NCBI GenBank assembly: GCA_024345305.1
Contig: BRON01000007.1
Span: 682,001-746,000, forward strand
DNA from: Mrakia gelida
Lineage: Eukaryota; Basidiomycota; Tremellomycetes; Cystofilobasidiales; Mrakiaceae
DNA length: 64,000 nt
Direction: 5' to 3'
Made by a program: the position numbers and the translations under genes. Numbering within the stretch: the stretch's first letter is position 1; each line of letters starts with the position of its first letter. Shown piece by piece: positions 1-64,000 of this stretch. The notes beneath the pieces are model-generated. The model saw only the letters and a program-made list of their open reading frames with translations. It ran no database searches and was not told where the DNA came from.

Positions 1-1
1 C

Positions 2-1660
2 GTCTTCCTCCTTCAGCTCCGAACCTTCAACCCCCACACCGGAACCGACCTCCTCTCCGTCGTCCCCTGCTCTCTCGCCTCCCTCAACCAACGTGCTGGC
101 CGAGCCGGTCGAACCTCTCCAGGGAAAACCTTCCGACTCTTCCCTTCCTCCGTCCTCCCTACCCTCCCTCGCTCGACCGTCCCAGAGATCTGCCGATCCG
201 ACATCTCCCTCTTCGTTCTTCAACTCAAGGCTCTCGGGATCGAGAACGTCATTCGAGGATTCGACTTCATGACTCCTCCGCCGAGCGACATGATGAGGAG
301 GGCCTTGGAGTTCTTGTATAGCTTGAAGGCTTTGGACGAGGCAGCCAAGTTGACGAGACCGTTGGGGATGTGGATGGCTGAGATGCCGGTGGAGCCGATG
401 ATGGCTGCTATCGTGAGTCTTGCTTCGTTCTTCGAAGTGGGAAGAGGGAGAGGGAGTCGAGATCGGAGTCGCGTCGAATCGAGTGAGAGCTGACTCGCTT
501 CCTTTCGTTTTTCTTCTTGGACGTTACAGCTCCTCAACTCTCACGAGTTTCGATGTGGAGAGGAGGTCTTGACCATCGCTGCTATGACCTCGGTTCAGGT
601 GAGACCATGCTCTTCGAATCTGACGGGCTCGATGTCTCGAATGAAGCGAACGCTGACTTTGTCTACGCGTCTTTTCCGCTTTCGACTTGCGACAGAACGT
701 CTTCATCACCGGTGATGGTCAAGCTGGAGCCCTTGCTGAATTGGAGAAGAGGAAGTTCACTGCTGAGGAAGGAGTGAGTCGTCCCGCTCTTCGATTGTTC
801 GTCGCCTTTGTCGAACGAGCACTGACCTCTTCCTTCTCTCGCCCAGGATCATCTCACGCTTTTGAACGGTAAGCCGACCGACTCTCTTCCGTCTCGATAC
901 CTTCACTGACTCTTCCCTCTCCTCTTCCCTGAGTCTACAACGGCTTCACCAAATACGGTTCCTCGTCCGCAAAATGGTGTTCGATCCATCGACTCAACTT
1001 CAAGGCCCTCTCGCGAGCCGTCTCGATTCGGCAGCAGCTCAAGAAGTACCTCCTTCGGTTCGGGAAGCAGCCGGTTCGGATAGAGAGCTGTGAAGGAGAT
1101 CACGAGCGACTGAGAAGATGTCTCGGTGAGCCTCGTTTCTCGTTCTTTCTCGACTCGGTCGCGTCGAAACGTCGTGCTGACCCGCGAGCTCTCATCTTTC
1201 TGTCTCTCCCTCGCTCAGTCACTGGATACTTCAAGAACGCCGCTCGATGGGTAGAGGGCGAAGGGACGTACAGGAGTGTGAGAGAGAACGCTGTGAGTCG
1301 CCTCCTTTCCCACCACCCTCTCGTTGACGTCGAATCGCTTCTGACCCTCCCTTCTTTCTTCGTCGCTGAAAAAACAAGATCCTTCACGTTCACCCTTCCT
1401 CGGTCCTTTTCACTCGGAAACCCTCGACTGGATGGGTCATCTACCACGAGGTCGTTCAGACGACGAAGAGCTTCATGCGAGATCTGACGGTCGTCGAGAA
1501 GGATTGGTTGGGAGAACTTGCGTGAGCATTCGTCTTCGTTCTTTTGCTTCTCGAACCGTCGTCGAAGAGAGATATCCGATCTCAGCACTGACTCGACCTC
1601 TCTTCCCTTTCGTTGTGCAGACCGGACTACTACGAGATCAAGCAGAAGAAGCGGATCTGA
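2..1660 (+). CDS. DEAH-box RNA helicase, DHX35-type (5' truncated by window edge)
   Basis: Only the C-terminal half is in the window, read in frame from base 2. The first exon contains NQRAGRAGR (about bases 92-118), the motif VI arginine-finger signature of SF2 DEAH helicases. It continues with FDFMTPPPSDMMRRALEFLY and LTRPLGMWMAEMP, the winged-helix/ratchet region. Later exons give EEGDHLT-LLNVYNGF, KWCSIHRLNFKALSRA, CLVTGYFKNAARW and GWVIYHEVVQTTKSFMRDLT, which match the HA2/OB-fold C-terminus of the DHX35 branch better than DHX8 or DHX15, as judged from memory of the family. The product ends ELAPDYYEIKQKKRI, stop at 1658-1660. The first complete intron is 413-529; several more follow, all GTGAGT-type. 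The family are ATP-dependent RNA helicases, and DHX35 is found with spliceosomal C complexes. The role here is inferred by homology. Confidence 0.88.
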
Positions 1661-2386
1661 ACAAGTCGTCGCAGTGGGAGCGAGATGGATTGGCTCAGGA
1701 GGAGGGCGCGATCTTGTCTGTTTGTACCTACCGTGTCGAGAAGGCGAGAAGGCTCGGCCTTCGGATCATTTATGAACTTTACGACCTATCTTCTCGACGA
1801 GTCCTGACGGTCTGGGAGGGACAGCAGCCCGAGAAGGATCCGCTGCTCGCTGATCGACGCGACGACTTCGTTCCATCGCCTTTTCTCTCGTCTGATTTTC
1901 CGAGTACGATCGTACATTGAAGACTCCGTGTAAAGCAAAAGTCGTTATCGCTGCCATGCCATCGTTCAACGTTGCTGTCCAAGCTAAGCTGCTACTACAG
2001 TACTCCGATTCGTCCGAGCGTTGCCCGAATCACGTCGAGCTCCCGTTGGGACGGGTTTCCCATCTTGGTTTGAAGCACATCGTCTTGTGATTCTTTCGGT
2101 TCGTCTTTTGGTGATCTGTTGGGGCAGCGATCAGGCGGGGAAAGAAGAAGAAAGGAAGGAGAGAGCGTCAGTTCTCGTCGAACGCGTCGCTCGTCTGTTG
2201 GCGAGGGAAGGAGTGGATTCCCGACGAACCACGACCGCAGTAGGCGACCAAGTAGCACTGGGAAATGAACAAAGAAGGGTCAGCTGGTGGGCTCTTAGTC
2301 GCGTTACATCGTAAAGGAGAAGCAGAAGAACAAGAGCGAAAACTCACGCCAGAACACCAGCCCAAAGGGGTGGTCGCGGGGTCGTC
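1661..2386. other. Intergenic region between converging genes; possible 3' UTR intron of the minus-strand gene
   Basis: The helicase (+) and the next gene (-) converge here. On the minus strand there is a convincing intron signature: GTGAGT near 2345, AGCTGACC near 2286 and CCCAG near 2260. It lies beyond the in-frame stop at 2387. It is either a 3' UTR intron or a sign that the coding frame continues by an alternative route. No other gene is supported. Confidence 0.4.
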
Positions 2387-3470
2387 TCAGCTGACCTTCT
2401 CCACCGCCCCAGGAGTACGGCTACACGCGTTCAGAACTCTCCTGTTGGCCTTGAAAAGATGCCCATTCGGATCCTCCGGGTTGAACGACCCGAGAACGAA
2501 CTGTAGGCTGTACTTGCCCTGCCCGGCGAGGGCGAGGTCCAGCGAGTCGTCCTTGTCCGTGCTCGATGCAGGTTGACCGACTTTCGAGTCCTGAACAGCA
2601 TCGAGGGTGGTCGAGATCTGCTGAAGATGGGAGCTCTGAAGGAAATGAGTTCCGAGTTCGACGAGGTTCGCGAGGAGCGTGGACTCCAATTGGAAGTCGA
2701 GCTTGGAAGCCTCCCCAAAGGAAAGACACTTGTAGCAGATCTTCCCAAGAAGTTCGAAGTCTCGATAGAGGAAGCACGGCCTGTGCATGTGCTTCAAGAG
2801 GTGGAAGGGAGGGCCGTCCTCGCCTCTGTCGTCGAATGCTTTCGGGGGCTGAAGGAGGTGAAGATGGGGAGTCAGCGCAGCCCTTCGAATAACAACAAGT
2901 CCGGTCACGAACTCACAATATTCTCGAACTCGTCGAAAGGGTAGGAGACCAAGCGTCGAACGAGCAGGGTGGGAAGGTCCCTCGCCTCGTCCAGTCGGTG
3001 GATCCCGCGAGTGAGGACGGGCAGAGTGCTAGCTTGAAAAAGCATGAAGCAGATGCAAGAAGCGAGCGACGACTGCGGATCGAGTTCTCGGAAGGCCCTG
3101 AGTAGGGAAGGTAGGTAGTTGGCTAGGAACTCGGCCTGAAGGAACGAGACAAGGGGAGAGGAGAGGAAGCGGAGTGAGCTCAACCGTCGAAGGAAGGCCT
3201 CTCTTTTGCTCTCCTCCGGACACCTCAAGCGAAGACCAAAGGTGTTCGTACGTAGAGCTCATTCCCAGCGGTGCCTGCGGAGACGACCAGAGCCTGCATA
3301 CGAAGAAGAACGTCAGAACTGCACGCTGAAGCTGAGGGGGAGGAGAAAGAGAGAGGAGGACAACTCACGAGGGCGTCGATAGATTCCTCGTCGTCCTTGA
3401 CAAACTCCCATCGACGAGGTTCATCATCTCGTACACCGAAGAGTCTAGCAAGCTCCGAAGCGGTCGGCAT
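2387..3470 (-). CDS. Unrecognised intron-containing protein with an apparent reading-frame break
   Basis: I do not recognise the family. Exon 1 starts MPTASELARLFGVRDDEPRR at 3470 and ends at a GTGAGT donor near 3369. After a normal intron the next exon reads ALVVSAGTAGNELYVRTPLV and meets a stop near 3237. A helix-rich sequence (ESKREAFLRRLSSLRFLSSP, LANYLPSLLRAFRELDPQSS) continues in another frame from about 3235 to 2918. A well-formed intron then leads to a final exon beginning PPKAFDDRGEDGPPFHLLKH and ending TPGAVEKVS at 2387. I found no AG acceptor that would repair the frame at about 3237. A base error, a real frameshift or an unusual intron are all possible. The protein is leucine-rich and alpha-helical, with no visible signal peptide or membrane segment. 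Confidence 0.5.
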
Positions 3471-3669
3471 CTGCCTTGAGGGAAAGGAAGAGGGAAGGAG
3501 AAGATGGACGTCGAGATCAACTTCGCGAAACGAGGTGAGCTTTCGACTTTCCCTTCCCTCTCCCTCGCCCGCAACGCCATCTTAGCCAATCCTATTTTTC
3601 CACCAAGTCCACATTCAACACCATCCTATCCTTTCCTTCTAGAGTCCCTCATACCTCCTCTCTCCCAGG

Positions 3670-4857
3670 ATGCCCGTCAAATCGAAATCCAAGGCTTCCT
3701 CCTCACGAGCTCCCGCCGCCAAACCTCCTCCTCCTCCCGCCGCTGCTGCTCCAACAACCAAGCATGACTCGGAAGCATCAGGATCTCCAGCACCTCCTCA
3801 TATACTAGACTCACCACAAGGAGAAATCGTACGTTCTCTCTCTCTCGTTCTCCTCCGTCTCTACGTCCTTCCTCGCGTTCTCGACTCTCATCGGCCATCG
3901 TAGCTCACCTTTCTCCTCCCTTCCTTCCCTTTGTCCCTCTCCCTCGTCGTCTATCTCGTGCAGGCCCTGTTCCGAGCTCTTACACGCCATCGACCTGTGG
4001 GACCTGACAAGCACTTCAAGATGGTTGGACTGCTGAACGTCGTAAACAAGGCTCTCGTCAACATCGAGGAAGTAGGAGGAGGACCGGATGGAGGGGTGAC
4101 GAGCGAGGAAGTTTGGGACAAGCTGGGAAGGATGTTCGATATGGGGAAGCTGGACATACTAGTGAGTACACCTATGGCTGCATTCTGAGATAGGGCGGCG
4201 GGCCTGGTTGGGTTGGATGGGATGGGATCAAGGGGAGAGAGGAGCGAAGGTCAGCTCCGCGAGGTGTTGAGCTCGAGCTCGAGGAGTAGGAGGAGCTGCT
4301 GGTGCCGCTCTGCCCCGACGAGGGACTGGGATGGTTACTTGAGTGCTTCATACCAACCGAGGTTGCACCTGGACCTCAGCTCGAAGGAGCTCTGTCAGTT
4401 CTGGATCGCTGGAGAACCGAACGAAGACTCGCGCGTCTCCCTTCCCTCCTCCGTCCTTGATCTCTCTCGACTCAACGCGTTATCTCGACCGTCCCAAGCT
4501 CACTAGCTGACCCTCTCCTATCCTCTCCATTTCCAGAACTCTCCTGCCTCACCCTCCCAGGACTCTCCCTCCGTCACCTCCTTCAACCTTCCCTACTCCC
4601 CTTCCTTCAACCACATCGTCGACGAACGACGTCTCCACGGTCCCAACTCCAACTCCCCACCATCCAACTCTCCAAAACCACCAGCAGAACACTTCAAGGA
4701 CGACGGAAGCGACAGCACGTTGTCTCAGCAAGACGAGGACGAGGAGGTTCCAGCGGAGGAGGAAGAGCAGGCCGAGGAGGAAGAAGAGGAGGACGAGGAG
4801 GAAGAGGAGGAAGAGGAGGCACCGAAGCCGAAGAGGAGGAGGAAGAGTAACAGATGA
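3670..4857 (+). CDS. EAF7: Eaf7/MRGBP (CT20 family) subunit of the NuA4 histone acetyltransferase
   Basis: Three exons (3670-3828, 3964-4161, 4537-4857) give 225 residues. The N-terminus is a lysine/serine/proline-rich tail (MPVKSKSKASSSRAPAAKPP). Exon 2 carries the CT20 core: ALFRALTRHRPVGPDKHFKM, then TSEEVWDKLGRMFDMGKLDI. This is the Eaf7/MRGBP pattern in which a short helix binds the MRG protein (Eaf3). Exon 3 has the typical second block FNLPYSPSFNHIVDERRL, a long Glu/Asp-rich run, and the basic nuclear signal PKPKRRRKSNR before the stop. All exon joins are in phase 0. Known role: a subunit of NuA4 with Eaf3 and Eaf5, acting in chromatin acetylation. The 375-base second intron is long for this window, but I saw no convincing extra exon in it. 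Confidence 0.85.
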
Positions 4858-5188
4858 TAATTACAGTGATTCTTTGATGCTGATTTAACTTCGGAGGAGA
4901 GGGTGAAGGAGGAAAGAGAAAGGAGAGAAAGCGACGAGACGCGTCGAGACCGAGTCGTTCGAGGTCAGCCGCTCGAGCGCTCGGAAAGCTAGATTCTTCA
5001 GATCTCCTCCCTCCCAGTACATATCCTCCACCCGTCTCCTCTACCACAATCGATCTCCTGCAAAGTTCTCAACCGAAAAGCATCCAAGCGCAGCCTCGAA
5101 AGGGGAGCGAGCTCACCTCGTCCGTCGTCTCCTTCCTTCCTTCCCTCTCAACGCCGACAAACTCCCCTCCTCGCCCTCGCTCCTCGCC
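4858..5188. other. Intergenic region between EAF7 and the Hook gene
   Basis: Holds the 3' end of EAF7 and the promoter of the next gene. It contains one copy of the palindrome GACGCGTC (4938-4945) and CT-rich tracts near 5130-5180. No ORF with coding character was seen. Confidence 0.5.
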
Positions 5189-8100
5189 ATGGCTCCACCC
5201 CCACCCCTTCGCTCTCGCCAATCTACAGGATCTCGCACGAAAGAATCCCGAGCTTTCGTCTCCCTCTTCAAAGCGTTCGACTTGAAGCCTCCCATCCGAC
5301 TGCTCGCAGACCTCAGCTCAGGGAGAGCGTTCGCTGATGTTCTGGCTCTAGTGTAAGCTCGTTTTCTTTTCTTTCCCCCACACTTTCAATCTCATCTCTT
5401 GACCTCTCGACTAACCCGACAATCGTGTTCGCTCGCTCGTAGAGATGGCGAAGCGTTCGCTCTCAAGAAACTCCCAGCTCGACCTCCTCCCTCCTCCTCG
5501 TCGTCGTCGTCCTCAGGAGACTGGGTCTCTCAATTCAACACTCTCAAGACCCTGCATCGTCTACTCGTCAAGTACGCTATGGAGGTCCTTCCTCAGCCTC
5601 AAGCCAAGTTCGAGACGCCTGATCTGCACAAGATCGCAAAGGGACAGGACGAGGTCGAGATTCTGGCGTTTTGTAGGATCGTCGTTGCCATCAGGTGAGT
5701 CGCAGGGCGTTCTCAGTCTTTGGGACAGTTCGAGGGAAGGTTCGAATGCCCTGAGTAGTGTTGGAACGTCCTATACGGGCTTGAGGGGAGCTGGGCAGCT
5801 CAAAGAGAGGGGTCAGCGCAAGAGGGAAGGAAGCGAGCTCGTTCGATGAGCTGGTCAAGGAGGGGAGCTCGTTCGTCCTGGGGGACACGCTGCTACTGCT
5901 CGGTTATATACTCTGAGGATCTCGCAGAGTAGCCTCGTATGGTTTTGGACTCGTTGCCGCACTCAGAACCTCTGGTAGAGCATCGGCCAGTCTCCGAGGC
6001 TGATTCGTGTCGAGCTCAGCTCAACAACAGCTCGTCTCTCTCTCTCCCTTCCCTCCGTTGCCGTCGCTGACCCCGTCTCTCGTACTTTGCTTTGCTTCGC
6101 AGTGTCCAAGCCACTCCCGGAAACGTCGTCATCATCGAGAAGATTCAGACTCTGGAGGAGGACGCCCAACAAGCGTTGATGCTGGCGCTTGGACCCGTTC
6201 GTCCCCTCCCTCCCTCCACCGGCTCCCTCTTCACACGTTCCGAGCTGACCTCTTCGCCGTTCCCACTCTCGCTTTCTACTCGAGGTAGTTCCTTCCCAAA
6301 GCCTCTTCAGACCTTCCAAGTCCATCTCGATCCTTCCCTCCCTCACCTGTGCTCGACGACCACGACCGAAACTCGTTCGCACCTGGAGAACGCGAACGGA
6401 TGCTCGACGACAAGGCTACGCTCGAGAGCGCTTACAACACTCTGATAGAAGAGCATACTAGCTTGAGGGCTCAGTTCGTGAGTCACATACCCTGATGAAT
6501 CGAGGTTTCTGCGATCAACGCGTCCGAGAGCTGACCACGTCGCTCTCTCTTTCCTTTTCTCTTCCCCTCGGTTCGACGATTCACAGGACGATGCAAGCAC
6601 GGAACTCGAGAACGCTCGAACTGAACTGAAGGATGTTGGGGGTGGGAACGGGGACTCGGTGCTGAGGCATGAGATCGAGCGACTCAAGGACGAACTGTCA
6701 GTCTTCCCCTCGACCTTCCCTCGCCTCGCGTTCTTTTGACTGACGTTGTTTCGCCGGTGCCCTTTCTGCAGTCGCAAGAGCGAAGATAACCTCGGAGAGA
6801 TGGAGATGGCTTTAGAGAAGCAGAACAGGAACCTGGAGAGCATGACTAGACGCGTGAGTCCACCTTTGACTCTGTTTTGTTTCTCGCTCGTCGAATCACT
6901 CGTTGACGCCGCTTCATACCCTTTCTCTTTCTGTCCGCCGCTCTCACAGATAGACGAGCTTAACGCCAACGCATCGGAAGTCACCAAGCTTCGAGATCAA
7001 CTAGACGAGTTCGTCATCTCTCCTTCTTCGATCCGTAGTCGCGTCCTAGGTCAACCTTGCGCTGACCAGATCGTTTCGTACGTTCGCCTTCCAGGTATCG
7101 ACACGCTGCCGATCGACTCCAGAAGAGTGAGAACGCTAACAAGAAGCTGAACAAGAAGCTCGAGGAGTCTGCTGATCTTCGGAGGCAGATCAAGGTGCGT
7201 CGCTCTTCTCGTGTACGCGTTCGACACCTCACTTCGGCGAGCTGACCTTCTTTCTTCGCACGCTGCTCTGCAGGCCCTGGAGGACGAGAACGCCAACCTC
7301 GTGGACAAGAACGCGTCGCTGGAGGAGGATTATCGGAAGGTGGGCTTCCCTCTTCGTTCGCGTCTCCGAAGGAATCTCGGTCGAGCTGATCTTTTACCTT
7401 TCTCATTCCATCTCGCTCAGGTCTCGTCGCTAAAACGTGAGCTGACTCATCCTTCCGCCCTCTCATCTCCCATAGAACTCAACGCTGACGTTTCGTCCTC
7501 GCTAACAGCCCTCGCCGACAGCTACAAGACTCAGCTCTCCGACCTCGAGCTTCGCGAACGAGCGAAGTCCAAGGAGAACACTGGTTCGTCGTCCTCTACT
7601 TCCTACCTCTCGTCTTTGTCTCTCCCACTGAACTTACTTCCCTCCCGTCGGCTTTCACAGAGCTCAAGTTCGAACTCGATCAGCTTCGATCGCAACTTCA
7701 CTCCGCCGAGGTCGAGCTTTCGAGCCATCGAGAGGAGCTCGGACTTCATCAAGAACGCGTTCGAGAGCTGGAGCTCGTCTCGCCTTCTCGTCCTACCAGA
7801 TCGAGGACGACTACCAACGGAGACTCGGAAGCTGGAAATCTGCTCGAGGAGGGTCACGAGGGAGACGACGAGCTCTTGGGTTCGATGGGAGGAGAGTTGG
7901 ACGACGCGATGCAAGGGACGACCAAGACTGAGTGAGTTCGCTTCTCCCTTCTTTGTTCTCCCACATACGAAGTGTCAGTGTACTGACTTCTTGGTTCTTC
8001 TTCGCCTTCGTCATCAGCCTCAAGCTCCAAGTCCGTCGCCTACAACGTGAACTCGACGCCGCTCGAAACAACAAAGCCGACGGATCTCGAGTTCTGGTGC

Positions 8101-9764
8101 TGGAGAACCTTCTCGACGACGCCAAGAAGATGAAGGAACGCTACGAGCAAGACTACCTCGGAGCTCACAAGACCAACCTCGGACTTCAAGCTCAGCTGGA
8201 AGCCATTCGGAGTGGGAAGGCTCTCGGAGATGGGTGAGTCGAGGACTCGTTTCGTCCTCGTCCTCGTTCACCGCGCGAGCCCCTGACTTCTTGTTCTCTT
8301 GTGCCATCAGACCCGAAGCTACGATCGCACTTCGGCAACGCCTCAACGAGACTGTCGATGAGCTGGATCAGGTCAAGATCAAGCTCGCCGAGCTGGAGGT
8401 TCGTTCTTTCGCTCCTCCTCTGTTTCCTCAACCTGTCTGCTTCGAGCTGACTTTCTTCGGTCTCTCTCCGTCCAGGTCAAGCACTCATCGATATCTGAAG
8501 AGCTCACCATCGCCAAGTCGGATCGTGAGTGCCTCGTCCTCCCTCATCGTCGACTTCAATCTTCGAGTCGAGTCTGACCTTCACGTCTCTCGTTTCGTCA
8601 TCGCCTCGTACCAGTCACTCTCTGCAACAAGGACCAGATCGAAATTCTCCACTCTCTTCGTGAATCGGTCAACGAGGATAAGGCTGCCATCCTCGAGGAA
8701 GCTACTCAGCTGAAGGTCAAGCTCGCGTCCCTCGAGCAGAAGAACAAGATGCAGATCGATCAGATCAACGGGTGAGTCTGATCGCTCGCACTTCCTTTCT
8801 TCCTTCGCTTGGAGACCGAGGGCTGACCTTAAGCTCGTACCGCATGACTCAGACTCCTCATGGACAAGGTGGGAATGCAGACGAAGGACATCGGACATCG
8901 CGAGAAGATGATAGAGAGGGAGAAGGCTTTCGGGTTCGTCTTCTTCTTTCCCTTCGCTTACTTTCCTTCGTCGACGAGAGGGCTGATCACATCCCTTCTT
9001 TGTTCGCTTACATCAGTGATCTTCGAGTCTCGCTCGCCGGTCGAGACCTTCCGGAGGACGTCAAGGCTCGACTGCTCGACCTTCAAGACGAGAAGCTCGC
9101 GGCTGACGCTGAGGTCAAGTCGTTGTCGAGCAAGCTCAAGACGGCTGAGGATCATGTCCAGAAGGCTAAGAAGGTATGTCCACTATACTACTGACTTCGT
9201 GAGCCTACGTCGATGCGAGAGACGGAGCTGACTCCCGTCCTCCTCCTTCGCTTTCGCAGTTCATCAAGGAGCAAGATTCCCTGATGAAGGACCAACGCAA
9301 AAAGTCCACCGCCGCTCTAGGAGACAACTTCGCCGAAGCTCAGCAGAGCTACGAGGCTCAGATCACTGCTCTCACCGAGGAAATCGCTCGTCTGAAGGTG
9401 AGTTGAGCTCGAGGAAGCAGTCCTCGTTCGACCGAGGTTGACCTTCGTTCCTTCTTCTTCCTCGTTTCTCTCTTCCCTCCAGGCCAAGCAGCGAGAAATC
9501 GAGAAGCGCTACCGGATCGAGTACCAGCTCATGGCGTCGACTGTTCACGATATGGGGATGAAGATCAACCGAGGTCATCTTGGTGGAGGAGGGAAGCAGG
9601 ACATGCAGCCTTCGAGTTGGCTCGCTCAGCAGAGGAAGCAGGTGAGTTTCTCCCCTCTCCTTCTCGCCTCTCCTCGCACCTGCTTCTGGAGAAGGCTCGT
9701 ATACTGACCTGCGTCTCTCGGTCATCGTCTGTTTGGATAGCTTGGAGGAGGGTTGCGTCGGTGA
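5189..9764 (+). CDS. Hook-family dynein adaptor (N-terminal HOOK domain plus long coiled coil)
   Basis: The start MAPPPPLRSRQSTGSRTKES at 5189 is followed by RAFVSLFKAFDLKPPIRLLA and DLSSGRAFADVLALV, a calponin-homology-like HOOK domain. After two introns come FNTLKTLHRLLVKYAMEVLP and EVEILAFCRIVVAI, as in Hook proteins. About twenty short exons then encode heptad-rich coiled coil, for example LEEDAQQALMLALGP, DKATLESAYNTLIEEHTSLR, ALEDENANLVDKNASLEEDY and IEKRYRIEYQLMASTVHDMG. The last exon reads LGGGLRR and stops at 9762-9764. Fungal Hook proteins link early endosomes to dynein/dynactin for long-range transport; this function is inferred from the family. The exons are unusually small, and at least two donors appear to be GTTCGT (7009 and 8399). 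The neighbours are unrelated. Confidence 0.82.
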
Positions 9765-12142
9765 TGAGCTTTCGTTTCGCTCGAGCTCGCGTTTCATGAT
9801 ACCCACGTCTCCTCCTTCTCTACCCTACACCTTACAATATCCCTTCGTCCAGAGTAGCTCCATCTCATATTTTTACTCCCCACGTATCCCACTCGCACCG
9901 TCTCTCGTCTCTACATCTCTAGGATCACTCATGACTTCACGACTTTCGACGAACGACTCGCGTCACCTCTCGCTCGCCTTTTCTTCCTCTTCCATCGCTC
10001 TTCCACGTTGCGCCTCCACCGAACCTTCTTCTCAGCCACCCAAACCTTCTCCCCACCTCCGACACCTGTCTATTTCTCAAGTATGTCTGCATCTTCTCGC
10101 TCTCTCGCTTCCAGAACGTGCCCTTCGCGAGATGCACTCTCAGGCCTTCGTGCTTTCAAACTATACTGCTGAGCCGTCTTCAACCAGTGCGTCACACAGC
10201 CCCCTCGTTAAAGTTTTAGCTTCATGGGAATCTTCTCGCTCCACAGACGTCGAGAACATTCTCGTGCTCAAGTTCGATTCCAGCGGCGAACGAACGAGCC
10301 GAAGGGACGTCCTCGAACGCGTCCATCGAGCTTTTTCGAACGAGAGGCCAGCCCTTCCTCTGCTCTCCCCCACACGGGAGCTCCCGTTTTTCTCGCCGTC
10401 CCATTTTTCGAGGCCTTTGAACACGCGCACACATGGCCATAGCATCGTCACCAGTTCAAGGAGTCAAAGAGAGACAGGGAAGAGATCACAGAAGACGAGG
10501 TTCTCCGACGAGACGAGCCGCGAGACGTGCTTTCGCTCGGGGCGCGGTTCGTTCCCTTTTGTCAGGCTAAAAGGGGTGCACGTGCTTGCTGTAGACGGAG
10601 TGACCGATGAAGGGTAGGGATCAAAGTTTCGGGGTGAAAGAACAAGGGACGAGCGAGCGTCGTCGGTCCATCAAAGGCAGAACGTCTTGAACAACGTCGT
10701 CGAGCTCGAGCTCGATCTTTGCTCTGTCTAAGGTTTCTTTGAATAAGGATCTGCTTTCATGTCTTACTCCAAAGCCAGGGAATTGTAATCTCTGCCACGC
10801 CCCCGAATCTAAACAACAATCTAGGCAGGTCTCGCTTGGAAAACAGAGCTCAACGTTCGTCTTTCTCTCGTCGCTTTCCGCAACTAGGACGACTCGTTCT
10901 TTCGTCCTTCTTTCTCGTACGCAGCCAAGAAGGGAACGGTACATGTGGAGACATGTTTGCCCGTGGAGCGGGAGGGCGAAGTCGAAGCACCTTGGGATGA
11001 CGGCGAACGAGAATGAGGCGCGTCTGTTTGGGGGAGGTCGAGGGAAGGGAAACAAAGTTGGGGGAACGCTCAGGTTTTTCCGAGACACGGCTCTCCCTCC
11101 TTTTCATGAATCGAAGCTAAGGGAAACCCAAGCTTCGGGATCGTTCGTGCCTTGTACCTTTGCTGCTCTCTTGCAATCTTGACTGAGTTCCTGGATGGAA
11201 GCAAGAGGGATCGAGCGGTAAACGAGCGAGGGAGGTCGAAGCTCAAACACTTCGATGTAGCCCCTGCTTGAAAGCTCATTTCTATAGAGAGGGGCGTTCT
11301 GTTCTTGGGAAGGCCTCCTTTTAACCGGCATCGCTTGTTTGAACAGAAGATCGCACACCGCAGCCCAAAAGACGGAGGCGAAAGATGGCGGGTTGTTGTG
11401 CTCTTCTCTTCCCTTCCTCCCCCCTCCACCGATCTACCAAACCTTTTTTGTTTCCACGTTTCGCCTCCAACCACATCCTCCTCCCTTGCCCATCCACGTC
11501 TATCCCACTAGACCCATTCCAGTGAGTCTCGTCCTCCCCCTCCCCCTCCCGTCCGCCCCTCCCCGAAACTCGACAACGAAAGAGTCGGTGCTCTCTCGCT
11601 CGCCTCTCCCTTCTCCTCCTTCCATCCGCCCTCCCCCTCGTTCCTTCCTTCTCCTTCTCGCACCTCGTTCTCTTCATTTTGCTGACGATTCCCCCCTTCT
11701 TGCCCCTCCCTCTCCTTTTTTCCACCTCTTCCCTCGTCGATCTTGTCGCTCTCTCGCCTTCGCTCTCGCTGTCCTCTTTTCAACCTTCAACCTCCGTCTC
11801 GTGCTCTCCGGTCGTTCGTCATCCCTCCCTCGCAGACTACCGACCTCTTAAAACCTCACCTTCGTCACTTCGTAAGTCTACAGCCTTCTCCCACTCTTCT
11901 TTAACAATCCTCGCACCTCCTACAACGACTTTCAACTGACCGCTCACCCCTCTTTCCTTCCCTCCCCCTTCTCGTCCCTCTCGCGCTCTCCTTGGCTTCC
12001 CTCGACTTCCTTCATCCTCCCACACCTTCATCTACACCTACCTTGGCCTCCCCTCCATCTCCTACTACCACAACACCCCTTCAACCTCATCCTACAAACT
12101 CTCACGGCTCTTTCACTCGCAACTTCCGACGACCTCCAGACA
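9765..12142. other. 2.4-kb region without a convincing gene; upstream region of the repeat-peptide gene
   Basis: Open frames exist on both strands (for example 9733-10617 plus and 10621-11088 minus). They lack the exon/intron grammar of the neighbours, have biased composition (Ser/Arg-rich on one strand, mirrored on the other) and match no family. From about 11400 to 12140 the plus strand is strongly pyrimidine-rich, like a long promoter or 5' leader for the gene starting at 12143. A non-coding RNA or a distant 5' UTR exon cannot be excluded. Confidence 0.45.
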
Positions 12143-13996
12143 ATGATCGTCCCCACCTCCATCGTCCTCACCGTCCTTTCCCTCGTCTCCGTCGTCTCCG
12201 CTGCCCCCGTCGAGGCTCGAGGATTGAGGAACGGTGCGAATCCCCTCGCTACTTCCTCTGCCATTGAGGTCATCACCGCCCGAGGAGTGAGTCTTTGACG
12301 AGAAGGAGGGGAATCGGGAGCGACGCGGGTCGACGACCTTGGTTTTTTTAAAGGCTTGTAGCTCACCTCTTGCTTTGTTTTTCCTCACTTTCTCTTCGCC
12401 CAGCTCCGAAACGGAGCCAACCCTCTCGCCACCTCCGTTGTTGAGGTCGAGGCTCGAGGTGTGAGTCCAGGAGAAGGAGAAACGCGCGTCGTGGGTGATC
12501 TCGCGCGTCTTCAAACTTCGAAGCTCATTCCCAACTCTCCTTCCACTGCTATTCATCTCCACAGCTCCGAAATGGCGCGAATCCTTTGGATGCTACCCCT
12601 ACCGCCATCGATGCTCGAGGAGTGAGTCTCCTTCTCTCTCTAAACGATGAAAAGGACGCGACCGCGACGCGAGTGTCCCTTCGCCTTCGAAGCTCATTCT
12701 CTTCCTCCTTTCCCTCTTTTCTCGTCCCAGCTTCGAAACGGGGCCAACCCCTTGGCCACCTCTTCTTCCATCCCCGAGATTGGAGCCCGAGGAGTGAGTC
12801 TCGAGCCAGGAGGACGTGTGAAGCGGGGAGGAAGCACGAGTGCGTCGTCCGCCGACTTGAACTGACTTTTCCTTCCCCCCTGCCCCATCTTCTTCCTCCC
12901 TTCCTCCCCTACCTTCTGTCGTATCATCCGTAGCTTCGAAATGGTGCGAACCCGCTTTCGGCTGAGCCTACTGAGGTCGCCGCTCGAGGAGTGAGTCAAG
13001 ACGCGTCCTCTTCCTCTCGCGAACTTCAACTGACCGTCCCTCCTTCCCGTCCCCTTCTTCACTTTTCCTTCGCCTTTCCTTCGCTCAGCTTCGAAACGGA
13101 GCGAACCCCTTGTCTGAGGAGTCCGTTGGATCTCGAGGAGTGAGTCTCCTCGTCTGAGAACAAGAAAAGAAGAGCGAGACGACGCGTTTGACCGAATCGA
13201 CTTTGAACTGACTCCCCCGCCCTCCCTTCTTGCCCTTTCTTCGCTCTTTCTTCATCCAGCTTCGAAACGGAGCTAACCCCCTGTCTGAGGAGTCCGTTGG
13301 ATCTCGAGGAGTGAGTCTCCTCGTCTGAGAACAAGAAAAGAAGAGCGAGACGACGCGTTTGACCGAATCGACTTTGAACTGACTCCCCCGCCCTCCCTTC
13401 TTGCCCTTTCTTCGCTCTTTCTTCATCCAGCTTCGAAACGGAGCTAACCCCCTGTCTGAGGAGTCCGTTGGATCTCGAGGAGTGAGTCTCCTCGTCTGAG
13501 AACAAGAAAAGAAGAGCGAGACGACGCGTTTGACCGAATCGACTTTGAACTGACTCCCCCGCCCTCCCTTCTTGCCCTTTCTTCGCTCTTTCTTCATCCA
13601 GCTTCGAAACGGAGCTAACCCCCTGTCTGAGGAGTCTGTTGAGTCCCGAGGAGTGAGTTCTGTTGTCCAAGAACGAGCAGAGAGCGTTCGGCGACGCGTT
13701 CGTCCTCTTCGACTTTCCTCTGACTCCCTCGCCCCCCCTTCTTGCCCTTTCTTCGCTCTTTCTTCATCTAGCTCCGAAATGGAGCTAACCCTCTGTCTGA
13801 GGAGTCTGTTGAGTCCCGAGGAGTGAGTCTCAATGTCCGGAAACGGGAGGAAGAGAGCTGGCGACGCGATCGTCACTCCGGAACTTCAAGCTGACTCTCG
13901 GACTCCCCTCCTTCGCTTATCGTCTTGCTTTTCTTCCCCCAGCTCCGCAACGGAGCCAACCCCCTCGAGGTCACCCCCGTTGAGGTTTCCGCTTAA
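12143..13996 (+). CDS. Secreted repeat-peptide precursor: signal peptide plus eleven LRNGANPL units, one per exon
   Basis: Eleven exons give 228 residues. Exon 1 (12143-12286) begins MIVPTSIVLTVLSLVSVVSA, a clear signal peptide. Then comes APVEARG and the first LRNGANPL. Exons 2-11 start at 12404, 12565, 12731, 12934, 13089, 13260, 13431, 13602, 13772 and 13943. Each begins exactly with LRNGANPL and, except the last, ends with ARG or SRG. Between them lie variable, mostly acidic spacers (ATSVVEVEA, DATPTAIDA, SEESVGS). The last exon reads LRNGANPLEVTPVEVSA then TAA. All junctions are phase 0, so units can be added or skipped without frameshift. There is no cysteine, KR site, CAAX end, membrane segment or GPI tail. 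The layout (signal peptide, conserved core, acidic spacer, basic residue) is that of a multi-copy peptide precursor. Cleavage after the Arg of each unit is inference. I recognise no described family. No UstYa-like or peptidase gene lies next to it. Confidence 0.85.
13089..13771 (+). repeat. Tandem 171-bp exon-plus-intron repeat within the repeat-peptide gene
   Basis: Four consecutive modules start at 13089, 13260, 13431 and 13602. The first three are exactly 171 bases and the fourth is 170. Each is a 51-base exon for LRNGANPLSEESV(G/E)SRG plus its downstream intron. The introns after the exons at 13089, 13260 and 13431 are identical by eye over all 120 bases, so these copies arose very recently, probably by unequal crossing-over. 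The exon at 13089 differs from the next two only in synonymous positions. The fourth module has a diverged intron. Older, more diverged modules lie on both sides. Confidence 0.9.
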
Positions 13997-15464
13997 ACTG
14001 TGAGTGTCCGCTTCGACGTTCAGCTCGAACGAAGGAACGACGCGTCCTGACTTCTTATTTTTCCTTTCCGCCCTCCAGATGACTTCCCCAGTCTGGTTTC
14101 GCTACGTCTCTCTTCCATCTCTTCCTACCGATCATCGGTAAGTCTTCCTCTCCCTCACCTGGGTCCTTCTCCGACGTTCATTGGACACGAACTGACCCGT
14201 CCTCTCGTTCGCTCCTCAGGTCCTGAAAACTCGCCTTCCACCAACATCCCTCCTCCCCCTTCGCTTTCTCTTACCTTACGATCTCGACGTCCATAGACTA
14301 CTCCCGGCACTTTTGTTTCTCCAACTCTCTACTACCTCTTTAGACTCGATTCCCCTTCGACTCTCCTCTCACGCTCTTTTACGTCCCCCTTTCAACGAAC
14401 CCACCCACCTAGTCTTCTTCCTCCTCGCCGCCTTCTGTTCTTTCGTTCTTGGGTTCGTGTGTTTATCTCTTCTCTCGCTTTAGTCTTTCTTGGCCTAACC
14501 TAAACCTTGGTGTTTACTCGCCCCTACGCTCCTTCGTTTTTCTTTTCGCTCAGCATCTCTGCTTTTCGTTCCTCCCCTCCCTTTTGCTTCGAATCGTTTG
14601 TTCGTTTTGCTGCTTCAGTTCGTTCTGCTACTTACACCTTTTCTTTATAACTTAGTTTGGCCGTCGCTATGGAATAGTTTTGGTTGCCGATGTCTGCTGG
14701 GTCTCTCGAGGAAAGGAACGAGGAAGAGTCGACTCGGAGGTCGAACGAGGTCGCTTTTGCAGCTGCCTCCAGCCTCTTGGTCTGAATCAGTTCTCGATTA
14801 CTTCGCCGGTGAGACTCATCTGTGAGGCTTACAGATAGCTGAGGACCGATGGTCTTCCTCAACTGATAAGATACTCGAGGCTCGAAAGGAAGGCTTTCGA
14901 CGACGCGCTGGAAGCTTTGTTTTGTTGACACGCGCGTTCTTCGACAGCTTGTTCTCTATCACTGCTGGTGTCGAGATCTGATTTACCTCGATCGAACCAG
15001 TATTGATCTTGAGTATCATCTCGAGAAAGTCGGAAAATTTCGCACATCTCAGACAGCCGATGCGAGCCTGCTGGAGAGGAGGAAGCCCAGGCTCCAACGA
15101 ACTCCGTCGAAAGCTCGCTTCTTCTTGAGCTCTTGTTTTGGATCCAACCACGACTCCCAAAGCATCACTTCTCTTTCGCTCTTACGGACGCCATCATCTC
15201 TTCGGACTCGTCTCTCTGTCTTGACTTCGGACCAGAACTTGGAACGTGAGTCAGTCGAGAGCAGCGAGGGGAGGGACGGAGAGAGAGGGAGGGAAGGAGG
15301 TTGAGCTCAGCCCCGGTTCCTTCCCTTCTAAGTCCTTCCTTCTCGCCACCGTCCTTCCCCGATTCGAGGTCTAGAGACGTTGGAGCGTCTCTCTATACAG
15401 AGCTCACTTGCTGATGTCGCTCTTGCCAGGTCGAACGGGTTTGAAATCACCAGCAGAGCGAGCC
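13997..15464. other. 3' region of the repeat-peptide gene with two apparent 3' UTR introns; upstream region of the kinase
   Basis: Just past the TAA there is a complete intron signature at 14000-14078 (GTGAGT, CCTGACT, CCTCCAG) and a second at 14138-14219 (GTAAGT, ACTGACC, CCTCAG). The sequence to about 14700 is T-rich and looks like a 3' UTR. Near 15246 a GTGAGT, with an acceptor near 15429, suggests a 5' UTR intron of the kinase gene at 15465. No coding ORF is supported. Confidence 0.45.
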
Positions 15465-18142
15465 ATGACCTTCAAAGTCAGCGAGCTCAGAGATCCAAGA
15501 GCTTCAGACGACAACGACCAAAAGTGAGTCCTTCCGTTTCTCCTTCCGTCTTGATCATCTATACGACGAGGCTCTTCAGGTGGTCGAGGATATGTTCTCT
15601 TCGATCTCGAGCGGTAGACCTGAGTTCGAGGGGACGTGGAGATGCTGAAACGGAAGGAGCCGAAAGTTGACCTCGCTCTCTCTTTCTCCTGGATCCCTTC
15701 GCCCTCCTTCTTCCCTCTTCGCAGTCAACTCGGTCTGGACGAACACCACCCTCCATGCCATGAGAGGAGGACGTCTGCTTCCTTCGGAGATGAGAAGAGA
15801 CCTGCTTGCAACCACGACGACAGGTGAGCCTTCCTTTTAGGTTCACGAGCGACCTCTCTCGTCGGCCTGTTGGAGCTGACAGTTACGGGTCTTACTATTC
15901 GACCATTTCTAGTCCATATCTACTCGTGAGCATCTCTTGAGATCCTCGTGTATCCCTTAGAAGTCCCAGACTGATTTCGAGCCTTTTGTTTCAGATTCCC
16001 GGCACGCTGAACGGTCGAGCTATCGGTCTCGACGAGGTTCGACCTCTCCCTTGTTCCCAGCTTTCGTTCCTTCGAAATCTCACTGACCGTCGTCTTCCCT
16101 CCTCTTTTATCCCCAGGACACCCTCTTCCATCTCTCCGAAGGTGTTCATGCCGTCGTCAACGCTTCCAAGTGGTCCTGGCCTCTTCGTTCGAAAGGTCCC
16201 TCCGGTGACCGTCCTCCTACTCCTCCTGGACCCAAACGCCCTTACACCACCCCTCCCATCACTCCAGGATCAGACTACGGCTCAACACTCAGCTATGCGT
16301 ATCGTGCAGAAGACGAGGGCGGAGAGTGGATCGGTGGGACGAACGTCGACGATGTTGGTGGGCTGAGAGGCTGGGTCGTTGGGAAGTCGGTCAACTCGAA
16401 CGAGAACACGAGGATGAAACCTCACGATGTCAGGAGGGAAGCGAGGATACTAGGAGAGCTGAGTCATCCAAATGTGGGCCTCGCCGTTTCTCCTAGTCTT
16501 GCCTTCGACGGCCGTCCAACGCGTCTCTGATCTCTTCGCTCGCGACTCCTTTGACTTCCAGATCATCCCACTCCTCAACGCCTACTACTTCCCCTACGAG
16601 TCCACCTTCACCCTCTATCTTCCACTCCTACCTCTACCATTATCCACCCTGCTCAACTCTCCCTTCTTCTCTCCTCACCTGCCACCGATCCAAACCGTTC
16701 GAGGCCTTCCCGACCCACTCGCCTTCGCCACGGACAACTCAGACTTCCCGAGGAACGATACTTTTGGAGTACTCGCGACGAGTCTGATATGGCAGATTGT
16801 CTTGGGAGTCGAGTACCTGGAGAAGATGGGCCTTGCTCATCGAGATCTCAAGCCGGCGAACATCGTGATTGGACCTGGAGGAGAGGTGGTGCGTTTCCAT
16901 CTCTCTTGCGCTTCTTGCTTCTCAGCGGCGACGACGCCATCTCCGAGTTGGAGATAGAGTGCTGACATACTGTTTTGTACGCCTTGTTTGTCGAAAAAAA
17001 CAGCGGCTCATCGACTTCGGAACGGCGTGGGAGAAGGATCGACATCCGTCGCGTCTGCTCGCCAACGAGGACGACTCCGAGAAGGAGGAGAAGATGATCT
17101 GCGACGTTGGGACTGGGTGAGTGATAGATACTCTCAGGCTCTCTTCGTTCTCGTCTGCCACCTTCGCTCGCTCTTGCTGACGTCAATCTCGTTCTGACCC
17201 TCCAGATCCTATCGAGCTCCCGAACTCCTCTTTTCACCTCCCTCCTACTCGCCAGAAGCCATCGATCGCTGGTCGCTCGGGGTGCTCCTCTCGGAATTCT
17301 TCACTCCGCTCATCTTCTCCTGCTCGGAAGGAGGTCAGTCGCCAACACCGTCCTTCACCTCCTCGATCCTCGACGACGACGCGTCGAATCCCACCTTCAG
17401 CTCGACGGACGCGAGGCAGGGATGGAAGGAGCCGTTCGAGACGGGAGACTTCGGAAAGGACGGAGGGGACGCTGCAGTGACTCGGGGTAGCTACTTCGAG
17501 ACGAAGACGTGGGAGAGGAGGAAGCTGTTCGACGGGGAACGAGGGGATGTCGGGTTGGGGGGGAGCATCTTCTCGATTCGAGGCAGTCCAGGAAAGGAGA
17601 GTTGGCCTGTGAGTTCCTCGTGTCTTTCAATTCCTATCTCGCTCTCTCTCTCCGATCCTCAGTCTGACCTTCCCGTCTTTTCACCTTCGTTCTCGCAGGA
17701 ATTCGACGACCTCCCCGACGCGCACAAGATCCCTTTCCCTTCGACACCTTCCGCCATCCCTCTTCACCTTCTTCTTCCCAACCTCCCCCATCCATTCCTG
17801 GTCCCCTCATCGGCCTCCTCTTCTTCGACGGACCTCCTCCTCCCTCAAGCTCATCCCCTCCTCCCCGCTCGAACCATCACTCCTCGATCCGCCAACCCAA
17901 CTCTTCCCTCGCTTCTCTCGTCCCTCCTCGCCATCTCTCCCGAACAAAGGACCTCAGCAGCCAAGATCGCTCGACACCCCTACTTCTGTGCTCAGATGTG
18001 CGGAGTTCTGCTGCCGAGGGGACGAGCGGATCCCAGGATCGAGGGAGTGAGAGGTGTTTGGAGCTGGAGAGGCAAAGGGTTGAGGGAGTTGGTAGAGGGT
18101 TGGGTGGCTGGTTGCGTCGAGGAGCTCGATGGAGACATGTGA
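15465..18142 (+). CDS. Divergent CDK-like/CDK-activating serine/threonine protein kinase (Csk1/Cak1-like)
   Basis: The start MTFKVSELRDPRASDDND (15465-15523) joins, after an intron to 15724, to QLGLDEHHPPCHERRTSAS in matching phase. A 13-base exon at 15913-15925 then encodes PYLL. The kinase core follows: a relaxed glycine loop (LSEGVHAVV), beta-3 lysine in GWVVGKSV, the alpha-C-like stretch KPHDVRREARILGELSHPN, catalytic loop HRDLKPANIVI, RLIDFGTAWE in place of classical DFG-G, then YRAPELLFSPPSYSPEAIDR. The C-lobe ends SPEQRTSAAKIARHPYFCAQ, stop at 18142. A long Asp/Ser-rich insert sits between APE and the C-lobe. Relaxed glycine loop, DFGTA and inserts resemble fungal monomeric CDK-activating kinases, which phosphorylate the CDK T-loop. 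That assignment is inferred; protein kinase identity is certain. Confidence 0.78.
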
Positions 18143-18511
18143 TTGTGCTGGAGAGTCGGTATGGGTTCCGTGAGAGGTCAGATGGGAGGAAGTGTGAGCG
18201 AGAGAGGGGAGATGGAGGAGAACGGCGCTTGACGCGCGTCGACGTTTTGGGTCTTTCGTTTTGGGGTCTACGGTAGCTTCTTAGGGTAATCATTCTTTGG
18301 GTTGTCGTATCGCTTATCGTTTTGGGTTTGGGTTTCGCTAATTTTTTGATGATTTTACGATCTTCGTCGAGAGGGAGGCAAAGCAGGGCCGCTCCCTTTC
18401 GTGTTCACTCTTCGATCTTCTCTTCTTCCCTCCCGACCTCCAGGACCTCAAAACGATCCAACTCCTTAGGGATCCCGAATACTCTCTCCTCCCTCGAAGC
18501 TTTCAACGATC
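18143..18511. other. Intergenic region between the kinase and the next plus-strand gene
   Basis: The first half is GT-rich and looks like a 3' UTR (18240-18350). The second half is pyrimidine-rich, leading to the ATG at 18512. Nothing else was recognised. Confidence 0.4.
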
Positions 18512-19649
18512 ATGATCGCCTCCATCCATACCAGGTATCCCCTGTCTGCCTGTGAGAGTCTAGCTAGTCTTGGGAAGGGATACAAGTAAGCTCTCGCCGA
18601 CCGCACGTCTTCCTCCTCCCTTCCCTCCCTTCTGACTCGATCCCTCCTTCTTCTTCTTCTTCTTCCTCTTCTTCAGTGCTGCCGGGAAGATTGTCGCTCC
18701 GGACGACCCCGCCTGCCTCTCTCCTGAAGCCTACGCCGCTCTCTACCCTTCCAACGGAGTCAGCTCGGACGAGGAAGACGACGACGACGACAAGGATCTT
18801 CCTCGACCCACCACCAAAGCTCGACGATACGCTCAGCAGGACCACGACTACTACGTCTCCCTCGAACAAGACTCGCCTCAAGATCAAGCTGGACGAGGAG
18901 GAGACGAGAAGGAAGAGGGTGGGAAGTCTAGGGAAGGCGGCGATGAGGTCGAAGCTCATGTTAGAGAGTCGGACGACGAGAGGAGCGAGAGAGAGTTTAG
19001 GAGGAAGTTTCCTGCTGGTCTCGTGAGTACTATACCTACCTTCAGTCTAGCTCCCAAGGGTTTAAGGGGCTATCGAGAGTCTGGACCTGAAGCTGACGTC
19101 GACATCGCTTTCCCTCTTCCTCGCTCGCTCAATCCCGTTCGGTCACTTCCTCCTCGTCTCGCCCTTTCCTCCTCATCTGCTTCCCTCCCTCCCTCTGTTC
19201 GCTTCCTCGACCACTTCCACTTCCGATCACTCCCCTCTCTCGTCTACCACCTCCAGCCCGACATCGTCAAGAGGGCGAGGAAATCCGGAATCAACCTCGT
19301 CAACATCAACGACTTCGACTCGTTCGCCGGAGGAGTTGGAGTCGGAAAGGATCTCGAACGCTACCTCGCCTGGGTTCCCAAGTTGAGGTCGGAGGGCTGG
19401 GAGATCGAAGGTGGGATCGAGAGGCGGGTTTACTGGGTCTGGGCGGTCCTTCGAGAGCACAAGGATCCACAGCTCGACCTCGTCCCATCCACGCCTAAGA
19501 GCTTGCTCTCCGCGACGTCCATGAACCCTTTCCGATTTTTGGTCCAACCATCCTCCAGCTCGTTCAAGTACATCCTCCACGAGTCCATCCTCATGCCTCC
19601 CAAGGCTCGAGCTGTCGCTGCCATCGAGGGAGAGGGGTCGGTTGCTTAG
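18512..19649 (+). CDS. Unrecognised 270-residue protein with an acidic linker
   Basis: Three exons (18512-18585, 18677-19022, 19257-19649) with consistent phases. It starts MIASIHTRYPLSACESLASL and continues NAAGKIVAPDDPACLSPEAY. An acidic, low-complexity stretch (SSDEEDDDDDKDLPRP, then GGDEKEEGG) follows, and then REFRRKFPAGL. The last exon, DIVKRARKSGINLVNINDFD, is compact and looks like a folded domain, ending in a region with LHESILMPPKARAVAAIEGE. I cannot name the family. The second intron is 234 bases, so a missed small exon is possible there. No signal peptide or membrane helix is seen; the acidic linker would fit a nuclear protein, but that is a guess. Confidence 0.6.
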
Positions 19650-20032
19650 CTGGATCGAGACGCGTCGATCGGTTTCGTTTTTTCGCTTTCGTGCTCGTTG
19701 TTTGATGATTTTCTCCTTTGTTTTTCTCTTACTTCTCGCTTATGTATCATTTTCTCTCTCTTCATTCTCACCAACCAGTTTAGGCTACCCATACTTCTCC
19801 TTTTAGTTCGCTTTCTTCTCTTCGTCGCGTCGCGTCGCTCTTTTCGTTTCTTCGATGTCCTCTCACGACTTTGAGTTCCAGATCGCCTGACTCCCATCAA
19901 GAAGTCTCTCTTTCCTCTCGCTTCGCCGAGCACTGTCTGTACGAGAGAAGAACGACTGCACCTGACTGACTTTGCGAGACCGAGTCGACGCGTCGCGAAC
20001 AAGAAGCGAGTACAGTATCGATCATCGTCAAG
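19650..20032. other. Convergent intergenic region
   Basis: Lies between two convergent genes. T-rich 3' UTR-like sequence occupies 19675-19800. There is a GACGCGTC palindrome at 19659-19666 and a related one near 19985. No gene seen. Confidence 0.4.
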
Positions 20033-21271
20033 CTAGCCTTCGTGATAGACCCTCAAATCCAACCCCTCCACCTTCTTCAAAACTTCCAACCCTTCCTCGT
20101 CGATCTTCTCAGCTCCAACCCCGCCAAACCACAGCGTCGACAACCCCTCCGGGTCGTTGTCCCCGTCGTTCTCATCGAACCCCCACTCTCGAGACAGCAC
20201 CATCTTCACCACGGCCTCTGCCGACACCTCGTAGTTGCCAAGGAGCAGAAGCGTATCGAGGAAAGGACAACAATTCTTTTGACCTGGCTTCCTCGTCAGA
20301 GCCTCAATCAACGCGTCCGAGATGGGTCCTTCGAGGATGAGGTCGTCCAAGCCCCACGCCTGTCGTAGATGAGCGATGAGCGACGTTTCGGTGTAGGTTC
20401 GGTCCTTGATGAAGGTGGCCTGGAGGCGTCGGAGGCCATTGACGTTGGGAGGATGGGGATGAGGTGGGAAGAGGAAGGTCGAGAAGGGGACGTGTTTCGG
20501 CAGGTTGAGGCAGCGCAGCCTCGGGGCGAGGAAGATGGGCGACTTCCAGTCTCCGGCGGAGTCGTATTCGGTTCCGGGGCTGAGATGAGAGTCGATGGTG
20601 TCGAGGTCGGGGAGGGAGATGGTTCGGGAGGAGGAGGAGGAGGAGGGCGCAAAGGTGACGGGAGAGTTAAGGAGTTTGAGGGTTTGGAGTTTTGGTGTTC
20701 GCTGGAGGAGGGAGAAGATGGAGTGGTCGTGGGTGGGTTTGAAGTTCCTGAGTTCGAGGTAGGTGAGATTGGAGAGGAGGATGGGGGACGAGGGAGCGGT
20801 GATTCGACGAAGGTTGGAGTCCGTGTTCGTGAGATGGAGGTCGGTGAGGAGGAGCGACGACGCCAACAGGTCCCAAACTGCTTCCAGACCGTGAATACGA
20901 TTGATGGGAATCGACAAGGAGGTCAACGACACGAGGTTGCCTTGAATCCTATCGAAGAGGAGCTTGAGGACGATGGGCCCGCTCTTCACGTCGAGGCTGA
21001 CACTTCTGGGCGCTCCCTTCTCCAACATACAGTCCATCTTCTTTGCTCCCTCTTCCTTGGAGATCCAAACGCGTCCCCAGAAGCTGCGATATTTGAGGAA
21101 GATCTCCCTCCATCGACGACTGACCGCGACGAGGATGAAGGAGTCCTTGGGATCGACGCATCCCTCGGGATCTCTTTGAACGAAGGAGTGACCGATTCTG
21201 AGGATGAGCTCCGTAGGAAGCCTGTCGATGTAGGCTGGAGAGAGGTGGGGAGTGGAGAGGACGGCGGGCAT
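20033..21271 (-). CDS. F-box-like / leucine-rich protein (cassette copy 1)
   Basis: A single coding exon gives 413 residues. It starts MPAVLSTPHLSPAYIDRLPT; PTELILRIGHSFVQ and FILVAVSRRWREIFLKYRSF form an F-box-like N-terminus. Leucine-rich segments follow: LVSLTSLSIP, SLLLTDLHLTNTD, LSNLTYLELRNFKPT and TPKLQTLKLLNSP. Such proteins are usually substrate receptors of SCF ubiquitin ligases; the target is unknown. I chose the ATG at 21271 over an upstream in-frame one because an intron acceptor (TTCCAAG) lies two bases before it on the minus strand, with AGCTGACC and GTGAGC upstream, indicating a 5' UTR intron. A diverged paralogue sits at 56076-57302. The gene is head-to-head with the coiled-coil F-box gene at 21636. 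Confidence 0.75.
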   Translation of the reverse strand: MPAVLSTPHLSPAYIDRLPTELILRIGHSFVQRDPEGCVDPKDSFILVAVSRRWREIFLKYRSFWGRVWISKEEGAKKMDCMLEKGAPRSVSLDVKSGPIVLKLLFDRIQGNLVSLTSLSIPINRIHGLEAVWDLLASSLLLTDLHLTNTDSNLRRITAPSSPILLSNLTYLELRNFKPTHDHSIFSLLQRTPKLQTLKLLNSPVTFAPSSSSSSRTISLPDLDTIDSHLSPGTEYDSAGDWKSPIFLAPRLRCLNLPKHVPFSTFLFPPHPHPPNVNGLRRLQATFIKDRTYTETSLIAHLRQAWGLDDLILEGPISDALIEALTRKPGQKNCCPFLDTLLLLGNYEVSAEAVVKMVLSREWGFDENDGDNDPEGLSTLWFGGVGAEKIDEEGLEVLKKVEGLDLRVYHEG

Positions 21272-21635
21272 GGCTGGCTTGGAAAGGATCGAGGGGAAGG
21301 GGAGGGCAAGAGGGAGAGCGGAGGGGAAGGAGAGGAGGTCAGCTCGGTCTGGCGGCCATCCCAAGAGAGAGAATCGAACGATAGAGCTCACTACTGGATG
21401 TAGAAGAGTATGTCCTAGAGAAAGCTCTTGCTTGTGTTGGCTGGCTGAGAAGGAAAGTGCGAGGAGAAAGGAAGGAAGGGAAGGGAGGGAGATGGTCGAA
21501 GTTCGAGCTCAACTTGAGTCCCCTGAGCTCTTCCTTCTTTCGTTCCCCAACCGTTTCGGACTCAAACTCGAGTTTTCATCTCTTCTTCCAGCATCCTCAC
21601 TCTTCCATTAGGACTCCTACCCTCCTCTCCCTACG
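21272..21635. promoter_or_regulatory. Divergent promoter of the F-box gene pair (copy 1)
   Basis: The 364 bases between the two start codons are clearly similar to 57303-57658, which separates the second copy of the pair. The longest identical stretch I see is 40 bases at 21528-21567, the same as 57552-57591. Conservation outside coding sequence suggests shared promoter or leader function, or simply recent duplication. Confidence 0.6.
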
Positions 21636-23282
21636 ATGTCGTACGAGTCGCCTTTGAACGAAGGGAAGAGCTCGACGGACGAGAAGGTGAGCTTCGACTT
21701 CCCTCCTCCTGCCCTCCTCTCTCACTGTCCCTCTGCCTCGAAGGTCCAGGCAGACCTTCCACTTCTTCTTCGACTCGCCTGGACCTTTCTCTGATACTCA
21801 TCATCTCTCTCTTTGCTTCCTCTCTGTCTCGTCTCGAACCAGCTCGCCGCCAGCAACTCCCAGACCATCCAACCCGCCCTCCCGCCTCCTCCTCCTCCTG
21901 CTCCCCTCGACCCTCCTTCTTTGACCTCCACCTACTCCCATGGGAATGCCTTGCCGCCTCCATCACCTTCTCACGATCAATGTCAGACCATGGTCTCACA
22001 GATCACCCAGCTCTTCTCCATCGTCGGTCGACTCTCATCCGAGAACGAAGCTCTCAAAGCTCACAACCAGACGGCCATCGCTCGTCTCTCGTCAGAGAAC
22101 GTTGAGCTCAGGAAGAAGGTCGAAACGCTCGAGAAGACAGTCGAGGATCAGGGTATGGTCATCGCCGAGGTGTCGAGGACTGCTGTTTCCAATGGTCACT
22201 GGCTTTGGGAGGGAGGGAAGGATCAGCTTCAGAGAAGGGGAGGCGAAGGGGAGGTCGACGGTCGATGGCTCTGGAGTCTGGTTCGTCTTGCCTCCTCTGT
22301 CTCTCTCGTAGATATCTTCGAATCAAGCTCACTCTCGCATCTTCTATCTTCTCGTACCACAGGAGAAGTACAGACCTCAACCCCCTCGACCTCGAACTGG
22401 TCCTCCTCCCTCCCTCGACTCCCTCCCCGTCGAGCTCATCGACATCATCCTCTCCCTCGTCGACTTCCAGGACCACCTCGTGCTCTGCACCGTTTCCTCT
22501 GCGCTTCTTCAGCGAGCCTCGGTCTTCGTTTACGGCAACATCATCGAGCTCTCTTCAAGCGAGGCGGTCGCGTTCGTGTTAGCGAGGGTTCGTCTCGCGC
22601 CCGATCTCCTCTCCCTTCCTTCATTTCGTTCCTGACCTCTTCCTCCCCTCTTTTTTCTTCTACATAGCTCATTCAGATGCCATTATCCTTCACCCGGATC
22701 CGAGCTCTCCTGCACCCTAAAGAGATCCAGCTCAACTGGCACGGCTTTCAATCGACCGACTTCGTCGCCCTCCCCTCCTCCTCCTCTTCCACTCGAACCT
22801 TCCCCATCACCTCCCTTCTCGTCTGCACTCCTCACTCTCCCTCTCAGTGCATGCTCGAATGGTCCCCCGTCCTTAGATTTATGAACCCCGTCACCCTCCA
22901 GTTGGGCGACATGGAAGGAGAAGGCACTCACGAACCACCCACCGTCTTCGACGTCAACGAACCCGACCTCGCCTTCATCGACGGCTGGACTCAACTCAGA
23001 AGGTTCATCGCAGTCGGTCCAGACTCCGTTCCGGTCAATCTCTTCGGGGACTTCGCCCTTCGAAAACTCATTCAAGCCATCTCCCCTCAGAGAACCGTTT
23101 CCGTTTCGATCTTGACGATTTACTCGGACGGAAGAGGACGGAGGGAGGAGTGGCTTATGGGCGAGGGGGTGGCTGATTGGGTAGAAAAACAAACGAAGGA
23201 GGTAGATTTGGGTAGAGAGACGGTCATCTTCCGGGCTAAAACCAGGGCGGTAGCTGTGAACGTACCGGAGCTGGAGATCTAG
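21636..23282 (+). CDS. Coiled-coil F-box-like protein (family copy 1)
   Basis: The start MSYESPLNEGKSSTDEK at 21636 is followed by an intron. The next exon has a proline-rich stretch (PALPPPPPPAPLDPP) and a leucine-zipper-like coiled coil (SSENVELRKKVETLEKTVED). It then reads GHWLWEGGKDQLQ and GRWLWSLV. After another intron comes the F-box-like helix pair SLDSLPVELIDIILSLVDFQ / VLCTVSSALLQRASV. The last exon starts LIQMPLSFTRIRALLHP and ends NVPELEI at 23282. Paralogues lie at 44556-46150 (minus) and 57659-59309 (plus, with a stop). The family is therefore locally amplified. A role as an SCF adaptor that dimerises through the coiled coil is inference. No other recognised domain was seen. Confidence 0.72.
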
Positions 23283-23850
23283 GATGAATGAGATCAACTG
23301 CTTCTCCTCTACTGCTGGTCTACTCGGCTTCCGAACCAAGTATGAGGTGATGGTACGGTAGACGACCGACCAACTAGCACCCAAGGGCAAAGCATCCGGC
23401 GAGACGTAGGAAGCCCTGGCCTCATGGTCAAACGAGCAACGAAGTCGCGTCGCGTCGTCTTTGCCCTCTCTCTCCTTCGGCGTCGTCGTCGCGAAGACAG
23501 AGTACAAGCATGGGTAGATAGACTAGCGAAGCAAAAGCAAGATGCGAGGAAGATAAGGAAGATGAGCTCCATAGGAAAACTAAAAGCAAGGCTGAGGTGT
23601 AGTGTAGCGGTTCCGTGTGAAGAAGAAGAAGAAGAAGGGACGAAACGGAACGAAGAGGACGAAGGCAAATGCAAAGAGGGAGCGAGCGAGCGGTACATAG
23701 GGCGTTGAAACGAAGCAAAGAGAGGGAGTAGTCTATCAAGAGAAACTGATGAGAGCGAGCTGATCGAAGAGCGTCGGGGGGGAGGGAAAGAGAAGAGACG
23801 GACGAACAAGAAGGACGCGTCGAAGCGCTCGCTCGCTCGCTGACGCTCGC
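23283..23850. other. Convergent intergenic region
   Basis: Purine-rich on the plus strand, with 3' UTR-like character for both converging genes. There is a GACGCGTC palindrome at 23814-23821 next to the stop of the hydrolase gene. No gene seen. Confidence 0.4.
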
Positions 23851-26800
23851 TCAAACCCCACCCGAAAACCCCTGCTCGACCTCCGAATCCAACTCCTTCT
23901 TTGTCCTCCCGCTCTTCCCAGGCGTGTACAGCTTGACTCTGTAGCTCCCACTGCTCCCAGGAGCGCCGAACCCACTGCTGTTGCTGATCGACTTCGACAA
24001 CCCGAACCCTCCTCCCGTCCCTCCCTCTTCTCCCTCCTCCGCGTCCCTCCCGACGAGCGCGTTCTGCGAGAACTGCCTGACAAGATCGCACACCTCCGGA
24101 TGACTGATACTCCTCGACCTCGTTTTGGGCGGGGTAGGGACCAGTTCCTGAACGTTGACGTTGAACCCTGAGGGTTTCCTCCTGAGGGAGCCGGAGGGTC
24201 GATCGCGGAGGGGAGTGGTTGGAGGGAGGAAGGTGAGGGGTTTGGTTGGGGAGGAGGAGACGGAGGAGGAGGAGCGAAGACGAGAGGTGAAGGCTGCTGA
24301 GGTTGTTGAGACGAAGGCTGTGACGGCGCGAGTGAGACGGGGAGCAGTGGGTGGACGGGAGGGGGAGGAGTTGGTGGTGGGAGGGGTTGTGGAGTCTGTG
24401 GAAGAGGAGGCGGAGGAGGAGCGAGGTTCAGGGATGGTTGGGAGACCGGGGTTCCGTGAACGGGGGGTTCGGAAGGAGTCCAGGTCGGCAGGGGAGGCGG
24501 AGGAGCGGTCGTTCTCCTGATCCTCTGCGTACTCGTCGTCGTTGTTGTTGCTGGTGGTTCGGTTGGAAGGTTTCGATGGTGAAGATGCCATCGAGAGGGG
24601 ACCGAGTCCCAAGCCAAGTAACGAGTCCGAAGGTGCTGCTCCTTGATCCGTCGAAGGAGTCCTGACCAACTCGTCGTCCTCGGTCGACGAACTGCTTCCA
24701 GTGTCCAGCCGCTGCATCCTCGCCACCTCTCCTTCCTCTCCCTCCTGACCGTTGCGGCGATCTCGTTCGTCCTCTTCCTCCCAAAGCTGCCTCGTCCTCT
24801 GCTCGTCCTCCTCCGAGAGCTCGGCTCCGTCTCCTCGAACGACCTTCGCGTCGGCGGTTTCGATTTCTGATCCGAGAGCAGCAGTCATTTCGGGTGCGAG
24901 AGGTTGAGTGGGAGCGGCGTGAAGAGGGAGGACGGAGAAGACGAAGTCGTGTTGGGAGTCGAAGGCGACGCGAGTGCTGGAGGAGAGGATGAACGAGAAG
25001 CCTCAATTCGAGATTCGCAGAAAGAAGAGAAGCAGAGTGAACTCACGCTTCGAGGAAAGGGAAGGTCATGAAGACGTGAACAGCATCCTCGAACATCTCG
25101 TGCATGACAAGAACTCCAGCGCTGGGGGAGAGGAGGAAGACGTGGCGAGACGAAGGTCAGTTCGAGTTCGAACGCGAGGCAAACGAGGAAGAGAAGAAGG
25201 ACACGAACAGAGTAGCCTTGTGAGCGAGCAGGATATGCTCATCTCGTAGAACTTCGGCCTCTCCGGACTGAATGAGAAGGGGCGGAAGTCCCTCGAAGTC
25301 GCCGAAGAGGGGAGAAGCACTGAAGAGACGACGGAGGAACGCGAAGGTCAGTTTCGAAACGATTTCTCGACGAGGAGGCTCAGACGTTGAACTCACTAGG
25401 GATGAGTAAGGTACTTCTTGACTCCCTCTTCTCCGAGGTAGCAGAAGATAGGGTTGAGGTGATCGTTTGGCTCAGGACGAGGAACGATGTCGAAGGGAGC
25501 TGTGAGGGAAGAGAAGGTGTCCGGGTCGTCAGCGGTTGGAGACGCTTCATGACTCGTAAGTAAGGCTTAAAGCTCACCATTCGAGTCCCAGGAATCACAG
25601 CTCATCGTCAGATCCACCCAAGGGCTCATGAGAATGGCTCCAGAAGGAAGAGGGTAGCCTGAAACGAACGAAGGTTCCGACGCGTCAGATGAGTTCGAAG
25701 AGAAGGACGCGAAAACTTCCGAGAACGACGCGCTGAACTCACCGTTATCCCTGAGGTACATCAGCAGAGCCAGCGAGAGTCCTCCTCCAGCTGAATCACC
25801 CGCGAAGAGGATGTTCTCCGGTGGGATCTTGAGGTCGTCGATGAGTCGGAAGTAGGCTGAAACGGCGTCGTGCAGAGGTCCAGGGAAGCGAGTTTCGGGA
25901 GCGAGACGGTAGTTGATGGCTGTGGAGATGAGAGACGAAGAAGATGAGCTTGAGATTTTGGCACGACGGCCGCATATGGAGGAGAGAGAAGAGAGAGGAC
26001 GCGACGAACCGAAGACGCGAGCTTCGCACATCTGAGCGACCTGGATGGTGATTAGACGATGACTAGCGGCTGAAGCGGTGTAGTAGGCACCTCTGTTCGA
26101 AGGAAGAGAAGATCATCAGTCACTCGTGAGAAGAAGCTCGACGCGACTGCTCGAATTGAACTGACCCGTGGAGATAAAGGACGATTCGGTCTCCTCCCTT
26201 CATTCCCTCCTGCTTGACCTTCTCCCCATCCTTCTCTCCCGAACGAGACCGATTCCCCTGCTTGTACTCCCTCTGCCACCTCGCCCAAAGCGTCTTGTCC
26301 ACGACCCACTCCCCCGTCAACTCGCGTCCCTTCCCAGTCCCCTCGTAAGAAGGCCCTCCCCTTTCGTGCTCGTCGAACTCCTGGAGGATTCCTTTGAGCT
26401 TCCTGTAGCGGACTCTGAACGAAACGGGGGTGACGAGGGCTGAAGGTGGGAGGGGAGCGTAAGACGAGAGAGCGATGAGACCCCGGATGAAGGTCTGGAG
26501 GTTTGGAAGGTGGAGGAGGGAAGGAAGGAAGGCTCGTTGTGAGCTTCGTGTTTGAACTCTCGCCTCGAACGCGACGAGCACCACAGGGAAAAGGATGAAA
26601 CTCACGATATCCGTCAGAGAGCTATGTTTCCCCATGTCTCTCATGAACGAGGTGATGATGGTCATCCTACAAAGCGAGGGAGGAGCGGAGAGAAAAGAGG
26701 AAGGGTCAGTGCATGATCAGCTGACACTTTGGGCTGAGGAATCCAGGGGGAGGGAGGGAGGAAAGGGTGAGCTCACTCGAGTCCCCAGCTCTTCTTCCTG

Positions 26801-27323
26801 GGTCCATAAACCGTGTGAGTTACGAGCTCCCTGGCTAGGTGATTGGCTGATGAGCGACGTAGGAAAGTGGAGAGACGGAGAGTTCATCAGCTTCCCTGGT
26901 TTGGAAGGTGCCGACTGAAACGAGAAGGGAAGGGATGATGCGTTCGTCCCATCCCCTTAGCTCCTTTCCTAGACACTTTTTCTACCAGCTCGCCTCGTAG
27001 AGAGGTATAGGAGATGAAGGGAACTTACCTCTATCAGCTACGAACCAGCCCGCTCTCCAGAGCTCTGATATTCCCCATCCAAAGATGAACCTCTTTCCGA
27101 CCGTCTGCGTCGCTGTTCGATCGATTCGAGAGCCCTTGGGAGCTTCAGCGGTCGTTCCATCCTGAAGAGGTGAGGTGAAGGCTGAGAGGAGGTCACTGAG
27201 TGGAGGTGGGGCTATGGCTAGCATGGCTTTGGGTGGTGATAGAAGCTCAGGAGTCGGGGTGGGAGGGGGAGGAGGAGGAGGAGGGGTGGACTGCTTGAAG
27301 GGTCGAAACAGGTAGGAAGCCAT
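23851..27323 (-). CDS. Alpha/beta-hydrolase fold-3 esterase/lipase (HSL/Say1-like) with a long disordered C-terminal tail
   Basis: Multi-exon gene starting MASYLFRPFKQSTPPPPPPP at 27323. The hydrolase core is spread over short exons. KGGDRIVLYLHG joined to GAYYTASAASHR forms the HGG oxyanion motif. INYRLAPETRFPGPLHDAVS is followed by GDSAGGGLSLALLMYL with the nucleophile Ser in G-D-S-A-G. LLIQSGEAEVLRDE carries the likely catalytic Asp, and MHEMFEDAVHVF the likely His. YGPRKKSWGLE with MTIITSFMRDMG upstream resembles fungal steryl-acetyl hydrolase/lipase proteins. The last exon (up to 24888) adds roughly 340 Ser/Pro/Glu-rich residues ending DSEVEQGFSGGV, with motifs such as PTPPKTRSRSISHPEVC that look like phosphorylation sites. 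The substrate is unknown; an acyl or acetyl ester of a lipid is likely. Confidence 0.82.
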
Positions 27324-28118
27324 CAAGGGCGGGCTGGAAGGGAGTGGTCGTACTGCAGTCGAGATAAGAGGGGATTGAAGGGAGAGTAGAGATGCTGATA
27401 GATGTCTGTCGAGAGGAGGTTGGGGGCTGGTGGGAGTTGGCGGAGAGAAGGCAGCGTCGTCGATGTCTCCTTTCGGAGTGTTTTGGTTGAGAGGGAGCGA
27501 GCTCGATTTCTCACAGCGACGAGTCGGCGAGATTCAAACTTATGTGAAACCCCTTGGCAATGAGAAGTTTCGTATCTGTTTTCGAGCCTCAAGTTGGCGA
27601 ATACGTGAAAATCGCAGCGAGGAAGCGGAGGGAAGCGAGGGAAAGAGGGGAAGGGCGGAGGGCTGAATCATGGGTCCTCGTTCCGTCGAGTCGGTGACGA
27701 CACTGTCTCATCTCGTAAAGAAGACAAGATTTTCAGAATGGAGCATCTATGGAGTAAGGGACACCTCGTTTACCGTTTCGTCGAATTTTCAGATCATTTT
27801 TGAGTCCGGGAGAGTGTCGTGGAGGCGAGGGAAAGAGGGAGGCCATCGAAAGTCGAAATCGTCGAGCTCACCTTTTCCTTCCTTCCACCTCTCCACCTTC
27901 TTCATCGACACCTTCCCTTTCCGAGCTCGTTCTCGCCTCTCCGAACCTTCCAGTGAGTCATCAGGCTCACTCACAATCGATATCCTCGCTCGAATCTGAC
28001 CAGAACTCTACCTCTTTCTCGCTTCTCTCCCCAGCTTCCTTCCTTCCAAGCTCAACCTCACCTCCTCCTTCCCTCCCTCTCCTGGCCTCGTCTACTCCTC
28101 TTCGGTCCCTCTCTCAGC
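27324..28118. promoter_or_regulatory. Divergent promoter region between hydrolase and MTG2
   Basis: 795 bases between opposing start codons. From 27870 to 28118 the plus strand is strongly CT-rich, as upstream of other genes here. A short purine-rich ORF at 27430-27666 has no coding support. Upstream untranslated exons of either gene may lie here. Confidence 0.45.
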
Positions 28119-30486
28119 ATGGTCCGAATCTCCTTCCCTCGGTTTCTCCCTCACTCTGCCCCTTCAAATCCTGTGTGGCCTCCCCCTCCTCTTAATCCGC
28201 CACACATCCCCTTCCCTCCTCTCCCCACCGCCGTGACTCAAGCCTACTCGTTCGCCTCCTCCTCCCCTCTCAACCCTGTACCATCAAAAGCCAACGAGAA
28301 CGCAGTAGTCCTAGCAGTCGATGAGGACGGTCAGACCGGAACGATCGCCCATTCCACCAACCCTACGAGAACGGCAGTCTTAGCGAAGAGGAGGGTCGTA
28401 AGTTCACATTCCACCATCGTCGTTCTCTTGCTCCTTCCTCGCTCGAAACTGATCTAGAATCGTTCACCTTACACAGCAAGGGGACTTCCTCGACTACCTT
28501 CATGTCTCTCTGCGAGGTGGAACTGGAGGAAACGGTTGCATCGCCTTCGAGTTCGTCCTCTCTTTCTCTCTCTCTTGACTTTTGTTGAGCTTTTCGATTC
28601 CTTCCCTTCCCTCCTCCATCGCTCTCTCTCTCCTTCATCTCGCTCACACCCGCTCGCCTTTTGTGTCGAGTAGGAAACTCTTCCATCGTCGAGACGGACG
28701 AGGATCTCCTGCTGGAGCTCAAGGAGGAGCGGGAGGAGATATCTACATCCAAGCCGACTGGAAGGTCCACTCGCTCTCGGGAGTTCATCGAAACATCAAG
28801 GGGAACCCTGGGACGAACGGGAAGGGAGATGCTCAGAAGGGTCACAAGGGCGCGGATATCGTCGTGAGTATCTTCAGTCTGTTTCCTTAGGTGGTGAAGC
28901 GATGAGGGAGGAAGGGGGATAAGATGTCAAACGAAACGCGAAACGTCGAGCTCACACCTCCTCCTCCTTCCTGCCCTCTTGCCTCCCTCTCGCTTTCACA
29001 GATCAAAGTCCCCCACGGCACCCGAATCCGTCAAATCTCTCGAGAAGTCTTCCGTCCCCTCTCGGAAGCCGAAGTCCTCCTCGACCCCATCGAGCGAGAC
29101 CCTCTCCTCATCTCTCGTCTCCTCCTCGCCCACCCAACCTCTCGAATGGACGAACGCAACATGCCTCCCATGACTCCCGCCCAGAAGTACAACACCACCA
29201 TCCACGGAACTCCCGTCCCTCCTCCGCCGCCTATCGATCTGGACTTGCGAGACATGGGCGAGGAGAGAGTGTGCTTGGTGAGAGGTGGGAACGGAGGAGA
29301 GGGGAACATCACGTTTGGGAGGTACGATGAGACGATGCAGCATCTGTGGGCGAGGAAGGGAGAGACGCCGGATTTGGTGAAGTTGGAGCTGGAGTTGAGG
29401 TTGTTGGCGGATATTGGGTTCTTGGGAGCGCCGAACGCTGGGAAGAGGTTCGTTTTTACTTGCTCGTTTCGTTTCGACGCGTCGCGTCTCTCCTCTCGCT
29501 CGCTGACCTCCCTCGTCTTCGTTTCTTTCTTTTCTCGCAGCACCCTCCTCCAAGCCCTCACCTCCTCCACCCCCGTCATCGCTCCTCACGCCTTCACCAC
29601 CCTCAACCCCCAAGTGGGAGTCTGTCGCATCCTCGCCGACGGAACCATCCTCTCCTCCCCTTCCTTCCCCTCCCCCCTCCAAACCCCCGAATCCCAAATC
29701 TCCTTCTCCCTCCCCGTCCTCCCTACCATCCACACACCCTTGGACGAACCCCTCCCCGAAAAACTCGACACCGCCTTCTTCCACGGCTCCAAAGACCGTC
29801 ACGCTCGAATCGACGAAGCCTTACGGTTCCGAATCTGCGACAACCCTGGTCTCATCGAAGGATCCCACATCAACAAAGGGCTCGGACATCAGTTTTTGCT
29901 TAGTGTGACGAGGACGCCGAGTTTGGTACTGGTGTTGGACTTTTCGCTTCCGCTGGGGAAGTTGATAGAGCAGGCGGAGATGTTGGTGAGGGAGGTGGAC
30001 TTGTTTGAGCCGGAACAGAAGTTGAAGGAGAGGATTAGGATTGTCGTAGGGAACAAAGCCGATCTCGTTTCGGACCCCGTTCGAGGCCAGAAACGTAAAG
30101 CAGGCTTGGAGAAATGGATTCGACAAACCCTCGGACCGAAACGGACTCGCTCTCTTCCAACCATCGACGAGGAAACCCGCGAACAGACCTCTCCAGGAGG
30201 GGAGGTTGAGTTCGAGGGGCAGGAGGTTCCGTTGAAGTTGATCAGTGGGATGTGGGGGCAGGGGATCAGGGATTTGGCGTTCACGATGGGGGAGTTGGTG
30301 GTGAAGGAGAGGAAGATCGAGGCTTTCGAGAGGGAGGAGAGGAGGAGGGAACAGAGGGAGGAGGAGGAGGAGATGATTAGGGGACTGCAGAAGGGGAACA
30401 GGGTACTGAGGATTGACGCGCCCGAGGAGTTTAGGCCCGCGTTTGGAATTAGGAAGGAGCTGAAGGGGTTGTTGGAGGATCAGTAG
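28119..30486 (+). CDS. MTG2: Mitochondrial Obg-family GTPase (Mtg2-like)
   Basis: The start MVRISFPRFLPHSAP at 28119 opens an Arg/Pro/Ser-rich presequence-like region. Exon 2 reads QGDFLDYLHVSLRGGTGGNG, the start of the glycine-rich Obg fold, which continues RRDGRGSPAGAQGGAGGDIY and NGKGDAQKGHKGADIV. After IKVPHGTRIRQ comes the G1 P-loop GFLGAPNAGK, split by an intron from S-TLLQALTSS; then FTTLNPQVGVC (switch I), ICDNPGLIEGSHINKGLGHQ (G3, N for D variant within DNPG) and VVGNKADL (G4 NKxD). The C-terminus is Arg/Glu-rich. The family works in assembly of the large mitochondrial ribosomal subunit. One donor is GTTCGT (28551). Two long insertions (HGTPVPPPPPIDLDL and the region after VGVC) enlarge it relative to bacterial Obg. 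Confidence 0.88.
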
Positions 30487-30679
30487 AGGGGATGGGTTTT
30501 ATGATTTTGGGACGAAGGACGCGAGACGCAAGGAGGGAAAGAGAGAGAGAGAGCGAGCTGGGTTTGGCGAGAGAAACATGTATCGAGAGAGGATGAAGAG
30601 GGTCGTTAAGCTGGTAGTAAGAGGAGCTGAGGAGATACAGAAGAAGAGAAGAGACACGTCGCGACGAAACGAGACTTGA

Positions 30680-31489
30680 TCAAGCGAACTCAACGACCCC
30701 ATCCAAAATCAACACCTTTCCGTTGCTCGCCTCCAGAACCTCAACGACGTTCAACCCGTTCCCAACGGTCCACTTTCCATCCTCCCCAGGGGTGAACTTG
30801 AGCTCGTGGTCGGCGAGGAGAGTAGCGAACGTGAGCTCGGACGACGAGGAGAGGTCGATGAATTCCTGTTCGAAAAAAACGTCGTCAGAACCAGCACAGA
30901 CGAGGCGGAGAGGAGTGAGATCTGGGCATACGGGCACTACGTGAGCCGAGATGAACCTGTTGACGTTGTTGGCGGTGAGAGCGTCCTGCTGAGTGATGGT
31001 GAGCGAGTCGGGGAGGGAAGGAGTCGTCGTCGGGGCGGATTCGTGGCTGTAGAGAGGCGGGCACAGAGGTCAGGTCCGTGAATTAAGCGAGACAGTGCAA
31101 GAGGAGAGTGAGGAGCTCACGGTTTCCTAGGAAGAGAGAGGATAGCCGAGTTGAGAGGAACGAGGAGGGTCGTCTGTTGGATGGACGAGCTCAAGCGCTC
31201 GGTCTTCCACGAACGAAGCGAGTCAGCTTCTTGTCTCTAGCTGGACGCAAGAAAGTATGAAAGCGAGACTCACCACCTTCTCCACATCCCTCGCATAGTC
31301 GTACCAGATCGAGAGTTTCCTTGTCGTTGTGAGAACGTCGGCGAGGGAAGGAAGGGCGTTCGAAGGAGGAGAGGGAGGGAAGGAGGGGAAAGTTGCTTGG
31401 TCCTGCATCAACAGAGGCGATTGAGCGGCGAACGCAATAGCGGCGAACGAGAGGAACAGAGGGAGGGTTCGAGGGGAGAAGGGTCGCAT
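30680..31489 (-). CDS. Secreted or vacuolar fasciclin (FAS1) domain protein
   Basis: Four exons. MRPFSPRTLPLFLSFAAIAF at 31489 is a signal peptide. The FAS1 fold follows: LPSLADVLTTTRKLSIWYDY, then SSIQQTTLLVPLNSAILSLP, which is the H1-type motif (TLLVPLNSA). Next come LTANNVNRFISAHVV (H2 region) and GNGLNVVEVLEASNGKVLIL with the end DGVVEFA. All joins keep the frame. The single-domain size is typical of small fungal fasciclin proteins. The family mediates adhesion or wall association, and some members act in vacuolar autophagy; which applies here cannot be told. There is no obvious GPI signal. The gene lies tail-to-tail with MTG2, 193 bases apart. Confidence 0.78.
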
Positions 31490-31635
31490 AGTCGTAGAAT
31501 TCGGATTTGGATGGGTCGAGGGTGAGGGGAACGAGCAGGGGGGAAAGGAGAAGGAAGGTCAACCTCTTTCGACGAAGTTGACCTCGAACAGCATCATCGT
31601 CCTTCCCTCCCTTCCTCCCCTTCCTTCTCTCTTGC

Positions 31636-32649
31636 ATGTCCTCCTCCTACCTCGACTCCTGGTGGTACCTCCTCGCTGTGGTCCTCTTCTGCGCATACTT
31701 TCTCTGTCTCACATTCTACTCCCTTCACTTCGAAGGATACGAGAGGTTCGACGCCTGGTTCTACCAATACATCCCTCGCTTCATCTTAGGTTCCTCCTAC
31801 CCTACCCCCTCTGAACCCAGTAAGACCTTCCCTCCTACCCGAACCTAGTCCTCTCACAGCTGACCTCTCCGTTCGTCTCCCTTGATCTCTTCGAAAGGCT
31901 ACTCCCTCTGGCTGTCACCCTCCCTCTCCGAACAAGGAACCTCAACCATCTCCTCCCTCATCGCTCACCTCCCAGGACCCAAGTTCCCTCCTCACGCTAC
32001 CCTGCTCGGAGAAGCACCCCTGGAGACCAAACTCGAGGATTTGCTGAAAAGCATCGAGGGAGCAGTGGAGAAGACGTTCAACGGGGAGGAGAAGAACGTG
32101 GGATCAAGAGGGAAAGGGTTGGAGGTCGAGTTCGAGGATGTCAGAACGGGTGTTGAGTTCTTTAGATGTGTTTTGGTCAAGCTGAAGGGTGATTCGATCT
32201 CATTCTTTTCCTCTCAAGGTTGTAGGGTTTGTCGCTTCTGAGGCTGGACGAGGAGTTCTCGAGCCTCTCGCGCTGACTCCCTTCGCGTCGACTACTCCGC
32301 TCGTTTGTCTCTTCCAGAAACTCCCCTCCTCCTCGCCCTGCATCAGAACATCCTCCTCGCTCTTCCCTCGCCAACTGAGAGGAAGCCCTTTTACCCGCAT
32401 ATCTCCCTCCTCTACTCCAACATCGCCGTTCCGGAGAGGGAGAAGATCGTGGCGAAGTTGTACGAGGAGGGAACAGCGCGTTCGCTTGGAGAAGGAGGAG
32501 GAGTCGAGCTGTTCGCGCCTGTAGAGAAGGAGAAGGAAGAGGTATCGGGTGAGGGAGTGAAGGGAGTGAGGTGTGATCGGGTTAGCGTGGTGAGGACGAA
32601 GGGGTTGAAGGTCGAGGATTGGGTTGTCGTTGGGGAGGTTAGAATTTGA
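31636..32649 (+). CDS. 2H-family cyclic phosphodiesterase (Cpd1-like) with an N-terminal membrane anchor
   Basis: Three exons. Exon 1 starts MSSSYLDSWWYLLAVVLFCA and contains one strong hydrophobic segment (about residues 9-28). A phase-1 intron then joins it to YSLWLSPSLSEQGTSTISS. The 2H motifs are HATLLG (HxT) and, in exon 3, HISLLY (HxS), the two His signatures that bind the cyclic phosphate. Between them lie KLEDLLKSIEGAVEKTF and GVEFFRCVLVKLK. Yeast Cpd1 converts ADP-ribose 1'',2''-cyclic phosphate and related 2',3'-cyclic nucleotides, downstream of tRNA splicing. The catalytic assignment is good. The membrane anchor is unusual relative to soluble Cpd1, and exon 1 could be mis-assigned, although its splice signals are normal. 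Confidence 0.78.
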
Positions 32650-33021
32650 GCGTGATCTATCCGACCCATGGAGCTCTGACGAGTGACGATGAGAAGGTAG
32701 TAGGCGCCGGAAAGTTTCTGAGACAGTTGAATCCCAGAGAAGAAGATCGGGAAGCAGGAGGGAGCCTTTGGGATCGTGAGTCCGAGAACGCGACGCGACG
32801 AGCCTCGGTCCCTCTCCAGGATCGCCCGAGTCTACGAAAAATCGGAACTCCTCGAGAGCTAACAATGAAGGCTCACCTTGTTGGTCTGAGACCTCAATCT
32901 ACCTCAAACTCCCAGAGAAACGAGGGAAAAACCTCGAACTGCGCGCCTCCGTGAATTTCAGCTTCGAGCTCTGGTCCTCCTTCTATGAGGTGAGCTCTCC
33001 TCAACCGCATCCTGCTAGTGG
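32650..33021. other. Intergenic region upstream of the exonuclease gene
   Basis: Contains the 3' end of the phosphodiesterase gene and the promoter of the next. A GTGAGT near 32776 might mark a 5' UTR intron. No coding region was recognised. Confidence 0.35.
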
Positions 33022-36000
33022 ATGTCCCTTCGCCCCTTCTTCAACAAAATCATCATGTCCACCTCTCAAGCCGTCGCTTCTTCCTCTTCCAATTCCCCGG
33101 ATCTCGCAGGATCGCTCAAAAGGAAGGCAAGCTCAACCAACGTCGCCGAGGCACCAGCTCCTTCGACTTCATCCGCCGTCGCTGTTGTCGAGGGAGGAGA
33201 GGTCACCATCAGCCGAGAGGAGAGGAGGAGGGATAAGAAGAGACGGAAGGAGGAGGTCAAGGCTGCTGTGAGTACGAGGTCTGGATCGGGGACAGCTGGT
33301 CCGGGAGGAGGTCGAGGAGGAGGAGGGAAGGAAGGAGGAGGTTGAGCTCACCTTCGCTCTTGAGAGAGCTCGTTTGAACTGACTCCTCCCTTCTGGACTT
33401 TCTCTTTCACGATAAAGGCTCAAGCTCCTACGTTCCAGTTCAACACTGGTGGATTCTCTCAAGGAAGGAAGGTCGGAGTCGCTGTAAGTCCTCCTCCAAC
33501 AATTTCAGTCCTCCTCACCTCCTCCTCCTTCCCGACCTCACCTTCTACACGTCCATTTCCTCAACGCTGACCTTCCTCGTCTATTTCTCGCTTCTACCAG
33601 CATCTTCGAGATCTCATCCTTCACCTCCTCTGCGGCCACAAGTCTCCCGAATGGCTCGTCACGAACCATCGACCTCACATCACCTCCGTTACCGTCCTCT
33701 TCGTTCAAGGAATCACTCCTCCCCTCCTCGGAATGGCCACACCTCCCATCTCCCAAAACCTCCCTTTCCCTCTTCCTCTCTTCCCCGCCGCTGCCTCGCC
33801 TACCTCGTCGACCGATCTCCCCATCATCGGTCAGCTCTTCAGCCACGCGTGTCCCGTCAAGTGTCCTGGAGACAAGATGAAGCTTCATTCGGCTCTGTCG
33901 ATGTTCATGAGTGCTCCGTTGTCGCCGAAGGAGAAGCTGAAGAGGGAGGTGGAGAGGAGGGAACTGCTGAGTGAGTCACACTGTTCTCTGTGTCGCTTCG
34001 TTTCGTGTCCAAAGGTCGGACGAAGGAACGAGTCGAGCTCACCGTTCTCCCTCCTCCCTCCCACCTTCCCTCCTCTCTCTCGCTCTCGCCGACCCATCTT
34101 CGCCCACTCCCTCTCCATTCTCCTCCCTATACACGCTTCCATCGCATCCAGGGAACACCACCATCTCCACGACCTCTGCGACTCGGTACCTCCTCACTCT
34201 CCAACAGATGCTCGACAACGACTACCCGATCCCCGCTTCCCTCAAGGAAATCGCCGCCGCCGAGGACGAGGGAGAGGTCATCTCTCGAGCATCGACGTCA
34301 GGGAACGGACCTGTCACTCTCGCCTACAAGGATGCGTTCGTCCAGAAGGATCCTCTGCCGAAGGGAGAGAAGGGAGAGAAGGGTTGGGTCGAGACCGCGA
34401 AGGGAGGAGGACCTGAGGAGGGAGAGATGAACGTGTTGGCTGTGGATTGTGAGATGGTGAGTGCATCTGGTATCTTGGGGGTTACAGAAGGGTGGCGGAG
34501 GAGTGATGAAGGGGACGCGGAGAGAGCGAGCGAGCGGGCTGAAAGCTGACTTGGACGCGTCTCCCGTTTTTCCCTTCCAGTGCATGACCGCCGAGGGACC
34601 TTTCCTAGCTAGAATTTCCGTTATCGACGTCGCCTCGGGCAAGAAGGTCTACGACGAAGTCGTTAAGCCACCAGGAGTCGTCACCGACTACCTCACCAAG
34701 TTCGTTCCGTTCAACTCCCTCTTCCCGCTTCGACGCGTCTCCTTATCCCTTCCTCCTTCCCTTCTTCCTCATCTAACCACCTTCATCATCTGCTGCTCTC
34801 CCTCTTCAGATGGTCTGGAATCACTCCCGAAGCCCTCTCCAAAGCTGTCCTCACCCTCGCCGAAGTCCAAACCTTCCTCCTCGCCAACCTCATCACTCCT
34901 CGAACCATCCTCCTCGGTCACTCCCTCGAATCCGATCTCAAGGCTCTCAAACTTCGTCATCCTTGGTGCATCGATACTGCCGTTCTGTTCAAGCACCCCA
35001 AGGGACCTCCGTACAAGCCTGGACTCAAATACCTCGCGAAGACGCTGCTGGAGAAGGAGATCCAGACGGGAGAGGGAGGTCACGATCCGGAGGAGGATGC
35101 GAGGACTTGTTTGGAGTTGTTGGAGATGAAGTTGAAGCTTGGTGAGTGTCGAACGCTGTATCTCGGATCCTGCGAAGTCGAGGATGGCTCAAGTGGAACA
35201 AACGAGAGGAACGCGTCTCGTTTTGCTTTGAGCTGACCTCTTCTCCTAATCTTCGTCTCAACAGGACCCGAGTTCGGTACCTCCGAGGAGACCGAGTCGA
35301 TCTTCAGGAGGATCTCGAGGCAGCCCCGAGCGGCTCCCAAGAACGGAACCCTGACGACGGCGATGTTCGACAAGGGAGTTTCTAACTTCCGAGCTACGAC
35401 TCACGAGCTCACGACGTGTGGTGACTGCAAAAACGATGAGGAGGTGAGTCTTCGCTACCTTTCTGTTCTCTCGAATACGTCAGACACTGACCTTCACCTT
35501 CTCCTCGCTCTCACAGGTCGTTGACGCGCTGGTCGAGAACGCCGGAAAGCACGACTTCACTTTCGGTCGACTGACTTCCCTTTCCGAGAACCTTGGATGT
35601 TCGTACCGTCTCTTTCTCCTCTATACATCTCGACTCTCAACCTCTTCGCTGACTCTCCCTCCTCCTCCCTTCGCTCTTCTCTCTTCAACCAGGGCACTCC
35701 GCCAAAAACACCCCCGTCACCGACCCTTCCAACCCTCCTCCTCCTCCTCCCTCCACCTCCTCCGTCCTCACCACCCTCAACGCCAACCTCGCTCGCATCC
35801 ACGCCTCTCTTCCTGCCCGCTCTGCCCTCATCATCTTCACCGGCCACGCCGATCCTCGACCTATGCTCGCGCTTCAGGAGAAGAAGAAGGTGTTTGACGC
35901 GGCGTTCAAGAAGGGAGCGGCTGCTGGAGGACCCCTGCCTGAGGGAGTGAGGTGGATGGAGGATGATGAGCGGAAGCTGGAGGCTGAGGTGGCGGTCGCG

Positions 36001-36036
36001 AGGGAGGGGCTTGGGTTCTTCTGCGTGAAGGTTTGA
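33022..36036 (+). CDS. DEDDh 3'-5' RNA exonuclease, Rex1/REXO1-type
   Basis: Two in-frame starts exist: 33022 (MSLRPFFNKII) and 33055 (MSTSQAVASSSSNSP). The upstream one is listed, but the second may be used. A basic nuclear signal, SREERRRDKKRRKEE, follows. The catalytic exonuclease spans several exons: NVLAVDCEM-C (Exo I, D-x-E), LLGHSLESDLKALKLRHPWC (Exo II), and GHDPEEDARTCLELLEMKL (Exo III with H and D). GLKYLAKTLLEKEI lies between them. A C-terminal segment, SALIIFTGHADPRPMLALQE, is shared by the REXO1/Rex1 group. Known relatives trim the 3' ends of 5S rRNA, 5.8S rRNA and tRNA in the nucleus. The N-terminal third (HLLCGHKSPEWLVTNHR, FVQGITPP) also fits this group. Introns are GTGAGT-type. 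Confidence 0.85.
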
Positions 36037-36314
36037 GGTGGATTAGACTACACGACGGTGCGGGAGGGAGGACGAGCTCTCCGATCCTTTCGCACTTTGT
36101 TTTTTCGAGCTTTTTTCTGCATGGCATGATCGCTTCACTTGGATGGATGGGGTCGTCCTGGAGCGAGAACGAGAAGACCTGCAGTAGAAAAGAAGATGAA
36201 AACGCGACTTTTATAAATTCCTTGTTCCCTCATTCCAAACGCGTCCCTCTGCGCGACCTTTCATTCAACCTTCCTCCCACCCCTCACCCTCCCCTCCCCC
36301 TTCCCTTTCTCGTT

Positions 36315-40608
<4,294 letters not shown>

Positions 40609-40814
40609 GTAGAGAGGAAGCGAGCGAGCGAGGGGCCGATTTGGGTTTCGTTACTTTTTTGTGTCTTCGGGTATCTTCGTAGGGTTTTGCTGTTTCTTTC
40701 TCCTTCTATCTCATGTCTGCTAGTATGTCTACCTCCTCAGTTCGTCTATCTTTCGCTCGTCGTTCCGTCTTCCTCTCGACGCCCGTCGCGTCCCTCGTCG
40801 TCGGACTGGATAGT

Positions 40815-41096
40815 CTACCAGACCTTCCACCCGTCGAAGGCTGTTTCGAACCCGTACCCGTAGGGCGTGGGAATGATGACGTATGGGATTGAGCTTGAGG
40901 AAGGAGCTTTTTCTGCGGGGCGAGGGAGAAGAAGTCAGCCAGAATTCGAGAAGCGACGAGCGAGGAATTCGAGGTCGGACAAACCTGATCGTTTCTCCTT
41001 CAGTTCCTGTTTGCTCTCCTTGATCTGCTCGACCGCCAACGTTGCGCCAAGAGCGTATCGAAGGGTGTTGATGAGAGACCATGAGAGGAGGGACAT
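40815..41096 (-). CDS. Small 69-residue protein, unrecognised
   Basis: Two exons (41096-40985 and 40912-40815) joined in phase 1, with donor GTTTGT, branch-like GGCTGACT and acceptor CCGCAG. It reads MSLLSWSLINTLRYALGATL, then a charged helix (VEQIKESKQELKEKRS), and ends TPYGYGFETAFDGWKVW. The N-terminus could be a short amphipathic or membrane helix followed by a coiled stretch. I know no match. The good splice signals and sensible composition argue it is real. It lies tail-to-tail with MCM4, 206 bases away. Confidence 0.5.
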
Positions 41097-41692
41097 GCTG
41101 GTTTGGGAAGCGAAGCGAAGAAGAAGGGTAAGGTCGTTGTTGGTGGTCGGGAGGCGAGCGTTGAGCCTCGTTCTACTTAATACTCGTCTCCGTCACCGAT
41201 AGGCAACATCGCTTTGCATTCCGCTCCGTCTCCATATCCACCGAGTTCGCGGCGAGACACGCAGGTGAGAAGAGGCTGGAGAACTCATGCGACGCGTCGG
41301 AATCCTCGGAACGCGTTGCAGGTTTGACGGCTTTCGCGCGGAATACGATCAGGCTGTGTAAAACTCCATCACCAGGCTACAGATGGATGGCCGAGCTTCG
41401 GATTCGGAGGCAGTGAAGGGCGAACGGCGAAGACGCGACGTCGACGCGTCAGTCGTTTCGTTAAGGCTGGGTCTCTCCTCGCGAAACCGAGACGCCGAGG
41501 AGGGCTGCAGTCCTGTAGAGCTGTGGTCATAAAGTCAAGAGGGTGGTATAGAAGATGGAAGGTGTATCAAAGAAGGACCTCGAGTCCGATAAGATGGCGA
41601 AGCAAAGGCAAGAAACGAAAGGGAAAGAGATAGTCTAGAGAACCCGGGAGAAAGAACGAGAGAGAAGAGAAAGGAAGGGGGAAAGCTTTGTC
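41097..41692. other. Intergenic region without a recognised gene
   Basis: Contains several CG-rich GACGCGTC-like palindromes (near 41294 and 41445) and the 3' end of the chaperone gene. No supported ORF. Confidence 0.4.
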
Positions 41693-43428
41693 TTAATCGT
41701 AGCCGTCGTTATCGTTGTCGTCCCAACTGTACATACAGCACGAGAAGGCAGTTCGTCAGTGACAAAACTTCGACGCGTTCGACTGGTTCGCCTTTCCGGC
41801 GCGACTCGAAGAACTCACCGGTCCTCCGTGATACTTGTCCAACAGAAGTAGAGGCCGACCATTCCTGTAGTCTCGAGGAAGGTCGCCAGGAAGGCGCCGT
41901 CGACCTTTCCGTTGCTCGCCTGGGGAAGAGGGACGAAGAGGGAGTCAGCGACGACGTCGTCGTTGGAGAGGGCGGATTTGTTGACGAGGCAGACTCACCT
42001 CGCAGAGAGGCTTCCCAGCGAGCCAATAGACGAGTTGACTTCCGATCGCGCAAACGACGAAGACGATCGTGAAGAAAACGGCGGGTTTGATCTCCCTCAA
42101 TCTTCCGGCGACGACCCAGATCGTCAGCACGAACCAGAGAACGGCGAAGGCTGCTGGAACGACGAGGGTGAGGGTGAAGATGCTGGAGAGAGAGTTGGTG
42201 GTCAGCTAAATCGAAGACGACGAAGGGTGCGTGGGCTCGAAGAAGGGGAGGTGAACGAACGCGATGTTTTTGAGGTCTGGGAGGTTGCCGCTGATTCCAC
42301 CGAGGGTATCCGAGATCTTAAAGGAGGTGTCGATGGAGATGTAGGTCGTGAGAGCAAAGAGGACGGCTCCGAAGATGCTGAGAGGGACGATAGAGGCCAT
42401 GGTTCCGTCCTCGACCTACAAGGAAGAAAAAGGGAGGTCGAATCAGCTCAGTCGCGTCGAGGTTCGACGCGCCTCAAACTGATACGAGCGAGGAAAGAAC
42501 GTACCACCTGAGTCGAAACGATCGCGTTACCAAGCAGCACTCCGAAGAAAGCGACGATGGCGCCGAGCAGGACTGAGGTGAGGATGGCGAGAGCAGTGGA
42601 TCTGGAAACGCGTGGGAGAGGCATCAGTCGTTCGCTCGCGGACGCGTCTTGAATTGGGCGAATCTTGTCCTCACCCTTGTTCAAGAATGCCTGTATTCGT
42701 GAGAAGCTGCAGCGGCAGCGTAAGGAGATAGATCTGTTTGAGGGCGAAGACGACGGCCTGTTAGAAAATGAAACAACGAGCCCCTCTCTCCCTCGCGGTC
42801 GTTCGTCACCTCTTCCTCTTCCCTCTCTCCTGCTGAGACTCACCGAAAACAGCACCACGAACTCTGACCTCCCAACAGCAGCGTTCCTCCTCCAGATCAT
42901 CCACAGCAGTCCCACCACGACGGGGATCGAGACCGAGATAACGATCAAGTTCGCGATTCCTCCCAGGTTCCCATCGACACCGATTCTTCCGACGCCACAC
43001 AGAGGAGCGACTCCAATCGAGGCTGTCCGTAGGGTTTGGGAGTAGGGTGTTGAGAGAACGAGAGCTTCTCCTGCTGAGGAGTCGGAGTGTAGGAGCTGGC
43101 GAACGAAGATGTTGCAGGTCGGAAAGGAGGGGACGTGGGAGCCTAGACCATCCGAAGCGAAGAGAGGAGAGACAAGGAAGGTCAGCCATCCGTGAGCTCG
43201 AGCAGAAGAGGGAGTGGGTTCGTGTGCGAAGGGGTTCAGGATAAGTAATGTAAAGGAATCATGTTGGTTCTCGGTCTCCTTCCTCGAGACGAGGAAGAAG
43301 GAAGGAGAGGTTCAAGCTGAAAGTGTGTTTGGACATCAAGACGAAACGAGAGCTCTCGAAGGACTCTGGGAGAGACGAGAGGCTAGGGAAGACTCACATA
43401 TCCATCCAAAGTCACCATAGCTTGTCAT
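41693..43428 (-). CDS. CHS7: Chitin synthase export chaperone (Chs7-like), multi-pass membrane protein
   Basis: Starts MTSYGDFGWI at 43428 with an immediate intron (GTGAGT). Later exons give hydrophobic segments: ANLIVISVSIPVVVGLLWMI, LFSAVVFALKQIYLLPLQLL, STALAILTSVLLGAIVAFFG, MASIVPLSIFGAVLFALTTY, and PAVFFTIVFVVCAIGSQLVY, about six or seven membrane spans in all. The C-terminal exon, ASNGKVDGAFLATFLETTGM followed by WTSITEDRWDDNDNDGYD, is highly characteristic of Chs7, as is the short N-terminal YGDFGWIC motif. Known role: an ER protein needed for folding and exit of chitin synthase III (Chs3), thus for cell-wall chitin. Seven or so short exons. Confidence 0.87.
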
Positions 43429-44028
43429 CCTGAAGCTCTGTTATCCGTTTTAGAGGAGGGAAGGAAGGAGGAAGGAAGGGAGGAGGTCGGTTGAGGGGGG
43501 AGTTGCGAGGGAGAGGAGGGGGAGAGATCGTCCGTTGAGCTTGGTTGCACAGGAGGAACGAGCTGAGAGATTTCTTGACGAGCTGGAGGCTGAGGTCTGT
43601 ATCGAGGTATGAAGTGTAGGTAGAGGCTTCAGGTCAGAAGGGAGGAAGAAAGGGAAGCGGAGTGCTTTCAGGAAAGGCAGGAGGAGAAGGGACAGGGGGG
43701 AGTTCGCCCTGACGCACCTTTTCTTCGGTCTTCCTGTAGTAGATCCTTCCGAGAAAGCTCTGAGGTTTCGTCCAGCGAGTGATGAGGGAGTTTGAATGAG
43801 TGTGGGTAGCTGAAATAAGCGTAGAGAGAGCAGCTGTGGTGGGCGTTGCAGGTTCAAACCAAGGGACGGACTTGGTTTGGACGTCTCGACGGGGGTCGAG
43901 CGCAGGCGAGGGTCGTCAAAGGGACCGAAGAAGGAGAGAAGATGGAGGTTTTCGCGAACTAGATCCAAGCTTGGAAGTAGACGGATGAATGCTACAAAGG
44001 AGCGGACACGCGCTTCGAAATTTCGCAT
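43412..44028 (-). CDS. Possible small spliced gene overlapping the CHS7 start (uncertain)
   Basis: The minus strand upstream of CHS7 shows intron-like signals: donor GTTCGC near 43959, donor GTGCGT near 43721, branch TCTGACC near 43640 and acceptor ATACAG near 43602. One splice form ends with QDDKLW and a stop at 43412-43414, inside the first codons of CHS7. An ATG at 44028 gives MRNFEARVRSFVAFIRLLPS. Frames of the parts do not join unambiguously and no family is recognised. It may instead be a spliced 5' leader of CHS7 carrying an upstream ORF. Confidence 0.25.
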
Positions 44029-44555
44029 CCGTTGAAGCGATGGAGGAGAAGTCGACCCGGACCAGAACGAGACGCGTCCCTCGTTCCTGGATCTTCTCAT
44101 TATACTTGCCCCCTCGTGTTCCTCGAAGGTTGAAAGGAATAGGCCTCAAGATTGCTCTCGCCCGAGACGATCAGTCTCCAGAGACGACACCTCCTTCTCC
44201 TCTCGCCCCGTCGTCGAGTTCGATCTCGTTCGCTCGAATCGACGCGATTTGAAGGTTGTCAAGCAGCGATAACCAAACGAGCCATGAGATACAGACCTCT
44301 GGTAGAGAGAGTTTTGGAGCAGAGATGAAGGGCGAAATCTAGCTCGCGAACGTGCAGAAGACTCACGTCAAGTTCCCTTTTCGAGTCTTCGACGCGTCGA
44401 GATTGTTCTCGCCCACTTCGTCACAGACTCCTTTTCTCGTGGATGTCAGCTCTATACAGAGGGATAAGACTCGGCCCTCTTGCGTCGGAGGAGTCTCCAA
44501 ACAGAGAAGATATCAACCAGAGGACCAACATCTGATCCTTCGACGCGTACTGTAA
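44029..44555. other. Intergenic region without a recognised gene
   Basis: Between the CHS7 upstream region and the 3' end of the F-box gene. It carries GACGCGTC at 44392-44399. No ORF with support. Confidence 0.35.
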
Positions 44556-46150
44556 CTACATCCCTGCCTTTGTCCCCCTCAACTCCGCACGGAAGAAAGC
44601 CCGACTTCTCTCTGGGTGCGATGGAACCACTCTGCTGATAGCGGAGGAGACGTCGCGATCGGGGATCTTCTCGGCAAGTTCAGGCCTCCCATCGAGGAAG
44701 ACGGAGACCAATCGCGTTTCCAACCTCCTTCCCGACGCCAACTCCCTCAGTCGCTCGAAGAAGGCGAAGTCCCCACCGACGATTGGGACCGACCCTGAAC
44801 CATACGCGAGGAAGAGTTCGATCCGCGTCCAGATATCGAGGAAGGAGACGTTCACCCCCAAAGGCCAGTCAAAGGTCGCGGGTCGATGATCAGGCGACTG
44901 ACGTCGACTTCCGAACTGGAGGGTTTTGGGATTGAGGAAGGAAAAGACTGGCGACCACTCGGCTGCGAGGGGAGGAGAGGAAGGGACGGAGAGGACTGCG
45001 AGGATGTCGATGGGAATGGGGTCGTGATGGGTTTGGATCTGAGAGAGGGGATCGAGGTGGGCTGCGTTGAAGTTTATTGAGGAGAGGTGGATGTGTTTGG
45101 GAAGAAGGAGCCAGCGAATCCGATCATAGGACGAAGGTGTATCGGTCAACTGCTCGCAGTCGTAGAGTCAGAACCAGGTCAGGCCCCGAAGAAGAAGATC
45201 CAAACGCGTCGACGAAGAAACGAACGCACCCTCGAAGTGAAGAAGAGAACAGTGTGCTTCGAGCGAAGCGATATCGAAGATCCGTAGATCTCGTTCGAAG
45301 CTCGTTGGAGGACTTTGAGGGAGACCCTGCAGAGTGCGACGAGCTCGGGTAGATCGAGGAGGGAGAAGATGATGTCGATGAGCTCGACGGAGAGGGAGTC
45401 GAGCGAGGGAGGAGGGCCAGTTCGAGATCGAGGGGGTTGAGGTTTGTAGTGCTCCTGTGCAACGAAAGCAGAGGATCGACGGCGGTGAGCATTCCTCGAG
45501 AGAGAGCTACAATATCGAACGAGGAGAGGGGGACGAACCAGACTCCAAAGCCATCGACCGTCGACCACTCCTCCTCCTCCTCGAGACCTTTCCAGCTGCT
45601 CCTTGCCTCCTTCCCAAAGCCAGTGACCACCAGATACAGCCGTTCTCGACACTTCGGCAATGACCATACCCTGATCCTCGACCGTCTTCTCCAGCGTTCC
45701 AACCTTCTTCCTGAGCTCAACGAGCGAGGCGACGTGAGCTTCGTTCTCGGACGAGAGTCGAGCGATTTCAGCTTTGAAAGCTTTGTTCTCTGAGGCCTGT
45801 TGAGTAGCGAGGGAGAAGAGCTGAGCGAGTTGGACGGCGACCGAGACCTCAGGATGAGAAGGAGGGTTGGAGGAAGAGGAGGAAGAAGGGTGCTGAGGCG
45901 GAGGAGGAGGCGGAAAGGCAGGTTGATTGGGTTGGGAGCTGCTGGCGACGAGTTGATCCTAGACGAGACCAGAGGAAGCAAAGAGAGAGACGATGAGTAT
46001 CAGAAAAAAGTCTAGACGAGTCGAGAAAGAAGTGGAAGGTTTGCGTGGACGGTCAAGAGAGGGAGAGAGGAGGGAACGAGGAGGGACGTCGAAGCTCACC
46101 TTCTCGTTCGTCGAGCTTTTCCCGTCGTCCAAATACGACTCGTTCGACAT
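44556..46150 (-). CDS. Coiled-coil F-box-like protein (family copy 2)
   Basis: Starts MSNESYLDDGKSSTNEK at 46150 and has the same exon layout as the copies at 21636 and 57659. It has a proline-rich stretch (PAFPPPPPPQHP), a coiled coil (SLVELRKKVGTLEKTVEDQG), GHWLWEGGKEQLERS and the F-box-like SLDSLSVELIDIIFSLLDLP. An intron follows TSR (donor GTGCGT, acceptor GCGAGCAG), and the last exon begins LTDTPSSYDRIRWLLLPKHI and ends AELRGTKAGM. The reading frame is intact throughout. Unlike the other two copies it has no leucine-rich F-box partner. Instead it faces a BTB gene 200 bases away, an arrangement that again puts two likely ubiquitin-ligase adaptors head-to-head. Confidence 0.7.
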
Positions 46151-46349
46151 CGTAGCGAGTGAAGGATCCACGGTCCGGAGGGCTGGCAAGGAGCTACAGA
46201 TAAACTGCAGAATCGAGTGCAGGGAGGTCGAAGGGGTTGGTAGGGAAGGAGATGAATCGTGAAAGAGCTTCGCGAAGATCGTTTCGTCTTCTTCCTTTCG
46301 ACTGCATCTGGCATCGAGACCGCTCCCTCCTCTCATCCCTTCTCGTTCT

Positions 46350-47230
46350 ATGGCTTCTTCCAACTCTTCCGCTCCTCTCACTGCTCCTTCCGACTTCGAG
46401 GATCCCAAGGCGGACATCATCCTTCGCTCTTCAGACGGTCTCCCCTTCCCGATCCAACGACTCTTCCTCCCCGCTGCCTCGTCCGTCTTCGGAGACATGT
46501 TCGCCACCGCCAGCGAACCCAAGGAGGGAGGGATCCCAGAGGTAAAGATGGCTGAGAAGGCCAAGGATCTCGAACGCTACCTCAGGTTCCTCCATCGAGG
46601 CGTTCGAAGACCTTCTCAGCTCAATCTGGAGCAAGCGTTGAGGTCAGTCAGTCAGCTCCCTCTGTCTCTCTCTCTCTCTCTCTGTCTTCTCTCTCTACGA
46701 CGCTCTTAGCTGACCCAGATCCTCGTTGATCAGCCTCCTCGAGGTCGCCGACAAGTTCGCATCTCCCCTCGTCGTCGAGATCGCCCTCGCTCGACTCCAG
46801 CCTCACGCTCGAGGACCGTCGCCGGGAGTCGTCTTCGGAGCTGCCGTTGCCTTCGGTTCTCTCTCCCTCGCTCGAGAAGCCCTCAAACAGTTCGAAGGGG
46901 AAGTCATCCAAACCTCTGCATCTGGCGCTCGTTATCGCAGCACGCCACGTTTTCTCCCCTCCTCAAGCGAAGACGCGAATCCGAGCTTCAAGCGAGGACG
47001 ATCCGTCACGCTGTCGGACGTCCCCATCCAGTACCTCCGTCGCTTCTCTTTCGAGACGATCCAAAACTTCACCAAGCTTCAAGACGAGGAGAGATCATGG
47101 TCCGAGAAGTCCTCAAGCTTCCAGGTGAGTCAAAACGACGTCGTTTGGGGAGTTTGGCGACGCGACGAATGAACCCGTTCGTTGATCTCCCCTCCTCTTC
47201 CCTCTCGCTTTGTCTCTTCAGATCGTTTGA
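46350..47230 (+). CDS. BTB/POZ domain protein
   Basis: MASSNSSAPLTAPSDFEDPK is followed by ADIILRSSDGLPFPIQRLFL and PAASSVFGDMFATA, the beta1-alpha2 signature of BTB domains. KDLERYLRFLHRGVRRP and LNLEQALRS are typical of fungal BTB proteins. After an intron (branch GCTGACC) comes LLEVADKFASPLVVEIALAR, then a C-terminal segment with VPIQYLRRFSFETIQNFTKL. I favour a last intron at 47125-47221 leading to a two-codon end (Ile-Val-stop at 47228-47230). Reading through instead would stop at 47172. Such fungal BTB proteins are putative Cul3 adaptors; the target is unknown. Confidence 0.72.
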
Positions 47231-47694
47231 TCCGGGGTTGTCGATTTCTCTAGGCTCATCTCTCACTCCGTAGTTAGCCCTCTCTCATCTATCTAGCATT
47301 CGTCTTCGCTGGCCCTTTGTTTGTTTCTCCTCCTTTGTTTCTTCGCTCTTCGTCTAGTTTTACGCCCCCCGACTTTTGTAGCACCTTTCGCTCCTTCCCT
47401 CTTCCCATTTAACGACTTTGATATGACCTTCTCGCCTTGAACCTCTGAATCGACCCGAGGAAGATAAAAAAGTAAACTTACGCGTCGTGCGCGTCGAAAG
47501 GGTTCGAGCTTCGAGCTCACCTTCCCTTTCCCTTCATCCAGAACAACTCCTCCTCTACCAACCCATCCATCTTCCCACCATCTCTCCCTTCCTCTCCTCT
47601 CTCTCAGCCAGCTCAGGAATCATCCTCTCCCTCTCAGCTCTAGCGACCGCCTACCTTTGAAGGACTTGAACGACCCGCCCGAAGACGAAGAAGG
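47231..47694. other. Intergenic region upstream of gamma-tubulin
   Basis: T-rich 3' UTR-like sequence to about 47440, then CT-rich promoter/leader sequence. No gene seen. Confidence 0.4.
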
Positions 47695-50272
47695 ATGCCT
47701 CGAGAGATCATCACCATCCAGGTTCGTCTCCTTCCTATCCGACCGATGATTTCGTAGATCCCGGAAGCTGACCCGCATCCTTCGTTTCCCTTTTTCAGGC
47801 TGGGCAGTGTGGTAATCAAAGTGAGTCGAGCTGGTCGTTGGAGGGAGGGAAAGGAAGGAGAAGGAGGGGAAGAGCTCAGAGCTGACCTTCGACCTTTTGA
47901 TCTCGTCTGATCCTCCTCTCAGTTGGAACCGAGGTGCGTTCAACATTCATCGTACCTTCGCCTACATACCATACATCGAACTGACCACCTTCTCCGCTTC
48001 TCCAGTTCTGGCAACGACTGTGTGCTGAGGTTCGTTCCGACCTCGTCCTCCTCCTTCCCTTCCTTCCTCGAGCTCACGAGCTCATCAACTCCTCCTTCTT
48101 TCCCGCTTCTTCGTCCTTTTTCAGCATGGAATCTCGAAGGATGGAATACTAGAGGAATTTGCTACCGAGGGAGGAGATAGGAAGGACGTCTTCTTCTACC
48201 AGGCGGACGACGAGCACTACATCCCGAGGGCGATCTTGGTCGATACCGAACCGAGGGTGAGTCCCCTTCCCTTCGTTCTTCTCTTCGCCCTCGCCGCGAT
48301 ATATACACTCGAGACTTCTCGTACCTCCGGAGTGCACCTTACTTCCTATATTTCTCGACGCTGACTCTTGTCCCTCATCTCTGGCCTCCTTTCTCGTCTC
48401 TCCTTCTCTCCTCTCTCAAGGTCATCAACAACATTAAGAGCTCACCGTTCGCCAACCTCTACAACCCCGAGAACATCTACACAACAGCCGACGGAGGAGG
48501 AGCGGGAAACAACTGGGCGATGGGATACAGTGCAGGAGAGAGGATCTACGAGGAGCTGTTCGACATGATCGATAGGGAGGCGGATGGGAGTGATTCGTTG
48601 GAGGTGAGCTCGACCTTTCGTCCCTTCTTCCCGTTCCTCCCTCCTTCTCCTTTCCCCACGTCCCTTCTCACCTCCTCCCCCCTCTCTCCTCCTCAAGGGT
48701 TTCATGCTTCTACACTCCATCGCCGGTGGAACAGGATCGGGACTCGGATCCTTCCTCCTCGAACGACTCAACGACCGGTTCCCGAAGAAGCTCATCCAAA
48801 CCTACTCCGTCTTCCCTGATCATGACTCTGGAGACGTCGTCGTTCAACCTTACAACTCCCTGCTGGCTATGAAGAGGTTGACAAACCACGCGGACTCGGT
48901 GGTCGTGCTGGATAACGCTGCGTTGGCGAGGATCGCGGCGGATCGTCTGAATCAGGATGGAGCGAGTTTCGTGCAGACGAATCAGCTGGTGAGTACTGCC
49001 TCTCCTCCTTTTCGTGAACCATAACGATCTCAGGAGGTAGTATGCGCTTTCAGGACGAGTTGGAGCACTCGGTTTGGTGGAACGAGGTCAGACGAGGGAA
49101 GTCGAACGCGTAGGACGGAAGGTCGACCCAACTGACGCGTCTCTCCTCCCTCCCTTGACTCTCGCGTCTCCTTCCTTTCACAACCCAGGTCTCTACAGTG
49201 ATGGCTGCTTCCACTCAAACTCTTCGATACCCTGGCTACATGAACAACGACCTCGTCGGAATCATCGCCTCTCTCGTCCCAACACCTCGCTGCCACTTCC
49301 TCATGACCTCCTACACTCCCTTCACCAACGACTCCATCACCAAGGTTAGTCCTTATGCCCCTTTCCTGTCGTCTCCCTCAAATCTTCGACCCCTTCGTGG
49401 TTCTGACGCGCTTCCCCTCTTCCTTTTTTTCAGGCCAAACCGATACGGAAGACGACCGTCCTCGACGTGATGCTTCGACTGCTCCAACCCAAGAACCGGA
49501 TGGTCTCGACAACACCCACCAAGTCGAGCTGCTACATTTCCTCGCTGGCTATCATTCAGGGAGATGTTGATCCTACGGACGTGAGTTCCCACTCTTCCGT
49601 TTCGCTTTCGACGGTCGCGTTTCCTCGTCGAGCCTCCTCGCTGACCCGTTCCCTCCTTTCTCTTCTAACTCTCCTCCTCCCCCCCCTAATATCTCGATTC
49701 CCCCCCCTTCTCCAGGTCCACAAATCCCTCCTCCGAATCCGAGAACGACACCTCGTCAACTTCATCCCCTGGGGACCAGCTTCGATCCAGGTCGCTCTCA
49801 CTCGGAAATCGCCTTACATCCAGACCTCGCATCGTGTTTCGGGACTCATGCTTGCGAACCATACTTCGATTGCTACTGTGAGTGGTTTTCGCGGTATCTT
49901 CGACGAAGGGAGAGCGACGACGCGACGAGAGAACTGACCTTCTCTCGACTCGTTCGCTTCAGCTCTTCAAACGAACTCTGGACCAGTACGATAAACTTCG
50001 GAAACGAGGAGCCTACATCGAGCAGTACAAGAAGGAGGATATGTTCAAGGATGGGTTGGAGGAGTTTGATGATTCGAGGTGGGTCTGCTCTGCTCTTCGT
50101 TCTGCTCGCGTCGGACTGGCTCGCTCGAAACTGACTCTCGACTCGCTCCCTTTCTCACAGGAACGTCGTCCAAGAACTCGTGGAAGAGTACCGATCTTGC
50201 GAGCAGGCCGACTACGTGGACTATGGATCTCCAGCGACGGGTCCTGGGGAGAGAGAGCCTCCGAGAGGTTGA
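47695..50272 (+). CDS. Gamma-tubulin
   Basis: Starts MPREIITIQ at 47695, split from AGQCGNQ and IGTE by introns. These are followed by FWQRLCAE and [20 protein letters not shown], the gamma-tubulin N-terminus. The tubulin signature GGTGSGLGS is present, then [20 protein letters not shown] and [20 protein letters not shown], which separate it from alpha- and beta-tubulin. Later exons give [40 protein letters not shown] and [20 protein letters not shown]. The C-terminus, [15 protein letters not shown], is typical. The 5' end is cut into tiny exons, including one of 11 bases (47923-47933) and one of 24 bases (48006-48029). Role: the core of the microtubule-nucleating complex at the spindle pole body. 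Confidence 0.95.
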
Positions 50273-50564
50273 GGGAAGGAGAGGGAGGGTGCGACGACGT
50301 CTGCGTCGGGCGACGAGATCTTGGACGGGTTTCGCTCTTTTGTTTTCGTTTTTTCTTGTGTGTTTTTCCGTTCTTCGGTTTGCTTGGGCTCCTTTTCTTC
50401 TCGATGATATACTATACCCCTCAAAGCGAAAAGATGTATGGAACGAGAGAGATAAAAACCGATAATCGGAGGGTCGTCCGATCCTCCCCTTGACGTTCCC
50501 CTCCTTCCTTCCATCAACCCACGACCCGACCCACCCCCTCCACTTCCCTCACTTCTTCTCGACC

Positions 50565-53500
50565 ATGCTCCCCCGATCTTCGAGACTGGTCTTTGCCAGT
50601 ACCTCCTCCTCTTCACGGTCTTCGTCTTCGCTCCTTCGTTTAGCAGCGACGAGGATCGGACGACTCCCCACCTCGAGCGTCCACTCATCGTCGACCTCGC
50701 CCTCTTCCTCCCTTCCTCTCTCGTCCTCCTCCCGATCCTTCTCTTCTCGATCTTCCCTCCTCTCAGCCAAACGATCGTGGGAGAACCCTGTCTCCAAGGA
50801 GGGAGAGGAGGCAGCCCCAGCAGAAGGGGAGGAAGGAGGTGCGGCGATCGTTGAAGGGAAGGAGGTTGAAGGAGGGGAGGGGAAGGAGGAGGAGGTCGTG
50901 GAAGGAGCTGGGTCGTCGAAGGAGAACAAGACCTCGTCCAAGTCTACCACCACCACCACCACTCCCAAGGAGGAGGAGGAGACATCCGCAGCAACAGACA
51001 CGGAGGCAAATTCCTCTACTACTCCTCCTCTCCCTGAGAACTACTTTGTCAAGAACTCGGTCGAGGAAGGAGGAGCAGAGGAGGACGTCGCTTCATCAGC
51101 AGCTCAGCCCAAGGAGGACTCTCCTTCTTCTACCAGCACCCCCGTCGAATCTGCCTCCGAGACTTCTACTCCTCCCCCTACCACCACCACTCCTCCCACT
51201 CCCAAATCATCATCTCCCTCTCAAGGTCGAAGCAAGCTCTCCTCCCGTCTTCCTTCCTCCTCCGCTCCTCCCCATCCTCGAAACACGACCACCTCCAACT
51301 CGGATCTCGTGGGCGCGTCCAAGGCGGAACAGGCAGAGGAGGCAGCTAGGTTGATCGAGATGAAGGAGATCTTGATCTTGCCCGTAGGGATGTTGGTCTT
51401 GCCTCCGTTCAAGAAGAGTGAGTCCGAGGAGGTTGAGCTCGGTCGATTCGATTCGTTCGTTTTCGATGCTGACTCCTCTTTCTTCTTTGTTGTTGTTTTG
51501 ATTCGTTTCGTGTGCGTGTTTGGCTGTAGACTTCAACGTCAAGAACCCCGAAGTCATCGCTGCCATTCGAGGCTTGGTCGCTAGGAAACAGCCTTACCTT
51601 GGAGTCTTCCTGTTCGTTTCGACGTGTTCCTTCGCTTTCGATCTTCCCTCCCTCTTCTTTCTTTCTTCCTTGACTCACCTTTTCTCTCCCTTCCGCACAT
51701 CCGCACTTTCGCACTCTTGCAGCTACAAAGGAGAAGACGCCGACACCATCGCTTCGACGTCCGAGATCCACTCGACGGGACTGCTCTGCAAGATCGACTC
51801 GTTCGTGCCCGTCGACTCCAAGGATCCCGACGGACGATGGACCTTGACGATCGAGCCCAAGCATCGGGTGAAGATCGAGGAGTTGATCCAGAGTGGGAAG
51901 GAGGTCGTTGTTGCTGCTCCGGAGGGAGTCGAGGAGGGAGTCAAGGCGAAGGAGGGAGAGGGAGAGGTCGTCGTTGAGTCGTCGTCGGTTGAGGCTGAGG
52001 AGGTGACGAGCTTCGAGAAGGTTGAGGAGAACGAGCCTACTACTAGTGAGTCTAGTCTTCCCGTTCCCGCATCGCTGCTTGCTGGAGTTCGATGGAAGGG
52101 ACGAGTGCGAACGGACGAAGCTGACCCACACCTCCGTTGCTCGTCCTCTTCTCAGCCGTCGAACCCTCCACTCCTCTCGAGTTCCTCCAAACCCACGCCG
52201 TCTCCATCGCCAGCATCTCCCACTTCCTCCCCAAATCCACCTCCCTCTCCACCGACACCCTCAAGTTCCGCTACCAAGCTACCGTCGGTCTCTTCAAGGA
52301 GCTCGTCGGCATGTCCCCTACCCACCACGAATCCGTCCTTCGCATCCGAACCACCATGCCCCTTCACGCTTCTTTCACCGAATCCGAACCCGACCTCTCG
52401 GTCGACATGATGGCAGCCATCTGCGAAACCGCTACCGCCGAGGAACTCCAAACCGTCGTGGACGCGATCGATCTCGAGGAACGACTCGTCGCTGTCGTTG
52501 GCTTGCTCAGGAAGGACATCGGAACCATCGAGGTCAAGCAGGCGATTACGCAGAACGTGAGGAGCTCGATGGAACAGAGGCAGAAGGAGATGATCTTGCA
52601 TGAGCAGATGAGGGTGATCAAGAAGGAGTTGGGGACGGACGGGGCGAGTCAGAAGGAGGATGTGATTGCTAAGTTTAGGGAGGCGGCGGCCAAGTTGAAC
52701 ATGCCCGAGGAGGCGAAGAAGGTGTTTGATTCGGAGATCAACAAGTTGGCGACGATGGAGTCGACTGGGAGCGAGTACTCGTGAGTCGTCGTCGTTCGTG
52801 TTCGTTTCCCCTTCGCGTCTTCGTTCGAACTGACGCGTCTTCCCCCCTCTCCGTCCCCTCCCTTCTCCTCCCTCGTTTTCCTGTTCTTCTTCTCGTCCCT
52901 CAGCGTCCTCCGAAACTACCTCGAATGGATCACCTCCATCCCCTGGGGGATCCACACCGTCGACTCCTTCTCCATCCCCTCCTCCACCACCATCCTCGAC
53001 GCGGATCACTACGGTCTCCAAACCGTCAAGGACCGAATCCTCGAGTTCCTCGCCGTCGGAAAGCTTCGTGGAACCGTCCAGGGGAAGATCATCTGTTTCG
53101 TTGGACCTCCGGGAGTGGGGAAGACCTCCATCGCCAAATCCATCGCGAGAGCCCTCGAGAGGAAGTTCTACAGGATTAGTGTGGGTGGGCTGAGGGATGT
53201 GGCCGAGATTAAAGGGCATAGGAGGACTTATGTTGGGTACGTTCGAGCTCGTTTCGTTTGTTCTCACGGTTCGGGAGTCGACTTGAAGGACGTCGAAGGC
53301 TGACCGACGCGTCTTTTCCGTTTTCGTTTTGTTCGTCGTTTTGCAGAGCTCTTCCCGGAAAGCCGATCCAAGCTCTCAAGATCACTGGATCGGAGAACCC
53401 TGTTATCCTCATCGACGAGATCGATAAGGTCTCGGGAGGTGGAGGAGGGTGGGGAGGAGATCCTTTGTCGGCTCTCTTGGAGTTGCTCGACCCTGAGCAG

Positions 53501-55513
53501 AACTCGTCGTTCAGTGATCACTAGTGAGTCTCTTCTCCTTCCCTCGCTCTCGCTCTCGACTTTCGCATACTGACCCTCGCTTTTCCTTTCCTCCTCTCCA
53601 GCCTCGACATCCCTGTCGATCTCTCCAAGGTCCTCTTCGTCTGCACCGGTTCGTTCCGTTTCCCTCCTCTGCTCGCTCGCGTCCTCGAGCTGACGTCGTC
53701 CTGTTTCTTCCTTCATCAGCCAACACCCTCTCGACCATCCCTGCTCCTCTCCTAGACCGGATGGAGGTCATCGAGATCTCTGGTTACGTGAAGCAGGAGA
53801 AGCAAGTTATCGCCTCTCGGTACCTCTCCCCTCAGGCGAAGAAGGCCTCGGGACTCGAGACGGCCGACGTCGTGATTGACGAGTCAGCAGTGGACGAGCT
53901 CATCCAGTTCTACTGTCGGGAGAGTGGAGTTAGGAACTTGAAGAAGAAGATCGAGCAGGTGAGTCGTGTCGTCCTTTCTTCGTCTGGTGTTTTCCTCGAC
54001 GCGTCGACCTCGCCTTCCAATCTTACCGAGGCCCTCCCTTCTTCTTCTTCTTCCATCAGATCTATCGGAAGGCAGCCTTTAACATCGTCACCGACGTCGA
54101 GTCCAAGGCACCAGCAGACGCCGCCGTCGAGCACCACCCCGTCGAGGTCCTCCCAGGAATCCCCGAGCCAGCTCTCAACCACCTCGGCGAGGTTCCTCCT
54201 CCAGCCATCCCCGAATCAGCATCCACCCCCCCTTCTTCCTCCACTCCCTCTGCATCGACTCCTCCTCCCGCATCAGCATCTTCCTCGACCGACAACTCCA
54301 ACTTCCCCAACCCCTTCGCGGATCTCCCTCCTCCTCCTCCAGCAGCCGTCGAGCCGATACCTACCCCTCCTCCCGCGGCCACCTCTTCCCTTCCCTCTGG
54401 ATCGTCGACTCTTCAGGCTGTCAAGCCGATGGACATCCCAGCAGGAGTCTCGCTTCGAATCACTAGCCAGAACCTCAAGGACTACGTCGGACCTGCACCT
54501 CACCAGAAGGATCGAATCTACTCGAGCGCTCCTCCTCCTGGAGTCAGCAACGGATTGGGATACACTGGGAACGGAGCCGGTGCTTTGATGCCCATCGAAG
54601 TCAGCGTGAGTACCTGTACCTGCCTTCCGTGCTCGTTCTTCGTTCGAACTCGTCGCGTCGAGCCTCGAAGCTGACTTTTCTCGCTCCTCCTTTGTTTTCG
54701 TTGCTCCTCGCAGGTTATGCCTGGAAAGGGAGCCATCCAAACCACCGGAAAGCTCGGAGACGTCATCAACGAGTCCATCAAGATCGCTGTCTCCTACCTT
54801 CGAGCGAACGCGTTCGCGCTTGGAATCACCTCGAAGGAGACGGACATCATCCTCGGCGGCAGTTCGGATCAGGATATCCACTTGCACATGCCAGAAGGAG
54901 GTATCGGGAAGGATGGACCTAGTGCGGGAAGTGCGATTCTGGTCGCGTTGGTTAGTCTGTTGACGAAGACGAGGGTTGATCCGGATATCGGTGAGTCGCG
55001 TCGTTTCGTTTTCGTTCTTCGCGTGACGTTCGTTCTCAGAAGCTGACTTGCTTCTTCTGTTCATATTTGCTTTGCAGCTATGACTGGAGAGATCACTCTT
55101 AACGGTCAGGTCCTCCCCGTCGGTGGGCTCAAGGAGAAGATCCTCGCTGCTCATCGAGCGAGCATCAAGAGTTCGTCCCCGTCCTCTTCCGCCTCTCCTT
55201 CCTCTTTCTCTTCCTTCTGTCTCTCTCTCGTGCTCGAACTGACGCTTCCCCGTCTCCTCTCTTTCATCTCTCTCTCACAGAGCTCATCGTCCCTCTCGGC
55301 GTCAAATCCGACATCGAAGCCAACGTCCCCGACTCCGTCAAGGAAGGAATCCAGATCGTCTACGTCTCCAACGTCCGAGAGGTCCTCTACGAAGTCTTCG
55401 GAACCCTCCCCATCGCCGACCGATGGAAAGACGGGAAGTACCCTCTCGAAATTCTCGATCTTTACACCCTTCCTGGACCAGCCGCTCCAGCTTCGTCGAC
55501 CCTCGAGGCCTAA
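50565..55513 (+). CDS. PIM1: Mitochondrial Lon protease (Pim1)
   Basis: Starts [20 protein letters not shown] at 50565: a Ser/Arg-rich mitochondrial presequence followed by a long low-complexity acidic/Pro/Thr stretch. The Lon N-domain begins with [20 protein letters not shown] and includes [20 protein letters not shown]. The AAA+ domain has Walker [34 protein letters not shown] and Walker [10 protein letters not shown]. The protease domain has [20 protein letters not shown] with the catalytic Ser in GPSAG and the catalytic Lys in [14 protein letters not shown]. It ends [11 protein letters not shown], stop 55511-55513. A roughly 120-residue Pro/Ser-rich insert (after [15 protein letters not shown]) sits between AAA+ and protease domains, as in other fungal Lons. 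It degrades damaged matrix proteins. One donor is GTTCGT (55171). Confidence 0.93.
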
Positions 55514-56075
55514 ACGAATCCTTAGCTAGCTAGACCTCGCGTTCTCGCTTTGTTTCTTTTGTATCATCGATTTCCTCGCTTTCTTCTCTTCGTCTGTCTC
55601 GCTCTCTCACACTTTTGCTGTTTCTTGTTGCTCTCACGTCGTTTGTTCGTTTCTTTCTCTCTCGCTCGCGCTCGCTCGGTTTCCCTCTTCACGCCATCTC
55701 TTCTCGGTTCATCTCACCTATCCTTCTTCACTTTCATTGAAACGTCCCCGCATGCCACGAATCGTTTGAAACCTCTCCTTTCTCTGTCCCGAAAGAGCGA
55801 GGAACGAAAGAACACGGAGGGAGAGGAGGTTTGGGTCGACGCGTTGAAACGGACAGATCGTGTTCGAGCCGTTTCGATTCGGTGCGCAAAGTTGAGGAGC
55901 GTGTATGCATTCGGTGAAAAGAGCTCTCAAGCATTGCGGCGGCATGCCTACTGAGGGAAGGAGGAAGAGATATAAGGAAGCGGGACGAAGCGAGACGCGT
56001 CGCTTCGGGTTCCCTTTCACTCCGTCCACAGACGAACAAATAACGTTGCGAGATAAAAGAGAGATCCATCGTTAT
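55514..56075. other. Convergent intergenic region
   Basis: The 3' UTR-like T-rich region of the Lon gene (55540-55740) is followed by mixed sequence with a GACGCGTC palindrome near 55995. Small ORFs on both strands lack support. Confidence 0.4.
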
Positions 56076-57302
56076 CTAATCGAGTCGCGAGTATTCGTTT
56101 ATCTTCAACTTGCTCTTCAACAAATCTACCTCTTCATCCTCGAACGCGTCCAGCGCACTGTCCACGAGATCCAGGTTTTCCAACTTCCCACACCTCCCTC
56201 TCTCCCAACCTTGCTCCCTCGCCAACACCAACCTGACCAGCGCTTCTCCCGTCACCTCGAAAGACCCTTCAATCTCCAAGCGACGAAGAAGAGGACACAC
56301 CACCTCCTGGGCGTCCTCTTCCTCCATGCCCGACGCGAGCGCGTCGATGGTCTCGTCGCTAATCTCGAGGGATCCAATTCCGAGGTGGACGAGGGAACGC
56401 ATCTGCTTGAGCTGATCGATGAACAGCGATTCGTCTTCGATGGGATCCTGCCCTGCGATGAAGATCTCTCGGAGGTTTGAGACGTTGGGAGGATGGGGAG
56501 AGGGAGGGAAAAGGAAGGTTTCGAAGGGTGCGTCCGTCGACACGTTGTGAGCCAAGTCTTCGAGCCTCGGGAGGTGGAAGATTGTGGAATCCATGTCGAA
56601 AAAGGTGGAGTTCTCGGTGTAGATCTCCTGGAGTTTCGGAAGGGAGATAATGGAAGGGTCGCGAGGAGTGGCGGAGGTGGACGTGAAGCTGACTGAGCAT
56701 CTGACGAGTGTGAGCGAGAGGAGGTTTGGAGTTTGCTGGAGGAGGTCGTAGATGGAGTCGTCCTGGCTGGGATTGAAGTTTCTGAGGATGAGGTCGGTCA
56801 GGTTGGAGAGGGGGTTGCGGGAAGAGGGAGTAGGGATTCGACGAAGGTTCCCGTCCTGGTTTGAGAGGTCGAGGTGGGTGAGGAGGAGGGAGGATGCGAA
56901 CAGCCTCCATACCGCTTCCAGTCCACGAGAACGGAAGAGGGGAGTCCTCAGGGAGGTCAAGGAAGCGCCGTTCCTTCGGATCCTGTCGAAGAACATCTTG
57001 ACGACCTCCTCTCCGACGTTGGGGCCGAGGAAAACTCTTCTCGGAGCTCCCTTCTCCAACAGACGGTTCATCTTCTTCTCTCCTTCTCCCTGCGAGATCT
57101 GCACATCTCCCCAGATGATGGGATCCTCGAGGAAGACCTTCCTCCAACGACGAGAGACTGCGACGAGCGCGAACGCATGCCTTGGGTCGTCGCCTTCGAG
57201 AGATCGACGAACGACGAAACGACCGATTTGGACGAGAATCTCGGTGGGAAGGGAGTCGATGTAGGCTGGGGAGAGGCGGGAAGGGGAGAGGACGGCGGGC
57301 AT
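56076..57302 (-). CDS. F-box-like / leucine-rich protein (cassette copy 2)
   Basis: A single coding exon gives 408 residues, starting MPAVLSPSRLSPAYIDSLPT at 57302. The F-box-like region PTEILVQIGRFVVRRS and ALVAVSRRWRKVFLEDPIIW is followed by leucine-rich segments (GASLTSLRTP, SSLLLTHLDLSNQDGNL, NLTDLILRNFNPS, TPNLLSLTLVRCS). It aligns along its whole length with 20033-21271 but is clearly diverged. As there, an intron acceptor (CCACTCCAG) lies two bases upstream of the ATG, so a 5' UTR intron is likely. Probable SCF substrate receptor, target unknown. Head-to-head with the copy at 57659. Confidence 0.75.
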   Translation of the reverse strand: MPAVLSPSRLSPAYIDSLPTEILVQIGRFVVRRSLEGDDPRHAFALVAVSRRWRKVFLEDPIIWGDVQISQGEGEKKMNRLLEKGAPRRVFLGPNVGEEVVKMFFDRIRRNGASLTSLRTPLFRSRGLEAVWRLFASSLLLTHLDLSNQDGNLRRIPTPSSRNPLSNLTDLILRNFNPSQDDSIYDLLQQTPNLLSLTLVRCSVSFTSTSATPRDPSIISLPKLQEIYTENSTFFDMDSTIFHLPRLEDLAHNVSTDAPFETFLFPPSPHPPNVSNLREIFIAGQDPIEDESLFIDQLKQMRSLVHLGIGSLEISDETIDALASGMEEEDAQEVVCPLLRRLEIEGSFEVTGEALVRLVLAREQGWERGRCGKLENLDLVDSALDAFEDEEVDLLKSKLKINEYSRLD

Positions 57303-57658
57303 GGCTGGAGTGGAAAGGATTGAAGGGAAGGGAAGGAACGAGAGCGCACGAAGGGGAGGAGATGGTCAGCTAGCGGTCTGGCGGTCCTCCCACAGGGACG
57401 AACATCTGGTTACAGAGCTCACCTCTGGATGAAGAACAGTAGGTACTAGAGATATCTCTTGCTTGAGTTGGCTGAGAAGATTGAGTGCGAGGAGGAAGGA
57501 AGGAAGGAAGGTGATCAGGTCGCAGTTCGAGCTCAACTTGATCTCGTCGAACTCTTCCTTCTTTCGTTCCCCAACCGTTTCGGACTCAAACACGTGTTTT
57601 CGCCCTCCTTCCAGCATCCTCATCTTCCAACTAGGACTGTCATCTCCCTCTCTCTACG
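57303..57658. promoter_or_regulatory. Divergent promoter of the F-box gene pair (copy 2)
   Basis: Clearly related to 21272-21635, including a 40-base identical stretch (57552-57591). It contains the 5' UTR intron of the minus-strand gene and the leader of the plus-strand gene. Confidence 0.6.
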
Positions 57659-59309
57659 ATGTCGAACGAGTCGTCTTTGAACGAAGGGAAGAGCTCGACG
57701 ATCGAGAAGGTGAGCTTCGACTTCCCTCCTCCTTCCCTCCTCTCTCCATCCCTCGACCGTCCACGCAAACCTTCCACTTCTTTCTCGACTCGTCTAGACC
57801 TTCCTTTGATACTCATCATCCACGTATCTCTCTCCTCTGGTTTCATCTAGGACCACCTCGTCGCCGGCAGCTCTCAATCCAAACAAGTCGCCTTTCCTCC
57901 ACCTCCTCCCCACGATCCTTCTTCCTCTTCCTCCATCCCTCCCTCCCATCCCGAGGTCTCGGTCGCCTTCCAACTCGCACAGCTCTTCTCTCTCGTCACT
58001 CAGAATACCTCGGAGAACCAAGTCTTCAAGGCTGTAATCGCCCGTCTCTCGTCCCAGAACGAAGCTCAAGCGGCCAGCATCACGCTCCTCAACTCTCGAG
58101 ACGAAGCTCGCGTCGGATCGCTCGCTCGTCTCTCGTCAGAGAACGCTGAGCTGAGGAAGACGGTCGAGGACCAGGGTTTCGCTCTCGCACAGCTCTCGAG
58201 AGTGGCTGCATCCGACGGTTACTGGCTTTGGGAGGGAGGGAGGGACCAGCTCGAGAGGTTGGGAGGCGAAGGGGAGGTCGACGGTCGATGGCTTTGGAGT
58301 CTGGTTCGTCTTGCCTCCTCTATCGCTCTCGTAGAAATTTGTGAATCAAGCTCACTCTCGCATCTTCTATCGCCTCGCACCACAGGAGAAGTACAAACCT
58401 CGAACCCCTCGACCTCGAACTGGCCCTCCTCCCTCGCTCGACTCCCTCCCCGTCGAGCTCATCGACATCATCATCTCCCTCCTGGATCAACCCGAGCACG
58501 TCGCGCTCTGCACGGTCTCCTTCAGACTCCTCCAACAAGCTTCGTCCCAGATATACGGATCTGCCATCGTCCTTCGGTCGAAGCAGGCACTTCTCTTCTT
58601 CACTTCGAGGGTGCGTTCGTCCATTCGTCCCCGCGTTTGGATCTCCTTCTCCTCCCCAAGACCTGACTTGAGTATCATCTTTCACCGGGAACAGTCAACC
58701 GACACGCCTCCGTCCTACAATCGGATCCGCTCGCTCCTTCTTCCCAAACACATCTACCTCTCCTCAACGAAATTCAAAGCAGCCCACCTCGATCCCCTCT
58801 ATCGGATCCGAAACCATCACGACCTCATTCCCATCCACACCCTCGCAATCCTCTCCGCCCCTTCCTCTCATGTCTTTCCAGTCGAGTGGCACTCCATCTT
58901 CAACCTCATTAATCCCCAAACCCTCCAGTTCGGGACTCGACGTTCATCGAGGCCTGACTTCCGACCCACGACCTTCAAGTGACCGCCCAGAAAAGAACTC
59001 TCCTTCCTCAGTCGTTGGACTCAGTTCGATTGCTTCCTCGGGTACGGGCTAGGCTCTGTCCCCATCGCCGGGGGGGAGTTCGCCTTCTTCGACGAGCTAG
59101 CGGTGGGAAGGAGGGTCGAAACGCGATTAGTCTCCTTGTTCAACGACGGAAGGGCTGAAGCCTCCGATGAGGTTTCCGAGCGTGACGTCGAATCCGCTAT
59201 CGGTGGAGTCACTCCATCGGATTCAACGAGGAGCCGAGTTTTCTTCCGCGTTCGACTGAAGGGGAGGAAGGGAGGAGGAGGAGGGTCTAGCTACGCGTCG
59301 AGAACATGA
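57659..59309 (+). pseudogene. Coiled-coil F-box-like protein (family copy 3), premature stop
   Basis: Starts MSNESSLNEGKSSTIEK at 57659 with the family's exon layout: coiled coil (LSSENAELRKTVEDQG), GYWLWEGGRDQLERLG, F-box-like SLDSLPVELIDIIISLLDQP, then after an intron STDTPPSYNRIRSLLLPKHI. At 58980-58982 a TGA follows PTTFK where the copy at 44556 has TGG (PATFDWPLG). In the same frame the family sequence continues after the stop: SRWTQFDCFLGYGLGSVPIA, FAFFDEL and VETRLVSLFNDGRAEASDE, until a stop at 59309. A single nonsense change thus removes about 110 C-terminal residues. The truncated protein would keep the coiled coil and F-box, so it may still act; pseudogene or truncated allele cannot be told apart here. 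Confidence 0.72.
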
Positions 59310-59898
59310 TGATGATTCGCTTTGTTCTTTCTTTCCCCTGTCTCGCGAGTGCTCCGGAGCCGAAGCCACCGTCTCAGTGGCTAACAGTTGGCAAACAACA
59401 GAGATGACCTTACGCGACGAAGGAGCGAGGAGGTCCCGGTCGCGACGACGCGCCGACCTTGCTCACTACGTGATTGTGAGACGAGGGACAGCTCGGATCT
59501 CGGATCTTGAGGCGAGAGTAGCAGATTTCGCGTATGAAGTCAACTCGAGGGAGGAGAAAATCTGCCCTTCCCGAATCTTTCAGCTCGACTCGGAGGTCGT
59601 CCCAAAGGGGAACGGACGAGTCGCGTTTTCGAGACGAACGCGTTCGCGAGCAAATCTGCCTCGTCCTCTCATCCTCTCATTTCTCTCGGATATTGTGATT
59701 GTGGGCCGTTTCTACGGGAGGTTCTGAAGCCCGGCCCAGAATCCAAGAGCGAAAGCTCTTCTCGCACTGGCTCTCCTTCCGTTCCGACATCCGAACTGAT
59801 CCTCCCCTTCGCCTCACCTGCCGCCTCGCTTCTTTTCCTCAAACACCATCTTCCCTCCCTTCTCTCTTCTCCATATCTCTCTTCCTTTCAACCCAAAC
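59310..59898. other. Intergenic region upstream of dihydroxyacetone kinase
   Basis: Purine-rich first half, CT-rich promoter-like second half (59760-59898). Small ORFs without support. Confidence 0.4.
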
Positions 59899-62800
59899 AT
59901 GTCCTCCAAACACATCATCAACGAGCCTAAGGGTCTCGTCCTCGACTCTCTGCGTGGTCTCGTCTACCAGAACCCCACCATCGCCTTGAACGAGGAGTTC
60001 AAAGGTCAGTCTTTCCCTTCTCCTCCCTCCCTCCCTTGCGTGTTCCCTCCCTCTCTCTCGCTGACTCCCTCTTCGCTTCTGGATCTTCAGTTATTCACTC
60101 GAAAGACATCAAGAGGGATCAGGTTCAGCTCATCTCTGGTGGAGGAAGTGGACACGAGCCTTCGTTCGCTGGATTCGTAGGAGCTGGTCTGCTGGGAGCT
60201 GGAGTGTGAGTTTCTCCGTTCCGCTGTCCGACTTTTCTGATGGGGAGAGTCGCGTCGAGGTTGCGATGAGCTTCCTCGTAGTAGCTTGAGGAGTGGCATA
60301 CTCCATCGAGCTCTGGTAGCTGAGGGGAAGAAGTAGAGGACGAGGGGGAGGAGGGGAGGGAGGTGAGCTGGAAGTCATCCCGTCCGAGACGTCGTCGGAC
60401 GAGATGAGCTGGTGACGGCGAAGAAAACTTTCAAGTGCAGATTCTGTTAGCTCACATCGTAGATGACTGACTTGTCTATCTCTCGCTCCCACTTCCAGGT
60501 GTGGAAACGTTTTCGCTTCGCCCAACGTCAACCAGATCCAGAAGGCTCTTCAGATCGTCGAGAACTCGAAGGTGAGCAGCTCGTGCTCCTCCTCTGTCTC
60601 TTCCATTGAGCTTAGAGCTGACTCTCGTCTGCCTACGCTCTATAGGGAACTCTCATCGTCATCAACCAATGTTCGCAGCATCCTTTTTTGTCGCGCTCGG
60701 TCCGCTCAAGAGCTGACACCGTTCTTCCTCCCTCTGGCTCTTCCCCCACCAACAGACACTGGAGACGTTCTTCACTTCGGTCTTGCTAAGGAGCAGTACT
60801 TTGCCAAGAACCCCAGCTCCAACATCCGACTTCTCGCTGTCGGAGATGATGTTTCCGTCGGACGAAGTCAAGGAAAGATGGTCGGACGACGAGGTCTCGC
60901 TGTGAGTCTCGTGCCAGCTCGTTCGCCCGCTTGAGAGCTCGTTCCAAGCTGACTTTGTTTCATCATGCTACTCGTTCAGGGAACCGTCCTCGTCTTCAAG
61001 CTTGCTGGAGCTCTCGCTGCTCAAGGAGCTGGCATCGATGAGGTCTACGATCTCGCCAAGTACGCGAGTGAGAGGATCGCGTCCATCGGAGCTGGACTCG
61101 AGCACTGCCATGTGAGCTCGATTTTTCTCTTGTTTTGCTCCAGGACTCAAAGAGCTGACTCGCTTTCTTCTCTTTTCGCGCAGATCCCCGGAACTGGAAC
61201 CGAGGAGTCGCGTCTGAAGGCTGATCAGCTCGAGCTGTTCGTCCTTTCCTCCTCTTCCCCTTGCTCCTTTGACCTCGAGCTCTCAACGCGATACTGACCT
61301 CTCTGTCTTCATGAAATGCTCTTTATAGCGGTATGGGTACGTCTTGGTCCTTGGTCGCTTTCCTCGCATCCAGACGACCTCGTCGACCTTCGTCTGACTT
61401 TCGCCGCGTCTCTCCTCTCAGGTATCCACAACGAGCCTGGACTCAACATCATCCCCCTCACTACCTCCGCTTCTCTCGTCTCCGACATGGTCTCCCTCCT
61501 CACCTCTACCTCCGACCCCGATCGATCTTTCGTTCCTTTCGCCAACGATGGAACCGACGAGGTCGTCCTCATGGTCAACAACCTCGGAGGTATCTCCGAG
61601 CTCGAGCTCAGTGGAATTCTTGGTGCTGCTGTCGAGCAGCTGCAGGCGAAGGGTATCAAGGTTCGACGAGTGCTGTCTGGAGCTTTCATGGTGAGTCTCA
61701 GACCTCGATCCCGCGACTCGCGACGACGGATCCGACTCGTCGCTGACGTCCGTTCTACTTTCTTTTCCAGACGTCCCTCAACATGCCTGGATTCTCTCTC
61801 TCTCTCCTCCTCCTCCCCAAAGCCTCTGAGGGACCGTACACTTCGGAAGCCCTTCTCGCTCATCTCGATGGTTCGTTTTTTTCCTTGTCGAACGTCTACG
61901 CTCGACTTCGCGTTCCGACGCTGATTCGTCCTTCCTCCTCCTCTTTCCGATCTCACAGCTCCTGGAGACGCTCCTGGATGGAAGTGGGCTGCTGCTGCTG
62001 AGCCTGGAGTCTACACCGCTAAGGCCGAGGGACACAGCGACGAGTTCGCTCACGAGTACAAGGGAACTCCCGTCGCTCCTACCGACGGAAAGGTCTTCAT
62101 CGACTCGATCAAGCAGGCTCTCAAGGACGTTATCGCTGCCGAGCCTCTGATCACTCGATACGATACCATCGCTGGAGACGGAGACTGTGGAACTTGCCTC
62201 GAGAACGGAGCTATTGGTGAGTCGCCTCGTTCAAAATCCGTTGCGTCTCTATCTTTATCTCGAGTATTGACGCTCTTTCTTGAATTCCTTGTTCTTCCCA
62301 GGTATCCTCAAAGCTATCGATGACGGACTCATTTCCGACACCGATGTTATCGCTGCTGTTCTTTCTCTCGCCGAGCAGGTTCGTTCTGTGCCCCGCTCGC
62401 TGTCCCTCTCGCTCGCCTTGCCGAGCTCGTTCTGACTCTCTCTTGTCCATCGTCTTCAGATCGAGATTCACATGGATGGTACCTCCGGTGCTCTCTACTC
62501 CATCTTCTTCAACGGTCTCGCCTCTGGTCTCCGAGCCGCTTCCGAATCCCTCTCCTCCACCGTCGCCACCTCCGCCGTTTGGTCGGAAGCTCTCACCCAA
62601 GCCAAGGCTACCCTCTACCAGGTTCGTCTCCATTTCCAGTCTTTTTGGCCACTCTTCTCTTACGCGAAGCTGACCTCTCGGACCTTCTTCTCGCCCTGCA
62701 GTACACTCGAGGTTCGTTCAGCTTTCAACGCGTCGATTATTCCGTTGGACTCCCAAGCTGACCTCTTTTCTCGTTCTTTCTCTCTTCTCCTCAGCTCGAA

Positions 62801-63158
62801 CTCCCTCCCGAACTCTCGTCGACCCTCTGGAATCTTTCGTCACCGCCTTCGCTTCCAACACCGACGACTTCGCCGCTTCGGTGAAGGCTGGAGTCGACGC
62901 CGCTGCCGACACCGCCAACTTCGAGGCCAAGGCCGGTCGAGCTGCTTATGGTGAGTCTCACAGTTCACTCTTCCCCGTCTTGAGTTTCGAGGTGGAGCCC
63001 GGAGCAGGAGAACGAACGAACGAAGAGCTGACCCGACGCGTCCTTTTTTCCGTTCCTCAGTCGGTCGTGAACAGCTCGCTCTTGCTGCCATCCCCGATCC
63101 TGGAGCTCACGGAGTCTCGGTCATCTTGGAGGGTATCCTGAAGGTGGTTGGAAAGTAG
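59899..63158 (+). CDS. DAK1: Dihydroxyacetone (glycerone) kinase
   Basis: Starts MSSKHIINEPKGLVLDSLRG at 59899. The DhaK domain follows: LISGGGSGHEPSFAGFVGAG and GNVFASPNVNQIQKA, then DDVSVGRSQGKMVGRRGLA. Conserved EPG/NNLGG blocks are in GIHNEPGLNIIPLT and VVLMVNNLGGISELEL; the active-site histidine is expected in SGGGSGHEP or the region downstream. The C-terminal DhaL domain has ITRYDTIAGDGDCGTCLENG (nucleotide/Mg-binding DxDxGD type) and MDGTSGALYSIFFNGLASGL. It ends VILEGILKVVGK, stop 63156-63158. The enzyme phosphorylates dihydroxyacetone with ATP, in glycerol use and detoxification. About fourteen introns, some with GTTCGT donors (62622, 62712), and a 10-base exon at 62702-62711. Confidence 0.92.
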
Positions 63159-64000
63159 AGGAGGGTATCGGTGGTCTGGGCCTCCTGGTTTTAGAAGGGA
63201 CTCTTTCGCGTTTTCTTTGGTTTCGTTCATCTTTTTGGTTCTTCTCGTGTGATGCATCTATTCTCTTTCTCTGGAGACAAAAAGAAAGTAACCCTACCTC
63301 ACTCTCCTGCAGGCACAGCCCTTGCGAACGGGAGAAGATGCAGGTGGAAGGCATCCTAGTTCGTTCTCAGTGCGACGCGTCGCTATCGAGATCATTCCTC
63401 GTTCGTTCCTTTCCTCCCGTTCGTCGACGGAGCCTCGACCTTCTTGTGCGACCTCTTTCCGAGCAAGAGCCCGAGATGCGAAGCCGAACAAAGTCTTCGT
63501 AAAGAAAGAGCGCGATCTAAACGAGACCCCCCCCCGCACCGACCCTCGTCGCCTTCGACACCCTCTCCCTTCCCTTGGGCCGCGCTCTGAAGAGAGGAGA
63601 GCAGCGTCACAGCTCCCCTCGGGTGGATGCCTCTGGTCTTGATCGTCTTGAAGTAGGAGTAGGAAGAAGCGAGTGGTTGCTGGACTGGTGATGAGGAAAG
63701 GCGAACGTTTACGTCGGTGGCCGTTTGAGGGAGAGGGGTGGTCGAGGCTCTACTGCAAGAAAAACTGCGATAAACGAAGCATGGTCAGCCGAGGATGCTT
63801 AATAGGTGTACGACGAAGATGCGTAGAGTACGAGGCTGGGACCCAAAGAGCGAGGGAACTCACGACGCGTCCCATTCCTTTCGTTCACTCGTCCTCTCCG
63901 ACTTGAACATCCCTGGCATCCCTACATCACTCCCTTACCACCTCCAAACACGATGCTAACACCCCACCCCAGAGCTCCCAAGAACCCCAAAAGACCGAGC
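63159..64000. other. 3' flank with no recognised gene
   Basis: Contains the DAK 3' UTR, GACGCGTC palindromes near 63374 and 63866, and low-quality ORFs on both strands. A pyrimidine-rich run ending CACCCCAG at about 63972 could be an intron acceptor of a gene that continues beyond the window. Confidence 0.35.

Follow-up and report, generated by a model that had tools for sequence, protein, structure and literature searches.

The 64,000-nt window analysed here is C7:682001-746000 of the 34.9-Mb Mrakia gelida genome (25 contigs). Mrakia is a cold-adapted yeast of the Cystofilobasidiales (Tremellomycetes). At window positions 12143-13996, on the plus strand, the spliced model and its translation predict a gene of 11 exons (gene 1) encoding a 228-residue precursor, laid out as a putative signal peptide, a short pro-piece and 11 copies of LRNGANPL, one per exon, all on the plus strand between 12224 and 13966. 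Exon 1 covers unit 1 together with the putative signal peptide and APVEARG, which precede it; exons 2-11 encode exactly one unit apiece (51-63 nt; the last has 54 nt including the stop). The features are as follows (the arrow marks the presumed cut).

12143..12202, plus strand: putative signal peptide MIVPTSIVLTVLSLVSVVSA in exon 1 (from the translation; hydrophobic stretch with small residues before AP, judged by eye)
12203..12220, plus strand: pro-piece APVEAR, carrying the first V-x-A-R↓G site (junction analysis)
12221..12286, plus strand: unit 1, G-LRNGANPL-ATSSAIEVITAR and the following G, the rest of exon 1 (translation, junctions)
12404..12460, plus strand: exon 2, unit 2, LRNGANPLATSVVEVEARG (translation, as for all exons below)
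12565..12621, plus strand: exon 3, unit 3, LRNGANPLDATPTAIDARG
12731..12793, plus strand: exon 4, unit 4, LRNGANPLATSSSIPEIGARG
12934..12990, plus strand: exon 5, unit 5, LRNGANPLSAEPTEVAARG
13089..13139, plus strand: exon 6, unit 6, LRNGANPLSEESVGSRG
13260..13310, plus strand: exon 7, unit 7, LRNGANPLSEESVGSRG
13431..13481, plus strand: exon 8, unit 8, LRNGANPLSEESVGSRG
13602..13652, plus strand: exon 9, unit 9, LRNGANPLSEESVESRG
13772..13822, plus strand: exon 10, unit 10, LRNGANPLSEESVESRG
13943..13996, plus strand: exon 11, unit 11, LRNGANPLEVTPVEVSA-stop, the last unit, with no terminal Arg
13052..13831, plus strand: tandem array with a period of 171 (one exon and one intron) and 4.6 copies (repeat analysis)

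Exon structure and a second gene

The joining of the gene 1 exons is predicted by the gene model. The ten introns, 98-140 nt long, are all in phase 0, with GTGAGT at the start and AG at the end. Since six of them contain an in-frame stop and the other four shift the frame, the protein is maintained only if every one is spliced out. No ATG occurs in the 299 nt upstream of the start. Outside gene 1, the GTGAGT...CAG splice pattern was clear in one of three introns inspected in the gene for an MTG2-like GTPase in the window. The product of that gene is 88% identical to the Mrakia frigida protein and 60% to that of Phaffia rhodozyma over 98-100% of the query; among the best 120 of 2947 matches, two Microbotryum entries reach 36-37% over 60-62% of the query. 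Two candidate 3'-UTR introns (GTGAGT...CCAG and GTAAGT...TCAG) were seen by eye after the gene 1 stop, at window 14001-14221 on the plus strand, and could expose the transcript to nonsense-mediated decay.

The period-171 array is a recent expansion of units 6-10: introns 6, 7 and 8 are mutually 100% identical and intron 9 is 81% identical to them. With phase-0 introns between all units, copy number could change by unequal crossing-over within introns or by exon skipping while the frame stays intact.

By pattern search we identified a second gene (gene 2) at C7:780615-779698, on the opposite strand and about 84 kb from gene 1. It has 6 exons and a predicted product of 113 aa with 5 cores. Its N-terminus carries a hydrophobic stretch followed by small residues (a putative signal peptide, by eye) and a pro-piece ending in LAAR. 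The last intron interrupts the last core, which closes at L-stop; this terminal copy, having no residues after GANPL, suggests that the head of the peptide matters and not its tail.

A relaxed DNA pattern for RNGANP gave 15 matches in the 34.9-Mb genome, all inside genes 1 and 2, the sixteenth core being missed through its split by the last intron of gene 2, while the reversed pattern, used as a control, gave a single match. The LRNGANPL repeats are thus not a chance occurrence. Comparison of the precursor with the genome returned 12 matches, nine in gene 1, two in gene 2 and one on C22; the last of these is weak (E 1.05, 38% identity) and was taken as chance. When the flanks of genes 1 and 2 were compared, all five matches of the stricter listing fell within repeat units. 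With E allowed up to 1, scattered short matches outside them were added, the best among the matches listed being 58 nt (E 6e-5).

Elsewhere in the window, three open frames at 21795-22667 (plus), 45179-45958 (minus) and 57851-58666 (plus) share a stretch like SSEN.ELRK..TLEKTVEDQG...WLWEGGKDQL and form a local gene family; in at least two of them an F-box-like SLxVELIDII segment lies within or across the frame. F-box-like genes lie at 20033-21508 (minus) and 56076-57365 (minus), and one lies beside gene 2 (L009 3423-6101, plus). For the 20033-21508 frame the Pfam F-box-like match is weak and falls short of the curated cut-off, and the others were recognised by eye.

Conservation of the core and its occurrence elsewhere

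Over both genes the 16 cores represent one protein sequence written in 14 DNA versions. Differences occur at 11 of the 24 nucleotide positions and all are synonymous, giving a pS of 0.86 per synonymous site and a pN of 0 (computed from the 14 distinct versions, with two exact duplicates dropped); the synonymous sites of the core are therefore near saturation. Invariance extends to the nine residues GLRNGANPL, and Arg stands directly before them in 15 of 16 cases. Because introns 6-8 are identical, the sameness of units 6-8 is recent and a poor guide to selection, and the evidence for constraint comes from the other units, from gene 2 and from the environmental relative P0121 described below. 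Introns 1-5 are pairwise 56-69% alike, compared with a mean of 57% (50-65%) for 60 half-wise shuffles, and the cores beside these divergent introns are identical as protein. We considered the introns as a clock, and the similarity of introns 1-5, being near the shuffled background, provides no sharp one. Strong selection on the protein sequence of the core is the simplest account of these data.

In the protein collection one relative was found, P0121, the only one among 1872 scored candidates in the search with the small precursor. It has 105 residues, comes from a 4,695-base environmental contig and contains three (V)DAR-GLRNGANPM units, with spacers unlike those of genes 1 and 2. The three units lie in a single open frame, so there are no introns between them. 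Its last core residue is M instead of L, and L is thus not strictly required at this position. P0121 is probably truncated at its N-terminus, and its C-terminal stretch may come from reading into an intron.

No annotated relative of the gene 1 protein was found among the 7998 scored candidates in the length range searched, in a collection that includes a Mrakia frigida protein, and the strings LRNGANPL and LRNGANP were absent from the literature searched. The first description of the core as undescribed bears out in these searches, P0121 apart. The RNGANP DNA pattern also occurred in four stretches of viral contigs and six of prokaryote contigs. GLRNGANP is encoded in some frame at seven of these ten loci, once each and unrepeated, and at three not at all; we took them as chance rather than as relatives.

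Junctions between units and their possible processing

Arg-Gly ends 15 of the 16 stretches that precede a core in the two genes, and all 15 of these junctions read [V/I/L]-x-[A/S/T]-R↓G, with Ala (seven), Ser (five) or Thr (three) at P2. The exception is ITEG, without Arg, before the last core of gene 2. At other spacer positions V, I or L account for only 6 of 80 residues, a background from which the five C-terminal residues of every spacer were omitted, as were three spacers that do not end in RG. The ten distinct junction tetrapeptides would have a probability of about 6e-12 if independent, a figure that overstates the significance because the units share descent. Spacers are 9 to 13 residues long, and beyond the first 20 residues neither protein contains Cys, an aromatic residue, Lys or Gln.

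These data modify the first-pass annotation in part. It had described eleven LRNGANPL copies, invariant as protein and differing in codons, as part of a secreted multi-copy precursor with a conserved core; the translation of gene 1 confirms the copies, and gene 2, the near-saturated synonymous sites and P0121 argue for such a precursor. The spacers, said to vary freely, do not do so at their C-terminal ends, where the junction motif recurs. Every unit was held to end in ARG or SRG, which applies to 10 of 11, unit 11 ending in VSA-stop. Single-arginine cleavage, then offered as an alternative, would now be the leading mechanism because the aliphatic-x-small-Arg signature is found at 15 of 15 Arg junctions. 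The interpretation in terms of precursor, core and single-Arg cleavage is thus retained, and that of free spacers is not.

We consider that gene 1 is probably the precursor of a short secreted signal peptide, cut at single Arg residues by a Kex2-type enzyme, and one of two such genes. From the gene models and translations we infer splicing, cleavage, the enzyme, release and signalling as follows. The putative signal peptide would take the gene 1 product into the secretory pathway, where a Kex2-type convertase would cleave each [V/I/L]-x-[A/S/T]-R↓G site behind its single Arg. Gene 1 would yield 11 peptides of 17-21 residues, all starting with GLRNGANPL and differing in their tails, and trimming of the trailing Arg by a Kex1-type carboxypeptidase would leave 16-20 residues. 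From gene 2, three GLRNGANPL-headed peptides and one 26-residue double unit are expected. The predicted masses (computed MH+) are 1586.777 for GLRNGANPLSEESVGS (1742.878 with Arg retained), 1658.798 for GLRNGANPLSEESVES and 1725.840 for GLRNGANPLSDDAPIDT. Once released, the peptides most likely serve as an extracellular signal, with the invariant GLRNGANPL head as the part that is recognised, a signal function being the favoured reading for a multi-copy, invariant, secreted peptide. We know of no receptor for a GLRNGANPL peptide. Deletion of genes for Kex2-processed repeat proteins (KEPs) in Coprinopsis cinerea, reported to give no phenotype under axenic conditions (PMC9769878), counts against a signal function.

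The genome contains a gene that appears to be of the Kex2 type: the convertase P-domain occurs at one place (C2:3001431-3001835), and the adjacent subtilase domain, on the same strand at C2:3002411-3003148, is among three subtilase matches in the genome. Serine-carboxypeptidase matches number 18. According to PMC8528282, Kex2 prefers Leu or another aliphatic residue at P4 and Arg at P1, whereas P2 may vary, the alternatives to Lys being Arg, Thr, Pro, Glu and Ile. The aliphatic P4 and the Arg at P1 fit this extended specificity of Kex2, and P2 fits it only in part, as Ala or Ser stands there at 12 of 15 junctions and only Thr (3/15) is among the alternatives listed (PMC8528282). Further points weigh against a Kex2-type cut. 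Asp at P3, unfavourable for Kex2 (PMC8528282), occurs in IDAR and IDTR; P1' and P2' are Gly and Leu, whereas four yeast Kex2 enzymes favour acidic and small residues (Ala, Val, Leu) there (PMC2515848). The ITEG junction (1/16) has no Arg at all, the cuts are not followed by Ste13-type XA or XP dipeptides, and the additional Arg within each core (R-G-L-R↓N) is a possible target of the same enzyme. For three C. cinerea KEPs expressed in Pichia, products apparently ending after a single Arg have been reported (PMC9769878).

A different protease, either a monobasic aspartyl protease of the yapsin kind or one like trypsin, could cut the same sites while the mechanism stays otherwise unchanged. Each site offers a single basic residue, the Ala or Ser at P2 (12 of 15) lies outside the listed favourites of Kex2, and PMC2515848 has a monobasic-specific yapsin among its references. 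The fixed aliphatic P4, however, is a feature described for Kex2 (PMC8528282), and we regard another enzyme as unlikely. The products might also be shortened by an additional cut inside the core, made by the convertase or by a second protease, so that they start with NGANP[LM] and RGLR serves as the recognition site. RGLR occurs in 15 of the 16 units and in all three units of P0121, and R-x-x-R is a furin-type motif; against this, P4 would be Arg, unlike the aliphatic P4 of the 15 junctions, and the last core of gene 2 retains GLR without the preceding Arg. Such inner cutting seems to us quite unlikely.

The remaining readings fare worse. Secreted repeat proteins with surface roles exist, for example Rep1 of Ustilago maydis (PMC4617103), and the repeat could be structural, in an intact wall or surface protein or in repellent-type peptides. 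It is not obvious why such a protein would need an invariant 9-residue head, spacers of 9-13 residues and a fixed V/I/L-x-small-R ending, and the lack of Cys, aromatic residues, Lys and Gln argues in the same direction; we hold a structural role to be very improbable. A signal peptide followed by repeated cores between protease sites is likewise the layout of precursors of cyclised dikaritin-type RiPPs, but here Tyr is absent after residue 20 in both proteins and the sites are not dibasic, which makes a dikaritin highly improbable, though the peptides may carry modifications of another kind. UstYa/DUF3328 had no match in the genome, a weak result as 14 control genomes were likewise silent. Plant CLE hormones carry the motif R-x-V-P-x-G-x-N/D-P-L-H-N, and R-G-L-R-N-G-A-N-P-L matches its R, G, N, P and L in register. 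Mimicry of CLE has nevertheless a close to negligible probability: the Pro at position 4 and the H-N end are missing, the residue after the core being A, S, D, E, G or a stop and never H-N, and we do not know of a Mrakia-like yeast as a plant parasite. Kex2-type release of linear signal peptides at single Arg sites stays our preferred reading.

Relation to known fungal precursors

Multi-copy peptide precursors of this general kind are known from the fungal KEPs, and the principle is not new. Like KEPs, genes 1 and 2 combine a putative signal peptide, at least three near-identical units, protease sites between the units and the expectation of small secreted linear peptides. KEPs are defined by at least three tandem repeats of at least eight residues, of which the two genes have 11 and 5 copies, and by dibasic sites (KR, RR, KK or RK). 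No RR and, after residue 20, no Lys occurs in either protein, so published KEP criteria could not find these genes; in place of dibasic sites there are single-Arg sites with an aliphatic P4, and each gene 1 unit but the first has an exon of its own. The in silico cuts of Le Marquer et al. were placed at KR or RR and, failing these, at KK, and the authors allow that cleavage at unusual sites is possible in catalogs without KEPs (PMC6339444). Umemura's survey used KR, KK, RK or RR (PMC7329392). The latter found Tremellomycetes to be poor in KEPs, with 1.00 per strain, and linked this to yeast-like growth; all 46 basidiomycete strains without KEPs belong to this class (PMC7329392). On the basis of their sequences, genes 1 and 2 would work like KEPs and are filed here as such by mode of action, not as members by the published dibasic definition.

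Several other systems show partial likeness. The repeat effector Rsp1 of Ustilago maydis (260 aa), close to the gene 1 product in size and plan, contains eleven hydrophilic repeats, each 18 or 21 aa long and separated by protease motifs, and differs, by description, in that the motifs are putative standard Kex2 ones and the repeats are called imperfect (PMC4617103). Fungal effectors processed by Kex2 at a pro-domain (K2PP) through LxxR sites share a single-Arg extended Kex2 motif with aliphatic P4, but their cleavage frees one protein of its pro-domain, whereas in gene 1 eleven sites separate repeated peptides (PMC8528282). Ascomycete alpha-pheromone precursors (MFalpha1, ppg1 type) are also multi-copy precursors of secreted peptides, whereas genes 1 and 2 have neither KR, in agreement with the first view that this is no classical KR precursor, nor Ste13 XA/XP dipeptides. 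Trichosporon oleaginosus is another member of the Tremellomycetes. The alpha-pheromone-like KEP of this yeast gives a peptide with Cys and Trp (PMC6339444), and it bears no resemblance to the LRNGANPL core. The class does therefore contain some KEPs. No genome match was found for STE2, although 14 control genomes were silent too, so this absence is weak.

Farnesylated basidiomycete pheromones differ in having a CaaX end, whereas genes 1 and 2 end in VEVSA and GANPL, respectively, with no CaaX and no Cys after residue 20; the initial exclusion of such a pheromone holds. Two STE3-type pheromone receptor genes lie about 38 kb apart (C16:465013-466017 and C16:503471-504508) and may mark a mating-type region with two receptors. 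Cryptococcus neoformans is also a member of the Tremellomycetes, and to our knowledge the sequence of its peptide Qsp1 does not resemble GLRNGANPL, nor do we know of a multi-copy layout for it. Qsp1 is alike in being a short signalling peptide that a yeast secretes (PMC7537855).

We put forward, tentatively and with doubt prevailing, that with GLRNGANP[LM] a so far hidden class of peptide hormones in Tremellomycetes has come into view for the first time. Multi-copy precursors of this class would carry only single-Arg [V/I/L]-x-x-R sites and could be split into short exons, one per copy. Dibasic KEP searches, and probably gene callers, would miss such genes, and the scarcity of KEPs in Tremellomycetes (PMC7329392) may then in part reflect a blind spot of the method. 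If this is true, basidiomycete yeasts would possess a conserved peptide signal that is invisible to both dibasic KEP surveys (PMC6339444, PMC7329392). The combination of [V/I/L]-x-x-R with one unit per exon would then provide a search recipe for further precursors, and the core itself can be directly synthesised and tested.
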